Positions 1 to 64,000 of a DNA stretch of 64,000 bases are shown piece by piece. Positions within the stretch are counted from its first letter, which is position 1. Every line of letters starts with the position of its first letter. This stretch comes from Maribacter vaceletii (GTDB lineage Bacteria; Bacteroidota; Bacteroidia; Flavobacteriales; Flavobacteriaceae). A program made the translations under genes and the position numbers. The stretch spans positions 372,001 to 436,000 of the forward strand of contig NZ_RBIQ01000008.1 in assembly GCF_003634105.1 (NCBI RefSeq), read 5' to 3'. The notes beneath the pieces are model-generated. The model saw nothing but the letters and a program-made list of their open reading frames with translations, was not told the DNA's origin and ran no database searches.

Positions 1-729
1 TTCAATCCAACCTTGAACAACTAATGCTGCACCTAATGTTGCCCTTCCTGCATCACCTTCTCCACTATTATACTTAATACTTAAATTTTCATTAGAAACA
101 ATAGATTCTAATTCACTTGTAATGAAATTAAAAGTTTCCTCAAAAGTAGCTCTTGGAGCTAATAGCTCATCTTCAGTAGCAGTGTTTCTATCCAAAGGTT
201 CTAGTAAAATTGGAAGTCCACCAACATGCATAAAGTACTCGCTATAAAAATATGCCCTTAAAAAACGTACTTCATCATATCTTTTATTATAAAAATCTTC
301 TGATAAATTTTCTTTATTTTCATCAAGCTTTAAAAGTGCTGTATTACACTTTCTAACCTTTGTGAAAAAAGATTCCCACGAGTATCCATTTGTAGGACCA
401 TGACTACCAAACCATGCTCCAGTACTACTACTTCCTGGTACTTGGCAAATACCTTTCCTCCATTGGTAAGCTGTGTAATAATGACTAATATTATAATCGT
501 CCGTATAATAATCTATTTGCTCACTAAATCTATTAAATTGTGGTATTTCACTATATAAATCATTAATAAAAATATCTGCATTAGAATCAGACGCCCATTG
601 TGTAGCATCTGTAAGTTTAGCTTTATTTGTATTTTCTAAAAACTCTTCACTATCACATGATGCTACTAATAACACCAAGAATAAATAAAGAATAGAATTC
701 CATTTTCCTTTATATATTATTTTTTTCAT
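1..729 (-). CDS. SusD/RagB-family outer-membrane lipoprotein, 3' end outside window
   Basis: The frame is open from an ATG at 729 to the left edge, giving 243 residues. SusD proteins normally have 450-600, so the C-terminal half is missing here. A lipoprotein signal is visible: a charged start (MKKIIYKGK), a hydrophobic stretch and the lipobox LLVASC, then acidic residues (DSEEFLE) as in many SusD proteins. Later segments such as KRYDEVRFLRAYFYSEYF match the TPR-like SusD helix that follows the ligand-binding region. The gene starts 33 bp after the SusC stop codon, the standard arrangement, and the product should form the lid of that transporter. The substrate (glycan or other oligomer) cannot be told from this half. 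Confidence 0.93.
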   Translation of the reverse strand, partial: MKKIIYKGKWNSILYLFLVLLVASCDSEEFLENTNKAKLTDATQWASDSNADIFINDLYSEIPQFNRFSEQIDYYTDDYNISHYYTAYQWRKGICQVPGSSSTGAWFGSHGPTNGYSWESFFTKVRKCNTALLKLDENKENLSEDFYNKRYDEVRFLRAYFYSEYFMHVGGLPILLEPLDRNTATEDELLAPRATFEETFNFITSELESIVSNENLSIKYNSGEGDAGRATLGAALVVQGWIE

Positions 730-761
730 TTATAATTATTTTTTGTAATTATCTATATTAA

Positions 762-3700
762 TTATAGTCCAATATTTACTCCAAAAGCAAATGATTTACC
801 TACTGGATATGCTCTTTCCAAATCTCTATACCCTAATTCTGGGTCAATAAAATCTAAACCACTAAAAGTTAATAGGTTTTGCCCTATTACATGTAGTCTA
901 ATAGAGTCTACACCTATTTTTGAAGTTAAAGAAGAAGGTAATGAATATCCAAGAGTTAAAGTTTTTAAACGTAAATAACTAGTATCTTCCATCCAAAAAT
1001 CTGAATTTTGACCATTATTAGGTGTTGGCGCTGTAGTGGCTCTAGGGTATCTTGCATTTTGATTATCTGGTGTCCATCTATTATCAAAATATTCATATGC
1101 AAAATTACTTCCGTTATTACTAAATGGAACCGTTAAAAATGTACGCATACTAACGCTTGATTTTGCTGCTCCTTGAAAAAACAAGGATAAATCAAAGCCT
1201 TTATAATTAAAAGAAGAGTTAAAGCCAAATGTCATCCCTGGATATTGAGAAGGGTCTCCAATCACTGTCTCATCATTTACATCTATAATTCCATCTGGCA
1301 CACCATCTGGCCCACTTAAATCTGCATAACGTATATCTCCTGGGCGCAAATCTCCAAATTGCACCACATTATAACCATCATCCGAATTAATAAAACCATC
1401 TCCATTTACATCATCTGACGTTGAGAAAAGTCCTAATGATTTATACCCAAAAGGAGTTCTATAAGGGCGTCCTGTTAAGGTTCTATTAGGGTTATCTCTT
1501 TGGGCATCCGATTGAAATGTTTCTACCACTTCATTTTTAGAATAACTAAAATTTGCTCCTAAATCCATAATTAAGCCATTCTTAAACTCCTTATGTGTAC
1601 TTACCGCTATTTCAAATCCACGGTTGTTCATTTCTCCTTTATTTTCCTGTGCTATTGCCAACCCATATTCTACTGGCAAAGTAACTTGAGGGCGAAGAAG
1701 CATATCTGTTCTATCTTCTCTGAAATAATCGAATTCTACATTTAGTAATCCGTTCCACATAGATAAGTCAAAACCAACATCTAACTTAGTTGCTATTTCC
1801 CATGTAATATTTGGATTGGATTCATTAGGAATTCTTGATCCTTGTACTACCGAACCAGATCCAAAAGCATAAGCGTTTCCACGTAAATCATAACCATCTA
1901 AGTACTGATAATCCGCTATTGTAAAATTCCCATTATTTTCAAAATAAGGTAGGTTTCCAGATTTACCCCAAGAACCTCTTATTTTTAAATTATCTATACT
2001 AGATATATTACTCATAAATTTTTCTTCAGATACTCTCCAGGCAGCCGAATATGCTGGAAAAAAGCCCCATCTAGAACCTGGTGCAAAAGAATAATGCCCA
2101 TCATATCGACCAGAAGCCTCAACTATATATTTATTTTTATAACTGTACCCTAATCTGTATACATACCCTATTTCACTTTGAGTCCATGATGACCCACCAT
2201 TACTAGAGTCTAACAAATCTGAACTCCCTAAATTTAATTCGTCTATATCTAATCCAAATCGTTCTCTTCTAGCACTAAACCAGTCTCCTTCTTTTTCAGT
2301 TGCTTCTGCTACAAACAAACCTGTTATATTATGATCTCCAAAAGTTCTTTTGTAATTAATATAACCTTGATAAGTATACCCTTTAAACCTATCATTTCTA
2401 GTTCGGAGCCATGTAAAAGGAGCTCCATTTCCTTCTTGATTAGACACAGCATCTGTAAAAGTGTAAGGTGTAGAACTTAAATCTATATTTTGGTAAACAA
2501 ATGGCACATGAAAACCTTTATTATGTTTTGTATTAGTATCAAAACTAAACACCCCTTTTAAACTTAATCCTTTAACAAATGGAATATCTTGTTCAACAGC
2601 AATGCTACTTAATAATGTATTTTTTTCTGTTTTATCATACCCGTTAGAATTTAATACCCCTACAGGTGTGCTTGCAGAAGATTCCCCCCACTTATCTCCA
2701 CCTGGATACACTAATGATTGCGTTGGCACAAATTTGTAAAAACTTCTAAACAAATGTGGCAAATTTTCATTTGCATCAATACCATCTGTATCTTCGATAG
2801 AACCAATAAGAGACATACTAATTTTAGTAGTTCCAGATACTTTTGCCTCTAAGGCCAGGTCATAATTATATCTTTGATACCCTACTGGTTCAAAAATTCC
2901 TTCTTGCTTAAAACGATTTAAAGCTCCTCTATAAGTAACAAATTCTGTTCCTCCTCCAATTTCTATACCATTTGTTGTAACTGGTGTAGTTTTTCTATAA
3001 ACGTCTGTGAAATTTGAATCTGGATATAGAAAAGGGTCATCTTGATGTAAACTTGGATAATTTGCAATTAAATTTGGATCATTAGGTGGCGTTGCTCCAT
3101 TAGGGTTATCATTAAAATACCCTTCATTTTGTATAGCCATATAATCTCTTGCAGATACCATTTCCGGAAGGTAAGTTGGCTTTTGAAAACCAACAGATGT
3201 ATTAATTGAAACCTTAGGCTTACCAAGTTTTCCTTTTTTAGTTGTAATAAGAATTACCCCATTTGCTCCGCCAATTCCAAAAGGAGCAACAGCTGCCGCA
3301 TCCTTTAAAACTGTTATAGTCTCTATAGAACTTGGGTTTATTTGTTGTAAATTATTTCTTCTTATTCCATCAACAACAATTAATGGTGTAGTACTACCTG
3401 TAGTAACTATACCTCTAATATTAATATTTGGACTATCATCTCCTGGCGCCCCTCCATTTGGCCTCATATTTAAACCTGTTACGCGCCCCGCTAATGAACT
3501 AGATACATTAGAAACAGGAATTTCAGAAACTTCTTTTGCTTTTAATGTACTTATAGAACCTGTTACTGTCGCTTTTTTCTGACTAGCATATCCAACAATA
3601 ACAACTTCATCTAAACCAGCAGCATCTTCTTCTAAGACGATATTTATAGAAGTTTTTTTGTTAATAGAAACTTCTTTTGTTTTAAAACCTATGTAACTAA

Positions 3701-4265
3701 ATACTAAAACACCATCACTACTAGCTTCAATTTCATATTTACCATCAAAGTCTGTTTGCGTACCTGTTGTTGTGCCTTTTACTATAACATTTGCTCCTGG
3801 TAATGGAGCACCGTCATCATCAGTAACAATACCTGATACCGTAAAATTTTGCTGTTCTAGTTTACTTTTACTCTTAATTAACTTTTTGTGTTGCTGTTTT
3901 AAGTTATCACTTTTCTTTAATACAATTTGTTTTTTCACCAAAGTGTACGAAATATTACTTTTCTTGAAAAGAATATCTAATATTTCTTTTATTGGAGTTT
4001 TCTCTACTGTTATGGATACTTCTTTTGAAACATCAATTTCTCCAGTGATATAAAAAAATTTAAATTGACTTTGTTTTTCTATTTTATTTAAAACACTTTC
4101 AATAGATTCTTTTTCTATGTTTAGTGATATTTTTTTATTCTGTGAATAAGTATTGGCATTAACATTAAATAACACCAGAACAAATAACAATAATGAGAGT
4201 TTCATTTCTCTGTTCTTTTTTAAAAAGTTTCCTAGAAACACAGAAAACCTGTCTGTTTTTTTCAT
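762..4265 (-). CDS. SusC/RagA-type TonB-dependent transporter with N-terminal STN signalling domain
   Basis: This is an outer-membrane TonB-dependent transporter of 1167 residues. In order it shows a signal peptide (about 20-41), an STN domain (about 45-115), a CarboxypepD_reg-like domain (about 142-215, VSGIVTDDDGAPLPGANV), a SusC signature with TonB-box-like region (DEVVIVGYASQKK), the plug (about 240-345) and a 22-stranded barrel. The STN domain normally contacts a FecR anti-sigma factor, and fecR- and fecI-like genes lie directly upstream on the same strand. Import of substrate is therefore probably coupled to its own expression. SusD follows 33 bp downstream. The start chosen leaves 20 residues before the hydrophobic core. 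The ATG at residue 21 (MKLSLLLFVLVLF) would give a more typical signal peptide and is a good alternative. Confidence 0.95.
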   Translation of the reverse strand: MKKTDRFSVFLGNFLKKNREMKLSLLLFVLVLFNVNANTYSQNKKISLNIEKESIESVLNKIEKQSQFKFFYITGEIDVSKEVSITVEKTPIKEILDILFKKSNISYTLVKKQIVLKKSDNLKQQHKKLIKSKSKLEQQNFTVSGIVTDDDGAPLPGANVIVKGTTTGTQTDFDGKYEIEASSDGVLVFSYIGFKTKEVSINKKTSINIVLEEDAAGLDEVVIVGYASQKKATVTGSISTLKAKEVSEIPVSNVSSSLAGRVTGLNMRPNGGAPGDDSPNINIRGIVTTGSTTPLIVVDGIRRNNLQQINPSSIETITVLKDAAAVAPFGIGGANGVILITTKKGKLGKPKVSINTSVGFQKPTYLPEMVSARDYMAIQNEGYFNDNPNGATPPNDPNLIANYPSLHQDDPFLYPDSNFTDVYRKTTPVTTNGIEIGGGTEFVTYRGALNRFKQEGIFEPVGYQRYNYDLALEAKVSGTTKISMSLIGSIEDTDGIDANENLPHLFRSFYKFVPTQSLVYPGGDKWGESSASTPVGVLNSNGYDKTEKNTLLSSIAVEQDIPFVKGLSLKGVFSFDTNTKHNKGFHVPFVYQNIDLSSTPYTFTDAVSNQEGNGAPFTWLRTRNDRFKGYTYQGYINYKRTFGDHNITGLFVAEATEKEGDWFSARRERFGLDIDELNLGSSDLLDSSNGGSSWTQSEIGYVYRLGYSYKNKYIVEASGRYDGHYSFAPGSRWGFFPAYSAAWRVSEEKFMSNISSIDNLKIRGSWGKSGNLPYFENNGNFTIADYQYLDGYDLRGNAYAFGSGSVVQGSRIPNESNPNITWEIATKLDVGFDLSMWNGLLNVEFDYFREDRTDMLLRPQVTLPVEYGLAIAQENKGEMNNRGFEIAVSTHKEFKNGLIMDLGANFSYSKNEVVETFQSDAQRDNPNRTLTGRPYRTPFGYKSLGLFSTSDDVNGDGFINSDDGYNVVQFGDLRPGDIRYADLSGPDGVPDGIIDVNDETVIGDPSQYPGMTFGFNSSFNYKGFDLSLFFQGAAKSSVSMRTFLTVPFSNNGSNFAYEYFDNRWTPDNQNARYPRATTAPTPNNGQNSDFWMEDTSYLRLKTLTLGYSLPSSLTSKIGVDSIRLHVIGQNLLTFSGLDFIDPELGYRDLERAYPVGKSFAFGVNIGL

Positions 4266-4320
4266 ATTTTAGTATGATTTTGATTAGTTATTTTACAATT
4301 CGGTTAAAGTCATTTTTAAT

Positions 4321-4352
4321 CGAGAAACGTTCCCGCGTTTCTCGGTTTTTTT
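4321..4352 (+). terminator. Hairpin between fecR and susC, oriented for the plus strand
   Basis: A 9-bp perfect stem (4321-4329 with 4336-4344, CGAGAAACG) has a 6-nt loop and is followed on the plus strand by seven T. Both flanking genes are on the minus strand, where no T run follows the stem. As an intrinsic terminator it would therefore act against antisense transcription. For the sense transcript it is only a strong mRNA hairpin between fecR and susC. Confidence 0.55.
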
Positions 4353-4373
4353 AGTTTTTAAGTCAAGTCATAT

Positions 4374-5504
4374 CTATATTGGTTTTTTGATTATTATTTT
4401 GTTATCTATTATTTCATAATTAAATCTTGCACTTTCTTTAAAGGTATCTAATAGATCAATTATAGATTCGTCCTCAAAATCTCCTTTAAATTTCAAGTTG
4501 TTTAATTTTGAATATTCATTTTCAATTTTAACATTATATTTTCTTTCAATTTTCTTAACTACATCTTTAAACTCTTCATTATCAAACAACAATCTTCCAT
4601 TTCGCCACCCCAAGTATTTATCAATATCAATATTTTTAACTGTTATATTCTCCTTAAGCAAAGATGCCTTTTGACCAGGAACTATTTTTATATGAGTTTC
4701 TAAATCACTCTTCAATAGTTGTTTATATACAACTACACTTCCTTCTGCCAACACAGCATATGAATCCGTGTTTTTATATGAATTTACATTAAAATGGGTA
4801 CCCAAAACCCTAACTCCAATATCATTAGTATTTACTATAAAGGGATGTTCTTTATCTTTTGCCACTTCAAAATATGCCTCACCTTTTAAGAAAATTTCTC
4901 TTTCTTTTCCTTTTATAAAATTTACCGGATACTTCATTGTAGTACCGGCATTTAAGTGAACCATAGTTCCATCAGATAATGTAAGATTAAATGTTCTTCC
5001 GTACGGAATACTAATTTCATTGTAGACTAAATCGGTGACAGTCTTATTATTTAAATAATTAATTGTTGCTCCATTCTGTTTTCCTACAACCTGTCCTTTT
5101 GCTACTAAGTTTTGCTGATTTTCTATATCAATTATAACCTTTTCACTATCACTCGTTTTAAGAATGATTGCCTGCTCTGCTATAATTAATTCTGAATTTG
5201 ATTCTGCTGTACTACTCTTACTATTTATAAACCAAAAAGACACAGAGATAATTACGGTTATAATTGCTGCGTATTTTATATAATTAATAAATGAATATTT
5301 ATTAACTTTTTCATCTTGAGTCGATTCGGAAATGATTTTTTTCCAAATTTTATCTTTCATTTCAGTATCATAGTTTAAATCCCTAAGCAATATTTGTTTA
5401 TCTTGAAAAGACTCCAAATAATTATCTAACAGAGCTCTTTCTTGCTTTGTACATTCCTCATTAATGTATTTTTTAAAAAGATTTTTTACTTGTCTCTTAT
5501 TCAT
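4374..5504 (-). CDS. FecR-family anti-sigma factor
   Basis: This is an inner-membrane anti-sigma factor of 376 residues. The cytoplasmic N-terminal part (1-70) would bind the ECF sigma factor encoded just upstream. One membrane helix follows (about 76-93, YAAIITVIISVSFWFI). The periplasmic FecR domain (about 165-265) contains the typical LSDGTMVHLNAGT and FLKGEAYFEVAKD segments. A C-terminal DUF4974/STN-like region (about 300-376, LLFDNEEFKDVVKKIERKY) would meet the STN domain of the transporter. It lies 200 bp downstream of the sigma gene behind a palindromic terminator and 108 bp before susC, so the three genes form a cell-surface signalling cassette that may be transcribed in separate units. 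Confidence 0.95.
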   Translation of the reverse strand: MNKRQVKNLFKKYINEECTKQERALLDNYLESFQDKQILLRDLNYDTEMKDKIWKKIISESTQDEKVNKYSFINYIKYAAIITVIISVSFWFINSKSSTAESNSELIIAEQAIILKTSDSEKVIIDIENQQNLVAKGQVVGKQNGATINYLNNKTVTDLVYNEISIPYGRTFNLTLSDGTMVHLNAGTTMKYPVNFIKGKEREIFLKGEAYFEVAKDKEHPFIVNTNDIGVRVLGTHFNVNSYKNTDSYAVLAEGSVVVYKQLLKSDLETHIKIVPGQKASLLKENITVKNIDIDKYLGWRNGRLLFDNEEFKDVVKKIERKYNVKIENEYSKLNNLKFKGDFEDESIIDLLDTFKESARFNYEIIDNKIIIKKPI

Positions 5505-5598
5505 AAAAAATTAAACTAAATTATGTTTCACAAATACTAAGTACCTAAAATCGACTCTTGGTACACGTCCATTCTTATTTTTTTTGATGTTTTATCAA

Positions 5599-5635
5599 AA
5601 AAAAAGATAAAATATTAAATATTTTATCTTTTTTT
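5599..5635 (-). terminator. Palindromic terminator downstream of the ECF sigma gene
   Basis: An 18-bp perfect inverted repeat with a single-base centre (A at 5617) runs from an A stretch into a T stretch on both strands, so it can end transcription in either direction. It lies between the ECF sigma gene (stop at 5705) and fecR. It would separate the two transcripts or lower read-through into fecR. Confidence 0.7.
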
Positions 5636-5704
5636 AAGGCAAAAAATATGAGTTTATCATTCTTAAACAAATAATGTTACTTCACCAATAAAATTAAATT
5701 AGAG

Positions 5705-6289
5705 CTACATCGAAATAGAAAAATAAATAAGAAAAATATGGAGTACTACTTCCTCGGATTGAAGGCTCAATTTTATTTTCTGAATGCCCTTTGATATTTG
5801 ATTTTTAACAGCTTGTATAGTAATACCTAACTCGTTTGCTATTTCCTGATTAGATTTATGCTCAAATCTGCTTAAGATAAAAATTTGTCTACACCTATTT
5901 GGGAGATGTTGTTCTATAATTTCCTTAATTAATTCTTCTAATTCCAGATATTCCATTCTTTGAGAAATATTCAAAGAAACGTCAATCAAATTCAGTCTTG
6001 TTAAATCTTCATTGGAAATTTTCTTATTTCTAATATGGTTGAATATTTGATATTTTACACTTTGAAAAAGATAGGGCTTTAATTTCTTTATATCAGATGT
6101 ATTACGTTTTGACCAAAAATCTATAAAAATATTTTGGATTATATCTTCACAAACCTCTTTATTATTTAATATTTTAAAAGCATAATAAAACATGTCTTTT
6201 GAATACCTATCATATATTTCCTTAAAAGCAATTGTATCTCCACTTATAACTTTCTCTAGTATAATATTATCCGGAAGGTTTTTTGTCAT
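5705..6289 (-). CDS. ECF RNA polymerase sigma factor, FecI/Bacteroidota type
   Basis: This protein of 194 residues directs RNA polymerase to a small regulon, most likely including the downstream susC/susD. Region 2 is visible at about 22-95 (AFKEIYDRYSKDMFYYAFK, then EDIIQNIFIDFW). Region 4 with its helix-turn-helix is at about 130-180 (SNQEIANELGITIQAVKNQ). The extra hydrophobic tail after region 4 (VVLHIFLIYFSISM) is common in Bacteroidota ECF factors that pair with a FecR protein. The gene heads the cassette and is followed by fecR. The protein is typical in length and intact. Confidence 0.95.
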   Translation of the reverse strand: MTKNLPDNIILEKVISGDTIAFKEIYDRYSKDMFYYAFKILNNKEVCEDIIQNIFIDFWSKRNTSDIKKLKPYLFQSVKYQIFNHIRNKKISNEDLTRLNLIDVSLNISQRMEYLELEELIKEIIEQHLPNRCRQIFILSRFEHKSNQEIANELGITIQAVKNQISKGIQKIKLSLQSEEVVLHIFLIYFSISM

Positions 6290-6441
6290 TTTATTACAAA
6301 CAATAATTATAAATTATGAAGTAAATTCATACGAAATATAGTAATTTTTTAATATTTCTATTATAAAATTACTATAAACTCAAAAAAAAACAAAAAACCT
6401 AATTTGGATTAATTTGTTTATTTAAAAAAATAAAAAAATAA

Positions 6442-6552
6442 GAAAACATATATACCTACTGCTTTTACACTGGACAAAAACAGCCTAATTACAAAGAAAA
6501 ATACCTAAACTATAACGTTATAGAAGAAAAAGTTGCTGAGCTATTAAATTAA
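6442..6552 (+). pseudogene. Orphan C-terminal coding remnant of an unidentified gene
   Basis: The plus strand reads 36 codons without a start codon, from just after an in-frame stop at 6439 to a TAA at 6550. The composition is protein-like and unlike the low-complexity DNA before it (YTGQKQPNYKEKY, later VIEEKVAELLN). A terminator palindrome follows 18 bp later, as expected after a real gene. The simplest reading is the 3' end of a gene whose upstream part was deleted when the sigma/SusC locus or its neighbour was inserted or rearranged. I do not recognise the parent family. Confidence 0.45.
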
Positions 6553-6570
6553 ACTACAGTATTCATTAAA

Positions 6571-6606
6571 AAAAGCCCAAAACATAAATTTATGTTTTGG
6601 GCTTTT
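6571..6606 (-). terminator. Bidirectional palindromic terminator
   Basis: A perfect 36-bp palindrome is centred between 6588 and 6589. Its G+C-rich core (GCCC/GGGC) is flanked by A and T runs, so it can work in both directions. It serves the lipoprotein gene that ends at 6629 on the minus strand and would also suit the plus-strand remnant that ends at 6552. Confidence 0.85.
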
Positions 6607-6628
6607 AATTTAATATTGTTTTCTACAA

Positions 6629-8272
6629 CTAGAACTTATTCCTAACGTCTTTAAATTTACCTTCTACAGAAACGTTTCCAGATTTTTTAACGTCTCCAAA
6701 TATATTTACTACAGAATCTTCTCCAATAAATTCTATTGTAGCTCCATCATTAAGAATTAAATCTCCGTAAATTATTAAATTACCTTCTACACGCATAGTT
6801 GCTCCAGAATTAACAACAATGTTTTTTCTACTATTATTTCTACCAACTACAAATGTTCCATTCATCTCAAATAAAGCATTAGAATTAACACCAACTTCAT
6901 TTTTAACAGTCCAAGAACCACATAATAATAATGAACCATTAACATTTAAACTGTTAAACCTTTTAGAACCTCTATATTCTAGTGTTTGGTTACTATTTAC
7001 ATTTAAGTTTGCACTTCCAGAAAATAAAGATAATTGAGAACAACGATTAGCTAAACTTTCATCTGGTTTATTTAATTTTATAATTTGCAAACCTTCTTTT
7101 CCAGATGCTGCAAAAACATAATCTCCTTTTGTAGCAACATAATTTACAGAACCTTCTAATTGAATAATACCAACTAAATCTGTATTATCATTTTGTTCTT
7201 CTGATAAACATAATCCTGCACCACCATTTGCCATTAACAAAACACCCTCATTAGTTGCAACCGAATTTGTAACAACATCTCCTGAATCTACCCCATTAGG
7301 GTTAATTAATATTGGAATATATTCTTTTAAAGCTCCAGTTGCAATACTATATACTCCTGCTCCTTTAGCTCCTTCTGCAACTACAATATTATCACCAGAA
7401 AAATCTAACGTTCTTTTCGTATTTATTCCAAAATCACTATCAATAGCAATCTCTTTAACAATATTTAAATTTAAGTCTAATACTGCTACACCTTTACTTG
7501 CGTCTAAAACCGCAACATTATTATCTTGAACAGCTACAGAACGTAAATCTAAAAATTCAGATTCATTAATAGAGTTTAGTGTACTCTTATTATAAATAGA
7601 CAAAGTTCCTTCTTGTCCACTAGTTACGTATACATTATTACCTTCAACGACAACATCTGTTGCATTGTAACCTTCTTGGAATACATATTCAATATTTGTT
7701 GTTCCAGCAAACCTGCCACTTGAAGCAGCAATTTTACCTAAAAAAGAATTTGAAGTTGCTCTTACAGATAATTCTGCATCTACACCACCTGCAAAATACA
7801 CATATCCATTATTATATTGAATAGAATTTATATCTGCATTAGAATAGTACAATCTTGATGTTACTCTTGGGTTATTTGGATCACTTACATTAATAATGTC
7901 CATTGCACCAGCATAGCCATCTTCTACTGTATTATAAGATACATAAGCATAGTCTCCATCTACATGTACATGCGATGCTGTAAGATTTTCTCCTCCTTTA
8001 AAAGAAGGGGCATCTACCTGTGCTACAAGAGTTAAAGGATAATCTCCTGCTATTTCTTCATCTTTTGAAGTTAATCCAGATTTTCCTGATGTAGAAGCTT
8101 CTTCAAAAATATCTAAAACACCAGCATTATCATAAACAATGCTATTTTCTAGCGCTTGTTCACTTGCTTCAATTGTAATATCATCTTGGGTTTCACTGAA
8201 TACTGTAGTTTCATCTACACACGATGTCATTAAGCCTAAAAAGGCTACTACATAAAAGGGGGTCTTTTTCAT
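6629..8272 (-). CDS. Lipoprotein with LVIVD-type beta-propeller and C-terminal beta-helix
   Basis: This protein of 547 residues has unknown substrate and an exported lipoprotein signal (FLGLMTSCVDE). Residues about 75-405 repeat the pattern of LVIVD/beta-propeller proteins: short 'hvhvdGdYAYVSY' strands followed by 'DIINVSDPNNPRV'-type turns. Residues about 425-547 change character into a regular series of short hydrophobic strands and N/G turns (SLNVNGSLLLCGSW, GDLILNDGATIEF), as in right-handed beta-helix or polymer-forming domains. A -7 element at 8315-8322 lies 43 bp before the start and a strong terminator follows the stop. The likely role is a surface-anchored binding or scaffold protein. 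No enzymatic motif is visible. Confidence 0.75.
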   Translation of the reverse strand: MKKTPFYVVAFLGLMTSCVDETTVFSETQDDITIEASEQALENSIVYDNAGVLDIFEEASTSGKSGLTSKDEEIAGDYPLTLVAQVDAPSFKGGENLTASHVHVDGDYAYVSYNTVEDGYAGAMDIINVSDPNNPRVTSRLYYSNADINSIQYNNGYVYFAGGVDAELSVRATSNSFLGKIAASSGRFAGTTNIEYVFQEGYNATDVVVEGNNVYVTSGQEGTLSIYNKSTLNSINESEFLDLRSVAVQDNNVAVLDASKGVAVLDLNLNIVKEIAIDSDFGINTKRTLDFSGDNIVVAEGAKGAGVYSIATGALKEYIPILINPNGVDSGDVVTNSVATNEGVLLMANGGAGLCLSEEQNDNTDLVGIIQLEGSVNYVATKGDYVFAASGKEGLQIIKLNKPDESLANRCSQLSLFSGSANLNVNSNQTLEYRGSKRFNSLNVNGSLLLCGSWTVKNEVGVNSNALFEMNGTFVVGRNNSRKNIVVNSGATMRVEGNLIIYGDLILNDGATIEFIGEDSVVNIFGDVKKSGNVSVEGKFKDVRNKF

Positions 8273-8314
8273 AAAAGTAGGTTGTTTAATTAGATTTGGG
8301 TTCTAACGTAACGT

Positions 8315-8322
8315 CAAAATTA
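8315..8322 (-). promoter_or_regulatory. -7 promoter element of the beta-propeller lipoprotein gene
   Basis: The minus strand reads TAATTTTG, a full match to the Bacteroidota -7 consensus TAnnTTTG, 43 bp upstream of the ATG at 8272. I see no TTG at the expected -33 spacing, so this is a partial match only. Confidence 0.4.
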
Positions 8323-8424
8323 AACTTTATGTATGCCTCCGCCTGTATTTTTCGATGAAATACACTTAGGTGTAGCTATTTAACACTATACTACAGATAA
8401 GTTTTGCTTTATTTTTAAAGTAGT

Positions 8425-9075
8425 TTACAATTTCCCCATTCTTTCTAAAGCAATAAGTATAATAATAGGGACAGCTAACAACAAAACAATTAGAGTATCT
8501 GTAACCAATAAATTAGGCATAAAAAGCAATGTTACTACATAACCGCCAATTGCCCCTCCAAAGTGTGCAGTGTGGCCTATATTACCCAATCTACTTTTCA
8601 TTCCATATATTGAATATAACAAATACCCTATACCTACAACATATGCCGGTAACGGAATAGGAATAAACATAATACCTAAACGCATATTTGGTTCTAATAA
8701 TATTGCCGCGTATAATATACCTGTTACTGCCCCACTAGCTCCAACTGCAGAATAATACGGCTCATCTTTATGAAAAAACAATGCCAATAAGCTACCCGCA
8801 GCAAGGCTAACCATATATACTAAAAGAAATTTAGCCGGTCCAAAATAATCTATAACAACATCGGCAAAAAAATAAAGCGTAAACATATTCATAAATAAAT
8901 GAGAAATATCTACATGTAAAAAACCAGAAGTAAACATGCGTTCCTTTTGCCCAGCTTTAATTGGACCTATACCAAATTTATAACGCTCAAAAAAAGAAGT
9001 GTCATTAAACCCTTTAAAAGAAACTATAATATTGGCAGCCATTACAGCAATAGTTGCTACATGAAGATTGTTCAT
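8425..9075 (-). CDS. Rhomboid-family intramembrane serine protease
   Basis: This protein of 216 residues is of minimal rhomboid size, with about six membrane helices. The catalytic serine sits in GASGAVTG (Ser114) and the catalytic histidine in HTAHFGGAIGG (His171). The helix-2 motif HLFMN (His59, Asn63) supplies the oxyanion side, so the protein should be active. It cleaves membrane-spanning substrates within the lipid bilayer, but its substrate here is unknown. It is divergent from the lipid A-type acyltransferase gene and shares a compact promoter region with it. No distal domains are fused. Confidence 0.93.
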   Translation of the reverse strand: MNNLHVATIAVMAANIIVSFKGFNDTSFFERYKFGIGPIKAGQKERMFTSGFLHVDISHLFMNMFTLYFFADVVIDYFGPAKFLLVYMVSLAAGSLLALFFHKDEPYYSAVGASGAVTGILYAAILLEPNMRLGIMFIPIPLPAYVVGIGYLLYSIYGMKSRLGNIGHTAHFGGAIGGYVVTLLFMPNLLVTDTLIVLLLAVPIIILIALERMGKL

Positions 9076-9098
9076 TATCTAAAAATTTATATACCTTT

Positions 9099-9116
9099 CA
9101 AATATAACTATATTTG
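9099..9116. promoter_or_regulatory. Back-to-back -7 elements of the rhomboid and acyltransferase genes
   Basis: CAAATATA at 9099-9106 is the minus-strand -7 element (TATATTTG) of the rhomboid gene. TATATTTG at 9109-9116 is the plus-strand -7 element of the acyltransferase gene. Together with the 2-bp centre they form a near-perfect 18-bp dyad, so the two polymerases would compete for the same DNA. Confidence 0.5.
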
Positions 9117-9134
9117 CCAATTATAATATAGAAT

Positions 9135-10022
9135 ATGCAGTTGCTTGTTTATGTTTTAGTCTATCCATTGTTATGGATAATATCTAGACTACCTTATAAA
9201 TTGTTTTACTTTTTCTCTGATGTAGTGTATATCATTGTATATCGGATTTTTGGGTATCGTAAAAAAGTGGTTCGGGATAACCTTACTTTAGTTTTTCCAA
9301 AAAAATGCGATATTGAGCTCAGAAGAATAGAAAAAGATTTTTATAAACATATGTGTGATATGTTTTTAGAAATGGTAAAGACAATGAACCTTTCTAAAGA
9401 AGAAGTAAAAAAGAGATACCACGTTACCAACATGCAAGTACTAAAAGACATTTTAAATGATAAAAGTATTTTAGTAGTATGCGCTCATTATGCCAATTGG
9501 GAATGGAATGTAAGTATGAATAATTATATTGATGACAAAGGATATGCTGTATATCAAAAAATTAGCAACAAACATTTTGACTCTTGGATAACAAAAACAA
9601 GAGCTAGATGGAATACAACCTTAATTACACAAAGAGAAACAGTTAAAACAGTAATGGCTAATGCTAAAAATAACGTAAAAGCAGTTTATGGAATGGTGAG
9701 TGATCAATCACCAATGGTTGGTAGAGCACAATACTGGACAGAGTTTATGGATATAAAAGTTCCTATTTTTAATGGTGCAGAAACTATGGCAAGAAAGTTA
9801 GATTTAGCAGTAGTGTTTCTAAAAGTTAGTAAAGTAAAAAGAGGCTATTATACAGCCGAGTTTATTCCGATTACTACAAATGCAACGAACACAGAAAAGA
9901 ATGAAATAACAGATCAATTCTTACGCTTAACGGAACAACAAATAAAAGAGAAGCCAGAACATTATTTATGGACCCATAGAAGGTGGAAACATAGAAATAG
10001 AGTTCCTAAAGAATATCTTTAA
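9135..10022 (+). CDS. LpxL/HtrB-family lysophospholipid (lipid A) acyltransferase
   Basis: This inner-membrane enzyme of 295 residues transfers a secondary acyl chain onto lipid A or a related aminolipid. An N-terminal membrane anchor (about 3-36) is followed by the catalytic HX4E motif (His118-Glu123, HYANWE) and by the family block around 185-200 (VSDQSPMVGRAQYW). The C-terminal end HYLWTHRRWKHR is also typical, and the length is normal. The ATG lies 19 bp after a full -7 element, so the 5' leader is short. The gene converges with the aldose epimerase gene with only 1 bp between the two stop codons. Confidence 0.93.
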   Translation: MQLLVYVLVYPLLWIISRLPYKLFYFFSDVVYIIVYRIFGYRKKVVRDNLTLVFPKKCDIELRRIEKDFYKHMCDMFLEMVKTMNLSKEEVKKRYHVTNMQVLKDILNDKSILVVCAHYANWEWNVSMNNYIDDKGYAVYQKISNKHFDSWITKTRARWNTTLITQRETVKTVMANAKNNVKAVYGMVSDQSPMVGRAQYWTEFMDIKVPIFNGAETMARKLDLAVVFLKVSKVKRGYYTAEFIPITTNATNTEKNEITDQFLRLTEQQIKEKPEHYLWTHRRWKHRNRVPKEYL

Positions 10023-10023
10023 A

Positions 10024-11145
10024 TTATTTTACAACTCCAAACTTATAAATAACAGTTTCATCATATTTTTTTCCAGGTCTTATCAATGTAGAAGGAAAAT
10101 TAGAATGATTTGGAGTATCTGGAAAATGTTGGGTTTCTAAACAAAATGCATCATGAGGACCATAGCTCATTTGTTTTTTACCTACAATTTTATCATCAAT
10201 TGCATTTCCAGTATAAAATTGTACTCCTGGCTGAGTGGTTATTACATTTAGAGTTCTTCCAGAATTAGGCTCAATCACCGTAATAACATCTTTTAGCTCT
10301 TTTTCTTTTTTATTAAAAACATAATTATAATGATAGCCATTAAAGTTTAGTTTACCAATATTATCCCCAATACGCGTTGGCTTTGTTAAATCCCAATCTT
10401 TTCCTATTAAAGAAGAAATTACTCCTGTAGGAACAATCTCTTCATCTATTTCTGTATAATTATCGGCATCTATTGTAATAACATGGTCATAAATTTTATC
10501 ATTTAGAGCAGATAAATTAAAATAACTATGTTGTGTTAAATTTATATGGGTGGCTTTATCTGTTTCCGCTTCAAAATGAACTTCTATTGCATTATCATTA
10601 GTTAAAGTATATGTTACGTAAACTTCTAAGTTTCCTGGAAATCCGTTGGCACCATCACTAGACATATAATGCAGTTTTACTCCTCTTCCTTTTTCTGTTT
10701 TAACTATTTCACTATCCCAAACTGCTTTATCAAATTCATTTGCACCATGAGCTGTATTTCCTTTGTCATTTTTAACAAGCGAATAAATATTTCCATCTAT
10801 TTTAAATTCACCATCTTTTATTCTATTTGCAAATCTGCCTATAGTAGCTCCAAAACAAGGATGTGGGGCTAAATATTGTTTTAGATTATCAAACCCAAGA
10901 ACAACATCATCAAAATTCCCATCTTTATCAGGTACAATAACAGAGGTAATAGTACCCCCATAATTAGTTATTTTCATTTCCATGCCATTAGAATTTTTAA
11001 AAGTATATAAGTAAACTTCCTTTTCTGTAACATTACCCCATACTTCTTTTTTAATAGCACCCTCTTCTGAATTACAAGAAATTACCATTAAAAAAAGAAA
11101 AAAATAAATACTGGTTATTTTCCCTTTAAAATATATGCTATTCAT
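10024..11145 (-). CDS. galM: Aldose 1-epimerase (mutarotase), exported lipoprotein
   Basis: This enzyme of 373 residues interconverts alpha and beta anomers of galactose, glucose or related sugars. An N-terminal signal with lipobox (FLMVISC, then NSEEGA) places it outside the cytoplasm, unlike the classical cytosolic GalM. Family blocks are clear: ATIGRFANRIKDGEF (about 100), the substrate histidine in NLTQHSYFNLS (about 208) and the C-terminal catalytic-glutamate region FCLETQHFPDTPNH (about 340). It is the usual companion of sugar-uptake systems in Bacteroidota, though here it stands alone, convergent with the acyltransferase gene. Export suggests it prepares sugars in the periplasm. Confidence 0.93.
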   Translation of the reverse strand: MNSIYFKGKITSIYFFLFLMVISCNSEEGAIKKEVWGNVTEKEVYLYTFKNSNGMEMKITNYGGTITSVIVPDKDGNFDDVVLGFDNLKQYLAPHPCFGATIGRFANRIKDGEFKIDGNIYSLVKNDKGNTAHGANEFDKAVWDSEIVKTEKGRGVKLHYMSSDGANGFPGNLEVYVTYTLTNDNAIEVHFEAETDKATHINLTQHSYFNLSALNDKIYDHVITIDADNYTEIDEEIVPTGVISSLIGKDWDLTKPTRIGDNIGKLNFNGYHYNYVFNKKEKELKDVITVIEPNSGRTLNVITTQPGVQFYTGNAIDDKIVGKKQMSYGPHDAFCLETQHFPDTPNHSNFPSTLIRPGKKYDETVIYKFGVVK

Positions 11146-11205
11146 AATTATCTTTTTATAATTAATATAATACTGTATATAATTTACGCTTAAGCATATT
11201 ACAAC

Positions 11206-11242
11206 AAAAAGAGGTTACCTTATACAAGATAACCTCTTTTTT
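11206..11242 (-). terminator. Terminator downstream of glmM
   Basis: A 12-bp stem (11206-11217 with 11230-11241, core GAGGTTA/TAACCTC) has a 12-nt loop and is flanked by A5 and T6 runs. It ends the minus-strand glmM transcript and lies upstream of the aldose epimerase gene. Confidence 0.8.
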
Positions 11243-11261
11243 ATACTACAAATGATTTTAT

Positions 11262-12650
11262 TTATATACCAGCCACTTCTTTAATTTCTCCAATAATTTT
11301 ATCTGCTAAACTATCTGCCTCAGTTTGGCTTTTAGCCTCTGTATATATTCTAATAATTGGCTCTGTGTTAGATTTACGTAGATGCACCCAATTTTCTGCA
11401 AAATCTATTTTTACACCATCTATAGTAGATATCTCTTCGCCATCATACTTTTTAGCCATAGCTACCAAAATACCATCTACATCTAATCCAGGAGTTAATT
11501 GTATTTTCTTTTTACTCATAAAATAGGATGGATAACTAGCTCTTAGTTCGGCTACTGTACCTCCCTTTTCTGCCATATGCATTAAAAACAAAGCTGTACC
11601 AACTAAAGAATCACGACCATAATGACTTTCTGGGTAAATAATACCACCATTACCCTCGCCACCAATAATTGCATTATTAGCTTTCATTTTAGTTACCACA
11701 TTTACTTCTCCAACAGCAGCAGCTTCATAAGTACCGCCATGTTTCTGAGTAATATCTCTTAAAGCTCTTGAAGAGGATAAATTAGATACTGTATTTCCTT
11801 TTGTTTTTCCTAAAACATAATCTGCACAAGCAACCAGAGTATATTCTTCTCCAAACATTTCTCCATCATTACTTATAAAAGCCAAACGGTCTACATCTGG
11901 ATCAACAACAATACCAAAATCGGCCTTTTCTTTTACTACTAAATCACAAATATCTCCTAAGTGTTCTTTTAGTGGTTCTGGGTTATGAGGAAAATGACCA
12001 GTTGGGTCACAGTATAATTTAACCACTTCTACACCTAAAGCATCTAATAGTTTTGGTATAGCAATACCTCCTGTAGAATTTACACCATCTACAACAACTT
12101 TAAACTTAGCTTTTTTAATAGTCTCTGCATCTACCAATGGTAAATCTAAAACTTCATCTATATGTATATCTATATAGGCATTGTTTTCAACAACGGATCC
12201 TAAGTCGTCAACTTCTGAAAAAGTAAATTCTTCTTTTTCTGCTAATTCTAAAATAACAGCACCTTGCGCTGCATCTAAAAATTCTCCTTTTTCATTTAAT
12301 AGCTTTAAGGCATTCCATTGTTTAGGGTTATGACTTGCTGTTAGTATAATTCCTCCATCTGCTTTTTCAATAGGCACAGCAATTTCTACAGTTGGTGTGG
12401 TAGATAAATCTAAATCTATAACATCTATACCTAGACCTGTAAGTGTAGAAACTACAAGGTTCTGAATCATTTGCCCAGAAAGCCTAGCATCTCTACCTAT
12501 TACTACTTTTAATTTTTCTTTTTTTGAATATCCTTTTAACCATGTTCCATAGGCTGCTGCAAATTTTACAGCATCAATTGGTGTTAAATTATCTCCTGGA
12601 AGTCCTCCAATGGTTCCACGTATTCCTGATATTGATTTGATTAGTGTCAT
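11262..12650 (-). CDS. glmM: Phosphoglucosamine mutase
   Basis: This cytosolic enzyme of 462 residues converts glucosamine 6-phosphate to glucosamine 1-phosphate, a precursor of UDP-GlcNAc for peptidoglycan and lipid A. The phosphoserine loop is TASHNPKQWN (Ser106). The metal loop is DPDVDRLAF (about 230-238), the sugar-binding loop GEGNGG is at about 325, and the phosphate-binding end RKSNTEPIIRIY is at about 427-438. The glutamine-asparagine-tryptophan after the active serine is the usual Bacteroidota form of the family. A full -7 element lies 23 bp upstream and a terminator follows. A broad-specificity phosphomannomutase remains possible. Confidence 0.93.
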   Translation of the reverse strand: MTLIKSISGIRGTIGGLPGDNLTPIDAVKFAAAYGTWLKGYSKKEKLKVVIGRDARLSGQMIQNLVVSTLTGLGIDVIDLDLSTTPTVEIAVPIEKADGGIILTASHNPKQWNALKLLNEKGEFLDAAQGAVILELAEKEEFTFSEVDDLGSVVENNAYIDIHIDEVLDLPLVDAETIKKAKFKVVVDGVNSTGGIAIPKLLDALGVEVVKLYCDPTGHFPHNPEPLKEHLGDICDLVVKEKADFGIVVDPDVDRLAFISNDGEMFGEEYTLVACADYVLGKTKGNTVSNLSSSRALRDITQKHGGTYEAAAVGEVNVVTKMKANNAIIGGEGNGGIIYPESHYGRDSLVGTALFLMHMAEKGGTVAELRASYPSYFMSKKKIQLTPGLDVDGILVAMAKKYDGEEISTIDGVKIDFAENWVHLRKSNTEPIIRIYTEAKSQTEADSLADKIIGEIKEVAGI

Positions 12651-12672
12651 ATAATAAATAAAAAAGTTTTTG

Positions 12673-12680
12673 CAAATATA
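12673..12680 (-). promoter_or_regulatory. -7 promoter element of glmM
   Basis: The minus strand reads TATATTTG, matching TAnnTTTG, with transcription expected to begin roughly 15 bp before the ATG at 12650. No matching TTG at -33 is visible. Confidence 0.4.
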
Positions 12681-12747
12681 CAGGTCTATTTCTTATCCTA
12701 AGTTTAGCATTTCGTAAATTCGACCTTAAGAAAACTTCTATCGTTAT

Positions 12748-13332
12748 ATGAACTTTTTAGCACACATTTATTTATCTTTTGGTGATAATGATATTACAAT
12801 TGGCAATTTTATTGCTGATAGTATTAGAAGTAATAAGTATAAACACTTACCGGAACGTGTGCAACAAGGCATACAGCTACACCGCTTTATTGATACTTTT
12901 ACAGATACGCATGCCATTCCAAAAATTAGCAGCAAGCGCCTACACAAAAACTATAGTCATTATAGCCGAGTTATAGTAGATATTTTTTACGATCACTTTC
13001 TTGCAAAAAATTGGAAAAAGTATTCTGACACTCCATTAGATATTTTTGTTAATGATTTTTATGACTTGCTAGAAGACAATTACGCCATTTTACCCGACGG
13101 AGTTAAACGTATGATGCCTTATATGATTAGTGAAAATTGGATTTACAACTATTCTAACATGGAAGGAATAAACCGTGTACTTAATGGAATGAACAGGCGC
13201 ACAAAAAACAAATCTAAAATGAACTTTGCCATTTTAGACCTTGAAGAACATTATTTAGCTTTTGAAGATGAATTCACTGCCTTTTTTGAAGAATTAGTTA
13301 CCTTTTCTAGGCAAAAATATATTTCCCTTTAA
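12748..13332 (+). CDS. Acyl carrier protein phosphodiesterase (AcpH family)
   Basis: This protein of 194 residues begins MNFLAHIYLSFGDND and continues IGNFIADSIR, the hallmark N-terminus of the AcpH/DUF479 family. The family hydrolyses the phosphopantetheine arm from holo-ACP and so turns over acyl carrier proteins in the cytosol. HRFIDTFTDTH (about 46-56) carries the conserved metal-binding His and Asp residues. It is divergent from glmM with about 100 bp between them. The following ggt gene begins 27 bp downstream, so the two may be co-transcribed. The length is normal for the family. Confidence 0.9.
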   Translation: MNFLAHIYLSFGDNDITIGNFIADSIRSNKYKHLPERVQQGIQLHRFIDTFTDTHAIPKISSKRLHKNYSHYSRVIVDIFYDHFLAKNWKKYSDTPLDIFVNDFYDLLEDNYAILPDGVKRMMPYMISENWIYNYSNMEGINRVLNGMNRRTKNKSKMNFAILDLEEHYLAFEDEFTAFFEELVTFSRQKYISL

Positions 13333-13359
13333 CCTAAAGAGCTTTAATTTTTACACATT

Positions 13360-15051
13360 ATGAGAACAATAAAAATTCTATTAATATGCTTTCTTGCATT
13401 AATCTACAGTTGCAAAAAGAAAAATAATTCTACAACTGGTTTAATCACCACTAAAGCCATGGTAGTTTCTGCAAGGGAAGAAGCTTCTAAAATTGGTACA
13501 GACATACTAAAACAAGGAGGTAATGCTTTTGACGCTATGGTAGCAACACAATTTGCATTAGCGGTTGCCCACCCATCTGCAGGTAATATATCTGGTGGTG
13601 GTTTTATGGTATACAGAAAAGAAAATGGAGATATTGGTTCTATAGATTTTAGAGAAAAAGCACCGTTAAGTGCCCATAAGGATATGTATTTAGACTCCAC
13701 AGGAAATGTAATTCCAGGAATGAGTACACTTGGAGCTACAGCGGTAGGAGTTCCAGGCTCTGTTGCGGGAGCTATTGAAGTACACAAAAAATTTGGCACC
13801 CTTCCTCTTTCTAAAATTTTAGCACCTGTAATAGCTTTGGCCGAAAAAGGAGTTGTTGTTACAGAAAAACAAGAGAAAAAAATTGCACCTTATTTACAAG
13901 ACTTTATTAAAGTAAATGGGGAATATAGTAAATTTTCTATTCCATATAAAGCGGGGGATACAATAAAGTATAAAGCTCTGGCAAATACATTAAAAAGTAT
14001 TTCTAAACATGGAAGAGATGGTTTTTATAAAGGCGATGTGGCAAAAAAACTATCTTCCTTTATTCAAAAAAATGGAGGGTTTGTTACCGAGGAAGATTTA
14101 GAAAAATATAATGTAAAATGGAGACAGCCTGTTATTTTTAAATATAAAGAATTAAAAATAATTTCTATGGGAGCTCCAAGCAGTGGCGGCATAACCATGC
14201 AACAAATTTTTAAAATGATAGAGCCACATAACATTAAAGAATTTGGTCATAATTCTACAAAAAGTATACAGTTATTCACAGAAGCATCTCGTAGAGCATA
14301 TGCAGATCGTAATTATTTTTTAGGAGATCCTGATTTTGTTTCTATACCATTGGATGTACTTCTAAGTAATGATTATTTAGAAAATCGAATGAAAGACTTT
14401 TCTTTTGATAAAGCAACAAAATCTTCTACAGTATCTCATGGAGAAGTAAATATAATTTCAGAAAGTAACGAAACCACCCACTACTCTATTATAGACAAGG
14501 ACGGTAATGCAGTGTCTGTTACCACAACATTAAATGGTAATTATGGCTCTAAATTATTTTGTGATGAACTTGGTTTTTTTCTTAATAATGAAATGGACGA
14601 TTTTAGTGCAAAACCAGGAATACCTAACATGTTTGGTTTAATTGGAGCAGACGCAAATAGTATTGCACCAGAAAAAAGAATGTTAAGCAGCATGACACCT
14701 ACTATTGTAGAAAAAGACAATAAACTTTGGATGGTTGTTGGTACACCAGGAGGCTCTACAATAATTACTGCTGTAGCACAAACTATTCTTAATACCTATG
14801 AGTATAGTTTAAATATGCAAGAGGCTGTAAATGCCCCTCGTTTTCACCACCAATGGTTGCCAGATGCGGTTATTTTTGAACCTAATGGGTTTTCTAAAGC
14901 TTTAAAAGAAGAATTAAAAGCAAAAGAATACATAATAAATGAAGAACGTACTCCAATTATTGGTAAGGTAGATGCTATTCTTGTTTTACCTGATGGTAGA
15001 TTAGAAGCCGGCGCAGATAAAAGAGGAGATGACACGGCTGTAGGATATTAG
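13360..15051 (+). CDS. ggt: Gamma-glutamyltransferase / glutathione hydrolase, lipoprotein
   Basis: This Ntn-hydrolase precursor of 563 residues autocleaves into two chains and removes or transfers the gamma-glutamyl group of glutathione. The N-terminal lipoprotein signal (FLALIYSCKKK) puts it in the cell envelope. Autocleavage and catalysis use the first Thr of TTHYS (Thr372). The small subunit then shows the family blocks GNAVSVTTTLNGNYGS and, later, SSMTPTIV and GTPGGSTI. The gene starts 27 bp after acpH, and the next gene follows 2 bp after its stop codon, indicating an operon. Its product glutamate/5-oxoproline theme recalls pxpABC at the right end of the window, but the loci are not linked. 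Confidence 0.95.
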   Translation: MRTIKILLICFLALIYSCKKKNNSTTGLITTKAMVVSAREEASKIGTDILKQGGNAFDAMVATQFALAVAHPSAGNISGGGFMVYRKENGDIGSIDFREKAPLSAHKDMYLDSTGNVIPGMSTLGATAVGVPGSVAGAIEVHKKFGTLPLSKILAPVIALAEKGVVVTEKQEKKIAPYLQDFIKVNGEYSKFSIPYKAGDTIKYKALANTLKSISKHGRDGFYKGDVAKKLSSFIQKNGGFVTEEDLEKYNVKWRQPVIFKYKELKIISMGAPSSGGITMQQIFKMIEPHNIKEFGHNSTKSIQLFTEASRRAYADRNYFLGDPDFVSIPLDVLLSNDYLENRMKDFSFDKATKSSTVSHGEVNIISESNETTHYSIIDKDGNAVSVTTTLNGNYGSKLFCDELGFFLNNEMDDFSAKPGIPNMFGLIGADANSIAPEKRMLSSMTPTIVEKDNKLWMVVGTPGGSTIITAVAQTILNTYEYSLNMQEAVNAPRFHHQWLPDAVIFEPNGFSKALKEELKAKEYIINEERTPIIGKVDAILVLPDGRLEAGADKRGDDTAVGY

Positions 15052-15053
15052 TT

Positions 15054-15761
15054 ATGAAATATGTAAAGAAAACAGGAAAAATATTTAGCTATATTTTAGT
15101 ATTTTTTCTTTTAGGAATAGGTATTATATATGTTTTTTACAATGAATCTGTTCCTACTGGACAAGAAGGAAATAAAGCGGATGCTCTTGCAAAAAAAATG
15201 ACACAAGCCATTGGTGGCGAAAAATATGCTAATACAAACTTTTTAGAATGGTCATTTGCGAATGGTTCTCATAGGTATAAATGGAATAAATCTATGGGGC
15301 TTGTTACTGTAAAATGGGATGATTATACTGCAAAACTTAATTTAAACAACAATTCTCTAGGTACTATTACCAAAGAAAATACTAAGCTTACCACTAAAGA
15401 GAAAAAAGAATTATTACAGAATGCTTTAGATTATTTTAATAACGATTCTTTCTGGCTTGTAGCTCCTTTTAAAGTTTTTGACAAAGGAACCAAAAGAGAA
15501 ATAGTAACACTAGAAAATGGCGAAGAAGCATTATTAGTATCGTATACGATTGGAGGCTCCACTCCGGGAGACTCGTATTTATGGCTACTGCAACCAAATG
15601 GAACACCAAAGAGTTATAAAATGTGGGTAAGTATTATTCCAGTAGGTGGTATTAAGGCAAGTTGGGAAGGTTGGAAGAGGATGAAAAGTGGTATTCTACT
15701 TCCTTCCAAACATAAAATAGGACCTATAACATTAGATATGGGAACTATAAAAGCGTATTAA
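15054..15761 (+). CDS. Membrane-anchored protein of unknown function
   Basis: I do not recognise the family with certainty. The 235 residues have one N-terminal membrane helix (about 11-28) without a lipobox, then a soluble, probably periplasmic domain rich in aromatic strands. Segments such as ALLVSYTIGGSTPGDSYLWL and the preceding alternating strands resemble the layout of LolA-like lipoprotein-binding folds, but this is only a visual impression. The gene begins 2 bp after the ggt stop codon and is very likely translated from the same mRNA. It may assist or anchor an envelope process linked to ggt. Confidence 0.8.
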   Translation: MKYVKKTGKIFSYILVFFLLGIGIIYVFYNESVPTGQEGNKADALAKKMTQAIGGEKYANTNFLEWSFANGSHRYKWNKSMGLVTVKWDDYTAKLNLNNNSLGTITKENTKLTTKEKKELLQNALDYFNNDSFWLVAPFKVFDKGTKREIVTLENGEEALLVSYTIGGSTPGDSYLWLLQPNGTPKSYKMWVSIIPVGGIKASWEGWKRMKSGILLPSKHKIGPITLDMGTIKAY

Positions 15762-15814
15762 AACACAAAATAAGACTCCTTTGTGAAGCTTATATTCCTC
15801 TTATAAATTCTATT

Positions 15815-15822
15815 TATTTTTG
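15815..15822 (+). promoter_or_regulatory. -7 promoter element of ppnP
   Basis: TATTTTTG matches the Bacteroidota -7 consensus 22 bp upstream of the ppnP ATG at 15845. No TTG lies at the usual spacing upstream. Confidence 0.4.
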
Positions 15823-15844
15823 TGCTTCATAATAAAAGAAAAAC

Positions 15845-16126
15845 ATGTTTAAGACCAATTCTTATTTTGATGAAAAAGTACTTTCTATAGCCTTTGACTC
15901 TAATGAAGGAAAAGCAACCGTTGGCGTTATGGCTCCAGGAGAATATACCTTTGGAACAACTTCTAAAGAATATATGACTGTAATATCTGGTGAAATGGAA
16001 GTACAATTACCAGGAGAGTCTAACTGGAAAACCTATAAGCCTTATGAAATGTTTGAAGTAGAAGCTAACCAATCTTTTAATGTAAAGGTAGGTGTAGATA
16101 CTTCTTACAAATGCATTTATAAGTAA
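15845..16126 (+). CDS. ppnP: Pyrimidine/purine nucleoside phosphorylase
   Basis: This small cupin of 93 residues has the full length of the PpnP (DUF1255) family. The family phosphorolyses many ribonucleosides to the free base and ribose 1-phosphate. Characteristic segments are the N-terminal NSYFDEKVLSIAFDSNEG, VGVMAPGEYTFGT, and the cupin strand VISGEMEVQLPGE. It has its own -7 element and converges with the S24 repressor gene, with 4 bp between the two stop codons. There is no sign of a partner gene. Confidence 0.93.
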   Translation: MFKTNSYFDEKVLSIAFDSNEGKATVGVMAPGEYTFGTTSKEYMTVISGEMEVQLPGESNWKTYKPYEMFEVEANQSFNVKVGVDTSYKCIYK

Positions 16127-16130
16127 TATA

Positions 16131-16892
16131 CTATCTATTAGTTTTATTTATTTGGCTTTTTAATTCCTCCATAGATTCCTGGAGCTGTTTTAACAAGCCT
16201 TTTTCCGTTGTAGCATCAATACCAAAAGTAATTTTACTATTTACTTCCCATATTTCTTGTATTTGATGGGGTTCTATATCATAAGGAGGATACGACTCAT
16301 TCAAAGACACCAAAGTAACGTTAGGAGAATTTGGCTTGCTAATAACTTTTTTAACCAAAACAGCATCTTGCAGTACAACTACATATATTTTATTAGCGCT
16401 AACTTCTTTTAAATCTTCAGTAGCTTTTGCTAAAACCCACTCCCCTGGTTTTAAATTAGGAAGCATACTATCTCCCTCTACTTGAAATCCTCTATAGGTA
16501 GCATTTCTAAACTCTGGTAAAGGTAAATCAAAAGCAGGTAATTCTTTATACCAACTAGTGTCTTCAATATTTTGAGGATATCCTGCAGCAGCTTTTGCAT
16601 TAACTAAAACCATATTATCATTATCTGCAGAATCAACGGTTACTACTTTTGGAATAACATTAGTAGAGGACGTTTCTATATATTGCTGGGTACTTTCTCC
16701 AAATAACCAAAGAGGATTAATTTTATATTTTTTTAAAAGCTCTACAACCACTTTTCCAGATAATTTTGTTCTACCTCTTTCTATATCTGCTGTAGTGTTA
16801 GAAACACCAATTTGTTTAGCAAAATCAGATTGAGTATACCCTAATTCTCTTCTTAAGTCTGTAAATCGTTTTAAAATAGCTTCGTTTTCCAT
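16131..16892 (-). CDS. LexA/CI-like repressor: XRE helix-turn-helix plus S24 self-cleaving protease
   Basis: This DNA-damage-type repressor has 253 residues. The N-terminal XRE helix-turn-helix (about 6-60, YTQSDFAKQIGVSNTTADIER) is followed by a linker and an S24 domain. The Ala-Gly cleavage site is probably Ala103-Gly104 in KAAAGYP. The nucleophile is Ser142 in GDSM and the general base Lys181 in VLVKK, so RecA-stimulated self-cleavage should work. Its promoter region carries several copies of an 11-bp dyad shared with the divergent gene pair, which implies autoregulation. The XRE rather than winged-helix DNA-binding domain separates it from E. coli LexA. It could be the SOS regulator of this genome or a domesticated phage repressor. 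Confidence 0.9.
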   Translation of the reverse strand: MENEAILKRFTDLRRELGYTQSDFAKQIGVSNTTADIERGRTKLSGKVVVELLKKYKINPLWLFGESTQQYIETSSTNVIPKVVTVDSADNDNMVLVNAKAAAGYPQNIEDTSWYKELPAFDLPLPEFRNATYRGFQVEGDSMLPNLKPGEWVLAKATEDLKEVSANKIYVVVLQDAVLVKKVISKPNSPNVTLVSLNESYPPYDIEPHQIQEIWEVNSKITFGIDATTEKGLLKQLQESMEELKSQINKTNR

Positions 16893-16896
16893 ATAT

Positions 16897-16925
16897 CAAA
16901 TATACACAATTAGGATTATTTCCAA
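16897..16925 (-). promoter_or_regulatory. Promoter of the S24 repressor gene
   Basis: The -7 element TATATTTG (16897-16904) and the -33 TTG (16923-16925) are on the minus strand with an 18-bp spacer, a good match to the Bacteroidota consensus. The dyad at 16913-16923 lies inside the spacer, so a bound repressor would block its own promoter. Confidence 0.6.
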
Positions 16926-16964
16926 AAAATATATTGGAATATTTCCATAATTAGGAAATATTCC
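16913..16964. promoter_or_regulatory. Triple operator: three 11-bp dyads GGAAwATwTCC type
   Basis: Three near-identical dyads lie in the divergent intergenic region: GGATTATTTCC (16913-16923), GGAATATTTCC (16936-16946) and GGAAATATTCC (16954-16964). The second and third are exact reverse complements of each other. The first overlaps the repressor's own promoter and the third abuts the -7 element of the divergent gene. Number, symmetry and position fit binding sites of the adjacent repressor. A fourth copy is at 17105-17115. Confidence 0.65.
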
Positions 16965-16965
16965 A

Positions 16966-16973
16966 TATTTTTG
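16966..16973 (+). promoter_or_regulatory. -7 promoter element of the clamp-motif gene pair
   Basis: TATTTTTG matches TAnnTTTG and begins 1 bp after the third operator dyad. Transcription should start near 16980. This rules out the TTG at 16976 as start codon and supports the ATG at 16997. Confidence 0.55.
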
Positions 16974-16996
16974 GATTGATACTAAAAATAGACACT

Positions 16997-17191
16997 ATGA
17001 TTTTTAAAGACATTCATTCCAAATTACACGCTATTGCTACAGTTGGTGAGGAAGATACCTTTATTAGCGTGATTCCTAGAAAAAAAAGAATCCCTATATT
17101 TTTTGGAAATATTCCAAAAAACACTGTTTCAATCGCAAATAGCAAAACAATAAAGAAAACTAATGCAGTACAACTATCTTTATTTAGCTAA
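16997..17191 (+). CDS. Small protein with C-terminal beta-clamp-binding motif
   Basis: This 64-residue protein has no family I recognise. It ends in QLSLFS, an exact match to the pentapeptide QLxLF with which DNA polymerases, UmuC and MutS-type proteins bind the sliding clamp. The rest is basic (RKKR at about 34) with a short hydrophobic strand (IPIFFGNIP) and no membrane helix. The gene is divergent from the S24 repressor, next to its operators, and 2 bp before a DNA-metabolism gene. A damage-induced protein that occupies or recruits to the clamp is the best inference. The ATG at 16997 was chosen over an upstream TTG (16976) because the promoter lies between them. Confidence 0.7.
   Translation: MIFKDIHSKLHAIATVGEEDTFISVIPRKKRIPIFFGNIPKNTVSIANSKTIKKTNAVQLSLFS
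17105..17115. promoter_or_regulatory. Fourth operator-like dyad inside the clamp-motif gene
   Basis: GGAAATATTCC is identical to the intergenic dyad at 16954-16964. Six T before and six A after it extend the symmetry to a palindrome of about 23 bp. It lies within the coding sequence, 108 bp after the ATG, where a bound repressor could act as a roadblock or form a loop with the upstream sites. Confidence 0.5.
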
Positions 17192-17193
17192 TT

Positions 17194-17955
17194 ATGGAAG
17201 AGACAAAAACATTAATTTACGATGGCAGTTTTAATGGTTTTTTAACCGCAGTATTTGTAGGGTTCGAAGAAAAAAGAAAAACTTTAAATATCAACAAAAG
17301 AACATCTTGTAGTAACAACTTATTTATAAAAACTCAAATAATATTTACAGACATGAAAAAAGCTAAACGTGTTTGGAATACAATTCAAAATAAAAATAGT
17401 ACCGCTCTAAAAAACATTTATTTTACTTTTTTAAGCGAAAAGAAAAATATAGAAAATGTATTGTATTTATATATCAAAAGCTTATTTAATCCCTACCAAG
17501 CAGCACAAATAGGTTTTTCAATTTCAGAACAAATTAACATAGAGGATGTTTCTTTAACTGTAGCAAAAGAAAAAAGATATTTAGAAAAAACTATACAATT
17601 TAAAGAATCTAATGATGGCATTTTTTACATAAATATTGCTCCTGATTTCGATGTTTTACCTCTATTATCAAAACATTTTAGGATTAGAGTTAATAAAAAA
17701 CCATGGTTAATATATGATGTAAATAGAAATTATGGTATTTATTATGACACTCACAGTACTGAAATAATTGTACTAGACACAAATCAAATATTCAAAGCTT
17801 CACAAAGGAAATTAAAGAATAATAGTGCCAAAATTAAAGTATTAAATAAATACTTTAATAAAAATAATTTAATAACACTGGTAATTAATAAACTAAAACA
17901 AAATAAACTTACATTAAATGACAATAAATTAAACCTAAATAGAATTGCTAATTAA
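17194..17955 (+). CDS. TIGR03915/DUF4130-type putative DNA repair protein, atypical C-terminus
   Basis: These 253 residues start with the family signature (LIYDGSFNGFLTAVFVGFE). The central blocks KAKRVWNTI, the YLYIKSLFNP region, FYINIAPDFDVLPLLSKHF and WLIYDVNRNYGIYYD are also present. Relatives are usually encoded beside a radical SAM protein of the TIGR03916 group and are thought to act in DNA repair. Here no radical SAM gene is present. From about residue 200 the sequence becomes Lys/Asn-rich and lacks the conserved end that I recall as 'PKRYW..LTE'. Either the C-terminus has decayed or this is a divergent subfamily. It is co-transcribed with the clamp-motif gene and probably under the S24 repressor. 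Confidence 0.8.
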   Translation: MEETKTLIYDGSFNGFLTAVFVGFEEKRKTLNINKRTSCSNNLFIKTQIIFTDMKKAKRVWNTIQNKNSTALKNIYFTFLSEKKNIENVLYLYIKSLFNPYQAAQIGFSISEQINIEDVSLTVAKEKRYLEKTIQFKESNDGIFYINIAPDFDVLPLLSKHFRIRVNKKPWLIYDVNRNYGIYYDTHSTEIIVLDTNQIFKASQRKLKNNSAKIKVLNKYFNKNNLITLVINKLKQNKLTLNDNKLNLNRIAN

Positions 17956-18480
17956 TTACTTTTTTACCCCTATAAAATGGTCTCTTTTATTATTAAACAA
18001 AACATTAAAAGTGGTAAGACTACCATAAATCCTAGTGATATATTGTTGCAAATCTACCTTTTCTTGGTCATCTAAATTTTTACTAGAATTAATTTTTTGT
18101 TCCATAACTCTAATTCTATCGCGAACCATTACAATTTTATGAAAAAAAGTATCTATTGGAATTTCTTTATTTGCTAAGTTAGCATCCAATGGCTGTATTA
18201 CCAAAGTTCCTTTTTTCCATTTATCTGCTATAGGAGTTATAGAAGAAGTATCACTCCATTTTCGTAAAATAGAAATTAAAGATTGTTCTACTTCAGAAAA
18301 ACTTATAGTATCCACATCATCTGTAACAGCTTCTATAATTTCAAAATCAGAATCCAAAGAAATAGTTTCTATTCCACTGTCCATGAAAGTTACCCAATAC
18401 ATAGTAGAAGTAACATTTGTAATTACTCCTTTACCAAATTCATTATGATTAATACGAGACCCTATTCCTAAAATTTTCAT
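17956..18480 (-). CDS. Conserved protein with N-terminal Tudor/KOW-like domain, function unknown
   Basis: The protein has 174 residues. The first 50 (GSRINHNEFGKGVITNV, then WVTFMDSGIETISL) follow the same pattern as the C-terminal Tudor-like domain of PcrA/UvrD, whose local copy reads GSLVNHTRFGRGKVLNL. The remainder is helical and charged without known motifs. The gene is divergent from uvrA, with 125 bp between them, and its stop codon abuts that of the DUF4130-type gene. Its neighbourhood of repair genes and the resemblance to the RNA polymerase-contacting domain of PcrA suggest a nucleic-acid or polymerase-associated role, but this is inference. Confidence 0.8.
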   Translation of the reverse strand: MKILGIGSRINHNEFGKGVITNVTSTMYWVTFMDSGIETISLDSDFEIIEAVTDDVDTISFSEVEQSLISILRKWSDTSSITPIADKWKKGTLVIQPLDANLANKEIPIDTFFHKIVMVRDRIRVMEQKINSSKNLDDQEKVDLQQYITRIYGSLTTFNVLFNNKRDHFIGVKK

Positions 18481-18581
18481 GCTTTAAATTATATCAAAAA
18501 ATTATAATTACGAATTTAAAACTATGTTAGGAATTAACAAAAACTAAATAAAGACCGTGTTAATATTAATTGCCAAAACAG

Positions 18582-18589
18582 TAACTTTG
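18582..18589 (+). promoter_or_regulatory. -7 promoter element of uvrA
   Basis: TAACTTTG matches the -7 consensus 16 bp upstream of the uvrA ATG. TTA instead of TTG is found at the -33 position. None of the S24-type dyads is present upstream of uvrA. Confidence 0.4.
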
Positions 18590-18605
18590 CAACTTTGCCA
18601 TAAAA

Positions 18606-21440
18606 ATGATAAACTACGAGGAAAATATTGAAGTTAAGGGAGCTAGAGCTCATAACCTTAAAAATATAGATGTTACTATACCTAGAGAAAAACTTGTGGT
18701 TATAACTGGTTTATCTGGTAGTGGTAAATCTTCCTTAGCTTTTGATACCATCTATGCAGAAGGACAAAGAAGGTATATAGAGACTTTTTCGGCCTATGCA
18801 CGTCAATTTCTTGGAGGATTAGAAAGACCGGATGTGGATAAAATAGATGGTTTATCTCCTGTCATTGCTATTGAACAAAAAACAACTTCTAAATCCCCAA
18901 GATCTACGGTTGGTACCATTACCGAAATATATGATTTTTTAAGATTACTCTTTGCAAGAGCTGGTGATGCTTATAGCTATGTTACTGGCAAAAAAATGGT
19001 AAGCTATAGTGATGCGCAAATTAAAGAGCTAATAAAGACGGAATATCTTAATAAGAAAATATCTATTTTATCTCCTGTAATAAAATCTAGAAAAGGACAC
19101 TACAGAGAACTTTTTGAACAAATTGCAAAACAAGGCTTTGTGAAAGTACGTGTAGACGGCGAAGTAAAAGATATTGTAAAGGGAATGAAAGTAGACCGTT
19201 ACAAGACACATGATATAGAAATTGTAATAGACCGTTTAAAAGTTAACGAAACTACGGATTTAGATAAAAGACTAACAGAAACCATTAACACCGCAATGTA
19301 TAGTGGGGAAAATGTTTTAATGGTATTAGAAGAAGGTGTGCCTGAACCTCGTTATTTTAGTAGAGATTTAATGTGCCCTACTTCTGGTATATCCTACCCT
19401 TCTCCAGAACCAAATACGTTTTCTTTTAATTCCCCTAAAGGAATGTGTAAAAATTGTAGCGGTCTTGGTCATGTTTTTGAGGTAAATGAAACTAAAATAT
19501 TTCCCGATAAAAAACTCTCTATAAAAGCTGGGGGTATTGCTCCTCTTGGTCCTTATAAAAACTCATGGGCTTTTAAACAAATAGATATTATTGCACAACG
19601 CTATAATTTTGAAATAACGGACTCTATTGATAGTATTCCGCAAGAGGCTTTAGACATTCTTTTACATGGCGGAAAAGAAAGTTTTGATATAGAATCTAAA
19701 ACTTTAGGTGTTAAAAGAAACTACAAAATTGACTATGAAGGCATTGCTAATTTCATAAAAAGCCAGTTTAATAACGCAGAATCTACCTCTATAAAAAGAT
19801 GGGCAAAGGAATATATGGATAAAATTGTTTGTCCAAGCTGTGAAGGTTCTCGTTTACGAAAAGAGTCTTTAAACTTTAAAATTAATAAGAAAAACATTTC
19901 TGAATTATCCAACTTAGATATATCAGATTTAGCAAGTTTCTTTGATGGTTTAGAAAAAAAATTAGAAGCAAACCAACTAATCATTGCAGAAGAAATTATT
20001 AAAGAAATTAAAACTCGAGTTCAATTTCTTTTAGATGTAGGTTTAGATTATTTATCCTTAAACCGTAGCTCTAAAACGCTTTCTGGTGGAGAAGCACAAC
20101 GTATTAGACTTGCCACACAAATTGGCTCTCAGTTAGTTGGTGTATTATATATTTTGGACGAACCTAGTATTGGGCTACACCAAAGAGATAATGTTCGTTT
20201 AATAAAATCTTTAGAAGCTTTAAGAGATATAGGAAACTCTGTTATTGTTGTAGAACATGATCGAGACATGATAGAACGCGCTGACCATGTAATAGACATT
20301 GGACCAAAAGCAGGTAAACATGGTGGGCAAATAATTTCTGAAGGAAATCCTGAAGATTTAAAAAAACATAAAACACTTACTGCAGATTATATTACTGGTA
20401 AAAAAGAAATAGCTGTTCCAAAAAAACGTAGAAAAGGAAATGGCAAAAAAATTAAACTAACAGGTTGTACAGGAAATAATCTTAAAAATGTAGATATAGA
20501 AATTCCTCTCGGGAAAATGATAGGTATAACAGGAGTATCTGGCAGTGGTAAATCTACCCTTATTAACGAGACCCTCTACCCTATTATGAATGCTCATTAT
20601 TTTAACGGCGTTAAAATTCCAATGCCATATAAAAAAATTACTGGTTTAGAACACATAGATAAGGTTATAGACATAAACCAATCCCCTATAGGAAGAACAC
20701 CACGCTCTAATCCTGCTACATATACCGGCGTTTTTAGCGAAATTCGTTCGTTATTCACAAAAACTCCTGAAGCAGCAATACGAGGATACAAACCTGGTCG
20801 TTTTAGTTTTAATGTAAAAGGAGGTCGTTGCGAAACCTGTCAAGGTGGTGGTCTAAAAGTTATAGAAATGAACTTTTTACCAGACATTTATGTAGAATGC
20901 GAAACCTGTAATGGCAAACGTTTTAATAGAGAAACTTTAGAAGTACGCTATAAAGGAAAATCTATTGCAGATGTATTAGAAATGACTATTAATGAGGCTG
21001 TTTCTTTTTTTGAAGCAATACCAAAAATATATAGAAAGTTAAAAACTATAAAAGATGTTGGTCTAGGATATATTTCCTTAGGGCAACAATCTACTACACT
21101 TTCTGGAGGAGAAGCCCAACGAATAAAACTAGCAACTGAACTTTCTAAAAGAGATACTGGAAACACTTTTTATATCTTAGACGAACCTACTACGGGGCTC
21201 CATTTTGAAGATATTCGTGTTCTAATGGAAGTTTTAAACAAGTTAGCCGACAAAGGAAACACTGTTTTAGTTATTGAACATAACTTAGATGTAATTAAAA
21301 TGGTTGATTATATTATCGATATTGGATACGAAGGGGGCAGAAACGGAGGTATGGTAGTTGCAAAAGGAACACCTGAACAAGTAAGTAAAGACAAAAAAAG
21401 TTATACTGCAAAATTCTTAGTAAAAGAATTAGGTTTGTAA
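18606..21440 (+). CDS. uvrA: Excinuclease ABC subunit A
   Basis: This DNA-damage sensor of nucleotide-excision repair has 944 residues and is full length. It is a tandem ABC ATPase. The first Walker A is GLSGSGKSS (about 34-42), with ABC signature LSGGEAQRI and Walker [11 protein letters not shown]. The second set is [18 protein letters not shown] and [10 protein letters not shown]. The zinc-binding cysteines are CKNCSGLGH and CPSCEGSR in the first half and CETCQGGG with CETCNGKR in the second. It loads UvrB at lesions in the cytosol. It is divergent from the Tudor-like protein and is followed by a LOG gene 42 bp downstream. Confidence 0.98.
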
Positions 21441-21482
21441 ACCGTTATATAAAAAAACACACTATTAAATAGTAAAAATAAT

Positions 21483-22169
21483 ATGAGAAAAGAATTACAC
21501 CATAAAGGTTGGAACGAAATTAAAACTAATGACTCTTGGGCTCTTTTTAAAATAATGGGCGAATTTGTTAATGGTTTTGAAAAAATGAGTAAAATAGGAC
21601 CTTGTGTATCTATTTTTGGTTCTGCAAGAACTAAAGAAAATAATGAATATTACCAACTAGCAGTAAAAATTGCTAAAAGTATTGCAGACGCTGGTTATGG
21701 TGTTATAACAGGCGGTGGACCAGGAATAATGGAAGCTGGTAATAAAGGAGCTAATTTAGCAGGAGGAACATCTGTAGGTTTAAATATTGATTTACCTTTT
21801 GAACAACATGACAATCCTTATATTGATGGAGATAAAAGCTTAGATTTTGACTATTTCTTTGTTCGTAAAGTAATGTTTGTAAAATATTCTCAAGGTTTTG
21901 TTGTTATGCCAGGTGGCTTTGGAACTTTAGATGAACTTTTTGAAGCAATTACTCTAATACAAACGAATAAAATAGAAAAATTTCCAATTATTTTAGTAGG
22001 CACTAAATTCTGGACGGGATTAATGGATTGGATAAAAAACACCATGCTTTCCGAAGGTAATATTAGCCCTAGAGACCTTGATTTAATAAAAATTGTAGAT
22101 ACCGAAGAAGAAGTTGTAGCAATTATAGATTCTTTCTACAAAGGACGTGCTCTTAGCCCTAATTTTTAA
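21483..22169 (+). CDS. LOG-family (TIGR00730) Rossmann-fold protein
   Basis: This cytosolic protein of 228 residues has the two family motifs: the nucleotide-binding GGGPGIMEAGNKGA (about 79-92) and the catalytic PGGFGTLDE (about 141-149). Proteins with both motifs usually hydrolyse nucleoside 5'-monophosphates to base and ribose 5-phosphate, as the cytokinin-activating LOG enzymes do. The bacterial substrate is often AMP. A longer N-terminus before the Rossmann fold (about 1-38) is common in Bacteroidota members. The gene lies 42 bp after uvrA, and the M1-like gene begins 6 bp after its stop codon. Confidence 0.92.
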   Translation: MRKELHHKGWNEIKTNDSWALFKIMGEFVNGFEKMSKIGPCVSIFGSARTKENNEYYQLAVKIAKSIADAGYGVITGGGPGIMEAGNKGANLAGGTSVGLNIDLPFEQHDNPYIDGDKSLDFDYFFVRKVMFVKYSQGFVVMPGGFGTLDELFEAITLIQTNKIEKFPIILVGTKFWTGLMDWIKNTMLSEGNISPRDLDLIKIVDTEEEVVAIIDSFYKGRALSPNF

Positions 22170-22175
22170 TCTCTA

Positions 22176-25022
22176 GTGCATAAGTTCCCAAACATAGTAG
22201 TTCTAGTAAGTATATTTTTATGTTTCCTTAGTTCATTTCAGACTTTTGGACAACATATTAACACACTTACCGTACATCTAAATGAAGAAACTAAAGAATT
22301 AAATATACAACAAGAGTTTGTTTTTAAAAACACCTCTAACTATTCTTTAGGCTATTTATATTTTAATGATTGGGCTAATGCATATTCCAATAAAAATACT
22401 GGTTTAGCCAAACGTTTTGCTGAAGAGTTTAAAAAAAGCCTACATTTAGCAAAAGACAATGAAAGAGGGCACACAAAAATTTTAAGTGCAGTAGATAACG
22501 AATATAGGGGGCTGCATTGGGAAAGAGAGAAAAATAAGGATATTTTAAAAATTAGATTAAACGACCCTTTACCACCAAACAAAACCGTTAAACTATTTAT
22601 TAGTTACACAGTTAAGTTACCAATGAGTAAGTTTACTCCCTATGGTTACAACAATAAAGGGGAATACTACTTAAAAGATTGGTATTTAACCCCCGCAGTC
22701 TATAATGGAAAATGGAAATTGTATTCCAATAAAAACTTAGAAGATTTATATACGGATGTAACTGAAACTACTGTAAATTTTAATTATCCAGACAGCCTAT
22801 CTTTAACTACTAATTATAGAAATTTAGGAACATCAAAGTATCCTATAAGACAACTAGCACAACTAAAAGGAATAAAACAAAAAAGCTGTGAGATACTATT
22901 AAACACTACTAAAAAATTTACAACACATGTAACGCCATACATGACCGTGGTAACTGATATAGAAGCACCTAAGTATAACAACATTGCACAGGGCATATCT
23001 ATAAATAATGTAACAAAATTTATACATGAAAATTTGGGGGAATACCCACACCCTCAATTATTAGTTAGTCAAATAGACTATAACAAAAGTCCTTTATACG
23101 GTATAAACCAATTACCATCATTTATTAGGCCTTACGAGCAGCAATTTCAATTTGAAATGAAATTCTTAAAAACTGCGTTAAATAGTATTTTAAGAGAAAC
23201 TATTTTTTTAGACCCTAGAAAGGACCAATGGGTAAACCAAGCTATAGCAAACTACTTATTAATTTCTTACGTTGAGCAACATTATCCAAATCAAAAGCTT
23301 CTTGGTAAATTATCTAAAATTTGGGGGATTCGAAGCTTTAATTTAGCCAAAATGGATTTTAATGACCAGTATCCATTTTTATATAATGTTACTGCTCGTA
23401 AAAATTTAGACCAATCATTAACTACACCAAATGATTCTCTAATAAAGTTTAACCAAAAAATTGCTAATAAATATAAGGCGGGACAAGGATTAACATATTT
23501 AGGTGTATATATTGGAAAAGAAAAAATTGATGAAAGCATAAAAACCTTTTATAAATATTACCAAAGCAATACGGTTAAAGTATTAGATTTTGAATCTATT
23601 CTAAAACGATCTACTACTACAGATATAAATTGGTTTTTTAACGCATATGTTTCTACTGACCGAAAAATTGATTTTAAAATTAAAAATGTAAAAAAGTATA
23701 AAGATTCATTAATTATTACTTTAAAAAATAAAGAAGGCACCAATGTGCCAATTTCTGTTTTTGGATTACAGAAAGATTCTGTTGTTTCAAAATATTGGTT
23801 TACAGATATAGAAGAAGAAAGAACTTTTACCATCCCCAAAAAAGGAGAAGATAAACTAGTTTTAAATTACGATAAAAAAATACCAGAATTTAACCAAAGA
23901 GATAACTGGAAATCCTTAAAAGGTTTTTTATCAAGTAACAGAAAGCTTAAATTACAGTTTTTTCAAGATGCAGAAAACCCAGATTACAATCAAATTTTTT
24001 ATGTCCCTACTATTAGTTTTAATATATACGATGGTTGGTCACCAGGGATGCGATTACATAATAAAACACTCTTAAGAAAACCTTTTATTTATGATTTTTC
24101 TCCGTCCTATTCTTTTAGAGAAAAAGCATTTGTTGGTTATGGCAGATTATCTTACCAAAAATTATTAAGTAAAACTGGACTATACCTTGCTAACTATTCT
24201 ATTAGGGGTTCTACATTTCACTTTCAAGAAAATTCTAGATACTCTACTATAACACCTTCTATTAGTTTTGGTTGGAAACCAGATAACTTACGTTCTAATA
24301 AAAGAGAAATTTTAAGTTTTAGATATGTAAATGTATTTAGAAGTAGAGATGAAAATTTAGGAGATTTTGAAACCCCTCCAGATTATAGTGTTTTAAATGC
24401 TCGTTATAGAAACTCAAATAATGGAATAATAGATTATTCTTCCTGGTTTATAGATGCCCAGCATGCCAATGATTTTTCCAAGTTAGTATTTGAATGGGAG
24501 TTTCGTAAACTTTTTCAAAATAACAGACAGTTAAACCTTCGTTTTTTTGCTGGTAAATTTTTAAGAAATAAAACCACAGGATATAGTGACCCAAATTTTT
24601 ATAGCTTTGCCCTAGATCGTCCTACAGATTATTTATTTGATTATAGTTATTTAGGTCGGTCTGAAGATTCTGGTCTTTACAGCCAACAAATTATTATATC
24701 AGAAGGTGGGTTTAAATCAATGCTACAAAATCCTTATGCAAATGATTGGATGGCTACAACAAATGCAAGTATTAACCTTTGGAAGTGGATTGAAGTATAT
24801 GGGGATGCTGGCTTTATGAAAAACAAAGGCTTAAAGGAACGCTTTGTATATGATGCCGGAGTAAGATTAAATTTAGTAACAGATTACTTTGAATTATACC
24901 TCCCTTTTTACTCTAACAATGGTTGGGAAATTTCGCAGCCTAATTATGAAGAGAAAATTCGTTTTATAATAACAGTTAGTCCTAAAACCTTAATTGGGTT
25001 ATTTACTAGAAAATGGTTTTAG
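22176..25022 (+). CDS. Catalytically dead M1-like peptidase fused to a C-terminal outer-membrane barrel
   Basis: These 948 residues begin with a GTG codon and a signal peptide (about 1-25, cut after TFG). Residues about 28-480 follow the M1 aminopeptidase layout: N-terminal beta domain, then a catalytic-domain remnant. Where an active enzyme has HExxH and, 18 residues later, WLNEGFA, this protein has KTALN (332-336) and WVNQAIANYL (352-361). All three zinc ligands are thus replaced. Residues about 600-948 are a run of amphipathic strands ending in an aromatic residue (RKWF), as in outer-membrane barrels. The likely role is a surface receptor or assembly factor, not a protease. Confidence 0.8.
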   Translation: MHKFPNIVVLVSIFLCFLSSFQTFGQHINTLTVHLNEETKELNIQQEFVFKNTSNYSLGYLYFNDWANAYSNKNTGLAKRFAEEFKKSLHLAKDNERGHTKILSAVDNEYRGLHWEREKNKDILKIRLNDPLPPNKTVKLFISYTVKLPMSKFTPYGYNNKGEYYLKDWYLTPAVYNGKWKLYSNKNLEDLYTDVTETTVNFNYPDSLSLTTNYRNLGTSKYPIRQLAQLKGIKQKSCEILLNTTKKFTTHVTPYMTVVTDIEAPKYNNIAQGISINNVTKFIHENLGEYPHPQLLVSQIDYNKSPLYGINQLPSFIRPYEQQFQFEMKFLKTALNSILRETIFLDPRKDQWVNQAIANYLLISYVEQHYPNQKLLGKLSKIWGIRSFNLAKMDFNDQYPFLYNVTARKNLDQSLTTPNDSLIKFNQKIANKYKAGQGLTYLGVYIGKEKIDESIKTFYKYYQSNTVKVLDFESILKRSTTTDINWFFNAYVSTDRKIDFKIKNVKKYKDSLIITLKNKEGTNVPISVFGLQKDSVVSKYWFTDIEEERTFTIPKKGEDKLVLNYDKKIPEFNQRDNWKSLKGFLSSNRKLKLQFFQDAENPDYNQIFYVPTISFNIYDGWSPGMRLHNKTLLRKPFIYDFSPSYSFREKAFVGYGRLSYQKLLSKTGLYLANYSIRGSTFHFQENSRYSTITPSISFGWKPDNLRSNKREILSFRYVNVFRSRDENLGDFETPPDYSVLNARYRNSNNGIIDYSSWFIDAQHANDFSKLVFEWEFRKLFQNNRQLNLRFFAGKFLRNKTTGYSDPNFYSFALDRPTDYLFDYSYLGRSEDSGLYSQQIIISEGGFKSMLQNPYANDWMATTNASINLWKWIEVYGDAGFMKNKGLKERFVYDAGVRLNLVTDYFELYLPFYSNNGWEISQPNYEEKIRFIITVSPKTLIGLFTRKWF

Positions 25023-25131
25023 TTTTTTCATATTCACAAAATACACCTCTTTAAGTACGCAAAATTTACAATAACCACATATTTAAACACGATATTATAA
25101 AAATAACGCAATAAAATTGTTTTTGTTTTCA

Positions 25132-25162
25132 TTGTTTTAATCTAAATGTTTAGGTATTTTTG
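25132..25162 (+). promoter_or_regulatory. Promoter of the E1 dehydrogenase gene
   Basis: The -33 TTG (25132-25134) and -7 TATTTTTG (25155-25162) are separated by 20 bp, a full Bacteroidota-type promoter. Transcription would begin near 25169, downstream of the ATG at 25146. The ATG at 25182 is therefore the real start. Confidence 0.6.
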
Positions 25163-25181
25163 TAAAAATCATAGTTTCAAT

Positions 25182-27593
25182 ATGGATATATCTGAAAAAA
25201 CCAGTAATGACATTTCTTTTGAAGATTTTAGAATTCAGATTCTGCAGGATTATAAAACTGCTTTTTTAAGCAGAACTTGTAGTCTACTTGGCAGAAAAGA
25301 AGTCTTAACTGGAAAAGCAAAATTTGGAATTTTCGGAGATGGCAAAGAACTTCCACAATTAGCTATGGCAAGGTCTTTTAAAAATGGTGATTTTAGAAGT
25401 GGGTATTATAGAGACCAAACTTTTATGATGGCTATAGGAATATTAAAACCTAAAGATTTTTTCCATGCCCTTTATGCTACCACAGATATAGAAAAAGAAC
25501 CAATGAGTGCTGGAAGGCAAATGATTGGGCATTACCTTACTCCTAGCCTTAATGAAGACGGCTCATGGAAAAACTTAATTCAACAAAAAAACACAAGTAG
25601 TGATGTTTCTTGTACAGCAGGACAAATGCCTAGGCTATTAGGTTTGGCACAAGCATCAAAAATATATAGAAACTTAAAAGATATAGACGCTTCTAATTTC
25701 TCAGAAAATGGTAATGAAATAGCTTGGGGAACAATTGGTAATGCAAGTACTAGTGAAGGCATGTTTTTTGAAACCATTAATGCCGCTGGAGTCCTACAAG
25801 TACCAATGGTAATAAGTATATGGGATGATGAGTACGGAATATCTGTTCCTGCAAAACATCATACCACAAAAGAAGATATTTCAAAAATTTTAAGTGGTTA
25901 CCAAAGAACTACTGATGAAAAAGGGTTAGAACTTTTAAAAGTAAAAGGGTGGGATTACACAGCATTAATGCACGCCTATGAAAATGCTTCAGATATTGCA
26001 AGAACGGAACATGTTCCTGTTGTTATTCATGTTACAGAATTAACCCAACCACAAGGCCATTCATCATCCGGATCACATGAGCGATACAAAAGTGATGATC
26101 GCTTAGAATGGGAAAGAGAAAATGATTGCAATAAACGATTTAAAGAATGGATTTTAGAATCCAGAATAGCTTCAGAAGAAGAGCTAGAGCTTATAGAAAA
26201 AGAAATTAAAAAAGAAGTAAGACTTGCAAAAAGAGAAGCTTGGTCAGAGCACCTTACTACACAATTAAATGCCAAAAGAGAACTTGTAGGCTTACTAGAA
26301 AAAACTGCAATTAAAAGCCCTAACAAGGTGTTTATTTCTAAAATAAAAAATGACCTTATAGCTATAGACGAACCAATTAAAAAAGATATAGCAACTAGTG
26401 CTAGAAAAGCAATGCGATATCTTATTGGTGAAAACACTTTTGAAAAACAAAATTTAATTTCTTGGACTAAAAACTATTTAGAGAGCGCGCAAACAAAATT
26501 TAGTTCTAATTTATACAGCGAAAAAGAATCTAAAGCAACAAATGTTCCAATAACTAAGCCTGCTTATGATGAAAATGCTGAGCAAGTAGATGGAAGAATG
26601 ATTCTAAGGGAGAATTTTGACGAACTTTTTAAAAATTATCCTGAAGCATTAATTTTTGGAGAAGATACAGGTAATATTGGTGATGTAAACCAAGGACTAG
26701 AAGGCCTACAAGCCAAGTATGGAGAGTTACGTATTGCAGATACTGGCATTAGAGAAACCACAATAATAGGACAAGGATTGGGAATGGCTCTTAGAGGATT
26801 AAGACCCATTGCCGAAATACAATATTTAGATTATATATTTTACGCACTCCCTACCTTAACAGATGATTTAGCAACAACACTATACAGGACAAAAGGTTTG
26901 CAAAAAGCTCCACTAATTGTACGTACTAGAGGGCACCGTTTGGAGGGTATTTGGCATTCTGGTTCGCAAATGGGTGGGTTAATTCACCTACTAAGAGGAA
27001 TGTATATTCTAGCCCCAAGAAATATGACGCAAGCAGCAGGTTTTTACAATACACTTATGAAGAGTGATGAACCTGCACTTGTAATTGAAAGCCTAAATGG
27101 TTATAGACTAAAAGAACCTAAACCAAATAATTTAGGAGAATTTACTGTTCCTATTGGTGTAGTAGAAACCGTAAAAGAAGGAACAGACATTACATTGGTA
27201 TCTTACGGTTCTACATTAAGAATAGTAGAACAAGCAGCAAAAGAACTTATTGAAGTTGGTATTGATGCCGAAGTAATAGATGCACAAACTTTATTACCTT
27301 TTGATATTAACCATGACGTTTTAAAAAGTCTAGAAAAAACCAATAGATTACTAATAATAGATGAAGATGTTCCTGGTGGATGTTCTGCTTATTTGTTAGA
27401 CGAAATTGTAAACAAACAAGGAGGTTACAAATATCTAGATAGCCAACCAATTACGCTTTCTGGAAAAGCGCATAGACCTGCTTATGGTTCTGATGGAGAT
27501 TATTTCTCTAAACCAAATGCTGAAGATATTTTTGAAAAAGCTTATGAAATTATGAACGAGGCTAACCCATCTGATTATCCAAAATTAATGTAA
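25182..27593 (+). CDS. Fused E1 alpha/beta component of a 2-oxoacid (branched-chain type) dehydrogenase
   Basis: This is a thiamine-diphosphate enzyme of 803 residues. The alpha half (to about 400) carries the cofactor-binding block AWGTIGNASTSEGMFFE and phosphorylation-loop-like HERYKSDDRLEWERE. The beta half (from about 455) has EDTGNIGDVNQGLEGL, ADTGIRETTIIGQGLGMALRG and the C-terminal transketolase domain (DAQTLLPFD, DEDVPGG). The enzyme decarboxylates 2-oxoacids and passes the acyl group to a lipoyl E2 encoded elsewhere. Alpha-beta fusion is common in Bacteroidota. A branched-chain substrate would yield the primers of their iso-fatty acids. The start is placed at 25182 because the promoter overlaps the 12 codons upstream. 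Confidence 0.92.
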   Translation: MDISEKTSNDISFEDFRIQILQDYKTAFLSRTCSLLGRKEVLTGKAKFGIFGDGKELPQLAMARSFKNGDFRSGYYRDQTFMMAIGILKPKDFFHALYATTDIEKEPMSAGRQMIGHYLTPSLNEDGSWKNLIQQKNTSSDVSCTAGQMPRLLGLAQASKIYRNLKDIDASNFSENGNEIAWGTIGNASTSEGMFFETINAAGVLQVPMVISIWDDEYGISVPAKHHTTKEDISKILSGYQRTTDEKGLELLKVKGWDYTALMHAYENASDIARTEHVPVVIHVTELTQPQGHSSSGSHERYKSDDRLEWERENDCNKRFKEWILESRIASEEELELIEKEIKKEVRLAKREAWSEHLTTQLNAKRELVGLLEKTAIKSPNKVFISKIKNDLIAIDEPIKKDIATSARKAMRYLIGENTFEKQNLISWTKNYLESAQTKFSSNLYSEKESKATNVPITKPAYDENAEQVDGRMILRENFDELFKNYPEALIFGEDTGNIGDVNQGLEGLQAKYGELRIADTGIRETTIIGQGLGMALRGLRPIAEIQYLDYIFYALPTLTDDLATTLYRTKGLQKAPLIVRTRGHRLEGIWHSGSQMGGLIHLLRGMYILAPRNMTQAAGFYNTLMKSDEPALVIESLNGYRLKEPKPNNLGEFTVPIGVVETVKEGTDITLVSYGSTLRIVEQAAKELIEVGIDAEVIDAQTLLPFDINHDVLKSLEKTNRLLIIDEDVPGGCSAYLLDEIVNKQGGYKYLDSQPITLSGKAHRPAYGSDGDYFSKPNAEDIFEKAYEIMNEANPSDYPKLM

Positions 27594-27617
27594 TACTTCG
27601 CCTTTAATTTAAAAAGG

Positions 27618-28619
27618 TTAAATAATCTTTACCAACAGTTCTTTTAGTAAATCTGAGGAAGTAGATGCGCTTGCCCCTACTCCTTTTCCTTTTAAATCCA
27701 TTTCTCTTAAATGAGAAATTATTTGACTAACCTTTCGCATTGGGTAGTTTTTGGCAGCGGTCTGAAACTCACTAACAAAATACGGGTTTATACGTAATTT
27801 ACTAGCTACATTTTTAGGAGAATGATCCTTTAAGCCATGATACTGTAAAAGCTGTGTAAAGAAAGAATTTAATAGTGTAATTGTTAATATGAATGGGTTG
27901 TCCTTTGGGTTTTGGGCAAAATAATTAATTATTCGTGTTGCCTTAACAACATTACGCTCTCCAATAGCTTTTTTTAATTCAAAATTATTATAGTCCTTAC
28001 TAATACCAATATGTTCTTCAATATGGGCAGGAGTAATTTCTGTGTTTTTTGGTAATGCTAATTTTAATTTTTCTAACTCATTACTAATTTTACTTAAATC
28101 AGTACCTAAATAATCTACTAGTAAAATTGCTGCCTTGTGTGATATAGTATATCCACTGGAACGAAGAACTTTTCGTAACCAATCAGAAACTTGATTTTCA
28201 TATAATTTTTTACTTTCAAAAATTACACCTTGTTTTTTTACTTCTTTATAAAGGTTTTTTCTTTTATCAAGCTTCTTATATTTATAACAAACTACTAAAA
28301 CAGTTGTCATTTGAGGGTTTTTAACATACCCCAAAAGATTTTCAATAGTCCTAGACAAATGTTGCGCCTCTTTAATTATAACAACCTGGTAAGGAGCCAT
28401 CATAGGATATCGTTTAGCATTACTAACAATATCATCTATAGTAACTTCTTTTCCATACAAAACCATTTGATTAAAACCTCTTTCTTCTTCAGAAAGAATA
28501 TTTTTTTCAATGTATTCCGATATTCTATCAATATAATAAGGCTCTTCTCCAAACAAAAAGTAAATAGGCTTCAAATTACCTGCTTTAATATCCGATACAA
28601 TTTGTTTTACTTCCTCCAT
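27618..28619 (-). CDS. holA: DNA polymerase III subunit delta (clamp loader)
   Basis: This clamp-loader subunit of 333 residues opens the beta clamp. The N-terminal start (IKAGNLKPIYFLFGEEPYYID) and the middle block with LSKISNELEKLKL are typical of HolA. The C-terminal helical collar region contains the Bacteroidota-typical LLNSFFTQLLQYHGLKD. The protein is AAA+-like but lacks a Walker A ATP site, as expected for delta. It is divergent from the small nuclease-like gene, 26 bp away, an arrangement frequent in this phylum. The length is normal. Confidence 0.95.
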   Translation of the reverse strand: MEEVKQIVSDIKAGNLKPIYFLFGEEPYYIDRISEYIEKNILSEEERGFNQMVLYGKEVTIDDIVSNAKRYPMMAPYQVVIIKEAQHLSRTIENLLGYVKNPQMTTVLVVCYKYKKLDKRKNLYKEVKKQGVIFESKKLYENQVSDWLRKVLRSSGYTISHKAAILLVDYLGTDLSKISNELEKLKLALPKNTEITPAHIEEHIGISKDYNNFELKKAIGERNVVKATRIINYFAQNPKDNPFILTITLLNSFFTQLLQYHGLKDHSPKNVASKLRINPYFVSEFQTAAKNYPMRKVSQIISHLREMDLKGKGVGASASTSSDLLKELLVKII

Positions 28620-28645
28620 TAAAAAAAAATCATCAAATTTGTGAA

Positions 28646-29092
28646 ATGTTACCTTTAAACTTTAAGAAATATAACTTTCGATTCAAAAATAGCGAAAATA
28701 AGGTGCAAATTTTTGATGTTGTTCGTAAAAAATTTGTGCAGTTACAACCAGAAGAATGGGTAAGGCAACATGTAATTCACTTTTTAGTGGAAGAAAAAAA
28801 ATATCCATTAAGTCTTATTAATGTAGAAAAACAACTCACAATCAATAGTTTAAAAAAAAGATACGATATTGTTATTTTTAATTCAGACGGGAGTATAGAA
28901 CTTTTAGTAGAATGTAAAGCCCCAAAAATAAAAATCACACAAAATACTTTTGACCAAATAGCAACATATAATATGCAATTAAATGCAAACTTTTTAATGG
29001 TTACTAATGGATTGCAACATTTATACTGTAAAATGAATTTTATAGAAGAAAAATACTCCTTTTTAAGGCAAATTCCTGATTTTAGCCGTTAA
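28646..29092 (+). CDS. Single-domain PD-(D/E)XK nuclease-like protein (HSDR_N_2 family)
   Basis: These 148 residues match the N-terminal nuclease domain of type I restriction enzyme R subunits, without the helicase part. Visible active-site elements are the Asp in RYDIVIF (about 72) and the ExK of LLVECKAPKI (about 88-97). The fold boundaries VRQHVIHFLVEEKKYP and QLNANFLMVTNG also match. No methylase or specificity gene is nearby, so it is not part of a restriction system here. Its constant position beside holA in relatives suggests a housekeeping DNA role, which is not yet defined. Confidence 0.88.
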   Translation: MLPLNFKKYNFRFKNSENKVQIFDVVRKKFVQLQPEEWVRQHVIHFLVEEKKYPLSLINVEKQLTINSLKKRYDIVIFNSDGSIELLVECKAPKIKITQNTFDQIATYNMQLNANFLMVTNGLQHLYCKMNFIEEKYSFLRQIPDFSR

Positions 29093-29103
29093 TTTGCACC
29101 GTT

Positions 29104-30105
29104 TTGAATATAGCAGTTGTAATACTTAATTGGAATGGAGAGGTACTTTTAGAAAGATACCTACCCTCTGTAATGAAATATTCTGAAGGAGCAGATATTT
29201 ATGTTGCAGATAATGCCTCTACAGACGACTCTATTTCTTTTTTAAAAAACAACTACCCAACTATAAAAATCATACAAAATTCTAGCAATGGCGGTTTTGC
29301 AAAAGGATATAATGATGCGTTACAGCATGTAAAAGCAGATATATATTGCTTATTAAACTCCGATGTAAAAGTTACTAAAAACTGGTTACCTCCAATCATT
29401 GAAGCTTTTAAAGATATTCCTGATGCATCTATTATTCAACCAAAAATATTAGACCATATGCGTAAAGACTATTTTGAATACGCTGGAGCTGCAGGTGGTT
29501 ATATAGACCGGTTAGGATATCCATTTTGCAGAGGAAGAATTTTTCAGGCTTTAGAAAAAGACACAGGACAGTATAACGATATTCAAGAAATTTTTTGGGC
29601 AACAGGCGCTTGTATGTTTATTAAAAGTGATATTTTTCATAGCTTAAACGGTTTTGATGAAGATTATTTTGCGCATCAAGAAGAGGTAGATTTATGTTGG
29701 AGAGCAAAAAATATTGGATATAAAGTTTTTTATGTTGGCACCTCTAGTATTTATCATCTTGGCGGTTCTACATTAAGTAACATGAACCCTAAAAAAACAT
29801 ACTTAAATTTTAGAAACTCTCTTTTTTCAATCACAAAGAATTTACCTTTAAGAAAAGCTTTTATTATTATTTTCTTAAGACTATTATTAGATGGTATTGC
29901 TGGTATTCGATTTGTTTTTCAATTAAAACCTAAACATTGTTTAGCTATTATAAAAGCACATTTAAGCTTTTATAAAAACTTTAGAAGAATGTATAAAAAA
30001 AGAGAAAAGAAAAACTTTATAAATAAATACTATGCAACAAAGTCCATAGTGTGGTCTCATTTCGTACATCAAGTAGCAAGGTTTAGTAATTTAGTAAAAG
30101 ATTAA
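29104..30105 (+). CDS. Family 2 glycosyltransferase
   Basis: This GT-A enzyme of 333 residues resembles rhamnosyl- or other sugar transferases acting on polysaccharides. It starts at a TTG codon, since the conserved first strand (IAVVILNWNG) begins only two codons later. The nucleotide-sugar site is VADNASTDDS, the metal site is LLNSDVKV (about 82-89), and the acceptor/catalytic block is FFWATGACMFIKSD to FDEDYFAHQEEVDLCWR. A C-terminal amphipathic and hydrophobic stretch (about 255-280) may attach it to the inner membrane. It lies 11 bp after the nuclease-like gene and is probably co-transcribed. Confidence 0.93.
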   Translation: MNIAVVILNWNGEVLLERYLPSVMKYSEGADIYVADNASTDDSISFLKNNYPTIKIIQNSSNGGFAKGYNDALQHVKADIYCLLNSDVKVTKNWLPPIIEAFKDIPDASIIQPKILDHMRKDYFEYAGAAGGYIDRLGYPFCRGRIFQALEKDTGQYNDIQEIFWATGACMFIKSDIFHSLNGFDEDYFAHQEEVDLCWRAKNIGYKVFYVGTSSIYHLGGSTLSNMNPKKTYLNFRNSLFSITKNLPLRKAFIIIFLRLLLDGIAGIRFVFQLKPKHCLAIIKAHLSFYKNFRRMYKKREKKNFINKYYATKSIVWSHFVHQVARFSNLVKD

Positions 30106-30209
30106 CTAAATTACAGTATATATAATTTTGCAATTGTATAATTTTGGTGTTTATTTATTAGATAACCATTAATAAAATATAAATTATTTAAATATTAAGT
30201 TTTAGAACT

Positions 30210-31052
30210 ATGAAAAAAGTTATTTTAGGATGTTTAGGAGTAACCCTTTTGTTATCCTCATGTGTATCTCAAAAAAAGTATGCAGAGTTAGAGGCTAAAG
30301 CAAATGAGACTCAAGATTTGTTAAATTCTGCTACAGTTAAATTAAATGACTGTTTAGAAGATAATGCAAAAATTAAAACTTTAGAGGATCAAAATGCTTT
30401 CCTTAAAGCAAACAATCAAGAGTTAATTAATAATATGGGGAACTTAACTACCCTAACAACTAAAGGTGCAGAAAACTTAGAAAAATCTTTAGAAAGCTTA
30501 CAAGAAAAAGATTTAACTATTAGAAAACTAAACAATGCAATTACACGTAGAGATTCTGTTAACCTATCTTTAGTACAAAGTCTTAAAGGTGTTCTTGGAA
30601 ACTTAGATGATGAGGATATTGAAATTAGTGTAGAAAAAGGTGTTGTTTTTGTTTCTATCTCTGATAAATTATTATTTAGCAGCGGAAGCTATAACATTAC
30701 AAGTAAAGCAAAGAAAGTACTTGGAAAAGTTGCACAAGTTGTAAACAACAAACCAGATTTTGAATTCATGGTAGAAGGTCATACAGATGATGTACCTTAC
30801 AGAAGTGGTGTTTTACAAGATAACTGGGATTTAAGTGTTAAGCGTGCTACTGCAGTTGTTCGTATACTTCAGAATGATTATAATGTAGACCCTAAGAGAA
30901 TGACAGCTGCTGGTAGAGCGGAGTTTGTTCCTTTATCTACAACAGAAAAATCTAGAAACAGAAGAACAAGAATTGTTGTACTTCCTAAAATTGACCAATT
31001 TTATAGTATGATTGAAGAAGGAATGAAAGATCCTGCAATTGGAGGAAAATAA
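30210..31052 (+). CDS. OmpA-family peptidoglycan-binding lipoprotein
   Basis: This protein of 280 residues has a lipoprotein signal (GVTLLLSSC) and an alpha-helical coiled-coil stalk (about 22-115). A C-terminal OmpA domain (about 145-255) follows. The domain keeps the peptidoglycan-binding signature: VEGHTDDVPYR, DNWDLSVKRA and RNRRTRIVV with its key Asp and Arg. It should tether the outer membrane to the cell wall. A candidate -7 TAATTTTG at 30139-30146 lies upstream and a perfect palindromic terminator downstream. It has a decayed paralogue at 37249-38028. Confidence 0.93.
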   Translation: MKKVILGCLGVTLLLSSCVSQKKYAELEAKANETQDLLNSATVKLNDCLEDNAKIKTLEDQNAFLKANNQELINNMGNLTTLTTKGAENLEKSLESLQEKDLTIRKLNNAITRRDSVNLSLVQSLKGVLGNLDDEDIEISVEKGVVFVSISDKLLFSSGSYNITSKAKKVLGKVAQVVNNKPDFEFMVEGHTDDVPYRSGVLQDNWDLSVKRATAVVRILQNDYNVDPKRMTAAGRAEFVPLSTTEKSRNRRTRIVVLPKIDQFYSMIEEGMKDPAIGGK

Positions 31053-31075
31053 TTCCACATTAAATTATAAATAAG

Positions 31076-31100
31076 AAAGCAGCCAATTGGCTGCTTTTTT
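31076..31100 (+). terminator. Palindromic terminator of the OmpA-type gene
   Basis: A perfect 22-bp palindrome (31076-31097, core AGCAGCC/GGCTGCT) is followed by further T residues to 31100. It lies between convergent genes and can serve both. Confidence 0.85.
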
Positions 31101-31119
31101 TATTACAAAAAAAATAGTA

Positions 31120-31740
31120 TTATAATATATCTATGCTGCCTTTTCCTTCTCTTACTACTTCTTGCTTGCCTTCAGACAAGTCTATAACAGTAGAAGCAAC
31201 ATTATCTCCGTAACCGCCATCAATTACAATATCTACTAGATTATTCCACTTTTCATAAATAAGTTCTGGATCCGTTGTATATTCTAACACTTCATCTACA
31301 TCTCTAATAGATGTAGATACAATAGGGTTTCCTAACTCTTCTACCAATATCCTAGCTATAGCATTATCAGGCACTCTAATACCTACAGTTTTCTTTTTCT
31401 TAAAATCTTTAGGTAAATTATTATTTCCCGGCAAAATAAAAGTATAAGGCCCTGGCAAAGCTCTTTTAAGTATTTTAAAAGTTGCTGTATCTATTTGTCT
31501 AACATAATCAGACATATTGCTTAAATCTGCACATATAAAAGACCAATTTGCTTTTGCTAGTTTAACTCCTTTTATTCTTGCAATTTTCTCTAATGCCCTT
31601 GTGTTTGTAATATCGCAACCCAAACCATAAACAGTATCTGTAGGGTAAATAACTAAACCTCCTTTTCGTAAAACAGCAACAATACGTTGTACCTGTTTAG
31701 GATTGGGATTTTCCTCATATAATTTTATAAGCTCTGCCAT
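31120..31740 (-). CDS. Sua5/YrdC-type L-threonylcarbamoyladenylate synthase
   Basis: This cytosolic protein of 206 residues belongs to the family that forms threonylcarbamoyl-AMP from threonine, bicarbonate and ATP, the first step of t6A37 modification of tRNAs. The family blocks are GGLVIYPTDTVYGLGCD (about 28-44), the KxR-like stretch and PGPYTFIL (about 91-98). GNPIVSTSIR (about 138-147) corresponds to the usual 'P..STSAN' loop, with Arg replacing Asn at the end as in the YciO branch. The enzyme may therefore be a YciO-type paralogue. It begins 8 bp after the stop codon of the PcrA/UvrD helicase gene, so the two are probably co-transcribed. Confidence 0.88.
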   Translation of the reverse strand: MAELIKLYEENPNPKQVQRIVAVLRKGGLVIYPTDTVYGLGCDITNTRALEKIARIKGVKLAKANWSFICADLSNMSDYVRQIDTATFKILKRALPGPYTFILPGNNNLPKDFKKKKTVGIRVPDNAIARILVEELGNPIVSTSIRDVDEVLEYTTDPELIYEKWNNLVDIVIDGGYGDNVASTVIDLSEGKQEVVREGKGSIDIL

Positions 31741-31748
31741 AATACACC

Positions 31749-34073
31749 CTAAAGTACTTCTAATTTAGCAAAACGAAGTAACAACTTTTTAATATCTCCT
31801 TTATCAAATTGTATTTCGGCTTTACGATCGCTACCAATACCTTCTAAATTTAACACCTTTCCCCTACCAAATCTTGTATGATTTACTAAAGAACCAACTG
31901 AAAGTCCAGGGTCTATTGTATTTGTATTCCCAACAGGCTTGGATAATTCTGGTTTAATTTTCCTAAGTTTTCGTAATTGATTTTCGGTAGGTTTACCTAC
32001 TAAAGGTGGTGTTCCTCTTTTAGGTTTTGTTTGTCTAAGTTTACTTTTGTCTACCTCTCCAAAAATATCGGTATCTACAAAAGATTTATAACGGTAACCA
32101 CCATCTACAGGAGTTAGGTTTTCTACATATTTTTCATCTATTTCCTCAATAAACCTACTAGGTTCTGCATCAATTAGCTTACCCCATCTATATCTATTTT
32201 GTGTATACGTTAAATATGCTTGTTTTTCTGCTCTTGTTAATGCCACATAGAACAGCCTTCGCTCCTCCTCCAGCTCACTACGAGTGTTCATACTCATCCC
32301 AGATGGAAATAAATCCTCTTCCATACCAACAATATACACATATGGAAATTCCAAGCCTTTAGACATGTGTATGGTCATTAATGCTACTCTATCATCATCT
32401 CCAGGGTCATTATCCAAATCCGTAGCAAGAGCTACATCTTCTAAAAACTCACTTATATTTCCTGTAGCACCGTCTAATTCTTTCTGCCCTTCAACAAAGT
32501 CTTTAATACCATTTAAAAGCTCCTCAATATTTTCCATACGAGCTATACCTTCTGGAGTTCCATCTTTTTTAAACTCTAAAAGAACACCAGCTTTTTTAGC
32601 AACATGCTCAGAAAGTGTAAAAGCATCGGTAGTTTCGTTCATTATCTGGAAACTCTGTATCATGGTAATAAAGTCTACCAATTTTCTTTTAGTTCCTGCA
32701 TTAACTTTTAAATTAATACGGTCTAAATTCTGAATAACTTCAAAGATAGAACGCCCGTAATGGTTAGCGGCAACCACTAACTTATCTATTGTAGTTTGTC
32801 CAATTCCTCTTGCTGGGAAGTTTATAACTCGCTTTAAAGCCTCTTCATCTTTTGGATTTACTACCAATCTTAAATATCCTAAAACATCTTTTATTTCTTT
32901 ACGTTGATAAAAAGAAAGTCCGCCATAAATTCTATACGGAATATCTCTTTTTCGTAATGCATCTTCAATTGCTCTGGATTGCGAATTGGTTCTATAAAGC
33001 ACTACAAACTCCCCGTTATTAAGCTGATGTTGCATTTTATTCTCAAAAATAGAACCTGCAACAAACCTACCTTCTTCGGCATCAGTAATACTTCTATGTA
33101 CTTTAATAGCTGGTCCTTCATCATTATCTGTCCAAACTACTTTATCTAGTTGTGTTTTATTGTTTGATATTACAGAGTTAGCAGCATTTACAATATTTTT
33201 TGTAGATCTATAATTTTGCTCTAATCGATACATTATTACATTATCATAATCTTTTTGAAAATTTAAAATATTACTAATATTAGCTCCTCTAAAAGAATAA
33301 ATACTTTGTGCATCATCCCCAACCACACATATATTTTGAAATCTATCCGAAAGGGCTTTAATAATTAAGTACTGCGAATGGTTTGTATCTTGGTACTCAT
33401 CTACCAAAATGTATTTAAACCTTTCTTGGTATTTCATTAAAACTTCTGGAAACCTGTTTAAAAGTTCATTAGTTCGCAGTAAAAGGTCATCAAAATCCAT
33501 AGCTCCTGCCTTAAAACAACGATCTACATACTGTTGATATATCTCCCCCATTCTTGGCTTTTTCGCCATAGCGTCGGCCTCTACTAACTCCGGGTTATTC
33601 AAATAAGCTTTTACCGTAATTAAACTATTTTTATAGGATGATATTCTACTTTGCACCTGCTTATACTTGTAAATATCTTTATCTAAACCTAATTCCTTTA
33701 TTATAGAAGAAATTAAACGCTGGGAATCTTGGGTATCATAAATAGTAAAATTTGGAGGATAGCCTAATTTATTACCGTCTACACGTAAAAGCTTTGCAAA
33801 AACAGAATGAAAAGTTCCCATCCATAAATTTTTAGCATCAGAATTACCAACAATACTTGCAATCCTTGCTTTCATTTCACGGGCTGCTTTATTTGTAAAA
33901 GTAAGTGCCAAAATATTAAAAGAATCTACTCCTTGCGCCATTAAATGGGCTATTCTAAAAGTAAGCACTCTTGTTTTTCCGGAACCTGCTCCTGCAATTA
34001 CAATCATTGGCCCGTCTTTATGCAAAACTGGGGCTTTTTGCGCATCATTTAAACCATCAATAAAACTACTCAA
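31749..34073 (-). CDS. pcrA: UvrD/PcrA-type superfamily 1 DNA helicase
   Basis: This 3'-5' helicase of 774 residues acts in repair and replication. Visible motifs are Walker A AGAGSGKTRVL (about 28-38), motif II VDEYQDTN, motif III VGDDAQSIYSFRGA, motif IV LEQNYRS, motif V MTIHMSKGLEFPYV and motif VI YVALTRAEK. The C-terminus carries the Tudor-like RNA polymerase-contacting domain (GSLVNHTRFGRGKV, then AEIQFDKGDIKKLL), the same pattern found in the separate 174-residue protein at 17956-18480. It is followed by the Sua5/YrdC-type gene and is divergent from the M20 gene. No operator of the S24 type lies upstream. Confidence 0.95.
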   Translation of the reverse strand: MSSFIDGLNDAQKAPVLHKDGPMIVIAGAGSGKTRVLTFRIAHLMAQGVDSFNILALTFTNKAAREMKARIASIVGNSDAKNLWMGTFHSVFAKLLRVDGNKLGYPPNFTIYDTQDSQRLISSIIKELGLDKDIYKYKQVQSRISSYKNSLITVKAYLNNPELVEADAMAKKPRMGEIYQQYVDRCFKAGAMDFDDLLLRTNELLNRFPEVLMKYQERFKYILVDEYQDTNHSQYLIIKALSDRFQNICVVGDDAQSIYSFRGANISNILNFQKDYDNVIMYRLEQNYRSTKNIVNAANSVISNNKTQLDKVVWTDNDEGPAIKVHRSITDAEEGRFVAGSIFENKMQHQLNNGEFVVLYRTNSQSRAIEDALRKRDIPYRIYGGLSFYQRKEIKDVLGYLRLVVNPKDEEALKRVINFPARGIGQTTIDKLVVAANHYGRSIFEVIQNLDRINLKVNAGTKRKLVDFITMIQSFQIMNETTDAFTLSEHVAKKAGVLLEFKKDGTPEGIARMENIEELLNGIKDFVEGQKELDGATGNISEFLEDVALATDLDNDPGDDDRVALMTIHMSKGLEFPYVYIVGMEEDLFPSGMSMNTRSELEEERRLFYVALTRAEKQAYLTYTQNRYRWGKLIDAEPSRFIEEIDEKYVENLTPVDGGYRYKSFVDTDIFGEVDKSKLRQTKPKRGTPPLVGKPTENQLRKLRKIKPELSKPVGNTNTIDPGLSVGSLVNHTRFGRGKVLNLEGIGSDRKAEIQFDKGDIKKLLLRFAKLEVL

Positions 34074-34204
34074 ATCCTAATAATTTTTAGAACTGTGAAT
34101 TTAGCCATAATAACTGTTATCCAAAAGTTAGTAAGAAGAGATTTATGAACAATAAAGGGAGATTCCTTTTAATTTGAATATATTTAGTAATTCAATTAAA
34201 TACC

Positions 34205-35479
34205 ATGAAAAATACACTACTCTTTTTACTACTCCTTTGTTGCTCTTTTGTAATTGCTCAGCAAACAATTTCTGAGTCTGAATATAGTAATATAGAAGAA
34301 AAAGTAATTTCTTGGCGAAGAGATATTCATGAAAATCCGGAACTATCCAATAGGGAATTTAAAACTGCAGAAAAAATAGCAAAACATCTAAAATCTTTAG
34401 GGATAGATGTGCAAACAAAAGTTGCACACACAGGAGTAGTTGGAATTTTAAAAGGGAAAAAAGAAGGGAAAGTTGTTGCTCTAAGAGCAGATATAGATGC
34501 GCTACCAGTTACAGAACGTAATGATTTACCTTTTAAATCTAAAGTAACTTCCACATTTCTTGGAGAAAAAGTTGGAGTTATGCATGCATGCGGCCATGAT
34601 ACACATACTGCTATATTAATGGGAGTTGCAGAGATTTTAGCAAAAAATAAAGATAAAATAAACGGAACTATAAAATTCATTTTTCAACCAGCAGAAGAAG
34701 GGCCTCCTCCTGGGGAAGAAGGTGGGGCTAAACTTATGATAAAAGAAGGTGTTTTAAAAAATCCTGATGTAGATGCTATTTTTGGGTTACATATAAATTC
34801 TGAAACTCCCGTAGGAACCATAAAATACAAATCTGGGGGTACAATGGCTGCGGTACAACGCTTTGTAATTACCGTAAAAGGGAAACAAACACATGGTTCC
34901 CAGCCATGGAAAGGAATAGACCCAATTTTAATCAGTGCCAAAATAATTGATGGCCTACAAACAATAATTAGTAGAGAAGTTAACCTTACTAATGAAGCTG
35001 CAGTAATTAGTGTAGGTAAAATTACAAGTGGTGTGCGTTTTAATATAATTCCAGAAAGTGCAGAACTTATTGGAACCATTAGAACACTAGATTATGATAT
35101 GCAGAAACAAATTACTAAAAGAATGCAAGAAATGGTGCCATCTATTGCTAAAACATATGGCGGAGAAGCCACTATTGTATTAGAAAATTTTACAGATATA
35201 ACATATAATGAACCTTCCCTTGTTACTACAATGCTACCTACATTACAAAAAGTAGCTGGCATAGATAAAGTTCTGCAACAAAAGGCAGTAACTGGCGGTG
35301 AAGACTTTTCATATTTCCAAAATGAAGTGCCTGGTTTTTATTTTTTCTTAGGAGGAATGTCTATTGGTACTACAGAATCTTTTCCACACCATACTCCAGA
35401 TTTTAAAATAGACGATAGTGGTTTGTTATTGGGTGTAAAAGCACTAACAGAAATGAGTATTGACTATCTAAATAATTAA
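34205..35479 (+). CDS. Exported M20-family amidohydrolase
   Basis: This metal-dependent hydrolase of 424 residues has an N-terminal signal peptide (about 1-18, cut after VIAQ). It belongs to the group of hippurate hydrolase and N-acyl-L-amino-acid or peptidoglycan-related amidohydrolases (M20D). The metal and catalytic residues are visible in RADIDALPV, MHACGHDTHTA (about 121-131), PAEEGPPPGEEGGA and the C-terminal GGEDFSYF and HHTPDFK. Export points to scavenging of acylated amino acids from the medium or periplasm. It is divergent from the helicase gene and is followed by an intergenic repeat. Confidence 0.92.
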   Translation: MKNTLLFLLLLCCSFVIAQQTISESEYSNIEEKVISWRRDIHENPELSNREFKTAEKIAKHLKSLGIDVQTKVAHTGVVGILKGKKEGKVVALRADIDALPVTERNDLPFKSKVTSTFLGEKVGVMHACGHDTHTAILMGVAEILAKNKDKINGTIKFIFQPAEEGPPPGEEGGAKLMIKEGVLKNPDVDAIFGLHINSETPVGTIKYKSGGTMAAVQRFVITVKGKQTHGSQPWKGIDPILISAKIIDGLQTIISREVNLTNEAAVISVGKITSGVRFNIIPESAELIGTIRTLDYDMQKQITKRMQEMVPSIAKTYGGEATIVLENFTDITYNEPSLVTTMLPTLQKVAGIDKVLQQKAVTGGEDFSYFQNEVPGFYFFLGGMSIGTTESFPHHTPDFKIDDSGLLLGVKALTEMSIDYLNN

Positions 35480-35503
35480 ATTTTCTTTACTACTTAAAAG
35501 TAA

Positions 35504-35596
35504 ACTACCTCCGGGCAAGCCCACGAGGCATTTATTAGGGAAACTAATTTTGATTTCGAGGCAAGACTCGGAGCATTTAAATCTAGATTATCGAGA
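35504..35596. repeat. Structured intergenic element, probable dispersed flavobacterial repeat
   Basis: This 93-bp non-coding stretch is richer in G+C than its surroundings. Its first half folds into a two-part stem (CCTC 35508-35511 with GAGG 35525-35528, GGGC with GCCC inside). A second hairpin has CGAG 35557-35560 with CTCG 35567-35570, and the end carries ATTTAAAT and AATCTAGATT palindromes. The wording (CGGGCAAGCCC, GAGGCAAGACTCGGAGC) resembles a short element I recall between genes in several marine Flavobacteriaceae. Only one copy is in this window, so dispersal has to be checked against the genome. Confidence 0.45.
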
Positions 35597-35617
35597 AACT
35601 TTGTTTATATTTTGTAT

Positions 35618-35625
35618 TATTTTTG
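35618..35625 (+). promoter_or_regulatory. -7 promoter element of the glutamate-synthase-like gene
   Basis: TATTTTTG matches TAnnTTTG 33 bp before the ATG at 35659. A TTG is present at 35601-35603, but the 14-bp spacer is shorter than usual. Confidence 0.4.
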
Positions 35626-35658
35626 ATGCAATTTTATAAGTAATATATAAATATATTT

Positions 35659-37215
35659 ATGGATACTATTCTTGAATTTCTTTCAAACATCTCATGGTGG
35701 ATGTGGGTTATAGTTGGACTTATATTAGTTGCAATTAGAGATATATTTATACAACGAGCACATACCATAAGTCACAATTTTCCTGTAGTTGGCCATCTTA
35801 GGTATTGGTTAGAAAGTATTGGTCCAGAAATGCGCCAGTATTTTGTAGCAAATAATAGAGAAGAATTACCTTTTAATAGAATTGAACGTGGTTGGATATA
35901 TGCTTCTGCTAAAAAAGAAAATAATTATGAAGGTTTTGGAACCGATAGAGATTTATACGCACACCAACATGTTTTTATAAAGAACCAAATGATGGCGTAT
36001 AGCCTGCCAGAAAATCATCCAAACAAGACAGATGCTTCTTTTTTACCATGCGCTAAAGTTATTGGAGAATATAATAAAAGAGAAAAACCTTTTAGACCAG
36101 CCTCTGTTATAAACGTATCTGCAATGAGTTTTGGCTCATTATCTGCAGCTGCAATAGAAGCATTAAATAAAGGAGTGCATAAAGCAGGAGCGTATCATAA
36201 CACAGGAGAAGGAGGACTTTCCCCTTACCATAAAAAAGGCGGTGATGTTGTTTTTCATTTTGGAACCGGATATTTTGGTGTTCGTAGCAAAGAAGGAAGT
36301 TTATCTATAGAAAAACTTAAAAAACTAACACAAGAAAATCCTTGTATAAAGGCTATTGAAATTAAACTCTCTCAAGGAGCCAAACCCGGAAAAGGAGGCG
36401 TTTTACCAGGAGCAAAAATAACGCCTGAAATTGCAGAAATAAGAGGTGTAGAAGTTGGTAAAGATGTACTATCTCCTGCAACTCATAAAGCTTTTAGCAA
36501 TGTAAAAGAATTAATGGTCCTTATTGAAACTATAGCAAATGAAACTGGTCTTCCAGTTGGTATAAAAGGGGCTATTGGAAAATTAAAACAGTGGGAAGAA
36601 CTTGCTGATATCATGCTTAAAACAGGTAAAGGACCAGACTTTATCACTGTAGATGGTGGTGAAGGCGGTACTGGTGCAGCACCTCCTAGTTTTGCAGACC
36701 ATGTTTCTTTACCGTGGGTTTATGGTTTTTCTAGTTTATATAGAATGTTTTCAGAAAAAGGGCTTACAGAAAGAATTGTATTTATTGGTAGTGGCAAATT
36801 AGGCTTCCCTGCTAAAGCAGCTATGGCATTTGCCATGGGAGTAGATTGTATAAATGTTGCCAGAGAAGCAATGATGAGTATTGGTTGTATTCAAGCGCAA
36901 GTATGCCACACTAATAGGTGTCCGGCAGGAATTGCAACACAAAGCAAATGGTTACAAAACGGTGTTAATGTTCCTTTAAAATCGGATAGATTAGCGCAAT
37001 ATTTTAAAACATTTAGGAAGGAATTTTCAGAAATTACTCATGCTGCTGGTTATGAGCACCCATGCCAGTTTAATATGGATGATGTTCAAGTAAACGTTGA
37101 TGACACCGATTTAAGTAGAACCCTAAGAAGTACGTATAAATATCAAAAAACAGAAGTTCCATTTAATGGTGTTCAAGAACTATATGATTGCCCTCATTTA
37201 GGCAGTATTAAATAA
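35659..37215 (+). CDS. FMN-binding glutamate synthase-family protein, single domain, membrane-anchored
   Basis: These 518 residues correspond to the central synthase (FMN, Fe-S) domain of glutamate synthase, without the glutaminase part. An N-terminal membrane helix (about 13-27) anchors it. Family blocks include VSAMSFGSLSAAAIEALNKG, GEGGLSPYHKKGGD, IEIKLSQGAKPGKGG and DGGEGGTGAAP. The Cys cluster CIQAQVCHTNRCPAG (about 405-420) can hold a 3Fe-4S centre. Such stand-alone proteins are common, but their electron donor and substrate are uncertain. Ferredoxin-dependent oxidation or transfer of an alpha-amino acid is likely. The gene has its own -7 element. Confidence 0.92.
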   Translation: MDTILEFLSNISWWMWVIVGLILVAIRDIFIQRAHTISHNFPVVGHLRYWLESIGPEMRQYFVANNREELPFNRIERGWIYASAKKENNYEGFGTDRDLYAHQHVFIKNQMMAYSLPENHPNKTDASFLPCAKVIGEYNKREKPFRPASVINVSAMSFGSLSAAAIEALNKGVHKAGAYHNTGEGGLSPYHKKGGDVVFHFGTGYFGVRSKEGSLSIEKLKKLTQENPCIKAIEIKLSQGAKPGKGGVLPGAKITPEIAEIRGVEVGKDVLSPATHKAFSNVKELMVLIETIANETGLPVGIKGAIGKLKQWEELADIMLKTGKGPDFITVDGGEGGTGAAPPSFADHVSLPWVYGFSSLYRMFSEKGLTERIVFIGSGKLGFPAKAAMAFAMGVDCINVAREAMMSIGCIQAQVCHTNRCPAGIATQSKWLQNGVNVPLKSDRLAQYFKTFRKEFSEITHAAGYEHPCQFNMDDVQVNVDDTDLSRTLRSTYKYQKTEVPFNGVQELYDCPHLGSIK

Positions 37216-37226
37216 CCTTAATGTGC

Positions 37227-37234
37227 TATTTTTG
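37227..37234 (+). promoter_or_regulatory. -7 promoter element of the OmpA-like paralogue
   Basis: TATTTTTG matches the -7 consensus 14 bp before the ATG at 37249. No TTG at proper -33 spacing is seen. Confidence 0.4.
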
Positions 37235-37248
37235 TAAAAAAAATTAAT

Positions 37249-38028
37249 ATGAATTTTAAATTATCAATTTTTACACTTTTATTCATTTCTTGTCTTTCGC
37301 TACATGCTCAAAGAAAAAGTGATTTAATAAATGAAGTAAACTTATTAAAAGCAAAATTAGACTCTACCAACATAGAGTTGGCATCCTCTAAAAAAAATGG
37401 TAGTGTAAATGCAGAAAAAGCAGCCTCTTTTGAAAAACAAGTGGTTGATTTGCAAAATGCAAATAGTACTTTATTAAAAAACTTAAATAGTTTTGCTCAA
37501 ATTTCTAGTAAAAATTCTGAAAGTGTAAATAAAGCGCTTGCAAGTTTAGAAGAAAAAGAAAAGCAATTAAGTGTTTTTACAGACGCTATTAGTAGTCATG
37601 ATTCTACTGCTGTTGTGGTTCTTACAAATGCAAAACAAACTTTAGGAGAAAATGCTAAAATTGGAGTTTCTAATGGTGTTGTAGTTATATCTAATGATTT
37701 AACATCTTTGTATGGTTCTGATATTAATACAACTATAACCGAAGAAGCAAAAGCTTGGTTGCAAAAAATTGCAACAGTTTTAAGCGCTAATCCTAAAACA
37801 ACTATCACCGTTGAAGGACTAAGTATGACAGGAGATTTAAACACTCCCACATTACAAGCAACATCTATCGCTAACTATCTAACAAAAGATATGTCTATTG
37901 CTAAAGATAGAGTTAATGTAAATGCCAAAGATGGTGGCTTTAAAGAAGGTGTTAATTTTAAAATACATCCAAATTACGAAGCTTTTTACCTAATGGCTCG
38001 GGAAGGAATTAAGAACGGAAATAAGTAA
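37249..38028 (+). CDS. Decayed OmpA-like envelope protein, paralogue of the 30.2-kb OmpA lipoprotein
   Basis: These 259 residues start with a signal peptide (about 1-20, LSLHAQ) but have no lipobox. The coiled-coil and pre-OmpA segments align with the product of 30210-31052: KALASLEEKEKQLSVF versus KSLESLQEKDLTIRKL, and SNGVVVISNDLTSLY versus EKGVVFVSISDKLLF. The C-terminal ends also agree (NYEAFYLMAREGIKNGNK versus IDQFYSMIEEGMKD). However, the peptidoglycan-binding signature (GHTDxxP, N.DLS..RA, RNRR) is gone. The protein can hardly bind peptidoglycan in the usual way and probably serves another structural or regulatory purpose. Confidence 0.85.
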   Translation: MNFKLSIFTLLFISCLSLHAQRKSDLINEVNLLKAKLDSTNIELASSKKNGSVNAEKAASFEKQVVDLQNANSTLLKNLNSFAQISSKNSESVNKALASLEEKEKQLSVFTDAISSHDSTAVVVLTNAKQTLGENAKIGVSNGVVVISNDLTSLYGSDINTTITEEAKAWLQKIATVLSANPKTTITVEGLSMTGDLNTPTLQATSIANYLTKDMSIAKDRVNVNAKDGGFKEGVNFKIHPNYEAFYLMAREGIKNGNK

Positions 38029-38031
38029 TTT

Positions 38032-38067
38032 AAAAAATCCCGTAATTAGTATTACGGGATTTTTTTC
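38032..38067. terminator. Bidirectional terminator between OmpA-like gene and agarase gene
   Basis: A 15-bp perfect stem with a 4-nt loop (core CCCGTAAT/ATTACGGG) lies between A and T runs and between two convergent genes. It ends just 2 bp before the agarase stop codon, so it serves both transcripts. Confidence 0.85.
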
Positions 38068-38068
38068 T

Positions 38069-39160
38069 CTAGTTTTCATCAACTGGTTTAAAAATTCTAA
38101 TCCAGTCTACATTTAAGGTATGGTCTTCGGGGAAATTAGCTATTTCTTCATCTGTAGGCATTCTACCTGCTTCGGCATTCCAGTTTTGAACTTCTGCATT
38201 TATTATAATATCCATTTCTTTACTTAAACCTGTTCTATCTGAAGTATTAGGAGGAGCAGAAGCGGATGTGTATCCTAATGGATCTATACCATCTTTACTC
38301 CCAACATTATCTAAATTGTCCATTACTTTTATTAACTCTCCATTTAAATAATACTCAAGATCAATAGGAGATTTCCAATAAACACCTATACGAACCCAAT
38401 CACTAGAAGTATATGGATACCCGTCAATTTTTTGCCATGTACTAGCATCTTTAGGTTGGTAATCTGTAAATGGATCTCTTATAAACACATGGTGACTTAT
38501 ATGAAACCTTTCACTAAACCATTGCTGGTCATTTCTTGGATTTTGTGCTCCGTAGGTTTCTAATATATCTATTTCTTGTGTATCATCTGGGCTTAGCATC
38601 CATATATCTGAAGCAAAAAATGCGTTTGCAACTTTTACTCTAGCCTCAACAAAAACAGGGTACACTACCCTCTTGGTTGAAGTAATACACCCTAATCTAG
38701 TAGCTTTATCTGTAAGTGTCCCATTAGACCCTCCATAAGATTTTGTTTCACCATTTACCCTTGTTGTTAACAATTTTAAATTACCATCTGAGACCGTAAC
38801 ATTTTCATGCCTCCAAATTGTTGGCCCAGGACCATTCCAGGAATTATGGTAAAAGTTTGTCCATTTTCCGCCACCAAATTCTGACAAGCTATTTTCTCCA
38901 GCAAATTCATATTCAAAATCATCCGAAATATCATCTTGAAATTCCCATTTTTTTCCATCTCCAGCATTTGCAGGTACCGGTATTGTTTTCCATGTTAAAG
39001 GTTCCGGGTCTGGGTCTGGGTCTGGATCTGGATCTTTTGGGTCTTCTTTATTTTCTTTTTCTTCTGGTTCTTCTACTACATTATCTTGCGAACAAGAATA
39101 CACACTAATCATTAAAGCGAGGAACATTGCAATTTTTTTCATAAAACCTTTTTTCATCAT
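38069..39160 (-). CDS. Family GH16 endo-beta-agarase, lipoprotein
   Basis: This enzyme of 363 residues cleaves beta-1,4 bonds of agarose. A lipoprotein signal (MISVYSC) is followed by an acidic linker with a DP repeat (about 41-54). A GH16 domain (about 58-360) comes next. The catalytic motif is QEIDILETYG, with nucleophile Glu196, Asp198 and acid/base Glu201. Agarase-specific segments surround it: VPANAGDGKKWEF at the N-terminus, FHISHHVFIRDP, DYQPKDASTW, VGVYWK-type VRIGVYWKSP, and GLSKEMDIIINAEVQNW. A related porphyran or carrageenan specificity is unlikely with this sequence. It stands alone, far from the SusC/SusD locus, and should be tethered to the outside of the cell. Confidence 0.9.
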   Translation of the reverse strand: MMKKGFMKKIAMFLALMISVYSCSQDNVVEEPEEKENKEDPKDPDPDPDPDPEPLTWKTIPVPANAGDGKKWEFQDDISDDFEYEFAGENSLSEFGGGKWTNFYHNSWNGPGPTIWRHENVTVSDGNLKLLTTRVNGETKSYGGSNGTLTDKATRLGCITSTKRVVYPVFVEARVKVANAFFASDIWMLSPDDTQEIDILETYGAQNPRNDQQWFSERFHISHHVFIRDPFTDYQPKDASTWQKIDGYPYTSSDWVRIGVYWKSPIDLEYYLNGELIKVMDNLDNVGSKDGIDPLGYTSASAPPNTSDRTGLSKEMDIIINAEVQNWNAEAGRMPTDEEIANFPEDHTLNVDWIRIFKPVDEN

Positions 39161-39444
39161 TTTTATAAAGTGATATTAATAAGCATATCTCTTTATAATA
39201 TTCATATTATTTACCTAGCTAAATTATTATATTCACATCTTTTAATAAAAAAACATGCCTTTACAAAAACTGAACAACATATTCTTATGAATACATAATG
39301 ATCTAGAATACAACACAATTAGTCTAATTAGAAAAAGAAAATAAAATAAACGAGTATTAATAAACAAAATGCATATACAATTAACTATTACATAATTTTT
39401 AGATAAATACTCCGTTCTTTAATGCAGAAACCAAAACCAAAATC

Positions 39445-39963
39445 ATGTCCGAAGAAGGAATTTTACAAATGTTTGCTTATTTACTACCAGCTGTTGTAAC
39501 TGGAGCAGTTGCTTTTTATTTTTTTAGATTACATACAAAAAATGAAGAAGGAAGAAGACGTTTTTTATTACATAAAGATAGCCAAACAAATACATTGCCT
39601 ATACGTTTACAAGCATACGAAAGAATGGCTCTTTTTTTAGAAAGAATTGCTATTCCAAGCTTAGTTGTTCGTATTGCTCCTAAAAGTTCTGATAAAAACG
39701 AGTATGAAAACTTACTTATAAAAAGTATAGAAAACGAATTTGAACATAACTTATCCCAACAAATATATATGACCGACGAATGTTGGAATATTATTAAGGC
39801 TGCAAAAAGTGCTACTATACAAATGATTCGTAAAGCTGCCTTAAGTGAAACAGATTCTGCTGATAAATTAAGAGAAGATGTTTTAACCGAAACTATGGAT
39901 AAAGCTTCTCCTTCTGGTACCGCATTAGCTTTTGTAAAAAAGGAAATTGGAGAATTGTGGTAA
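39445..39963 (+). CDS. Small membrane-anchored protein, function unknown (DUF7935-like)
   Basis: These 172 residues have one N-terminal membrane helix (about 9-27, FAYLLPAVVTGAVAFYFF). A basic patch (EEGRRRFLLHK) and then a soluble helical domain with LRLQAYERMALFLERI-type helices follow. Such proteins are conserved in Flavobacteriaceae and have no assigned role. I believe they correspond to DUF7935 but cannot confirm it. The gene converges with the patatin pair, with 4 bp between the stop codons, and has 284 bp of non-coding A+T-rich DNA upstream shared with the agarase promoter. Confidence 0.8.
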   Translation: MSEEGILQMFAYLLPAVVTGAVAFYFFRLHTKNEEGRRRFLLHKDSQTNTLPIRLQAYERMALFLERIAIPSLVVRIAPKSSDKNEYENLLIKSIENEFEHNLSQQIYMTDECWNIIKAAKSATIQMIRKAALSETDSADKLREDVLTETMDKASPSGTALAFVKKEIGELW

Positions 39964-39967
39964 TTAA

Positions 39968-40858
39968 TTATTTAAGCACATTAAATTTTGCTTCTGCATA
40001 GTTAAAACCTTGTTCCCACCACTCTGTCATTAGTTTTTTATTAAATACTAAAGAGTTTTCAGTTAATTTTGTTGGAGTATAATACAAGTTTAGCTTTACA
40101 CCTCTATGCTTTGCTGCCAAAATTCCTTCAGAAATATCATGATGTTCTATTTGGTCTAATACAAAACCATAGATACTAAGCATTAATGAAAATGGGTTTT
40201 TCCCTAGAACCTTATTATGTTCCATTTTCTCAGATTCTAAAATAATAGCATCTACTTCTGTAGCGCCCCGCCTAATAGCTTCTCGTATTGGTAAAACACA
40301 ACCTAAACCACCATCACCATACTCAAAGCCATCTTTTTTTACTAAAGACATAAAAGGTATATAATTACAAGAAATCCACATCCAATCACAAAATTCATTA
40401 TAAGTAAATTCTTTTACCGACTTATATTCTACTCTATTTTTAGATAAGTTAGATACTGTAACAACTACATCTTTATGTGTTTTTCTGATTTCATTAAATT
40501 CTTCTACTGAAAAATTTCTTCTGATTGTTTTTCGTAAAGATTTGCTTTCACCAAAAGTTCTTTTCTTTTTTATAAACTGAAGAAATGTTGTAATAAAGTT
40601 TATTGAAACAAATTCCCTATCGCCTTTTTTACGTACTATAAAGGGATTTAAACTAAATATTTTTCGTTGGTTAACATTCGTGTACAAGTCGTATAACTTT
40701 CCTACTTTATTTAAAGCTAATTGAGGGATTAACAAACTTCCTGTTGAGGTTCCAACAAGTAAATCATAATCTCTTTTTTCAATTTCCATTAAATATTGGG
40801 CAACACCGCCTGCAAAGGCTCCTTTACTACCTCCTCCACTAATTACTAAGGCTCTCAT
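39968..40858 (-). CDS. Patatin-like phospholipase, second of a tandem pair
   Basis: This serine lipid hydrolase of 296 residues has the complete patatin set. The oxyanion loop is GGGSKGAFAGG (about 8-18), the nucleophile elbow GTSTGS (about 38-43), and the catalytic Asp is in YGDGGLG (about 187). It has no signal peptide and should act in the cytosol or at the inner membrane on acyl esters. Its start codon overlaps the stop codon of the preceding patatin gene (ATGA, 40855-40858), a sign of translational coupling. It shares most of its sequence with that neighbour, including SNLSKNRVEYKSV versus SNLSHNTVEYKSV, so the pair arose by tandem duplication. Confidence 0.93.
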   Translation of the reverse strand: MRALVISGGGSKGAFAGGVAQYLMEIEKRDYDLLVGTSTGSLLIPQLALNKVGKLYDLYTNVNQRKIFSLNPFIVRKKGDREFVSINFITTFLQFIKKKRTFGESKSLRKTIRRNFSVEEFNEIRKTHKDVVVTVSNLSKNRVEYKSVKEFTYNEFCDWMWISCNYIPFMSLVKKDGFEYGDGGLGCVLPIREAIRRGATEVDAIILESEKMEHNKVLGKNPFSLMLSIYGFVLDQIEHHDISEGILAAKHRGVKLNLYYTPTKLTENSLVFNKKLMTEWWEQGFNYAEAKFNVLK

Positions 40859-41760
40859 TCAATTTTAATCTGACTTGTTTCTATATTTTTAAATTTGGCA
40901 AAATTATAACCACTCTCCCACCATGCACTCATTTTTTCTTCATTAAAAATTAAAGAGTTCGTTGTTAGTACTGTTGGTGTATAATAAAAATTAATAATTG
41001 TATTATTATGGTTGGCTACATATTTGCCAATACGTATATTTTGATGTTCAATACGGTCGAGCATAAACTCGAACATATTAGTTAGCAAAGAAAAACTATT
41101 TTTTGATGGCATTCTATTTAAATGACTTACTTCTGTTTGTAAAACAATTACATCTATTTCAGTTGCACCTCTTTTTATAGCTTCTTCGATAGGTACCATA
41201 TTTGCTAAACCTCCATCTGCATACTCGCAACCATTTTTACGAGCTAAACTCATAAAAGGAGTATAATTACAAGATATCCAAACCCATTCGCAAAAATCAT
41301 CATAACTATAATCGTTTACACTTTTGTACTCTACAGTATTATGGGATAAGTTAGAAACAGTAACAACAACCTCTTTTGGGCCACTTTTTAGTTCCTCAAA
41401 TTCTTCTTTTGTAATCGTTTTTTTTATAAGCTTTAATAAATTATGACTCTCGCCAAAAGTTTTACTACCTCTATAAAAATTTTTAAAAACATTCCAATGG
41501 TTAATACCAATAGTATTTACTCCATATTTATTTTGAATTACAAAGGGACAATTACTAAAAATATCATCTTGACTTACGGAAGTGTATACGTTTTTTATCT
41601 TATCAATTTCCCCTAATGCTAAATGAGATATTAATAAACTACCAGTTGAGGTGCCTAAAAAAAGTTCATAATTATAGTGGAGTTTTTGCATTAAATATTG
41701 GGATACCCCACCTGCAAAAGCACCTTTACTACCTCCACCTGAAATTACTAAAGCTCTCAT
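40855..41760 (-). CDS. Patatin-like phospholipase, first of a tandem pair
   Basis: This 301-residue paralogue of the following gene has the same active-site set: GGGSKGAFAGG, GTSTGS and YADGGLAN. Its start overlaps the M1 aminopeptidase stop codon by one base (TAATG at 41758-41762 on the minus strand), so peptidase and both patatins are one transcript. The variable regions between the paralogues lie at residues about 48-100 and at the C-terminal quarter, which suggests different lipid substrates or partners. A link between membrane-lipid turnover and extracellular peptide use is implied only by the operon. Confidence 0.93.
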   Translation of the reverse strand: MRALVISGGGSKGAFAGGVSQYLMQKLHYNYELFLGTSTGSLLISHLALGEIDKIKNVYTSVSQDDIFSNCPFVIQNKYGVNTIGINHWNVFKNFYRGSKTFGESHNLLKLIKKTITKEEFEELKSGPKEVVVTVSNLSHNTVEYKSVNDYSYDDFCEWVWISCNYTPFMSLARKNGCEYADGGLANMVPIEEAIKRGATEIDVIVLQTEVSHLNRMPSKNSFSLLTNMFEFMLDRIEHQNIRIGKYVANHNNTIINFYYTPTVLTTNSLIFNEEKMSAWWESGYNFAKFKNIETSQIKIE

Positions 41761-43862
41761 TATTTACTAACTAGTTCTTCTATATAACGAAAATTATCTG
41801 TTTTTAATTCTTTCAACTGCAATTTTATTCTCTGTTTATAGTCTTCATCTTCTATTAATTTTGCTAATAAATTTCTTGCAAATTTTTTAAACTGCCAACT
41901 ATGGTGGTTAGATGCTATTATAAGATTGGTTAAACTTGCTGTATTTAAGCCTATAGTTTGATTTAAAAACTGAAATGCTGAAATACGAGTATCTACACTA
42001 AATTTTGGAGATGTATACCCTACCAACTCTTTATAGTAAATCCCAGTGTTTAAACTATTATACTCAGGGGTTACAATTGCTAATGTTAGCCATAATAACC
42101 TTATATTTTTATTGGAAAAACCTATTAAATTACTAGTTGCATTTAAATACTGATTTCTTTTTTCAGGAAAACTACTCCATAGAGCAAACAATGCATTTTC
42201 TTGAGTAATATAGCTTTTATCAGATAAAAGAGATTCAAACGGAGCTTGTAGCTCTTTTGAAACCTTTACAGTTGATTTTGCTACGGCTCTTCGTATTTTT
42301 AAATTTGATGTTTCGAGAGCTTCTTTTAAAAAATCAGGAGATAGAAATTTATAATAATCTTGTATAATTCTACTTTTTAATTCAGGAGAACTTGTTTTAT
42401 CCCAATAGCTTTTTATTATTTTTTCTTTGTGTATATAACTTGAGCTTGCTATTACAACCTCTTCTTCTATAAAATTTAAAACTTTAATAGCTTCCGATTT
42501 AGTAGTCAAATGTTTTTTTACTTCTTCAAAAGGGAATGTTTTTTCAACCAACCATTTGCCCTTAAAGTCAGTAAGTTTTTGCCCACTAGCCAACTCCATT
42601 TCTTCTATAAAATCATCTACTTCAACATTTTTATATTGGTATTTATTTAAATAAGAAGTTATTCCTTTTTTAAACAAAGTGTCTCCAACTTTTTCACGTA
42701 ACATATGTAATGCCCATGCTCCTTTTTCGTAAAATGTTAGGCTACTTGCTTTTGGGTTTAGTAACGACTCCCCTTTTTCATTTACTTGAGCTTCATCGAT
42801 AGCCTTAGCACTATCATACAATTTCCAGTAATAGTGTTCTTCTCCAAATAATTTTTTTTCTGCCAAATAGGAATAATATGTTGCAAAACCTTCATGTAAC
42901 CAATGGCTATTTCCATTCTTTTCAGTTATTAAATTCCCAAACCATTGGTGGGCTAATTCGTGTGCATTAATGGTTACGTAATTTTTATCAATAAAAGATA
43001 CAGAGTCAATTACATAACTATCTGAAAATATAGTTGTTCCCGTATTTTCCATTCCTGCATATAAAAAATCATGTACAGGGATTTGTTTATAATTTAACCA
43101 AGGGTAAGAAACCCCAATCTCTTTTTCTAGAAAATTAAAAATTTCTTTAGAATATCTATACGTTGGTTCTACAAACAAACTATCTTTTGGGGAATAATAT
43201 AACTTTAAAGGAATGCCACTTTTAGATTTCTCTTCTACATATTTATAATTACCTATAGCAAAGGCTACTAAATAGCTACTCATAGGTTTATCCATAGAAT
43301 ATACCCATAGATTCGTATTTTCTTTTTCTTGTTTTTCCAGAAGTTTTCCGTTAGAAATTACGGTGTAGTCTTTATCAAACTCTATATTAATATCAAATTC
43401 CACCTTTTCTGTCATATCATCAAAAGAAGGCAACCAATAGCTTGTATATTTACCTTGACCTTGTGTCCAAATTTGAGCATCTATATTAAGCATGTCAGAA
43501 TTTGTATCCCATCCAACAAAATAGACTGTTTGCTTTGGAAAAACTTTGTATTTAAGTGTAATAAAATATTTCTTTCCTTTCTTAAAAGAATGTTTTATTG
43601 ATAGTTTAGATTTCGTATTTAAAAAATCTATCTTTTTATGATTTAATAAAACTGAAGTAAACTCCATATCATGCGCATCTAAGAAAATATAGCTCACATC
43701 ATTTAAAGCATTAAATTCATAAGTAACAATACCTTCTATTGCTTTTTCTTTAACTATTGGTTTTATTACTGCTTCAGCTCTAATAAAGTCTACTTTTTCT
43801 TGTATTTGTGCAAATAAACCAGATGTAATAAAAAGAAAAAAAACTTTAAAAATTAATTTCAT
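41760..43862 (-). CDS. Exported M1-family zinc aminopeptidase
   Basis: This enzyme of 700 residues removes N-terminal amino acids from peptides. The substrate-anchoring motif GMENT (about 270-274) is followed by the zinc site HELAHQW (His301, Glu302, His305) and Glu324 in WLHEGFATYY, so it is active, unlike the M1-like fusion at 22176. A signal peptide (FFLFITSGLFAQ) exports it. The start was set at 43862 because a -7 element lies at 43890-43897, inside the upstream extension to 43916, and because the signal peptide begins there. It is first in an operon with two patatins and divergent from recG. Confidence 0.93.
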   Translation of the reverse strand: MKLIFKVFFLFITSGLFAQIQEKVDFIRAEAVIKPIVKEKAIEGIVTYEFNALNDVSYIFLDAHDMEFTSVLLNHKKIDFLNTKSKLSIKHSFKKGKKYFITLKYKVFPKQTVYFVGWDTNSDMLNIDAQIWTQGQGKYTSYWLPSFDDMTEKVEFDINIEFDKDYTVISNGKLLEKQEKENTNLWVYSMDKPMSSYLVAFAIGNYKYVEEKSKSGIPLKLYYSPKDSLFVEPTYRYSKEIFNFLEKEIGVSYPWLNYKQIPVHDFLYAGMENTGTTIFSDSYVIDSVSFIDKNYVTINAHELAHQWFGNLITEKNGNSHWLHEGFATYYSYLAEKKLFGEEHYYWKLYDSAKAIDEAQVNEKGESLLNPKASSLTFYEKGAWALHMLREKVGDTLFKKGITSYLNKYQYKNVEVDDFIEEMELASGQKLTDFKGKWLVEKTFPFEEVKKHLTTKSEAIKVLNFIEEEVVIASSSYIHKEKIIKSYWDKTSSPELKSRIIQDYYKFLSPDFLKEALETSNLKIRRAVAKSTVKVSKELQAPFESLLSDKSYITQENALFALWSSFPEKRNQYLNATSNLIGFSNKNIRLLWLTLAIVTPEYNSLNTGIYYKELVGYTSPKFSVDTRISAFQFLNQTIGLNTASLTNLIIASNHHSWQFKKFARNLLAKLIEDEDYKQRIKLQLKELKTDNFRYIEELVSK

Positions 43863-43889
43863 AGTTTGGGGGTTATAAGTAACGTCTTT

Positions 43890-43897
43890 CAAATTTA
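43890..43897 (-). promoter_or_regulatory. -7 promoter element of the M1-patatin operon
   Basis: The minus strand reads TAAATTTG, a full match to TAnnTTTG, 27 bp before the ATG at 43862. It supports that start codon over the more distal ATG at 43916. Confidence 0.45.
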
Positions 43898-43945
43898 GCA
43901 TTTTACTTTGTTGCATTGTTATTCCCTATACCCTAATTTAGACGA

Positions 43946-46051
43946 ATGAATGCAAATTATTTACAAACTCCCATTGCCTATTTAAAAGGAGTAGGCCCTA
44001 ATAGGGCAAATTCTTTGCAGTCAGAGCTTGGTATTTCTTGCTTTCAAGACCTTCTTAACCTTTTCCCCAATAGGTATATTGACAAAACAAAATACTATAA
44101 AATAAGGGAACTACAACGTAGCAGTGCAGATGTACAGGTTGTTGGTAAAATTATTCATTTAAAAACAGTAGAACAAAAAAGAGGAAAACGTTTAGTTGCA
44201 AAGTTTGTAGACGATACCGGAGAAATAGAACTAGTTTGGTTTCGTGGCCAAAAATGGATTAAAGAAAATATAAAAATTAATAAAGCTTATGTGATTTTTG
44301 GGAAATGCAATTGGTATAATGGTAAATTTTCTATGCCACACCCAGAAATGGAATTTTTAGAAGAACATGAAAAAGGGGTTAAAATTGCTATGCAACCCAT
44401 TTACCCTTCAACCGAAAAACTAAGTAATACTGGTGTAACCAACAAGGTTATTAATAAAATGATGCAGCAATTGTTTTTAGACTGCAAGGGGCAATTTTCA
44501 GAATCCTTATCTCCAAAAATTATTCATGAATTGCGTTTAATTTCTAAAAGTGACGCTTTATTTAATATTCATTTTCCTAAAAATCAGGAACTATTAGCCA
44601 AAGCTCAATTTAGATTAAAGTTCGAAGAACTTTTTTATATACAACTACAGTTATTAGGTAAAAGCAAAGCTAGAAAACAGCGTATTAAAGGGTTTGTTTT
44701 TGACCAAGTTGGCACACATTTTAATAATTTTTATAAAAACCACTTGCCTTTTGAGCTCACCAATGCACAAAAAAGAGTGGTAAAAGAAATTAGAGCAGAT
44801 TTAGGTACTAGCGCACAAATGAATAGATTATTACAGGGCGATGTTGGCTCTGGAAAAACTATTGTAGCATTAATGACTATGTTGTTAGCTATAGATAATG
44901 GCTACCAGGCGTGTTTAATGGCACCTACCGAAATTTTGGCAAATCAGCATTTTAATGGTATTCAAGAGCTTTTAGGTGATTTGGGTATTAAAATTGCAAT
45001 TTTAACTGGTAGTGTAAAAAAAAACCAGAGAATTATAATTCATGAACAATTAGAAAGTGGAGAACTTCACATTCTAATTGGTACGCATGCCCTATTAGAA
45101 GATAAAGTAAAATATAAAAATTTAGGATTGGCTATTATAGATGAGCAACACAGATTTGGTGTTGCCCAGCGTTCTAAATTATGGCATAAAAATAATTTGC
45201 CTCCTCATATTTTGGTAATGACCGCTACTCCTATCCCCAGAACTTTGGCTATGAGTTTATATGGCGATTTAGATATTTCTGTGATAGACGAATTGCCTCC
45301 AGGGAGAAAACCAATAAAAACAGTACACAGGTATGACTCAAATAGATTAAAAGTTTTTGGATTTATAAAGGAAGAAATAAAAAAAGGACGTCAAATTTAT
45401 GTTGTTTACCCTTTAATACAGGAGTCTGAAGCATTAGACTATAAAGATTTAATGGATGGCTATGAGAGCATTGTACGAGATTTTCCACAACCAGAATACC
45501 AAATATCTATAGTACATGGGCAAATGAAACCTGCCGATAAAGATTATGAAATGGAGCGTTTTGTAAAAGGAGAAACACAAATAATGGTTGCTACTACAGT
45601 TATTGAAGTTGGGGTTAATGTCCCTAATGCATCGGTTATGGTCATAGAAAGTGCCGAAAGGTTTGGCTTATCACAATTACACCAATTACGTGGACGTGTA
45701 GGTCGTGGTGCTGACCAGAGCTTCTGTATTTTAATGACGAGTCATAAACTCTCTAACGATTCTAAAACAAGACTAGAAACCATGGTACGTACAAATGATG
45801 GTTTTGAGATTGCCGAAGTAGATTTAAAACTACGAGGCCCTGGTGATATTATGGGCACCCAACAAAGTGGCATGTTACACCTTAAAATAGCAGACATTGT
45901 AAAAGATAATGACATCTTAAAAACTGCAAGATTCCATGCCATACAACTCTTAAAAGAAGACCCTTCTTTAGAAAATCCTAATAATTTAGTAGTAAGGCAT
46001 ATGTATACTCAGATTATAAAGCACAAAAATATCTGGAATTATATTAGTTAA
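43946..46051 (+). CDS. recG: ATP-dependent DNA helicase RecG
   Basis: This fork-reversing helicase of 701 residues rescues stalled replication forks. The N-terminal wedge (OB-fold) domain is at about 60-150. The helicase core shows Walker A GDVGSGKTIVA (about 301-311), DEQH box IIDEQHRFG, TATPIPRT and motif V/VI ATTVIEVGVNVP with QLRGRVGRG. The C-terminal TRG motif region is LKLRGPGDIMGTQQSG. The length is slightly above average for the family. It is divergent from the M1 peptidase gene. Confidence 0.96.
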   Translation: MNANYLQTPIAYLKGVGPNRANSLQSELGISCFQDLLNLFPNRYIDKTKYYKIRELQRSSADVQVVGKIIHLKTVEQKRGKRLVAKFVDDTGEIELVWFRGQKWIKENIKINKAYVIFGKCNWYNGKFSMPHPEMEFLEEHEKGVKIAMQPIYPSTEKLSNTGVTNKVINKMMQQLFLDCKGQFSESLSPKIIHELRLISKSDALFNIHFPKNQELLAKAQFRLKFEELFYIQLQLLGKSKARKQRIKGFVFDQVGTHFNNFYKNHLPFELTNAQKRVVKEIRADLGTSAQMNRLLQGDVGSGKTIVALMTMLLAIDNGYQACLMAPTEILANQHFNGIQELLGDLGIKIAILTGSVKKNQRIIIHEQLESGELHILIGTHALLEDKVKYKNLGLAIIDEQHRFGVAQRSKLWHKNNLPPHILVMTATPIPRTLAMSLYGDLDISVIDELPPGRKPIKTVHRYDSNRLKVFGFIKEEIKKGRQIYVVYPLIQESEALDYKDLMDGYESIVRDFPQPEYQISIVHGQMKPADKDYEMERFVKGETQIMVATTVIEVGVNVPNASVMVIESAERFGLSQLHQLRGRVGRGADQSFCILMTSHKLSNDSKTRLETMVRTNDGFEIAEVDLKLRGPGDIMGTQQSGMLHLKIADIVKDNDILKTARFHAIQLLKEDPSLENPNNLVVRHMYTQIIKHKNIWNYIS

Positions 46052-46183
46052 ACAAGTAATATATCTACAACCTTTTTATAATTCCTATCTCTATATCGAT
46101 TATTCTTATCAAAATATCACAAAAAGATAGCTTGAACATCGTAATTTTTACAGACAATAATTTCCTAAAACAACTAGTTTTAA

Positions 46184-46191
46184 TAGCTTTG
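46184..46191 (+). promoter_or_regulatory. -7 promoter element of the leu operon
   Basis: TAGCTTTG matches the -7 consensus 22 bp before the leuC ATG. The 162-bp region before leuC holds no ATG-started leader peptide and no hairpin-T-run, so the attenuation seen at ilv is absent here. Confidence 0.4.
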
Positions 46192-46213
46192 TTAGCTAGA
46201 ATACAAATAAATT

Positions 46214-47629
46214 ATGAGTACAAAAAAAACGTTATTTGATAAAGTGTGGGACTCCCACGTAGTAAAACATGTAGAAGATGGCCCAGATGTATTGTTTATA
46301 GACCGTCATCTGGTACATGAGGTTACCAGCCCTGTTGCCTTTTTAGGTATTAAAAACAGAAAATCTGGAGTTTTATTTCCGAATAAAACATTTGCTACGG
46401 CTGATCACAACACACCAACTATAAACCAACATTTACCAGTTGCAGATCCACTTTCTGCAAATCAGTTAAAAGCATTAGAAGAAAATGCAAAAGAACATGG
46501 TATTTCGCACTGGGGACTTGGTCATGAAAAAAACGGAATTGTACACGTTGTAGGTCCGGAATATGGAATTACACAACCAGGTGCAACTATTGTTTGTGGA
46601 GATTCTCATACATCAACTCACGGTGCATTTGGCGCTATTGCTTTTGGTATTGGTACTTCTGAAGTAGAAATGGTTTTATCTACCCAATGTATTATGCAGC
46701 CAAAGCCAAAGAAAATGCGTATTAATATTGAAGGTGATTTAAACTTTGGGGTTACTCCTAAAGATGTTGCTTTATATATCATCTCTAAGTTAACCACTTC
46801 TGGTGCTACAGGATATTTTGTAGAATATGCTGGTGATGTTTTTGAAAACATGACTATGGAAGGTCGTATGACCGTTTGTAACCTAAGTATAGAAATGGGT
46901 GCCCGTGGTGGTATGATTGCTCCAGATGAAAAAACTTTTGAGTATGTTAAAGGGAGAGAGTTTACACCAACAGGCGCTGCTTGGGATAAAGCAATGGCGT
47001 ATTGGGAAACTTTAAAAACAGACGAGGGTGCAGAGTTTGATAAAGAACTTACATTTAGTGCTGCAGATATAGAACCAATGATTACTTACGGAACCAATCC
47101 TGGAATGGGAATGGGAATTTCTAAAAGTATTCCTAATGCAGAAGATTTAGAAGGTGGTGTTGCTACCTATAAAAAATCTTTAGGTTATATGGCTTTTAAT
47201 GAAGGTGAGGATATGATTGGTAAGCCTATCGATTTTGTGTTTATTGGTAGTTGTACTAATGGTCGTATTGAAGATTTTAGAGCCTTTACTTCTATTGTAA
47301 AAGGAAGAAAAAAAGCAGATCATGTAACAGCATGGCTAGTACCAGGGTCTCATAAAGTAGAAGCCGCAATTAAAGAAGAAGGTCTTTTAGATATTTTAAC
47401 AGAAGCTGGTTTTGAACTTAGAGAACCAGGGTGTTCTGCTTGTTTAGCAATGAATGATGATAAAGTACCTGCTGGAAAACTAGCAGTAAGTACATCTAAC
47501 AGAAACTTTGAAGGTCGTCAAGGTCCAGGTTCAAGAACCTTACTTGCTTCTCCTCTAGTTGCTGCAGCTGCCGCAGTAACGGGAAAAGTTACCGACCCAA
47601 GAGAATTAATGGAAAAAGAATTGGCTTAA
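46214..47629 (+). CDS. leuC: 3-isopropylmalate dehydratase large subunit
   Basis: These 471 residues form the aconitase-like subunit that isomerises 2-isopropylmalate to 3-isopropylmalate in leucine synthesis. The 4Fe-4S cysteines are in [13 protein letters not shown] (about 351) and PGCSACLAM (about 411-416). Other blocks are [20 protein letters not shown] and [11 protein letters not shown]. It works with LeuD, which is normally encoded immediately downstream. Here a four-helix-bundle gene and G+C-richer repeat DNA separate the two. The protein is intact. Confidence 0.97.
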
Positions 47630-47637
47630 CGCTTTGC

Positions 47638-47671
47638 GCTAACCGCCATGCGAAGAACGCAGAGTGTTAGC
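47638..47671. repeat. Stem-loop at the left edge of the insert between leuC and leuD
   Basis: GCTAAC (47638-47643) pairs with GTTAGC (47666-47671), and inside it TGCG (47649-47652) pairs with CGCA (47658-47661). The stretch GCCATGCGAAGAA (47645-47657) is inverted relative to TTCTGCGCATAGC at 48071-48083 (11 of 13 positions). It is markedly richer in G+C than the leu genes. Confidence 0.55.
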
Positions 47672-47697
47672 AATAAGTATTTTACGTAATTTATTTA

Positions 47698-48045
47698 GTG
47701 AGAGATTATAAGAAATATACGGTTTGGGAGCTTGGACATGAAATAACTTTATTAATTTATAAGTTAACTTCATCTTTTCCAAAAGAAGAACTTTATTCTC
47801 TTACTAGTCAAATGCGTAGAGCCTCCTATTCAATTCCTTCTAATATTGCAGAAGGTTGCGGTAGAGAATCGAATCAGGAATTTAAGAGGTATTTAACAAT
47901 AGCTAGAGGCTCTGCTTCAGAGTTAGAGTATTTTTTAATTCTTGTAAAAGATTTAAATTTAATAGAACTGAATGATTTTAAAAATTTAAGTGATTCAGCA
48001 AATAAGATTAAGAGAAGTCTTAACAACTTAATAAATAAATTATAA
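47698..48045 (+). CDS. Four-helix-bundle protein (TIGR02436, 23S rRNA intervening-sequence family)
   Basis: These 115 residues begin with GTG and have the family pattern: RDYKKYTVWELGHEI, YSLTSQMRRASYSIPSNIAEG (about 36-56) and RGSASELEYFLIL. Proteins of this family form pentameric four-helix bundles with a basic surface and were first seen in insertions within 23S rRNA genes. Their role is unknown. The gene sits in the same direction between leuC and leuD. It is bordered by short inverted, G+C-rich repeats on both sides (47638-47671 and 48051-48083), as expected of an inserted mobile unit. It probably does not take part in leucine synthesis. Confidence 0.9.
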   Translation: MRDYKKYTVWELGHEITLLIYKLTSSFPKEELYSLTSQMRRASYSIPSNIAEGCGRESNQEFKRYLTIARGSASELEYFLILVKDLNLIELNDFKNLSDSANKIKRSLNNLINKL

Positions 48046-48050
48046 TTTAA

Positions 48051-48083
48051 CTAGCGTTTAGCGTTTAGCTTTCTGCGCATAGC
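48051..48083. repeat. Repeat at the right edge of the insert between leuC and leuD
   Basis: Direct TAGCGTT units (48052-48069) are followed by TTCTGCGCATAGC (48071-48083), the inverted counterpart of the left edge. The reverse complement of 48052-48069 also matches 47624-47641 at 14 of 18 positions. The element ends 9 bp before the leuD ATG. Confidence 0.5.
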
Positions 48084-48092
48084 AATTACAAA

Positions 48093-48689
48093 ATGGCATA
48101 CGATAAATTTGAAATATTAAATAGTACAGCTGTACCCCTTCCAATTGAGAATGTAGATACAGACCAAATAATTCCAGCTCGTTTCTTAAAAGCTACAGAA
48201 CGTAAAGGTTTTGGAGATAATCTTTTTAGAGATTGGCGTTATAATGGAGATAATACTCCAAAATCTGACTTTGTTCTTAACGATTCTACTTACTCTGGAA
48301 AAATTTTAGTAGGTGGTAAAAACTTTGGTTCAGGTTCCTCAAGAGAACATGCTGCTTGGGCAGTGTATGATTACGGATTTAGATGCGTAATTTCTAGCTT
48401 CTTTGCGGATATTTTTAAGGGAAATTGTTTAAACATTGGTGTTTTACCAGTACAGGTTAGTCCAGAATTTGCTGCAAAAGTTTTTGCTGCAATAGAGGCC
48501 GATCCAAAAACTGAAATATCTGTTAATTTACCAGAGCAAACTGTTACAATTGTAAAAACAGGAGAAAAAGAATCTTTTGATATTAATGGGTACAAAAAAC
48601 AAAATATGCTTAATGGTTTTGATGATATTGATTATTTAAACAATATTAAATCTGACATAAGCGAATTTGCAAAAGAATTACCATTATAA
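48093..48689 (+). CDS. leuD: 3-isopropylmalate dehydratase small subunit
   Basis: This small subunit of 198 residues completes the active site of LeuC. The start FEILNSTAVPLPIENVDTDQ and PARFLKATERKGFGDNLFRDWR are standard. The glycine-rich catalytic loop is GGKNFGSGSSREHAAWA (about 71-87). It follows the four-helix-bundle insert and is 35 bp before leuA. The length is normal. Translation could depend on read-through of the insert, since no -7 element is seen directly before it. Confidence 0.96.
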   Translation: MAYDKFEILNSTAVPLPIENVDTDQIIPARFLKATERKGFGDNLFRDWRYNGDNTPKSDFVLNDSTYSGKILVGGKNFGSGSSREHAAWAVYDYGFRCVISSFFADIFKGNCLNIGVLPVQVSPEFAAKVFAAIEADPKTEISVNLPEQTVTIVKTGEKESFDINGYKKQNMLNGFDDIDYLNNIKSDISEFAKELPL

Positions 48690-48724
48690 AATATAAGATT
48701 TAAGCAGGTATTGCTTTACATACC

Positions 48725-50242
48725 ATGAAAAAAAGAAAACTTGAAATAATGGATACCACCCTGAGAGATGGGGAACAAACCTCAGGAGTATCCTTTTCAT
48801 CTTCCGAAAAACTTACGTTAGCACAATTATTATTAGATGAACTTAAAGTAGATCGCATAGAAGTTGCATCTGCAAGAGTTTCTGATGGTGAATTATTAGC
48901 GGTACAAAAGATTACGGAATGGGCTGCAGAAACTAACAATCTGGACCGTGTTGAAGTTTTAACATTTACCGATGGAGGTATTTCTTTAGATTGGATGGAA
49001 AAAGCAGGTGCAAAAGTGCAAAACCTCTTAACTAAGGGCTCCCTTAATCATCTAAAATACCAACTTAAAAAAACGCCTGAAGAACATTTTTCAGACATTG
49101 CTGCAATTTTCAGTTCTGCAAAACAAAAAGGTTATACCAATAATATTTATTTAGAAGATTGGAGTAACGGAATGCGTAATTCTAAAGAATATGTATTTCA
49201 ATTTCTAGATTTTTTGGCAACGCAACCTGTAAAAAGAATTTTACTTCCAGATACATTAGGAATTTTAACCCATACAGAAACATTTTCTTTTATTTCAGAA
49301 ATAGTAAAACGTTACCCTAATTTACATTTTGATTTTCACGGGCATAATGATTATGATTTAGGTGTTGCAAATGTTATGGAAGCCGTAAAAGCCGGTTGTC
49401 ATGGTCTACATCTTACCGTAAATGGTATGGGAGAACGTGCAGGAAATGCCCCTATGGCAAGTACAATTGCGGTAATAAATGACTTTTTACCAGAAGTAAC
49501 AATTAGCGCAAATGAAACTGCTTTACACAAAGTAAGCAAATTAGTTTCTGCTTTTACTGGTTTTAGAATACCTGCAAATAAACCTATTGTTGGGGATAAT
49601 GTTTTTACACAAACTGCTGGTATTCATGCCGATGGGGACAATAAAAACAATCTTTATTTTAATGATTTACTTCCAGAACGTTTTGGTCAAAAACGTAAAT
49701 ATGCTTTGGGGAAAACATCTGGAAAAGCCAATATTCAGAAAAATTTACAAGATTTAGGCTTAACACTTAATGATGAGGATTTAAAGAAAGTTACCCAAAA
49801 AGTAATTGCTTTAGGAGATAAAAAAGAAAGAGTAACTAAAGAAGATTTACCATATATTATTTCTGATGTTTTAGATAGTCAAGAATATTTAAATAAGGTA
49901 ATGGTAAAATCTTATGTACTTACACACTCTAAAGGATTAAAACCATCTACAACTATTGCCATTGAAATTGACGGAGAAGTTCATGAAGCAAATGCACAAG
50001 GAGATGGTCAATTTGATGCTTTTATAAATGCAATTAAAAAAGTATATCGCATTAAAAAAATGAGTTTTCCTAACTTAATAGATTACGCTGTTCGTATACC
50101 TCCAGGGAGTAATTCTGATGCACTTTGCGAAACTAGCATTACTTGGGAGAAGAACGCAAAAGAATTTACCACACGTGGATTAGATTCTGACCAGACCGTA
50201 TCGGCAATTAAAGCTACAGAGAAGATGTTAAACATCATCTAA
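48725..50242 (+). CDS. leuA: 2-isopropylmalate synthase (Bacteroidota-type LeuA)
   Basis: This enzyme of 505 residues condenses acetyl-CoA with 2-oxoisovalerate. The DRE-TIM barrel starts with DTTLRDGEQTSGVSF (about 10-24). The metal ligands are in FHGHNDYDLGVAN (about 201-213), and NGMGERAGNA is also typical. A C-terminal regulatory domain (about 390-505) ends in the leucine-binding-type region PPGSNSDALCETSITW. Members of this branch are close to citramalate synthases, but the position within leuCD-leuB makes the isopropylmalate reaction most likely. It is the third enzyme gene of the operon. Confidence 0.9.
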   Translation: MKKRKLEIMDTTLRDGEQTSGVSFSSSEKLTLAQLLLDELKVDRIEVASARVSDGELLAVQKITEWAAETNNLDRVEVLTFTDGGISLDWMEKAGAKVQNLLTKGSLNHLKYQLKKTPEEHFSDIAAIFSSAKQKGYTNNIYLEDWSNGMRNSKEYVFQFLDFLATQPVKRILLPDTLGILTHTETFSFISEIVKRYPNLHFDFHGHNDYDLGVANVMEAVKAGCHGLHLTVNGMGERAGNAPMASTIAVINDFLPEVTISANETALHKVSKLVSAFTGFRIPANKPIVGDNVFTQTAGIHADGDNKNNLYFNDLLPERFGQKRKYALGKTSGKANIQKNLQDLGLTLNDEDLKKVTQKVIALGDKKERVTKEDLPYIISDVLDSQEYLNKVMVKSYVLTHSKGLKPSTTIAIEIDGEVHEANAQGDGQFDAFINAIKKVYRIKKMSFPNLIDYAVRIPPGSNSDALCETSITWEKNAKEFTTRGLDSDQTVSAIKATEKMLNII

Positions 50243-50303
50243 ATAGCTACTTAAATAAACTAAATATTAAACCGCAATAGTAATTATTGTAAAACAAAAT
50301 AGA

Positions 50304-51359
50304 ATGAAATTAAATATAGCATTATTAGCTGGGGACGGAATTGGCCCTGAAGTAATAGATCAAGCAGTTAAAGTATCTGATAAAATAGCAGAAAAATTTG
50401 GACATGATATTTCATGGACTCCAGCTTTAACAGGTGCTGCAGCGATTGATGCTGTAGGAGAACCGTATCCAGATAGTACACATGCTGTTTGTGAAGCTGC
50501 AGATGCTGTTCTTTTTGGAGCTATTGGTCACCCTCGTTTTGATAATGACCCTTCTGCAAAAGTAAGACCAGAACAAGGTTTACTTAAAATGCGTCAAAAG
50601 CTAGGTCTTTTTGCTAACGTAAGACCTACGTTTACTTTTCCTTCTTTAATTGATAAATCTCCTTTAAAAAGAGAACGTATAGAAGGGACAGACTTAATCA
50701 TATTAAGAGAACTAACTGGTGGTATTTATTTTGGAGAAAGAGGTAGAAAAGATAATAATGACACTGCTTTTGATACTATGACTTACACAAGAGGGGAAGT
50801 TGAACGTATTGCTCGCAAAGGCTTTGAACTTGCAATGACTCGTTCTAAGAAATTATGTTGCGTAGATAAAGCTAATGTGTTAGAATCTTCAAGATTATGG
50901 AGAGAAACTGTACAAGCAATGGAAAAAGAGTATCCAGAGGTAACGGTATCCTATGAATTTGTAGATGCTGTAGCAATGCGTTTGGTGCAATGGCCTAATT
51001 CTTATGATGTAATGATTACAATGAATCTCTTTGGAGATATTTTAACCGACGAAGCATCTGTAATTTCTGGTTCTATGGGACTTATGCCTTCTGCATCGGT
51101 AGGTGAAAAAGCAAAATTATACGAGCCAATACACGGTTCATACCCACAAGCTGCCGGAAAAGATATAGCAAACCCGTTAGCAACTATTTTATCTGCAGCA
51201 ATGATGTTCGAAGATTTTGGTTTAACTGAAGAAGCTAAATCTATTAGAGATGTAGTAAACAAATCTTTAGCCGAAGGTGTTGTAACAGAAGATTTAGCAG
51301 AAGGAGCTAAAGCTTACAAAACTAGTGAAGTTGGAGATTGGTTAGCTAGTAATATTTAA
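50304..51359 (+). CDS. leuB: 3-isopropylmalate dehydrogenase
   Basis: This NAD-dependent decarboxylating dehydrogenase of 351 residues produces 2-oxoisocaproate in leucine synthesis. The substrate-binding Arg residues lie in [21 protein letters not shown] (about 90-110). The block [14 protein letters not shown] carries the family tyrosine. The metal site is [10 protein letters not shown] and later [11 protein letters not shown]. The nucleotide site is [18 protein letters not shown]. It closes the leu operon, with a strong terminator 18 bp after the stop codon. The length is typical. Confidence 0.97.
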
Positions 51360-51376
51360 AAGATTAAATTCACAAC

Positions 51377-51410
51377 AAAAAGCCCTCTAGTTTATGCTAG
51401 AGGGCTTTTT
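51377..51410 (+). terminator. Terminator of the leu operon
   Basis: A 14-bp stem (core GCCCTCTAG/CTAGAGGGC) with a 6-nt loop is flanked by A5 and T5 runs. It ends the leu operon and also suits the convergent hydrolase gene. Confidence 0.88.
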
Positions 51411-51433
51411 GCTTTAATGAATTTACCCAAATA

Positions 51434-52747
51434 CTATTCTACGTTTTGAACAATAGCATATGTATTTTGTAATGATTTTTCTTTTATTGGAGATTTGTAG
51501 ACACGTCTTACTATGGCGCGTAAATCTGGAATAACTGTTCTTGCAATTTTAGAATTACTATTTAGTAATACACATATTCCTAAATCAGATTCAGGATAAA
51601 TAGCAATTTCATTTCTATAATTATTAACACTACCTCCATGATGATATACTTTTATATTCTTCTGGGAGCTTTTTTCCTTAAACTCGTGTATACGCCAACC
51701 AAAACCATAAGCAGATTTAATATGACCCGCCCACTTTTGGTAATATTTACTATGTCCTTTTACCTCTACAAAAGGCGTAAAAACTTCTTTTAAGGCACTT
51801 TTATTCATTACTTGCGGATTATGACCTAGTAAAAATCGCATCCATTTAGCCATATCTAACGAGCTAGCATTGATACCTCCTGCAGCTACAGCATTATAAT
51901 ATTTATTTGTTAATGGTAAACTTCTCCAACCTTTTCTTCCTTTAGCATGTGGTAAAGCTACATTTGTATTTTTTATAATTGCTTTATGATTCATAGAAAC
52001 AGTTGACATGCCCAAAGGCTTAAAAAAACGTTTTCTTAAAGCAGCGGTTATATCATTACCTGTAACTTTTTTTATAACTTCTTGACTTAATGAGAACATT
52101 GCATTCTGATAACTATATTGCTGCCCTGGCGCACTAATAGGGTTTAAGTGGGTAAAACGCTGTGCTATTGTAGAAACAGATAAGCCCGCTTCTACTAAAT
52201 TAGTATAACTATGATATGCTGTTCCTGAAGTATGCGATAGAATATGTGCTAATTTTATATGAGATGTATTTTCGTCATCTCCAAAATGAAAGTCCGGAAT
52301 ATAATCTGTTATTTTATCATTCCAATTCAGTTTTCCTTCCTCTTTTAAATCTGCCGTTAAAACACCGGCAAAACCTTTAGATAAAGACCCTAAACGAAAA
52401 ACAGTTTCGCCATTAATTTTATCTTTTTTATTGACGTCTTTTTTATTGACATTTCTTTTACCAAAACCGTCAGAAATTATAATGGAATCTCCTTGCACAA
52501 TACTAACACCAGCACCAACAATAGCCCCCGACTTAATTGCTTTATCAAAGTATTTACCAATAGCATGCTCTAGTTTTTCCTTTTTTTGTAAATAGTTACG
52601 TGCTTTTGCTTGTTGAAGCCTAATTTGTTCTGCCGATAACAAAACATCTGTTTTTTCAACTGTAGTTGGTTGCTTTACAGAAGATATTACAAGTATAAGT
52701 AGTGCAAATAAAATGGTTATTCCTACTATGATTTTAAAACGTTTCAC
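51434..52747 (-). CDS. Class C beta-lactamase-like serine hydrolase, membrane-anchored
   Basis: These 437 residues have an N-terminal signal/anchor helix (about 5-22). The penicillin-binding fold follows: SxxK in LGSLSKGFAG (about 121-124), YxN in YSYQNAMF (about 213-215) and the third-motif equivalent HHGG (about 372-375). Such proteins are often esterases, D-aminopeptidases or amidases that act on peptidoglycan fragments or small esters, not true antibiotic-degrading enzymes. The gene converges with the leu operon and stands alone. There is no neighbouring regulator of the AmpR type. Confidence 0.9.
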   Translation of the reverse strand: MKRFKIIVGITILFALLILVISSVKQPTTVEKTDVLLSAEQIRLQQAKARNYLQKKEKLEHAIGKYFDKAIKSGAIVGAGVSIVQGDSIIISDGFGKRNVNKKDVNKKDKINGETVFRLGSLSKGFAGVLTADLKEEGKLNWNDKITDYIPDFHFGDDENTSHIKLAHILSHTSGTAYHSYTNLVEAGLSVSTIAQRFTHLNPISAPGQQYSYQNAMFSLSQEVIKKVTGNDITAALRKRFFKPLGMSTVSMNHKAIIKNTNVALPHAKGRKGWRSLPLTNKYYNAVAAGGINASSLDMAKWMRFLLGHNPQVMNKSALKEVFTPFVEVKGHSKYYQKWAGHIKSAYGFGWRIHEFKEKSSQKNIKVYHHGGSVNNYRNEIAIYPESDLGICVLLNSNSKIARTVIPDLRAIVRRVYKSPIKEKSLQNTYAIVQNVE

Positions 52748-52877
52748 AGTTTAGTTTTAGATTTGGTTATTGATTTGTGGTTAGTAAATCAAAACTTAAA
52801 ACGGAATTATTTTTAAAATGTTTTGTTTCACCCTTGAATTACATTTTTTTGAATTAATATTCAGAACATTTTATATA

Positions 52878-52913
52878 AAAAAAGTCTTTAGGAATCAACC
52901 TAAAGACTTTTTT
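52878..52913 (-). terminator. Terminator of the gapN gene
   Basis: A 15-bp stem with a 6-nt loop (core AGTCTTTAGG/CCTAAAGACT) is flanked by A and T runs. It lies 37 bp beyond the gapN stop codon on the minus strand. Confidence 0.85.
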
Positions 52914-52949
52914 CTATTAGAGAAAAACCTCTCTTAAATAAATCTATTT

Positions 52950-54539
52950 TTACAAAATATAATCTGTACTAATAAAGTTAGATACTTTAGCATCTAATAA
53001 TTGTTCTATAACTTCTGTATTAAGTTCATTGTCTTTAAAAGCAACAAAAGTTCTAATGGAAAAAGAACGCAGCGCATCATGCACACTTAATGTTGCTTGA
53101 GCAGAATCTTTTCTTCCTGTGAAAGGATATACATCTGGTCCTCTTTGGCAAGAACTATTTAAGTTTACTCTACACACTAAATTCACTAATGAATCTATTA
53201 GCGGAGCAATGGCATAAATATCCTTACCAAACAAACTTACTTGTTGTCCGTAATTACTCTCCGCCATATCATCTAAAGGCTCTTCTATATCTTTAAAAGG
53301 AACAACCGGTATTACAGGGCCAAATTGCTCTTCTTGATATACACGCATTTCTTTAGTAACAGGATATAAGACAGCAGGCCAAATATAGTTTTCTGTTGTT
53401 TTTCCTCCTTTTTTGTTTAAAATTTTTGCGCCTTTTGTTTTAGCATCCTCAATAAGCCCTTGAATGTATTCTGGCTTACTAGGTTCTGGCAGTGGTGTTA
53501 ATTTAGCTCCATCATCCCATGGGTTACCAAATTTTAAAGCATCCACCTTTTCTGTAAAGCGTTTATTAAACTCCTCGATAATATCTTCATGTACGTACAA
53601 AACTTTTAAAGCTGTACATCGTTGTCCGTTAAAAGATAAAGTACCTGCAATACATTCATCTATAGTTAAATCTAAATCTGCATCTGGTAATACAATTGCA
53701 GGGTTTTTAGCTTCTAAACCTAAAACTAAGCGTAAACGGTTACTTTTTGGGTGTTGGTCTTGTAAAGCATTTGCAGATTTACTATTCCCAATTAAAGCTA
53801 ACACATCTACCTTTCCTGTTTGCATAATAGGTGCTGCTACTGCCCTACCTCTACCAAAAATAATATTCACTACCCCTTTTGGAAAACTACTCTGAAAAGC
53901 TTCTAAAAGTGGTGTAATTAAAAGAACCCCATGTTTAGCTGGCTTAAAAATGGTAGTATTCCCCATTATAATAGCGGGAATTAATAAAGCAAACGTTTCG
54001 TTTAAAGGATAATTATAGGGCCCTAAGCATAAGACAACACCTAACGGCCCTCTTTTTATATGGGCATAAACCCCTGCATTCTTTTGAAATTTAGCTGCAT
54101 TACGGTCTAACTGTTTATAATCCTCTATAGTATCATTAATATACTCTACTGTACGGTCAAATTCTTTTTCGGAATCTGGTAAAGATTTTCCTATTTCCCA
54201 CATTAAAAGTTTTACAATTTCTTCTCGTTTTGAGCTCATCTTTTCCACAAAAGTCTCCATACACTCAATACGATCTTTAACATGCATGGTTGGCCATACA
54301 CCTTGTCCTTTTTTATAAGCGCCTAAAGCTGCATCTAAGGCATTTAATGCTTCTGGTTCTCCCATATCTGGAATAGTCCCTAAAAGTGTAGGTTTATAAT
54401 CACTTGTAGAAGATATAGTAGAGAAAACTTCTGTAGAATTGCCATTCCAATCTTTTAATTCTCCATCAACCAAATACTGTTTTTGATTAATAACTTCTTT
54501 AATTTGATATTGCTCTGGAATAGTTGCCTCTTTACTCAT
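52950..54539 (-). CDS. gapN: Non-phosphorylating NADP-dependent glyceraldehyde-3-phosphate dehydrogenase
   Basis: This aldehyde dehydrogenase of 529 residues oxidises glyceraldehyde 3-phosphate directly to 3-phosphoglycerate with NADP, supplying NADPH. The catalytic Cys lies in [10 protein letters not shown] (about 303-312). The nucleophile-activating Glu is in [16 protein letters not shown]. The C-terminal segment [20 protein letters not shown] is characteristic of the GapN branch. It has no signal peptide and acts in the cytosol. A LacI-type palindrome (54656-54669) lies about 120 bp upstream and might control it, in keeping with a carbon-metabolism gene. A terminator follows. Confidence 0.9.
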
Positions 54540-54655
54540 ATGTGTTATATTTTTATGAATTTGTCGTGTTAAAACTTAATTCTATACAACGAAGTTAGTG
54601 AAAAACAAAAAAACAACGAACCTTCTAGAATACCTTATTTTTAAGGAGTTACAGA

Positions 54656-54669
54656 CGAAAACGTTTTCG
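54656..54669. promoter_or_regulatory. LacI-family-type operator palindrome upstream of gapN
   Basis: CGAAAACGTTTTCG is a perfect 14-bp palindrome with a central CG, the usual symmetry of LacI/CcpA-type operators. It lies between ilvA (stop at 54705) and gapN, about 120 bp upstream of gapN. Without a loop or T run it is a poor terminator. Confidence 0.45.
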
Positions 54670-54704
54670 AGAATATTTTATAATGAAAGAATTTCTATCT
54701 GATA

Positions 54705-55955
54705 TTAAACTAAATATTGAAAAAGGTCTGGTTTGTCATTTAAATACTCTCCGAAGAAATTATTCTCTTTCATTCTTTTAACTAAAGGCTCTAAATCTGA
54801 AGGACTTTTTAATTCTATACCAACCACAGCGGGGGCATTTTCTTTGTTAGATTTTTTAGAATATTCAAAATGTGTAATATCATCTGATGGGCCTAAAATT
54901 TCAGCTACAAATTCTTTTAAAGCTCCTGGGCGTTGTGGAAAACGAACTATAAAATAATGCTTTAATTTCCCAAACAACAAAGCCCTTTCTTTAATTTCAG
55001 CTGTTCTAGCAATATCATTATTACTACCACTAATTATACAGACTACGTTTTTCCCTTTTAACTCGTCTGCAAAAATATCTAAAGCTGCTATTGTTAATGC
55101 TCCTGCAGGCTCTACAACTATTGCATCTCTATTATACAAATCTAGTATAGTTTGGCAAACCTTACCTTCTGCAACCGTTACCATCTTATGTAAGTTATCT
55201 TTACAAATAGCAAATGTGTAATCTCCTACTCTTTTTACTGCAGCACCATCAACAAACTTATCTATGTTTTTTAGCTCCGTATTTATAGTATTATCTATTG
55301 ATGTTTTCATAGAAGGAGCTCCTTCTGGCTCCACTCCTATTATTTTAGTATTTGGAGACATCGATTTTAAAACTCCTATTAAACCAGATGCTAAGCCACC
55401 ACCACCAACTGGCACAAAAATATAATCTATAGGTTTTTTAGTTTGATTTAAAATTTCTAATCCAACTGTTCCTTGTCCTTCTATAATTTTGGGATCATCA
55501 AAGGGATGAATAAAACTTTTATTCTGGGACTCGCAATATTCTTTTGCTGCTTTATAAGAATCATCAAAAGTATCTCCTTCTAAAACAATAGTTACCCAAC
55601 TTTCTCCAAACAATTTTGTTTGCTCCACTTTTTGCTTAGGAGTTACAGCTGGCATATAAATAGTGCCTTTAATACCCAAATGTTTGCATGCATACGCTAC
55701 TCCTTGGGCATGATTACCAGCACTAGCACAAACTACACCTTTAGCTCTTTCCTCTGCAGACAAAGAACTAATTTTGTTAAATGCTCCTCTTATTTTATAA
55801 GAACGTACGCTTTGTAAATCTTCTCTCTTTAGAGAAATACTTGCTTCATATTGTTTAGAAAGGCGTAAACTAGAAGAAAGCGGCGTAACATCCACCACTT
55901 GCTGAATGTTTATCGCCGCTTTCTTAATATTCTCAATTGTTGGGAAGTACTTCAT
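54705..55955 (-). CDS. ilvA: Threonine ammonia-lyase (threonine deaminase)
   Basis: This PLP enzyme of 416 residues converts threonine to 2-oxobutanoate, the first step to isoleucine. The PLP lysine is Lys54 in SYKIRGAFN, and the PLP phosphate loop is GGGGLASG (about 187-194). One C-terminal ACT-like regulatory domain (about 330-416, HYFIVRFPQRPGALKEF) binds isoleucine as feedback inhibitor. It is the last gene of the ilv operon, 45 bp after ilvC. A hairpin (55966-55989) lies just before its start codon. It ends without an obvious terminator. Confidence 0.96.
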   Translation of the reverse strand: MKYFPTIENIKKAAINIQQVVDVTPLSSSLRLSKQYEASISLKREDLQSVRSYKIRGAFNKISSLSAEERAKGVVCASAGNHAQGVAYACKHLGIKGTIYMPAVTPKQKVEQTKLFGESWVTIVLEGDTFDDSYKAAKEYCESQNKSFIHPFDDPKIIEGQGTVGLEILNQTKKPIDYIFVPVGGGGLASGLIGVLKSMSPNTKIIGVEPEGAPSMKTSIDNTINTELKNIDKFVDGAAVKRVGDYTFAICKDNLHKMVTVAEGKVCQTILDLYNRDAIVVEPAGALTIAALDIFADELKGKNVVCIISGSNNDIARTAEIKERALLFGKLKHYFIVRFPQRPGALKEFVAEILGPSDDITHFEYSKKSNKENAPAVVGIELKSPSDLEPLVKRMKENNFFGEYLNDKPDLFQYLV

Positions 55956-55965
55956 AGGTTTTGTA

Positions 55966-55989
55966 CTCCCTTAAGTTCTCCCAAGGGAG
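55966..55989 (-). promoter_or_regulatory. Intergenic hairpin between ilvC and ilvA
   Basis: CTCCCTT (55966-55972) pairs with AAGGGAG (55983-55989) across a 10-nt loop, with no T run. It sits immediately upstream of the ilvA ATG in the mRNA. It may protect the upstream mRNA end or reduce ilvA translation. Confidence 0.35.
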
Positions 55990-56000
55990 GGATATTTTAT

Positions 56001-57476
56001 TTATACAATTGGTTTCATAGCTGTCATAGAAGCTCTTAATCTTGCTCCTACAATTTCTACTGGGTGTTCTCTAAGTGCTTTATTAACTTCAATTAATTTA
56101 GCGTTATCTACACCATTGTCTTTACCTTCTGCATAATTTTTACCAATAACATCTGTATCCATGTTCTTCATAAAATCTGTTAATAAAGGCTTACAAGCAT
56201 GGTCAAATAAATAACAACCATATTCTGCAGTATCTGAAATTACACTGTTCATTTCGTATAATTTCTTTCTTGCAATTGTATTTGCAATTAATGGCGTTTC
56301 ATGTAAAGACTCATAATAAGCAGACTCGCCAATAATTCCAGAATCGGTCATTGCCTCAAAAGCTAACTCTACACCTGCTCTTACCATAGCAACCATAAGT
56401 ACACCATTGTCATAAAATTCTTGCTCAGAAATCTCTACAGAACCTGCAGGAGTTTTTTCAAAAGAAGTTTCACCAGTTGCTGCTCTCCAACCTAATAAGT
56501 TTTTATCATCATTAGCCCAATCTTCCATCATAGTTTTAGAAAAATGACCAGTCATAATATCATCCATATGTTTTTGGAATAACGGACGCATAATATCTTT
56601 TAATTCTTCTGATAATTCAAAAGCTTTAATTTTTGCTGGGTTAGATAAACGATCCATCATATTGGTAATACCACCATATTTTAAACCTTCTGTTATAGTT
56701 TCCCAACCATATTGAATAAGTTTTGAAGCATAACCCGCATCAATACCTTTTTCTATCATTTTATCAAAACAAAGAATAGAGCCTGTTTGTAATAATCCAC
56801 AAAGAATGGTTTGTTCTCCCATTAAATCTGACTTTACTTCTGCAACAAAAGAAGAGTCTAAAACACCTGCTCTATCACCACCAGTTGCAACAGCATATGC
56901 TTTTGCTTCTGCTTTACCTTTACCTTGAGGGTCATTTTCTGGGTGTACAGCAATTAATGTTGGTACACCAAAACCTCTTTTATATTCTTCTCTTACTTCT
57001 GAACCTGGACTCTTAGGAGCAACCATAATTACCGTAAGGTCTTCTCTAATTTGTGTTCCTTCTTCTACAATGTTAAACCCATGAGAATAAGAAAGCGTAG
57101 CTCCTTTTTTCATTAACGGCATAACTGCTTTTACTACCGCAGTATGTTGCTTGTCTGGAGTTAAGTTTATTAATAAATCTGCAGTAGGAATTAACTCTTG
57201 ATAAGTACCTACTGTAAATCCGTTTTCTGAAGCATTTTTAAAAGATTGTCTTTTTTCTTTTATAGCTGCATCTCTTAACGTATAAGAAACATCTAAACCA
57301 GAATCTCTCATATTTAAACCTTGGTTAAGACCTTGTGCTCCACAACCAATAATTACAACTTTTTTTCCTTTTAATGCAGATACACCATCAGAGAATTCTG
57401 TAGATTCCATAAACCTACATTTTCCTAATTGCGTAAGCTTATCTCTTAATGATAGTGTATTAAAATAATTTGCCAT
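56001..57476 (-). CDS. ilvC: Ketol-acid reductoisomerase, long (class II) form
   Basis: This enzyme of 491 residues isomerises and reduces acetolactate and acetohydroxybutyrate with NADPH. The nucleotide-binding loop is [12 protein letters not shown] (about 45-56). Its length equals the long enterobacterial form (class II) with a duplicated C-terminal knotted domain. Metal-binding acidic residues lie in [11 protein letters not shown] (about 217) and in the second half (around [11 protein letters not shown]). It is the fourth gene of the ilvD-B-N-C-A operon, 30 bp after ilvN. The protein is intact. Confidence 0.97.
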
Positions 57477-57505
57477 TTGTGAACTTATTAAGTGTTTTAA
57501 TTTAT

Positions 57506-58033
57506 TTAGTTTTGATTAAATTCTTTTAACAATGCCGATATTGGCATTTCTTCTTTTGTAACTGCTATTCTGCCAGATCTTACAAACTGCATAATTCCAT
57601 AAGGTTTTAATAAATCATGCATTGCATCTACCTCATTACGTCTTCCTGTTTTTGATAAAACAAAAAACTCTCTAGAAACCGTTACAATTTCCGAATTACT
57701 TTCTTTTATGATATTTTGAATTTGTCTTTCATCAAAAAGTAAGCTCGATTTTATTTTAAATAAAGCAGATTCTTGATAAATGGTTTCATCATTTTTATGA
57801 TAGTAAGCCTTAATAACTTCTATTTGTTTTTCTATTTGACCAGCAATTTTTCTAGTAGCTTCTTGTGTTTCTACAATAACAATTGTAAACTTAGAAACTC
57901 CGTCTATTTCTGATTTAGAAACATTAAGACTCTCTACATTAACATGACGTTTTAAGAAAATTCCAGATATTCTGTTAAGCAAGCCAACATTATTTTCTGA
58001 ATAAACCGATACTGTAAACGTTTCTTTTTCCAT
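57506..58033 (-). CDS. ilvN: Acetolactate synthase small (regulatory) subunit
   Basis: This regulatory subunit of 175 residues mediates valine feedback inhibition of IlvB. The N-terminal ACT domain (about 5-75) contains [25 protein letters not shown] with the glycine-containing effector loop. A second, shorter domain occupies about 80-160. It lies 48 bp after ilvB and is read in the same operon. The length is normal for Bacteroidota, slightly longer than the shortest bacterial forms. Confidence 0.96.
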
Positions 58034-58081
58034 TAGTTTTTCTCTAATCTATTTTGTCTATAGCGCAATACTATTATTAAT

Positions 58082-59812
58082 TTATTTTAATCTTATTTCT
58101 GACACAGAAGCCCCCGAAGGAATCATTGGAAACACATTATCTTCCTGTTCTACATTAACTTCTAAGAAATAAGGATTTTTTGAGGCCATCATTTCCTGTA
58201 TAGCAGCTTTTAAATTTTCTCTTTTAGATACCCTTTTTGCTTCTATATGATACCCTTCTGCTATTTTCACAAAGTCTGGGTTAGTCATTACAGTAGATGC
58301 ATATCTTTTATCAAAAAATAATTCTTGCCACTGACGCACCATTCCTAAGTGCTCATTATTAAGAACTACTATTTTAACAGGCAAGTTGTGCTGAAAAATA
58401 ACCCCTAGTTCTTGTATTGTCATTTGGTATCCACCGTCTCCAATAATAGCAACAACTTCACGATCCATTGCTCCCATTTTTGCTCCAATAGCTGCTGGTA
58501 ATGCAAAGCCCATTGTTCCTAAACCACCAGAAGTAATATTACTTTTACTTTGATTAAATTTTGCATACCTACAAGCGAACATTTGATGTTGCCCAACATC
58601 GGAAACAATTACCGCTTTATTTTCGGATGCTATATTTATTTCTTTTAACACCTCTCCCATAGTTAACCCCTCTTTTGTTGGGTTAAGTTGGTCATTTATT
58701 ACTTGGTCAAATTCAATTTTATATTTTTCTTTGAACTCATTATGCCAAGATTCATGTTTATTTTCATTAATCTTTGGTAAAATTAATTTTAAAGTTTCTT
58801 TAGAGTTTCCTAATACCGCTACATCAGACATTACATTTTTGTTAATCTCTGCAGGGTCTATTTCAAAATGTATAACTTTTGCTTGTTTAGCATAATCGTC
58901 TAACCTTCCTGTAACACGATCATCAAAACGCATACCTATCGCTATAAGTAAATCGCACTCATTAGTTAATATATTTGGTCCATAATTACCATGCATACCT
59001 ACCATACCAACATTTAAAGGGTGGTCTGTATCCATTGCAGATAAACCTAATATAGTCCACGCTGCTGGTATTCCAGCTTTTTCTACTAATGCTTTTAACT
59101 CTTCTTCTGCTTCTCCTAAAATTACACCTTGACCAAAAACTATAAATGGCTTTTTTGCATTGTTTATTAATTCTGCAGCAGCATCTATTGCTTCTTCCTT
59201 TGGTTTTGGAACAGGATTATAACTACGCACGCCTGTACATTTTTCATAAGAAAATTCAAATTCTTCTAATTGTGCGTTTTTAGTAATATCTACTAAAACA
59301 GGACCTGGTCTTCCAGAACGGGCTAAATAAAAAGCTTTAGCCATTATTTCTGGAATTTCGGATGCTTTTGTGATTTGATAATTCCATTTTGTTACTGGAG
59401 TAGAAATTCCAATAATATCGGTTTCTTGAAAAGCATCAGACCCTAGTAAATGTCTAAATACTTGCCCTGTAACACACACCATAGGAGTAGAATCTATCTG
59501 AGCATCTGCAATACCTGTCACTAAATTTGTTGCTCCAGGTCCAGAAGTTGCCATTGCAACACCTACTTTACCAGTTACTCTTGCATAGCCTTGTGCTGCA
59601 TGTGTTGCTCCTTGCTCATGACGAGCTAAAATATGTGTTAATTTATCTTGAAACTTATACAACTCATCATAAACAGGCATAATTGCCCCTCCAGGGTATC
59701 CATAAATTAAATCGACACCTTCTTCTAATAAACAATGAATTATAGCTTCTGCTCCACTAATTTTCATAGTAGTTTTTTTAGTTTCTTTATTTTTTGCTTT
59801 TAATGTTTCCAT
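58082..59812 (-). CDS. ilvB: Acetolactate synthase large (catalytic) subunit
   Basis: This thiamine-diphosphate enzyme of 576 residues makes acetolactate from two pyruvates, or acetohydroxybutyrate from pyruvate and 2-oxobutanoate. The catalytic Glu lies in LARHEQGATHAAQGYAR (about 62-78). The thiamine-binding motif is GDGGYQMTIQELGV (about 457-470), and TGQVFRHLLGSDAFQE is the FAD/substrate region. The first 15 residues (Lys-rich) precede the conserved start and may not all be translated. An ATG at residue 16 is a possible alternative. It is second in the ilv operon. Confidence 0.97.
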   Translation of the reverse strand: METLKAKNKETKKTTMKISGAEAIIHCLLEEGVDLIYGYPGGAIMPVYDELYKFQDKLTHILARHEQGATHAAQGYARVTGKVGVAMATSGPGATNLVTGIADAQIDSTPMVCVTGQVFRHLLGSDAFQETDIIGISTPVTKWNYQITKASEIPEIMAKAFYLARSGRPGPVLVDITKNAQLEEFEFSYEKCTGVRSYNPVPKPKEEAIDAAAELINNAKKPFIVFGQGVILGEAEEELKALVEKAGIPAAWTILGLSAMDTDHPLNVGMVGMHGNYGPNILTNECDLLIAIGMRFDDRVTGRLDDYAKQAKVIHFEIDPAEINKNVMSDVAVLGNSKETLKLILPKINENKHESWHNEFKEKYKIEFDQVINDQLNPTKEGLTMGEVLKEINIASENKAVIVSDVGQHQMFACRYAKFNQSKSNITSGGLGTMGFALPAAIGAKMGAMDREVVAIIGDGGYQMTIQELGVIFQHNLPVKIVVLNNEHLGMVRQWQELFFDKRYASTVMTNPDFVKIAEGYHIEAKRVSKRENLKAAIQEMMASKNPYFLEVNVEQEDNVFPMIPSGASVSEIRLK

Positions 59813-59869
59813 AAGCCTTACCCAACAATCTTTTAAGATTTTTACGGGTTAATTAAATTAATTAATGTT

Positions 59870-61546
59870 CTAAAACTCATCTGTTACACATCCTTGTGCT
59901 GCAGAAGATACTGATCGGGCATATTTATACAACACCCCTTTTTTAAACTTTAAAGCTGGCTCTACCCACGCTTCTTTACGTTTTGCTAATTCCTCATTAG
60001 ATACTTCTACATTAATAGAATTTGTTTCTGCGTCTATCGTAATTGTATCTCCATCTTTAACTAAAGCAATAGTACCACCTTCTTGTGCTTCTGGCGAAAT
60101 ATGCCCCACTACAAAACCGTGTGTTCCTCCAGAGAAACGACCATCTGTAATTAACGCTACTTCTTTACCTAAACCTGCACCCATAATGGCAGCTGTAGGT
60201 TTTAGCATTTCTGGCATTCCTGGTCCTCCTTTAGGGCCTTCATACCTAATGACGACGACATTTCCTTTTTCTACTTTACCTCCTCGTATAGCATCATTAG
60301 CATCATACTCACTATTAAATACTTTTGCAGTTCCTTTAAATAACAAACCTTCTTTTCCTGTTATTTTTGCTACGGAGCCATTTTCTGCTAAGTTACCGTA
60401 TAACATTCTTAAATGCCCTGTTGCCTTAATTGGCTTATCTAAAGGCATAATAACATCTTGACCTTCTTCTAAATCTGGAACATTTTCTAAATTCTCTGCT
60501 AAAGTTTTTCCTGTTACGGTTAAACAATCTCCGTGTAAAAGACCATTCTTTAATAAATATTTTAAAACCGCTGGTATACCTCCTATTCTATGCACATCTT
60601 CCATTAAATATTTACCGCTTGGCTTTAAATCTGCGATAAATGGTGTAGTATCACTTATATGCTGAAAATCTTTTAAAGTAAAATCTATATCTGCAGCTCT
60701 AGCAATTGCTAAGAAATGTAATACTGCATTTGTAGAACCTCCAGTAATGGTTACTAAACGAACAGCATTTTCTAAAGACTTACGAGTAACAATATCTAAA
60801 GGTTTTATATCTTTTTCTATAAGAATGCGCATTTGCTTTCCTGCAGCGATACATTCTTCCTCTTTATTATTACTAATTGCTGGATTAGAAGAATTATATG
60901 GTAAAGACATTCCTAAGGCCTCTATTGCAGAAGCCATAGTATTTGCTGTATACATACCACCACAAGCCCCAGCTCCTGGGATAGATTTTTTAATAATGGA
61001 TTTATAGTTTTTTTCATCCATGGTACCAGCTACTTTCTCTCCCCATGCTTCAAATGCAGATACAATATCTAATTTTCTATCTTCATGACAACCAGATGCT
61101 ATTGTACCACCATATACTAAAATTGCAGGACGATTTAATCGTAACATTGCCATTAATGCTCCTGGCATGTTCTTATCGCAACCCACAACAGTTACTAATG
61201 CGTCATAAGACATTCCTTGTACTACAGTTTCCATAGAATCTGCAATAATATCTCTAGAAGGTAATGAAAAACGCATTCCTGGTGTACCCATAGAAATACC
61301 ATCACTAACACCAATAGTATTAAAAATTAAACCTACAGTTTCTTTAGAGTTGACTCCTTCTTTTACCAATTTTGCCAAATCATTTAAGTGCATATTACAC
61401 GGATTACCTTCGTAACCAGTACTTGCAATACCTACTAATGGTTTATTAAAATCTTCATCTTTAAAACCAATAGCATATAACATTGCTTGTGCTGCCGGTT
61501 GTGTTGGATCTTGAGTAACGTTTTTACTGTATTTATTTAATTCCAT
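59870..61546 (-). CDS. ilvD: Dihydroxy-acid dehydratase
   Basis: This iron-sulphur enzyme of 558 residues dehydrates dihydroxyisovalerate and dihydroxymethylvalerate to the 2-oxoacids. The cluster cysteines are in GNPCNMHL (about 49), [10 protein letters not shown] (about 122) and [12 protein letters not shown] (about 195). The C-terminal blocks are [15 protein letters not shown] and [11 protein letters not shown]. It is the first structural gene of the ilv operon and follows the leader peptide and attenuator. About 200 bp of untranslated RNA separate the terminator hairpin from its ATG. Confidence 0.97.
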
Positions 61547-61753
61547 TTATACTATTCTTTCTATTTTATATATTCCTTGGATACTCTTAACAAATCAAAT
61601 ATAATTCTTTACTGAAACCAATTTGATTTATACTTTTTATTGGTTCAAATTCAAGTCTAAGCAATTTTAACTAATTAACTTAAAATCAATTAATTAACAC
61701 ATGCTTTCATATCATATTCAATAGTTTTTACTTCTACTATTAAGGTCATAAAA

Positions 61754-61785
61754 AAGCCTGTATCATAATTATATGATACAGGCTT
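61754..61785 (-). terminator. Attenuator hairpin of the ilv operon
   Basis: On the minus strand a 14-bp stem (61754-61767 with 61772-61785, core AGCCTGTATCAT) and a 4-nt loop are followed by a run of T (A at 61750-61755 on the plus strand). It lies 20 bp after the leader peptide stop codon and 200 bp before ilvD, so it ends transcription before the structural genes unless antitermination occurs. It would also serve as terminator for pxpABC read-through. Confidence 0.8.
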
Positions 61786-61809
61786 CTAAACAATAGAATA
61801 CTATATCAT
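61773..61809 (-). promoter_or_regulatory. Predicted antiterminator of the ilv attenuator
   Basis: On the minus strand ATGATATAG (61801-61809), which contains the leader peptide stop codon, can pair with CTGTATCAT (61773-61781), the 5' arm of the terminator. The pairing is nine base pairs with one G-U. The two structures exclude each other. A smaller hairpin (TCCCA/TGGGA) over the last leader codons would compete with the antiterminator when the ribosome is not stalled. Confidence 0.6.
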
Positions 61810-61859
61810 CCCAGTAATGGGACAATAATAATACTAACTAATGTTTTTGTTATTTTCAT
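61806..61859 (-). CDS. Branched-chain leader peptide of the ilv operon
   Basis: An ATG at 61859 opens 17 codons, MKITKTLVSIIIVPLLG, ending in TGA at 61806-61808. Nine of 17 residues are Ile, Leu or Val, and eight of them fall in the last 11. Such a concentration of the end-product amino acids, directly before an intrinsic terminator and the ilv genes, is the hallmark of ribosome-mediated attenuation. The short peptide itself has no other expected function. It is analogous to ilvL of enterobacteria but has no recognisable sequence homology to it. Confidence 0.75.
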   Translation of the reverse strand: MKITKTLVSIIIVPLLG

Positions 61860-61898
61860 AAAACAATAATACTTATTCTTTTTTTAATATCCTAGTTT

Positions 61899-62738
61899 CT
61901 AAACTAATTTAAAGCTTATTGTATCTCCATATTTTTTTTGAGCTAAGATACTAATTGCTCTATCTGTTAATTGTAATACTCTTGGGTAACCACCTGTTGT
62001 TTGCCCGTCTTTCATAAGAATAATAAGCTTTCCAGACGGAGTTAATTGTATAGTCCCTGGCAATGTTGCTGATGTTAACATTGAATAATTTACCCCTTCT
62101 ATATTTTCTTGAAGCTGATAAGCCATTCTATCATTTTGATTTGATATAGAAAAAATTGTAGTAAATATCTGCTTTATTTGTGACGGATTTAAAAGGTTAT
62201 ATTCAGGTCCTTTAGCAATTTCTAGCTCATTTTTATTAAAAATAGAACTTATTTTTATTTCAGAAATTTTTGGGCTAAAGTCCACACATTCTTCATAATC
62301 TAATTCCTGCCCTTTTTTAACGCAACGAGATTTTGTAATTGGATAGTAATAGGAAGAACTATTTAAAATTACAGTAGATTTAAAACCACCTTTTATTGCC
62401 AAATATGACCTAAAACCTATGTTTAATTTACCATAGAAAAGTATATCACCAGTATTTACTTTATATATTTTGTATAGAGAAATTGGTTCATTATTTAATG
62501 TTACTACAAAATCTGCTCCACCAATACATATATAAGTGGGTGCATTAAATTCTAGCGTAGGTCCCGTCATTGTTATTTCTAGAACCGCTGCATTAGAAGC
62601 ATTCTCTAATAAAGTGTTTATAGCTTTTGTGGTATATGTATCCATGGATCCCGATACCGGTACCCCTTTATCCTTAAAACCGAATCTTCCTTGATCTTGT
62701 AAAGTTGAAAAAAAACCTTGCTTTAATACTTTAAGCAT
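61899..62738 (-). CDS. pxpC: 5-oxoprolinase subunit C (biotin-dependent carboxylase-like)
   Basis: This protein of 279 residues acts with PxpA and PxpB to open 5-oxoproline to glutamate at the cost of ATP. Its N-terminus (GFFSTLQDQGRFGFKDKG and VPVSGSMD) is the family hallmark. Further on are the blocks YICIGGADF and LPGTIQLTPSGKLIILMKDGQTTGGYPR, as in KipA/urea-amidolyase-type proteins. Its start overlaps the pxpB stop codon by 8 bp, so translation is coupled. It is the last gene of pxpABC and ends 40 bp before the ilv leader peptide. Confidence 0.95.
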   Translation of the reverse strand: MLKVLKQGFFSTLQDQGRFGFKDKGVPVSGSMDTYTTKAINTLLENASNAAVLEITMTGPTLEFNAPTYICIGGADFVVTLNNEPISLYKIYKVNTGDILFYGKLNIGFRSYLAIKGGFKSTVILNSSSYYYPITKSRCVKKGQELDYEECVDFSPKISEIKISSIFNKNELEIAKGPEYNLLNPSQIKQIFTTIFSISNQNDRMAYQLQENIEGVNYSMLTSATLPGTIQLTPSGKLIILMKDGQTTGGYPRVLQLTDRAISILAQKKYGDTISFKLV

Positions 62739-63471
62739 CTATTTTAATTTTTTGAATAGTATAAACTCCGGCTTCATTTTCTATAACGCGTAAATTATAT
62801 TCTGCTCTCTCTATAGGAAAGAACTCAACTTTATCTCCAACACTAACAAATATTGGGTTTTCCCTTGTTGCCTTAAACATAGATACGGGACAATTACCAA
62901 TTATATTCCAACCTCCAGGAGATTCTTGAGGGTAAATACCTGTTTGTTTCCCTGCTAAACCTACAGAGCCTTTTATTACTTTTTGCCTTGGAGTCTGCCT
63001 TCTATTTACTTCTAAATCTGTAGGCAAGCCTCCCAAATACATAAAACCTGGAAGAAAACCTATACCGTAAATCGTATATGATTGTTTGGTATGTAATGCT
63101 ATTACTTGCTCTACACTTTTATTTACTTTACTTGCTACTTCCTCTAAATCTATTCCAAAATCAGAATCATAACAAACAGGTAATCTCCATAAATTCTTTT
63201 CCCTTTTATTATCAACGGTACTTTTTTCAGAATACCATTGCTTTATATTATGTTTTATAACATTAAAATTTATTGGAAAATTTCTTTCCACTAATACTAA
63301 AGAGTTGTATGCTGGTATAATCTCCCATTTCTCTGGAAATAAAAAATTATTTACTAAATAGGTTTTAAACTGTAAAATATCTTCCAAAATAGCTTCGTCA
63401 ACAATATTTGGCCATTCTATTAATATAGCATGTTGTCCAAATGGTCTTATTGAAATAGTATATTTAGACAC
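62731..63471 (-). CDS. pxpB: 5-oxoprolinase subunit B (KipI-like)
   Basis: This protein of 246 residues belongs to the KipI/PxpB family. The core motif is YGIGFLPGFMYLGGLP (about 134-149), followed by GSVGLAGKQTGIYPQESPGGWNIIG, the typical nucleotide/pyroglutamate-site region. The N-terminus (IRPFGQHAILIEWP) is also characteristic. It overlaps pxpA upstream and pxpC downstream by 8 bp each. The three genes encode one complex that reclaims glutamate from 5-oxoproline formed by damage or glutathione breakdown. Confidence 0.95.
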   Translation of the reverse strand: MSKYTISIRPFGQHAILIEWPNIVDEAILEDILQFKTYLVNNFLFPEKWEIIPAYNSLVLVERNFPINFNVIKHNIKQWYSEKSTVDNKREKNLWRLPVCYDSDFGIDLEEVASKVNKSVEQVIALHTKQSYTIYGIGFLPGFMYLGGLPTDLEVNRRQTPRQKVIKGSVGLAGKQTGIYPQESPGGWNIIGNCPVSMFKATRENPIFVSVGDKVEFFPIERAEYNLRVIENEAGVYTIQKIKIDA

Positions 63472-64000
63472 TCTTTTTTATTTTTAGTTTTGGTAATTCT
63501 TTAGAAAGGTAGGTTAAAATATCTAATGCATTAGCACAATCTCCATGAACACAAAAAGTAGACGCTTTTATAGGCTCTAAAACACCCAAAACATTCTTTA
63601 CTTTTTCTTGTTCTACCATAACTTTTATATGTTCTAATACTTCTTGAGGACTTTCTATTAATGCTTGTTTAGATTTTCTAGAAACCAAACTTAAATCAGA
63701 ATTATAGTTTCTATCTGCAAAAGCTTCATATTTTACCATAAACCCTTGTTTGTTGGCCTCTTTTGCAATTATAGATTTATACGGCGAATACAGTACAACC
63801 TTTTCTTTATAAGCTAAAATACTTTCTAAAAAAGCTATAGCAAGGCCTTTATCCTTAACTAAATCATTATACAAAGCTCCATGCGGTTTAATATGATGCA
63901 AAACAGCTTTCTTTTCATTTAAAACATCTACAAAATCTCTTATTTGTTTTTTTATAGAATTAACAAATGCATTTTTTGATATATCTATAGAAACTCTTCC
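63464..64000 (-). CDS. pxpA: 5-oxoprolinase subunit A (LamB/YcsF), 5' end outside window
   Basis: The frame is open from the right edge (64000) to a stop at 63464, giving 178 residues. Family members have about 245, so about 65 N-terminal residues, including the conserved NxDxGEx start, lie outside. The hallmark KPHGALYND is present (about 45-53), followed by the EAFADRNYNSDLSLVSR loop and a C-terminal FCVHGDCANALD. The codon at 63899-63901 is TTG within the continuous frame, not a real start. The gene is first in the pxpABC unit as seen here. Confidence 0.95.
   Translation of the reverse strand, partial: GRVSIDISKNAFVNSIKKQIRDFVDVLNEKKAVLHHIKPHGALYNDLVKDKGLAIAFLESILAYKEKVVLYSPYKSIIAKEANKQGFMVKYEAFADRNYNSDLSLVSRKSKQALIESPQEVLEHIKVMVEQEKVKNVLGVLEPIKASTFCVHGDCANALDILTYLSKELPKLKIKKSV

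Follow-up and report, generated by a model that had tools for sequence, protein, structure and literature searches.

A conserved small protein with a clamp-type C-terminal tail lies between a LexA-type repressor gene and a DUF4130 gene in Maribacter vaceletii

The window analysed here, a stretch of 64,000 nucleotides from Maribacter vaceletii, encodes a 64-residue protein that ends in QLSLFS and lies between a divergent S24 repressor gene and a gene for a DUF4130 protein. The small protein was confirmed to belong to a genuine family, conserved at 27 loci with the clamp-type tail kept in all of them, and purifying selection was measured in the window's clade. At homologous loci a radical SAM repair gene, whose product has a like tail, often takes its position, which the first-pass annotation of this DNA had overlooked. 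We consider that there is about an even chance that the small protein is a damage-induced adaptor that docks DUF4130 on the sliding clamp, with the binding, the partner and the induction all predicted from sequence.

Organization of the locus

The main features of the locus are as follows.

16131..16892, minus strand: S24/HTH repressor, a GGA-N5-TCC-type non-canonical LexA (domains, signature residues, motif)
16913..16923, no strand: predicted operator O1, GGATTATTTCC (sequence, conservation)
16936..16946, no strand: predicted operator O2, GGAATATTTCC (sequence, conservation)
16954..16964, no strand: predicted operator O3, GGAAATATTCC (sequence, conservation)
16997..17191, plus strand: small protein, 64 aa, with an N-terminal helix (residues 2-18 in the model), a basic linker and a QLSLFS end (sequence, family, model)
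17105..17115, no strand: internal dyad, GGAAATATTCC (sequence, alignment of relatives)
17171..17185, plus strand: codons of QLSLF, a clamp-binding-type pentapeptide, residues 59-63 (sequence, family-wide)
17194..17955, plus strand: DUF4130/TIGR03915 putative DNA repair protein, likely the second gene of the operon (profile scores)

This divergent layout, proposed from the sequence alone, was verified by the sequence, Pfam and TIGR03915. The small ORF has 64 codons when counted from ATG; a TTG start would give a protein of 71 aa. The DUF4130 gene starts 2 bp past its end, and the two genes probably share one transcript.

The repressor matched the Pfam domains Peptidase_S24 (47.6 bits) and HTH_3 (35.6 bits). 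With this protein as the query, the best 80 of 469 encoding stretches were taken as relatives, the nearest coming from uncultured Maribacter sp. and the next from other Maribacter and Flavobacteriaceae. The AAG and GDSMxP signatures were present in 80/80 homologues, and the lysine column was K in all 80. The repressor thus combines an HTH and an S24 domain having an Ala-Gly scissile bond and a Ser-Lys dyad, as in the GGA-N5-TCC group of LexA proteins, and it has GGA-N5-TCC operators in its own promoter. It is of the SOS type, and its operators are found again before umuDC and an SplB-type radical SAM gene in this genome, and before dinB and SRAP genes in relatives. In a sequence search of solved structures, it gave just a weak HTH match (8tac_A). 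Its mean dN/dS was 0.03 in the window's clade (8 pairs).

The DUF4130 gene scored 131.5 bits against TIGR03915 (cut-off 112.25) and 70.1 bits against PF13566 (cut-off 27), and its product has been predicted to be a mutagenesis-related enzyme (PMC3765255). No sequence relative was found among solved structures (best E 0.68). The top PDB folds for its structural model (pLDDT 85) were mainly of the DHH-phosphoesterase/RecJ type (best E 6.6e-4, though with TM 0.40 and rmsd 9.5), and no uracil-DNA glycosylase was among the 50 fold matches listed. Downstream, a 174-aa protein (17956-18480) with a weak match to PcrA_UvrD_tudor (14.4 bits, below the cut-off) lies between the DUF4130 gene and a gene that by eye resembles uvrA; the 174-aa protein is also encoded in L009.

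Operators at the locus

The three intergenic dyads and the fourth in the small gene lie where the first-pass annotation had placed them, and all four fit GGA-N5-TCC. The 12-bp motif suggested there for a genome scan, GGAAwATwTTCC, proved not to be the site: it occurs at two other places in the genome, both within ORFs, and the real site is the 11-bp GGA-N5-TCC. Within the 64-kb window, GGAANNNTTCC has three matches, all at this locus (expected 0.85; at least three in 4 of 100 shuffles). Of the five occurrences of GGAAATATTCC in the 3.89-Mb genome, three are at this locus and two within ORFs. Since this genome-wide total is not above that of the reversed-pattern control (3+2 vs 6+2), it is the clustering at the locus that counts.

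Conservation across homologous loci is strong evidence for these predicted operators. Among 81 sequences (the window and the best 80 of 469 loci), there are 50 in which the 130 bp preceding the repressor gene contain three or four GGA-N5-TCC sites; the other 31 have zero to two, many of them with an intergenic region exceeding the 130-bp scan. The operator layout is alike whether a radical SAM gene, a small gene or a DUF4130 gene comes next. We take TATATTTG (16897..16904, minus strand) to be the probable -7 element of the repressor promoter, by the promoter consensus; a TTTG lies 18 bp upstream of it and overlaps the edge of O1.

Operators elsewhere in the genome and in relatives

The sequence WWWGGAWWWWWTCCAW occurs at 13 distinct places in the genome of M. 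vaceletii, a number that does not exceed its control. Away from the locus, seven of nine such places are within ORFs, and the other two precede a UmuD-UmuC gene pair and a radical SAM gene of the PA0069 family. Both of the latter are operator pairs with a spacing of 19 bp. The umuDC operator (C2:576574) is just upstream of UmuD-UmuC, and would fall within that frame only given an upstream start; the UmuC-type score was 352.3 bits on a cut fragment (cut-off 431) and the UmuD-type score 91.2 bits (cut-off 110). The PA0069-family protein scored 474 bits (cut-off 360) and has QMRLF at its C-terminus.

Loose operator patterns were not commoner in this genome than when reversed (11+9 hits against 8+10 for one pattern, and 65 against 113 per strand for another), whereas the paired pattern, with up to one mismatch, was found in 31 of 31 genomes (1-6 each) and its reversed control in one of 31. 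Only the paired pattern is informative. Random scatter of the dyads in the genome had been named as an argument against an SOS-like regulon; the paired sites are not so scattered, as they precede umuDC, PA0069-type radical SAM, dinB and SRAP genes.

Outside the presumed repressor, PA0069 and umuDC promoters, which were omitted without being checked singly, 28 further paired places were hand-picked among the matches listed; two odd single-mismatch places (G424:C3:320002 and G407:C10:104298) were also omitted. A DinB-type gene is downstream of 21 of the 28, and of two more if an upstream start is discounted. A SRAP gene follows five (two of them between DinB and SRAP) and probably one more, and a single place (L232) has neither gene beside it. 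Two DinB and two SRAP proteins among these neighbours were checked against Pfam. Operators thus lie upstream of error-prone polymerase genes, umuDC in the window's genome and dinB in relatives. In G445 (L239, L240), DinB-type and SRAP genes are divergent around one operator pair, and in L238 a SRAP gene is divergent from an 88-aa ORF around such a pair.

The PA0069 gene is present in 27 of 30 genomes. Including the M. vaceletii gene, a site was found in 25 of 28 PA0069 promoters, taken as the 120 bp preceding and the 15 bp following an inferred start, which is often not ATG; five permuted dyads together gave one match. The pentapeptide Q[MLTW]xLF is at the C-terminus of all 28 PA0069 proteins (L120, L143-L169). 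UmuC of the present type occurs in five of 30 genomes (E 1e-60), one of them divergent. The site is directly before umuD in L138-L140, and in L141 it is farther up with an intervening ORF between. L142, with a UmuC that is 40% identical and no site, was dropped as a umuDC orthologue.

The small-protein family and its tail

Members of the small-protein family (27 loci) have 53-75 residues and an architecture of an N-terminal helix, a variable and mostly basic linker (net charge 0 to +11 in 25 distinct sequences) and a clamp-type tail, Q[LFP]xLF, in all. In 16 aligned members, an Ala is invariant in the N-terminal helix pattern, and the tail has an invariant Q, L and F. The AlphaFold model of the M. 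vaceletii protein, of low confidence (mean pLDDT 65), has one helix, at residues 2-18. This 64-aa protein has no Pfam or NCBIfam match at E 1, no radical SAM core or TIGR03916 match, and no match in phage records.

A single-protein query found matches in two of 199 genomes of the family Flavobacteriaceae, within the genus only, and an alignment profile was needed to reach the wider family. This profile matched 17 of 397 Flavobacteriaceae genomes (12 of 237 genera), and 16 of the 17 matches adjoin S24 and DUF4130 genes (L009 and 15 others). The 17th, L117, has neither neighbour and contains an internal stop, and was taken as spurious. Of the 20 loci examined beyond the best 80, L117 included, the other 19 have both of these genes beside the small gene. 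Within the window's genus, six of eight genomes have a small-protein match and two have none.

All 25 distinct sequences carry the motif Q[LFP]xLF at the C-terminus or no more than three residues from it, and the motif is also present in L092; the L011 protein equals that of L010 and has the same tail. The 25 tails are QLSLF (15), QLNLF (3), QLRLF (2), QLKLF (2), QFTLF (1), QLTLF (1) and QPSLF (1). The small protein thus has a QLxLF-type motif in an accessible place, as expected of a beta-clamp-binding protein. It is known that the C-terminal clamp motif of Bacillus subtilis PolC is QLSLF, with a reported peptide KD of 7.2 uM (PMC12309361).

A radical SAM gene in the position of the small gene

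A radical SAM gene encoding a protein of 420 aa (TIGR03916) often occupies the position of the small gene. By sequence pattern, 43 of the best 80 of 469 loci have a radical SAM gene next to the repressor gene, 15 have a clamp-tailed small ORF followed by DUF4130, one has a small gene together with a radical SAM gene (L075, where the contig ends soon past the latter), and 20 have DUF4130 without either, while L031 has none of the three. The 20 loci with neither partner show that such a partner of DUF4130 is not always needed. Beyond the 80, L110 and L114 have small, radical SAM and DUF4130 genes, so that three loci have both the small and the radical SAM gene; the small gene is therefore not simply a substitute. 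DUF4130 follows 40 of the 43 collected radical SAM genes. In two Cellulophaga loci (L026, L028), a radical SAM gene adjoins the repressor gene and no DUF4130 gene was found by pattern within 8 kb. In L025, L049 and L059, another short ORF (50-60 aa, Tyr-rich, basic, with no clamp tail) lies between the operators and DUF4130, with no radical SAM gene.

The search for TIGR03916 covered 45 of the 80 genomes, with all 36 that have none at the locus among them. It was above the cut-off in all nine tested genomes with a radical SAM gene at the locus, and absent from 35 of the 36 without one, several being metagenome assemblies that may be incomplete. The exception, L031, has a match in a frame with one stop. 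TIGR03916 is absent from 15 of 15 genomes that have a small gene and no radical SAM gene at the locus, and from that of M. vaceletii.

The tail Q[LM]xLF is within six residues of the C-terminus in 43 of 43 radical SAM proteins. Their N-termini scored 24.6 on the start-anchored profile of the small protein, against a background with a mean of -5.4 (sd 3.8, max 12.5, n=1057); this test was picked after the likeness was seen, and the 1057 background ORFs, being from the same loci, are not independent. When 9185 ORFs of the 80 loci were searched with an HMM built on the N-terminus of the small protein, the best radical SAM E was 37. Since the HMM finds no significant radical SAM N-terminus, the kinship of the ends of the two proteins is only suggestive.

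A quick S24+UvrA tree was made from 98 rows, 42 of which were filled to less than half, and gain is indistinguishable from loss on it. On this tree, the presence of the radical SAM gene changes 14 times and that of the small gene five times. In our interpretation the radical SAM gene was lost repeatedly, and the small gene is either older or was formed repeatedly. A tree-based paired test of the small against the radical SAM gene had too few independent pairs and was without power.

Possible function of the small protein

The adaptor reading draws on the combination of a helix, a mostly basic, variable linker and a clamp tail, beside DUF4130 and in the place often taken by a clamp-tailed partner enzyme. 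The repressor on O1-O3 would shut off the divergent operon as well as the promoter of its own gene, and in the window's clade it would probably bind the internal site too. After DNA damage, it would cleave itself at the Ala-Gly bond, judging from published homologues, and its loss would turn on the small and DUF4130 genes along with umuDC and the PA0069 radical SAM gene elsewhere. The C-terminal QLSLF of the small protein would then dock on the DnaN sliding clamp, the basic linker would run along the DNA, and the N-terminal helix, like the N-terminus of TIGR03916, would hold DUF4130. With TIGR03916 as the usual partner of DUF4130, the small protein would let DUF4130 go on working tethered to the clamp in genomes that have lost the enzyme. 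We propose, more tentatively, an origin for such a free, damage-induced DUF4130 clamp adaptor: the small gene may be a TIGR03916 gene minus its catalytic core, with the N-terminal helix and the clamp tail kept. The core may have been lost after a duplication, perhaps as in the loci with both genes.

The small protein might instead act on DnaN by itself. In competition with the replicase or mismatch repair it would, after damage, ease the access of UmuC or DinB or slow the fork, and DUF4130 would be just an operon neighbour. Such a role is unlikely in our estimate, and yet several observations fit it: the tail is identical to the clamp peptide of a replicative polymerase, the operators are common with umuDC here and with dinB in relatives, and three loci pair the small gene with a radical SAM gene whose product is already clamp-tailed. 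However, the linkage to DUF4130 at 19 of the 20 loci examined beyond the best 80, and the conserved N-terminal helix with its radical-SAM-like start, suggest a second partner. That partner could also be some other protein of the damage response (UmuC/UmuD, SRAP, RecA or the repressor), which the helix would bring to the clamp in place of DUF4130. The variable, adaptor-like linker would suit this, as would umuDC and, in relatives, SRAP under the same operators, but UmuC is patchy among the genomes, whereas DUF4130 adjoins the small gene at the loci examined; we regard this version as improbable.

Because both ends of the small protein resemble radical SAM ends, and the tested small-only genomes are without the enzyme, the gene could be a functionless remnant left by internal deletion of a radical SAM gene. 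However, it is under purifying selection, with the tail held most tightly. Its mean dN/dS in the window's clade is 0.23 (10 pairs), the same as for DUF4130 (0.23, 10 pairs), and pN/pS rises from 0.10 over the last 8 codons through 0.26 over the first 20 to 0.51 in the codons between. The order is the same in a second clade (tail 0.14, start 0.35, middle 0.68), where the small gene (dN/dS 0.37, 13/21 pairs) is looser than DUF4130 (0.16, 2 pairs). The value of about 0.23 largely refutes decay, and the gene also persists in several clades, with five state changes on the tree, and coexists with the radical SAM gene in three loci, making a remnant very improbable.

The internal dyad is identical in the window and L010-L013, with its GGA/TCC arms kept in L092, and overlaps the longest identical run of the clade alignment (13 columns, equalled in 445 of 20000 column shuffles). 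Outside this clade, 11 of 12 small genes from other lineages have no GGA-N5-TCC, and the dyad is likely a clade-specific extra operator or roadblock. These features would also be expected if the coding were unimportant and the segment were a leader kept for an internal operator, a roadblock tightening DUF4130 repression, an explanation that we find very improbable, as the 11 genes without the site nevertheless keep the protein ends and both ends are conserved at the amino-acid level.

Comparison with known systems

Sanchez-Osuna et al. (2021) described a non-canonical LexA group of Bacteroidetes with its GGA-N5-TCC motif and regulon, and reported DNA binding and mitomycin C induction for the repressor of S. 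agarivorans (WP_075324850.1) (PMC8565304). Their network contains DinB, SplB radical SAM (COG1533), COG1573-COG4277, umuDC and SRAP (COG2135) (PMC8565304). We infer that the COG1573-COG4277 pair is the TIGR03915/TIGR03916 pair. Of the SOS-like core claimed in the first-pass annotation, the repressor, the operators and the clamp-tailed small protein stand, but the regulator, motif and regulon are not new, being present in that paper (PMC8565304). The terms 'clamp', 'DUF4130' and 'hypothetical protein' appear nowhere in its main text, and the available portion does not mention the small gene. The accompanying statement that no small protein of this kind had been described agrees with our searches: none was found in open-licence PubMed Central papers, and as far as these show the family is new to print.

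For the radical SAM/DUF4130 pair, no established reaction was met in the literature, and PMC3765255 gives a prediction for DUF4130. That the small protein and two radical SAM families with operators have a clamp-type tail in common points to the replication clamp as the site of this repair, and the tail offers an experimental handle on it. Should the small protein prove to be a core-less derivative, it would serve as a natural experiment on the portions of the enzyme that are important in recruiting DUF4130.

The system of M. vaceletii and its relatives shares with the Bacteroidetes GGA-N5-TCC LexA system the S24/CI-like repressor with its Ala-Gly and Ser-Lys signature, the operators in the repressor's own promoter, and the regulon members umuDC, dinB, SplB-type radical SAM and SRAP, as well as the COG1573-COG4277 pair if it is equated as above (PMC8565304). 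Compared with the TIGR03916 (rSAM_link_UDG)-TIGR03915 (DUF4130) pair, the position and the operators are the same and the DUF4130 partner is kept; the TIGR03916 enzyme has the same kind of C-terminal tail and first 20 residues that may be similar, but also a radical SAM core, which the small protein lacks, and TIGR03916 is absent from the M. vaceletii genome. The C-terminal pentapeptide QLSLF is identical to that of B. subtilis PolC (PMC12309361), a large polymerase, whereas here it ends a 64-aa protein without a recognised domain. The PA0069 family (NF033668) resembles the small gene in having paired operators upstream and a C-terminal QMRLF, and differs in being a full enzyme encoded elsewhere in the genome.
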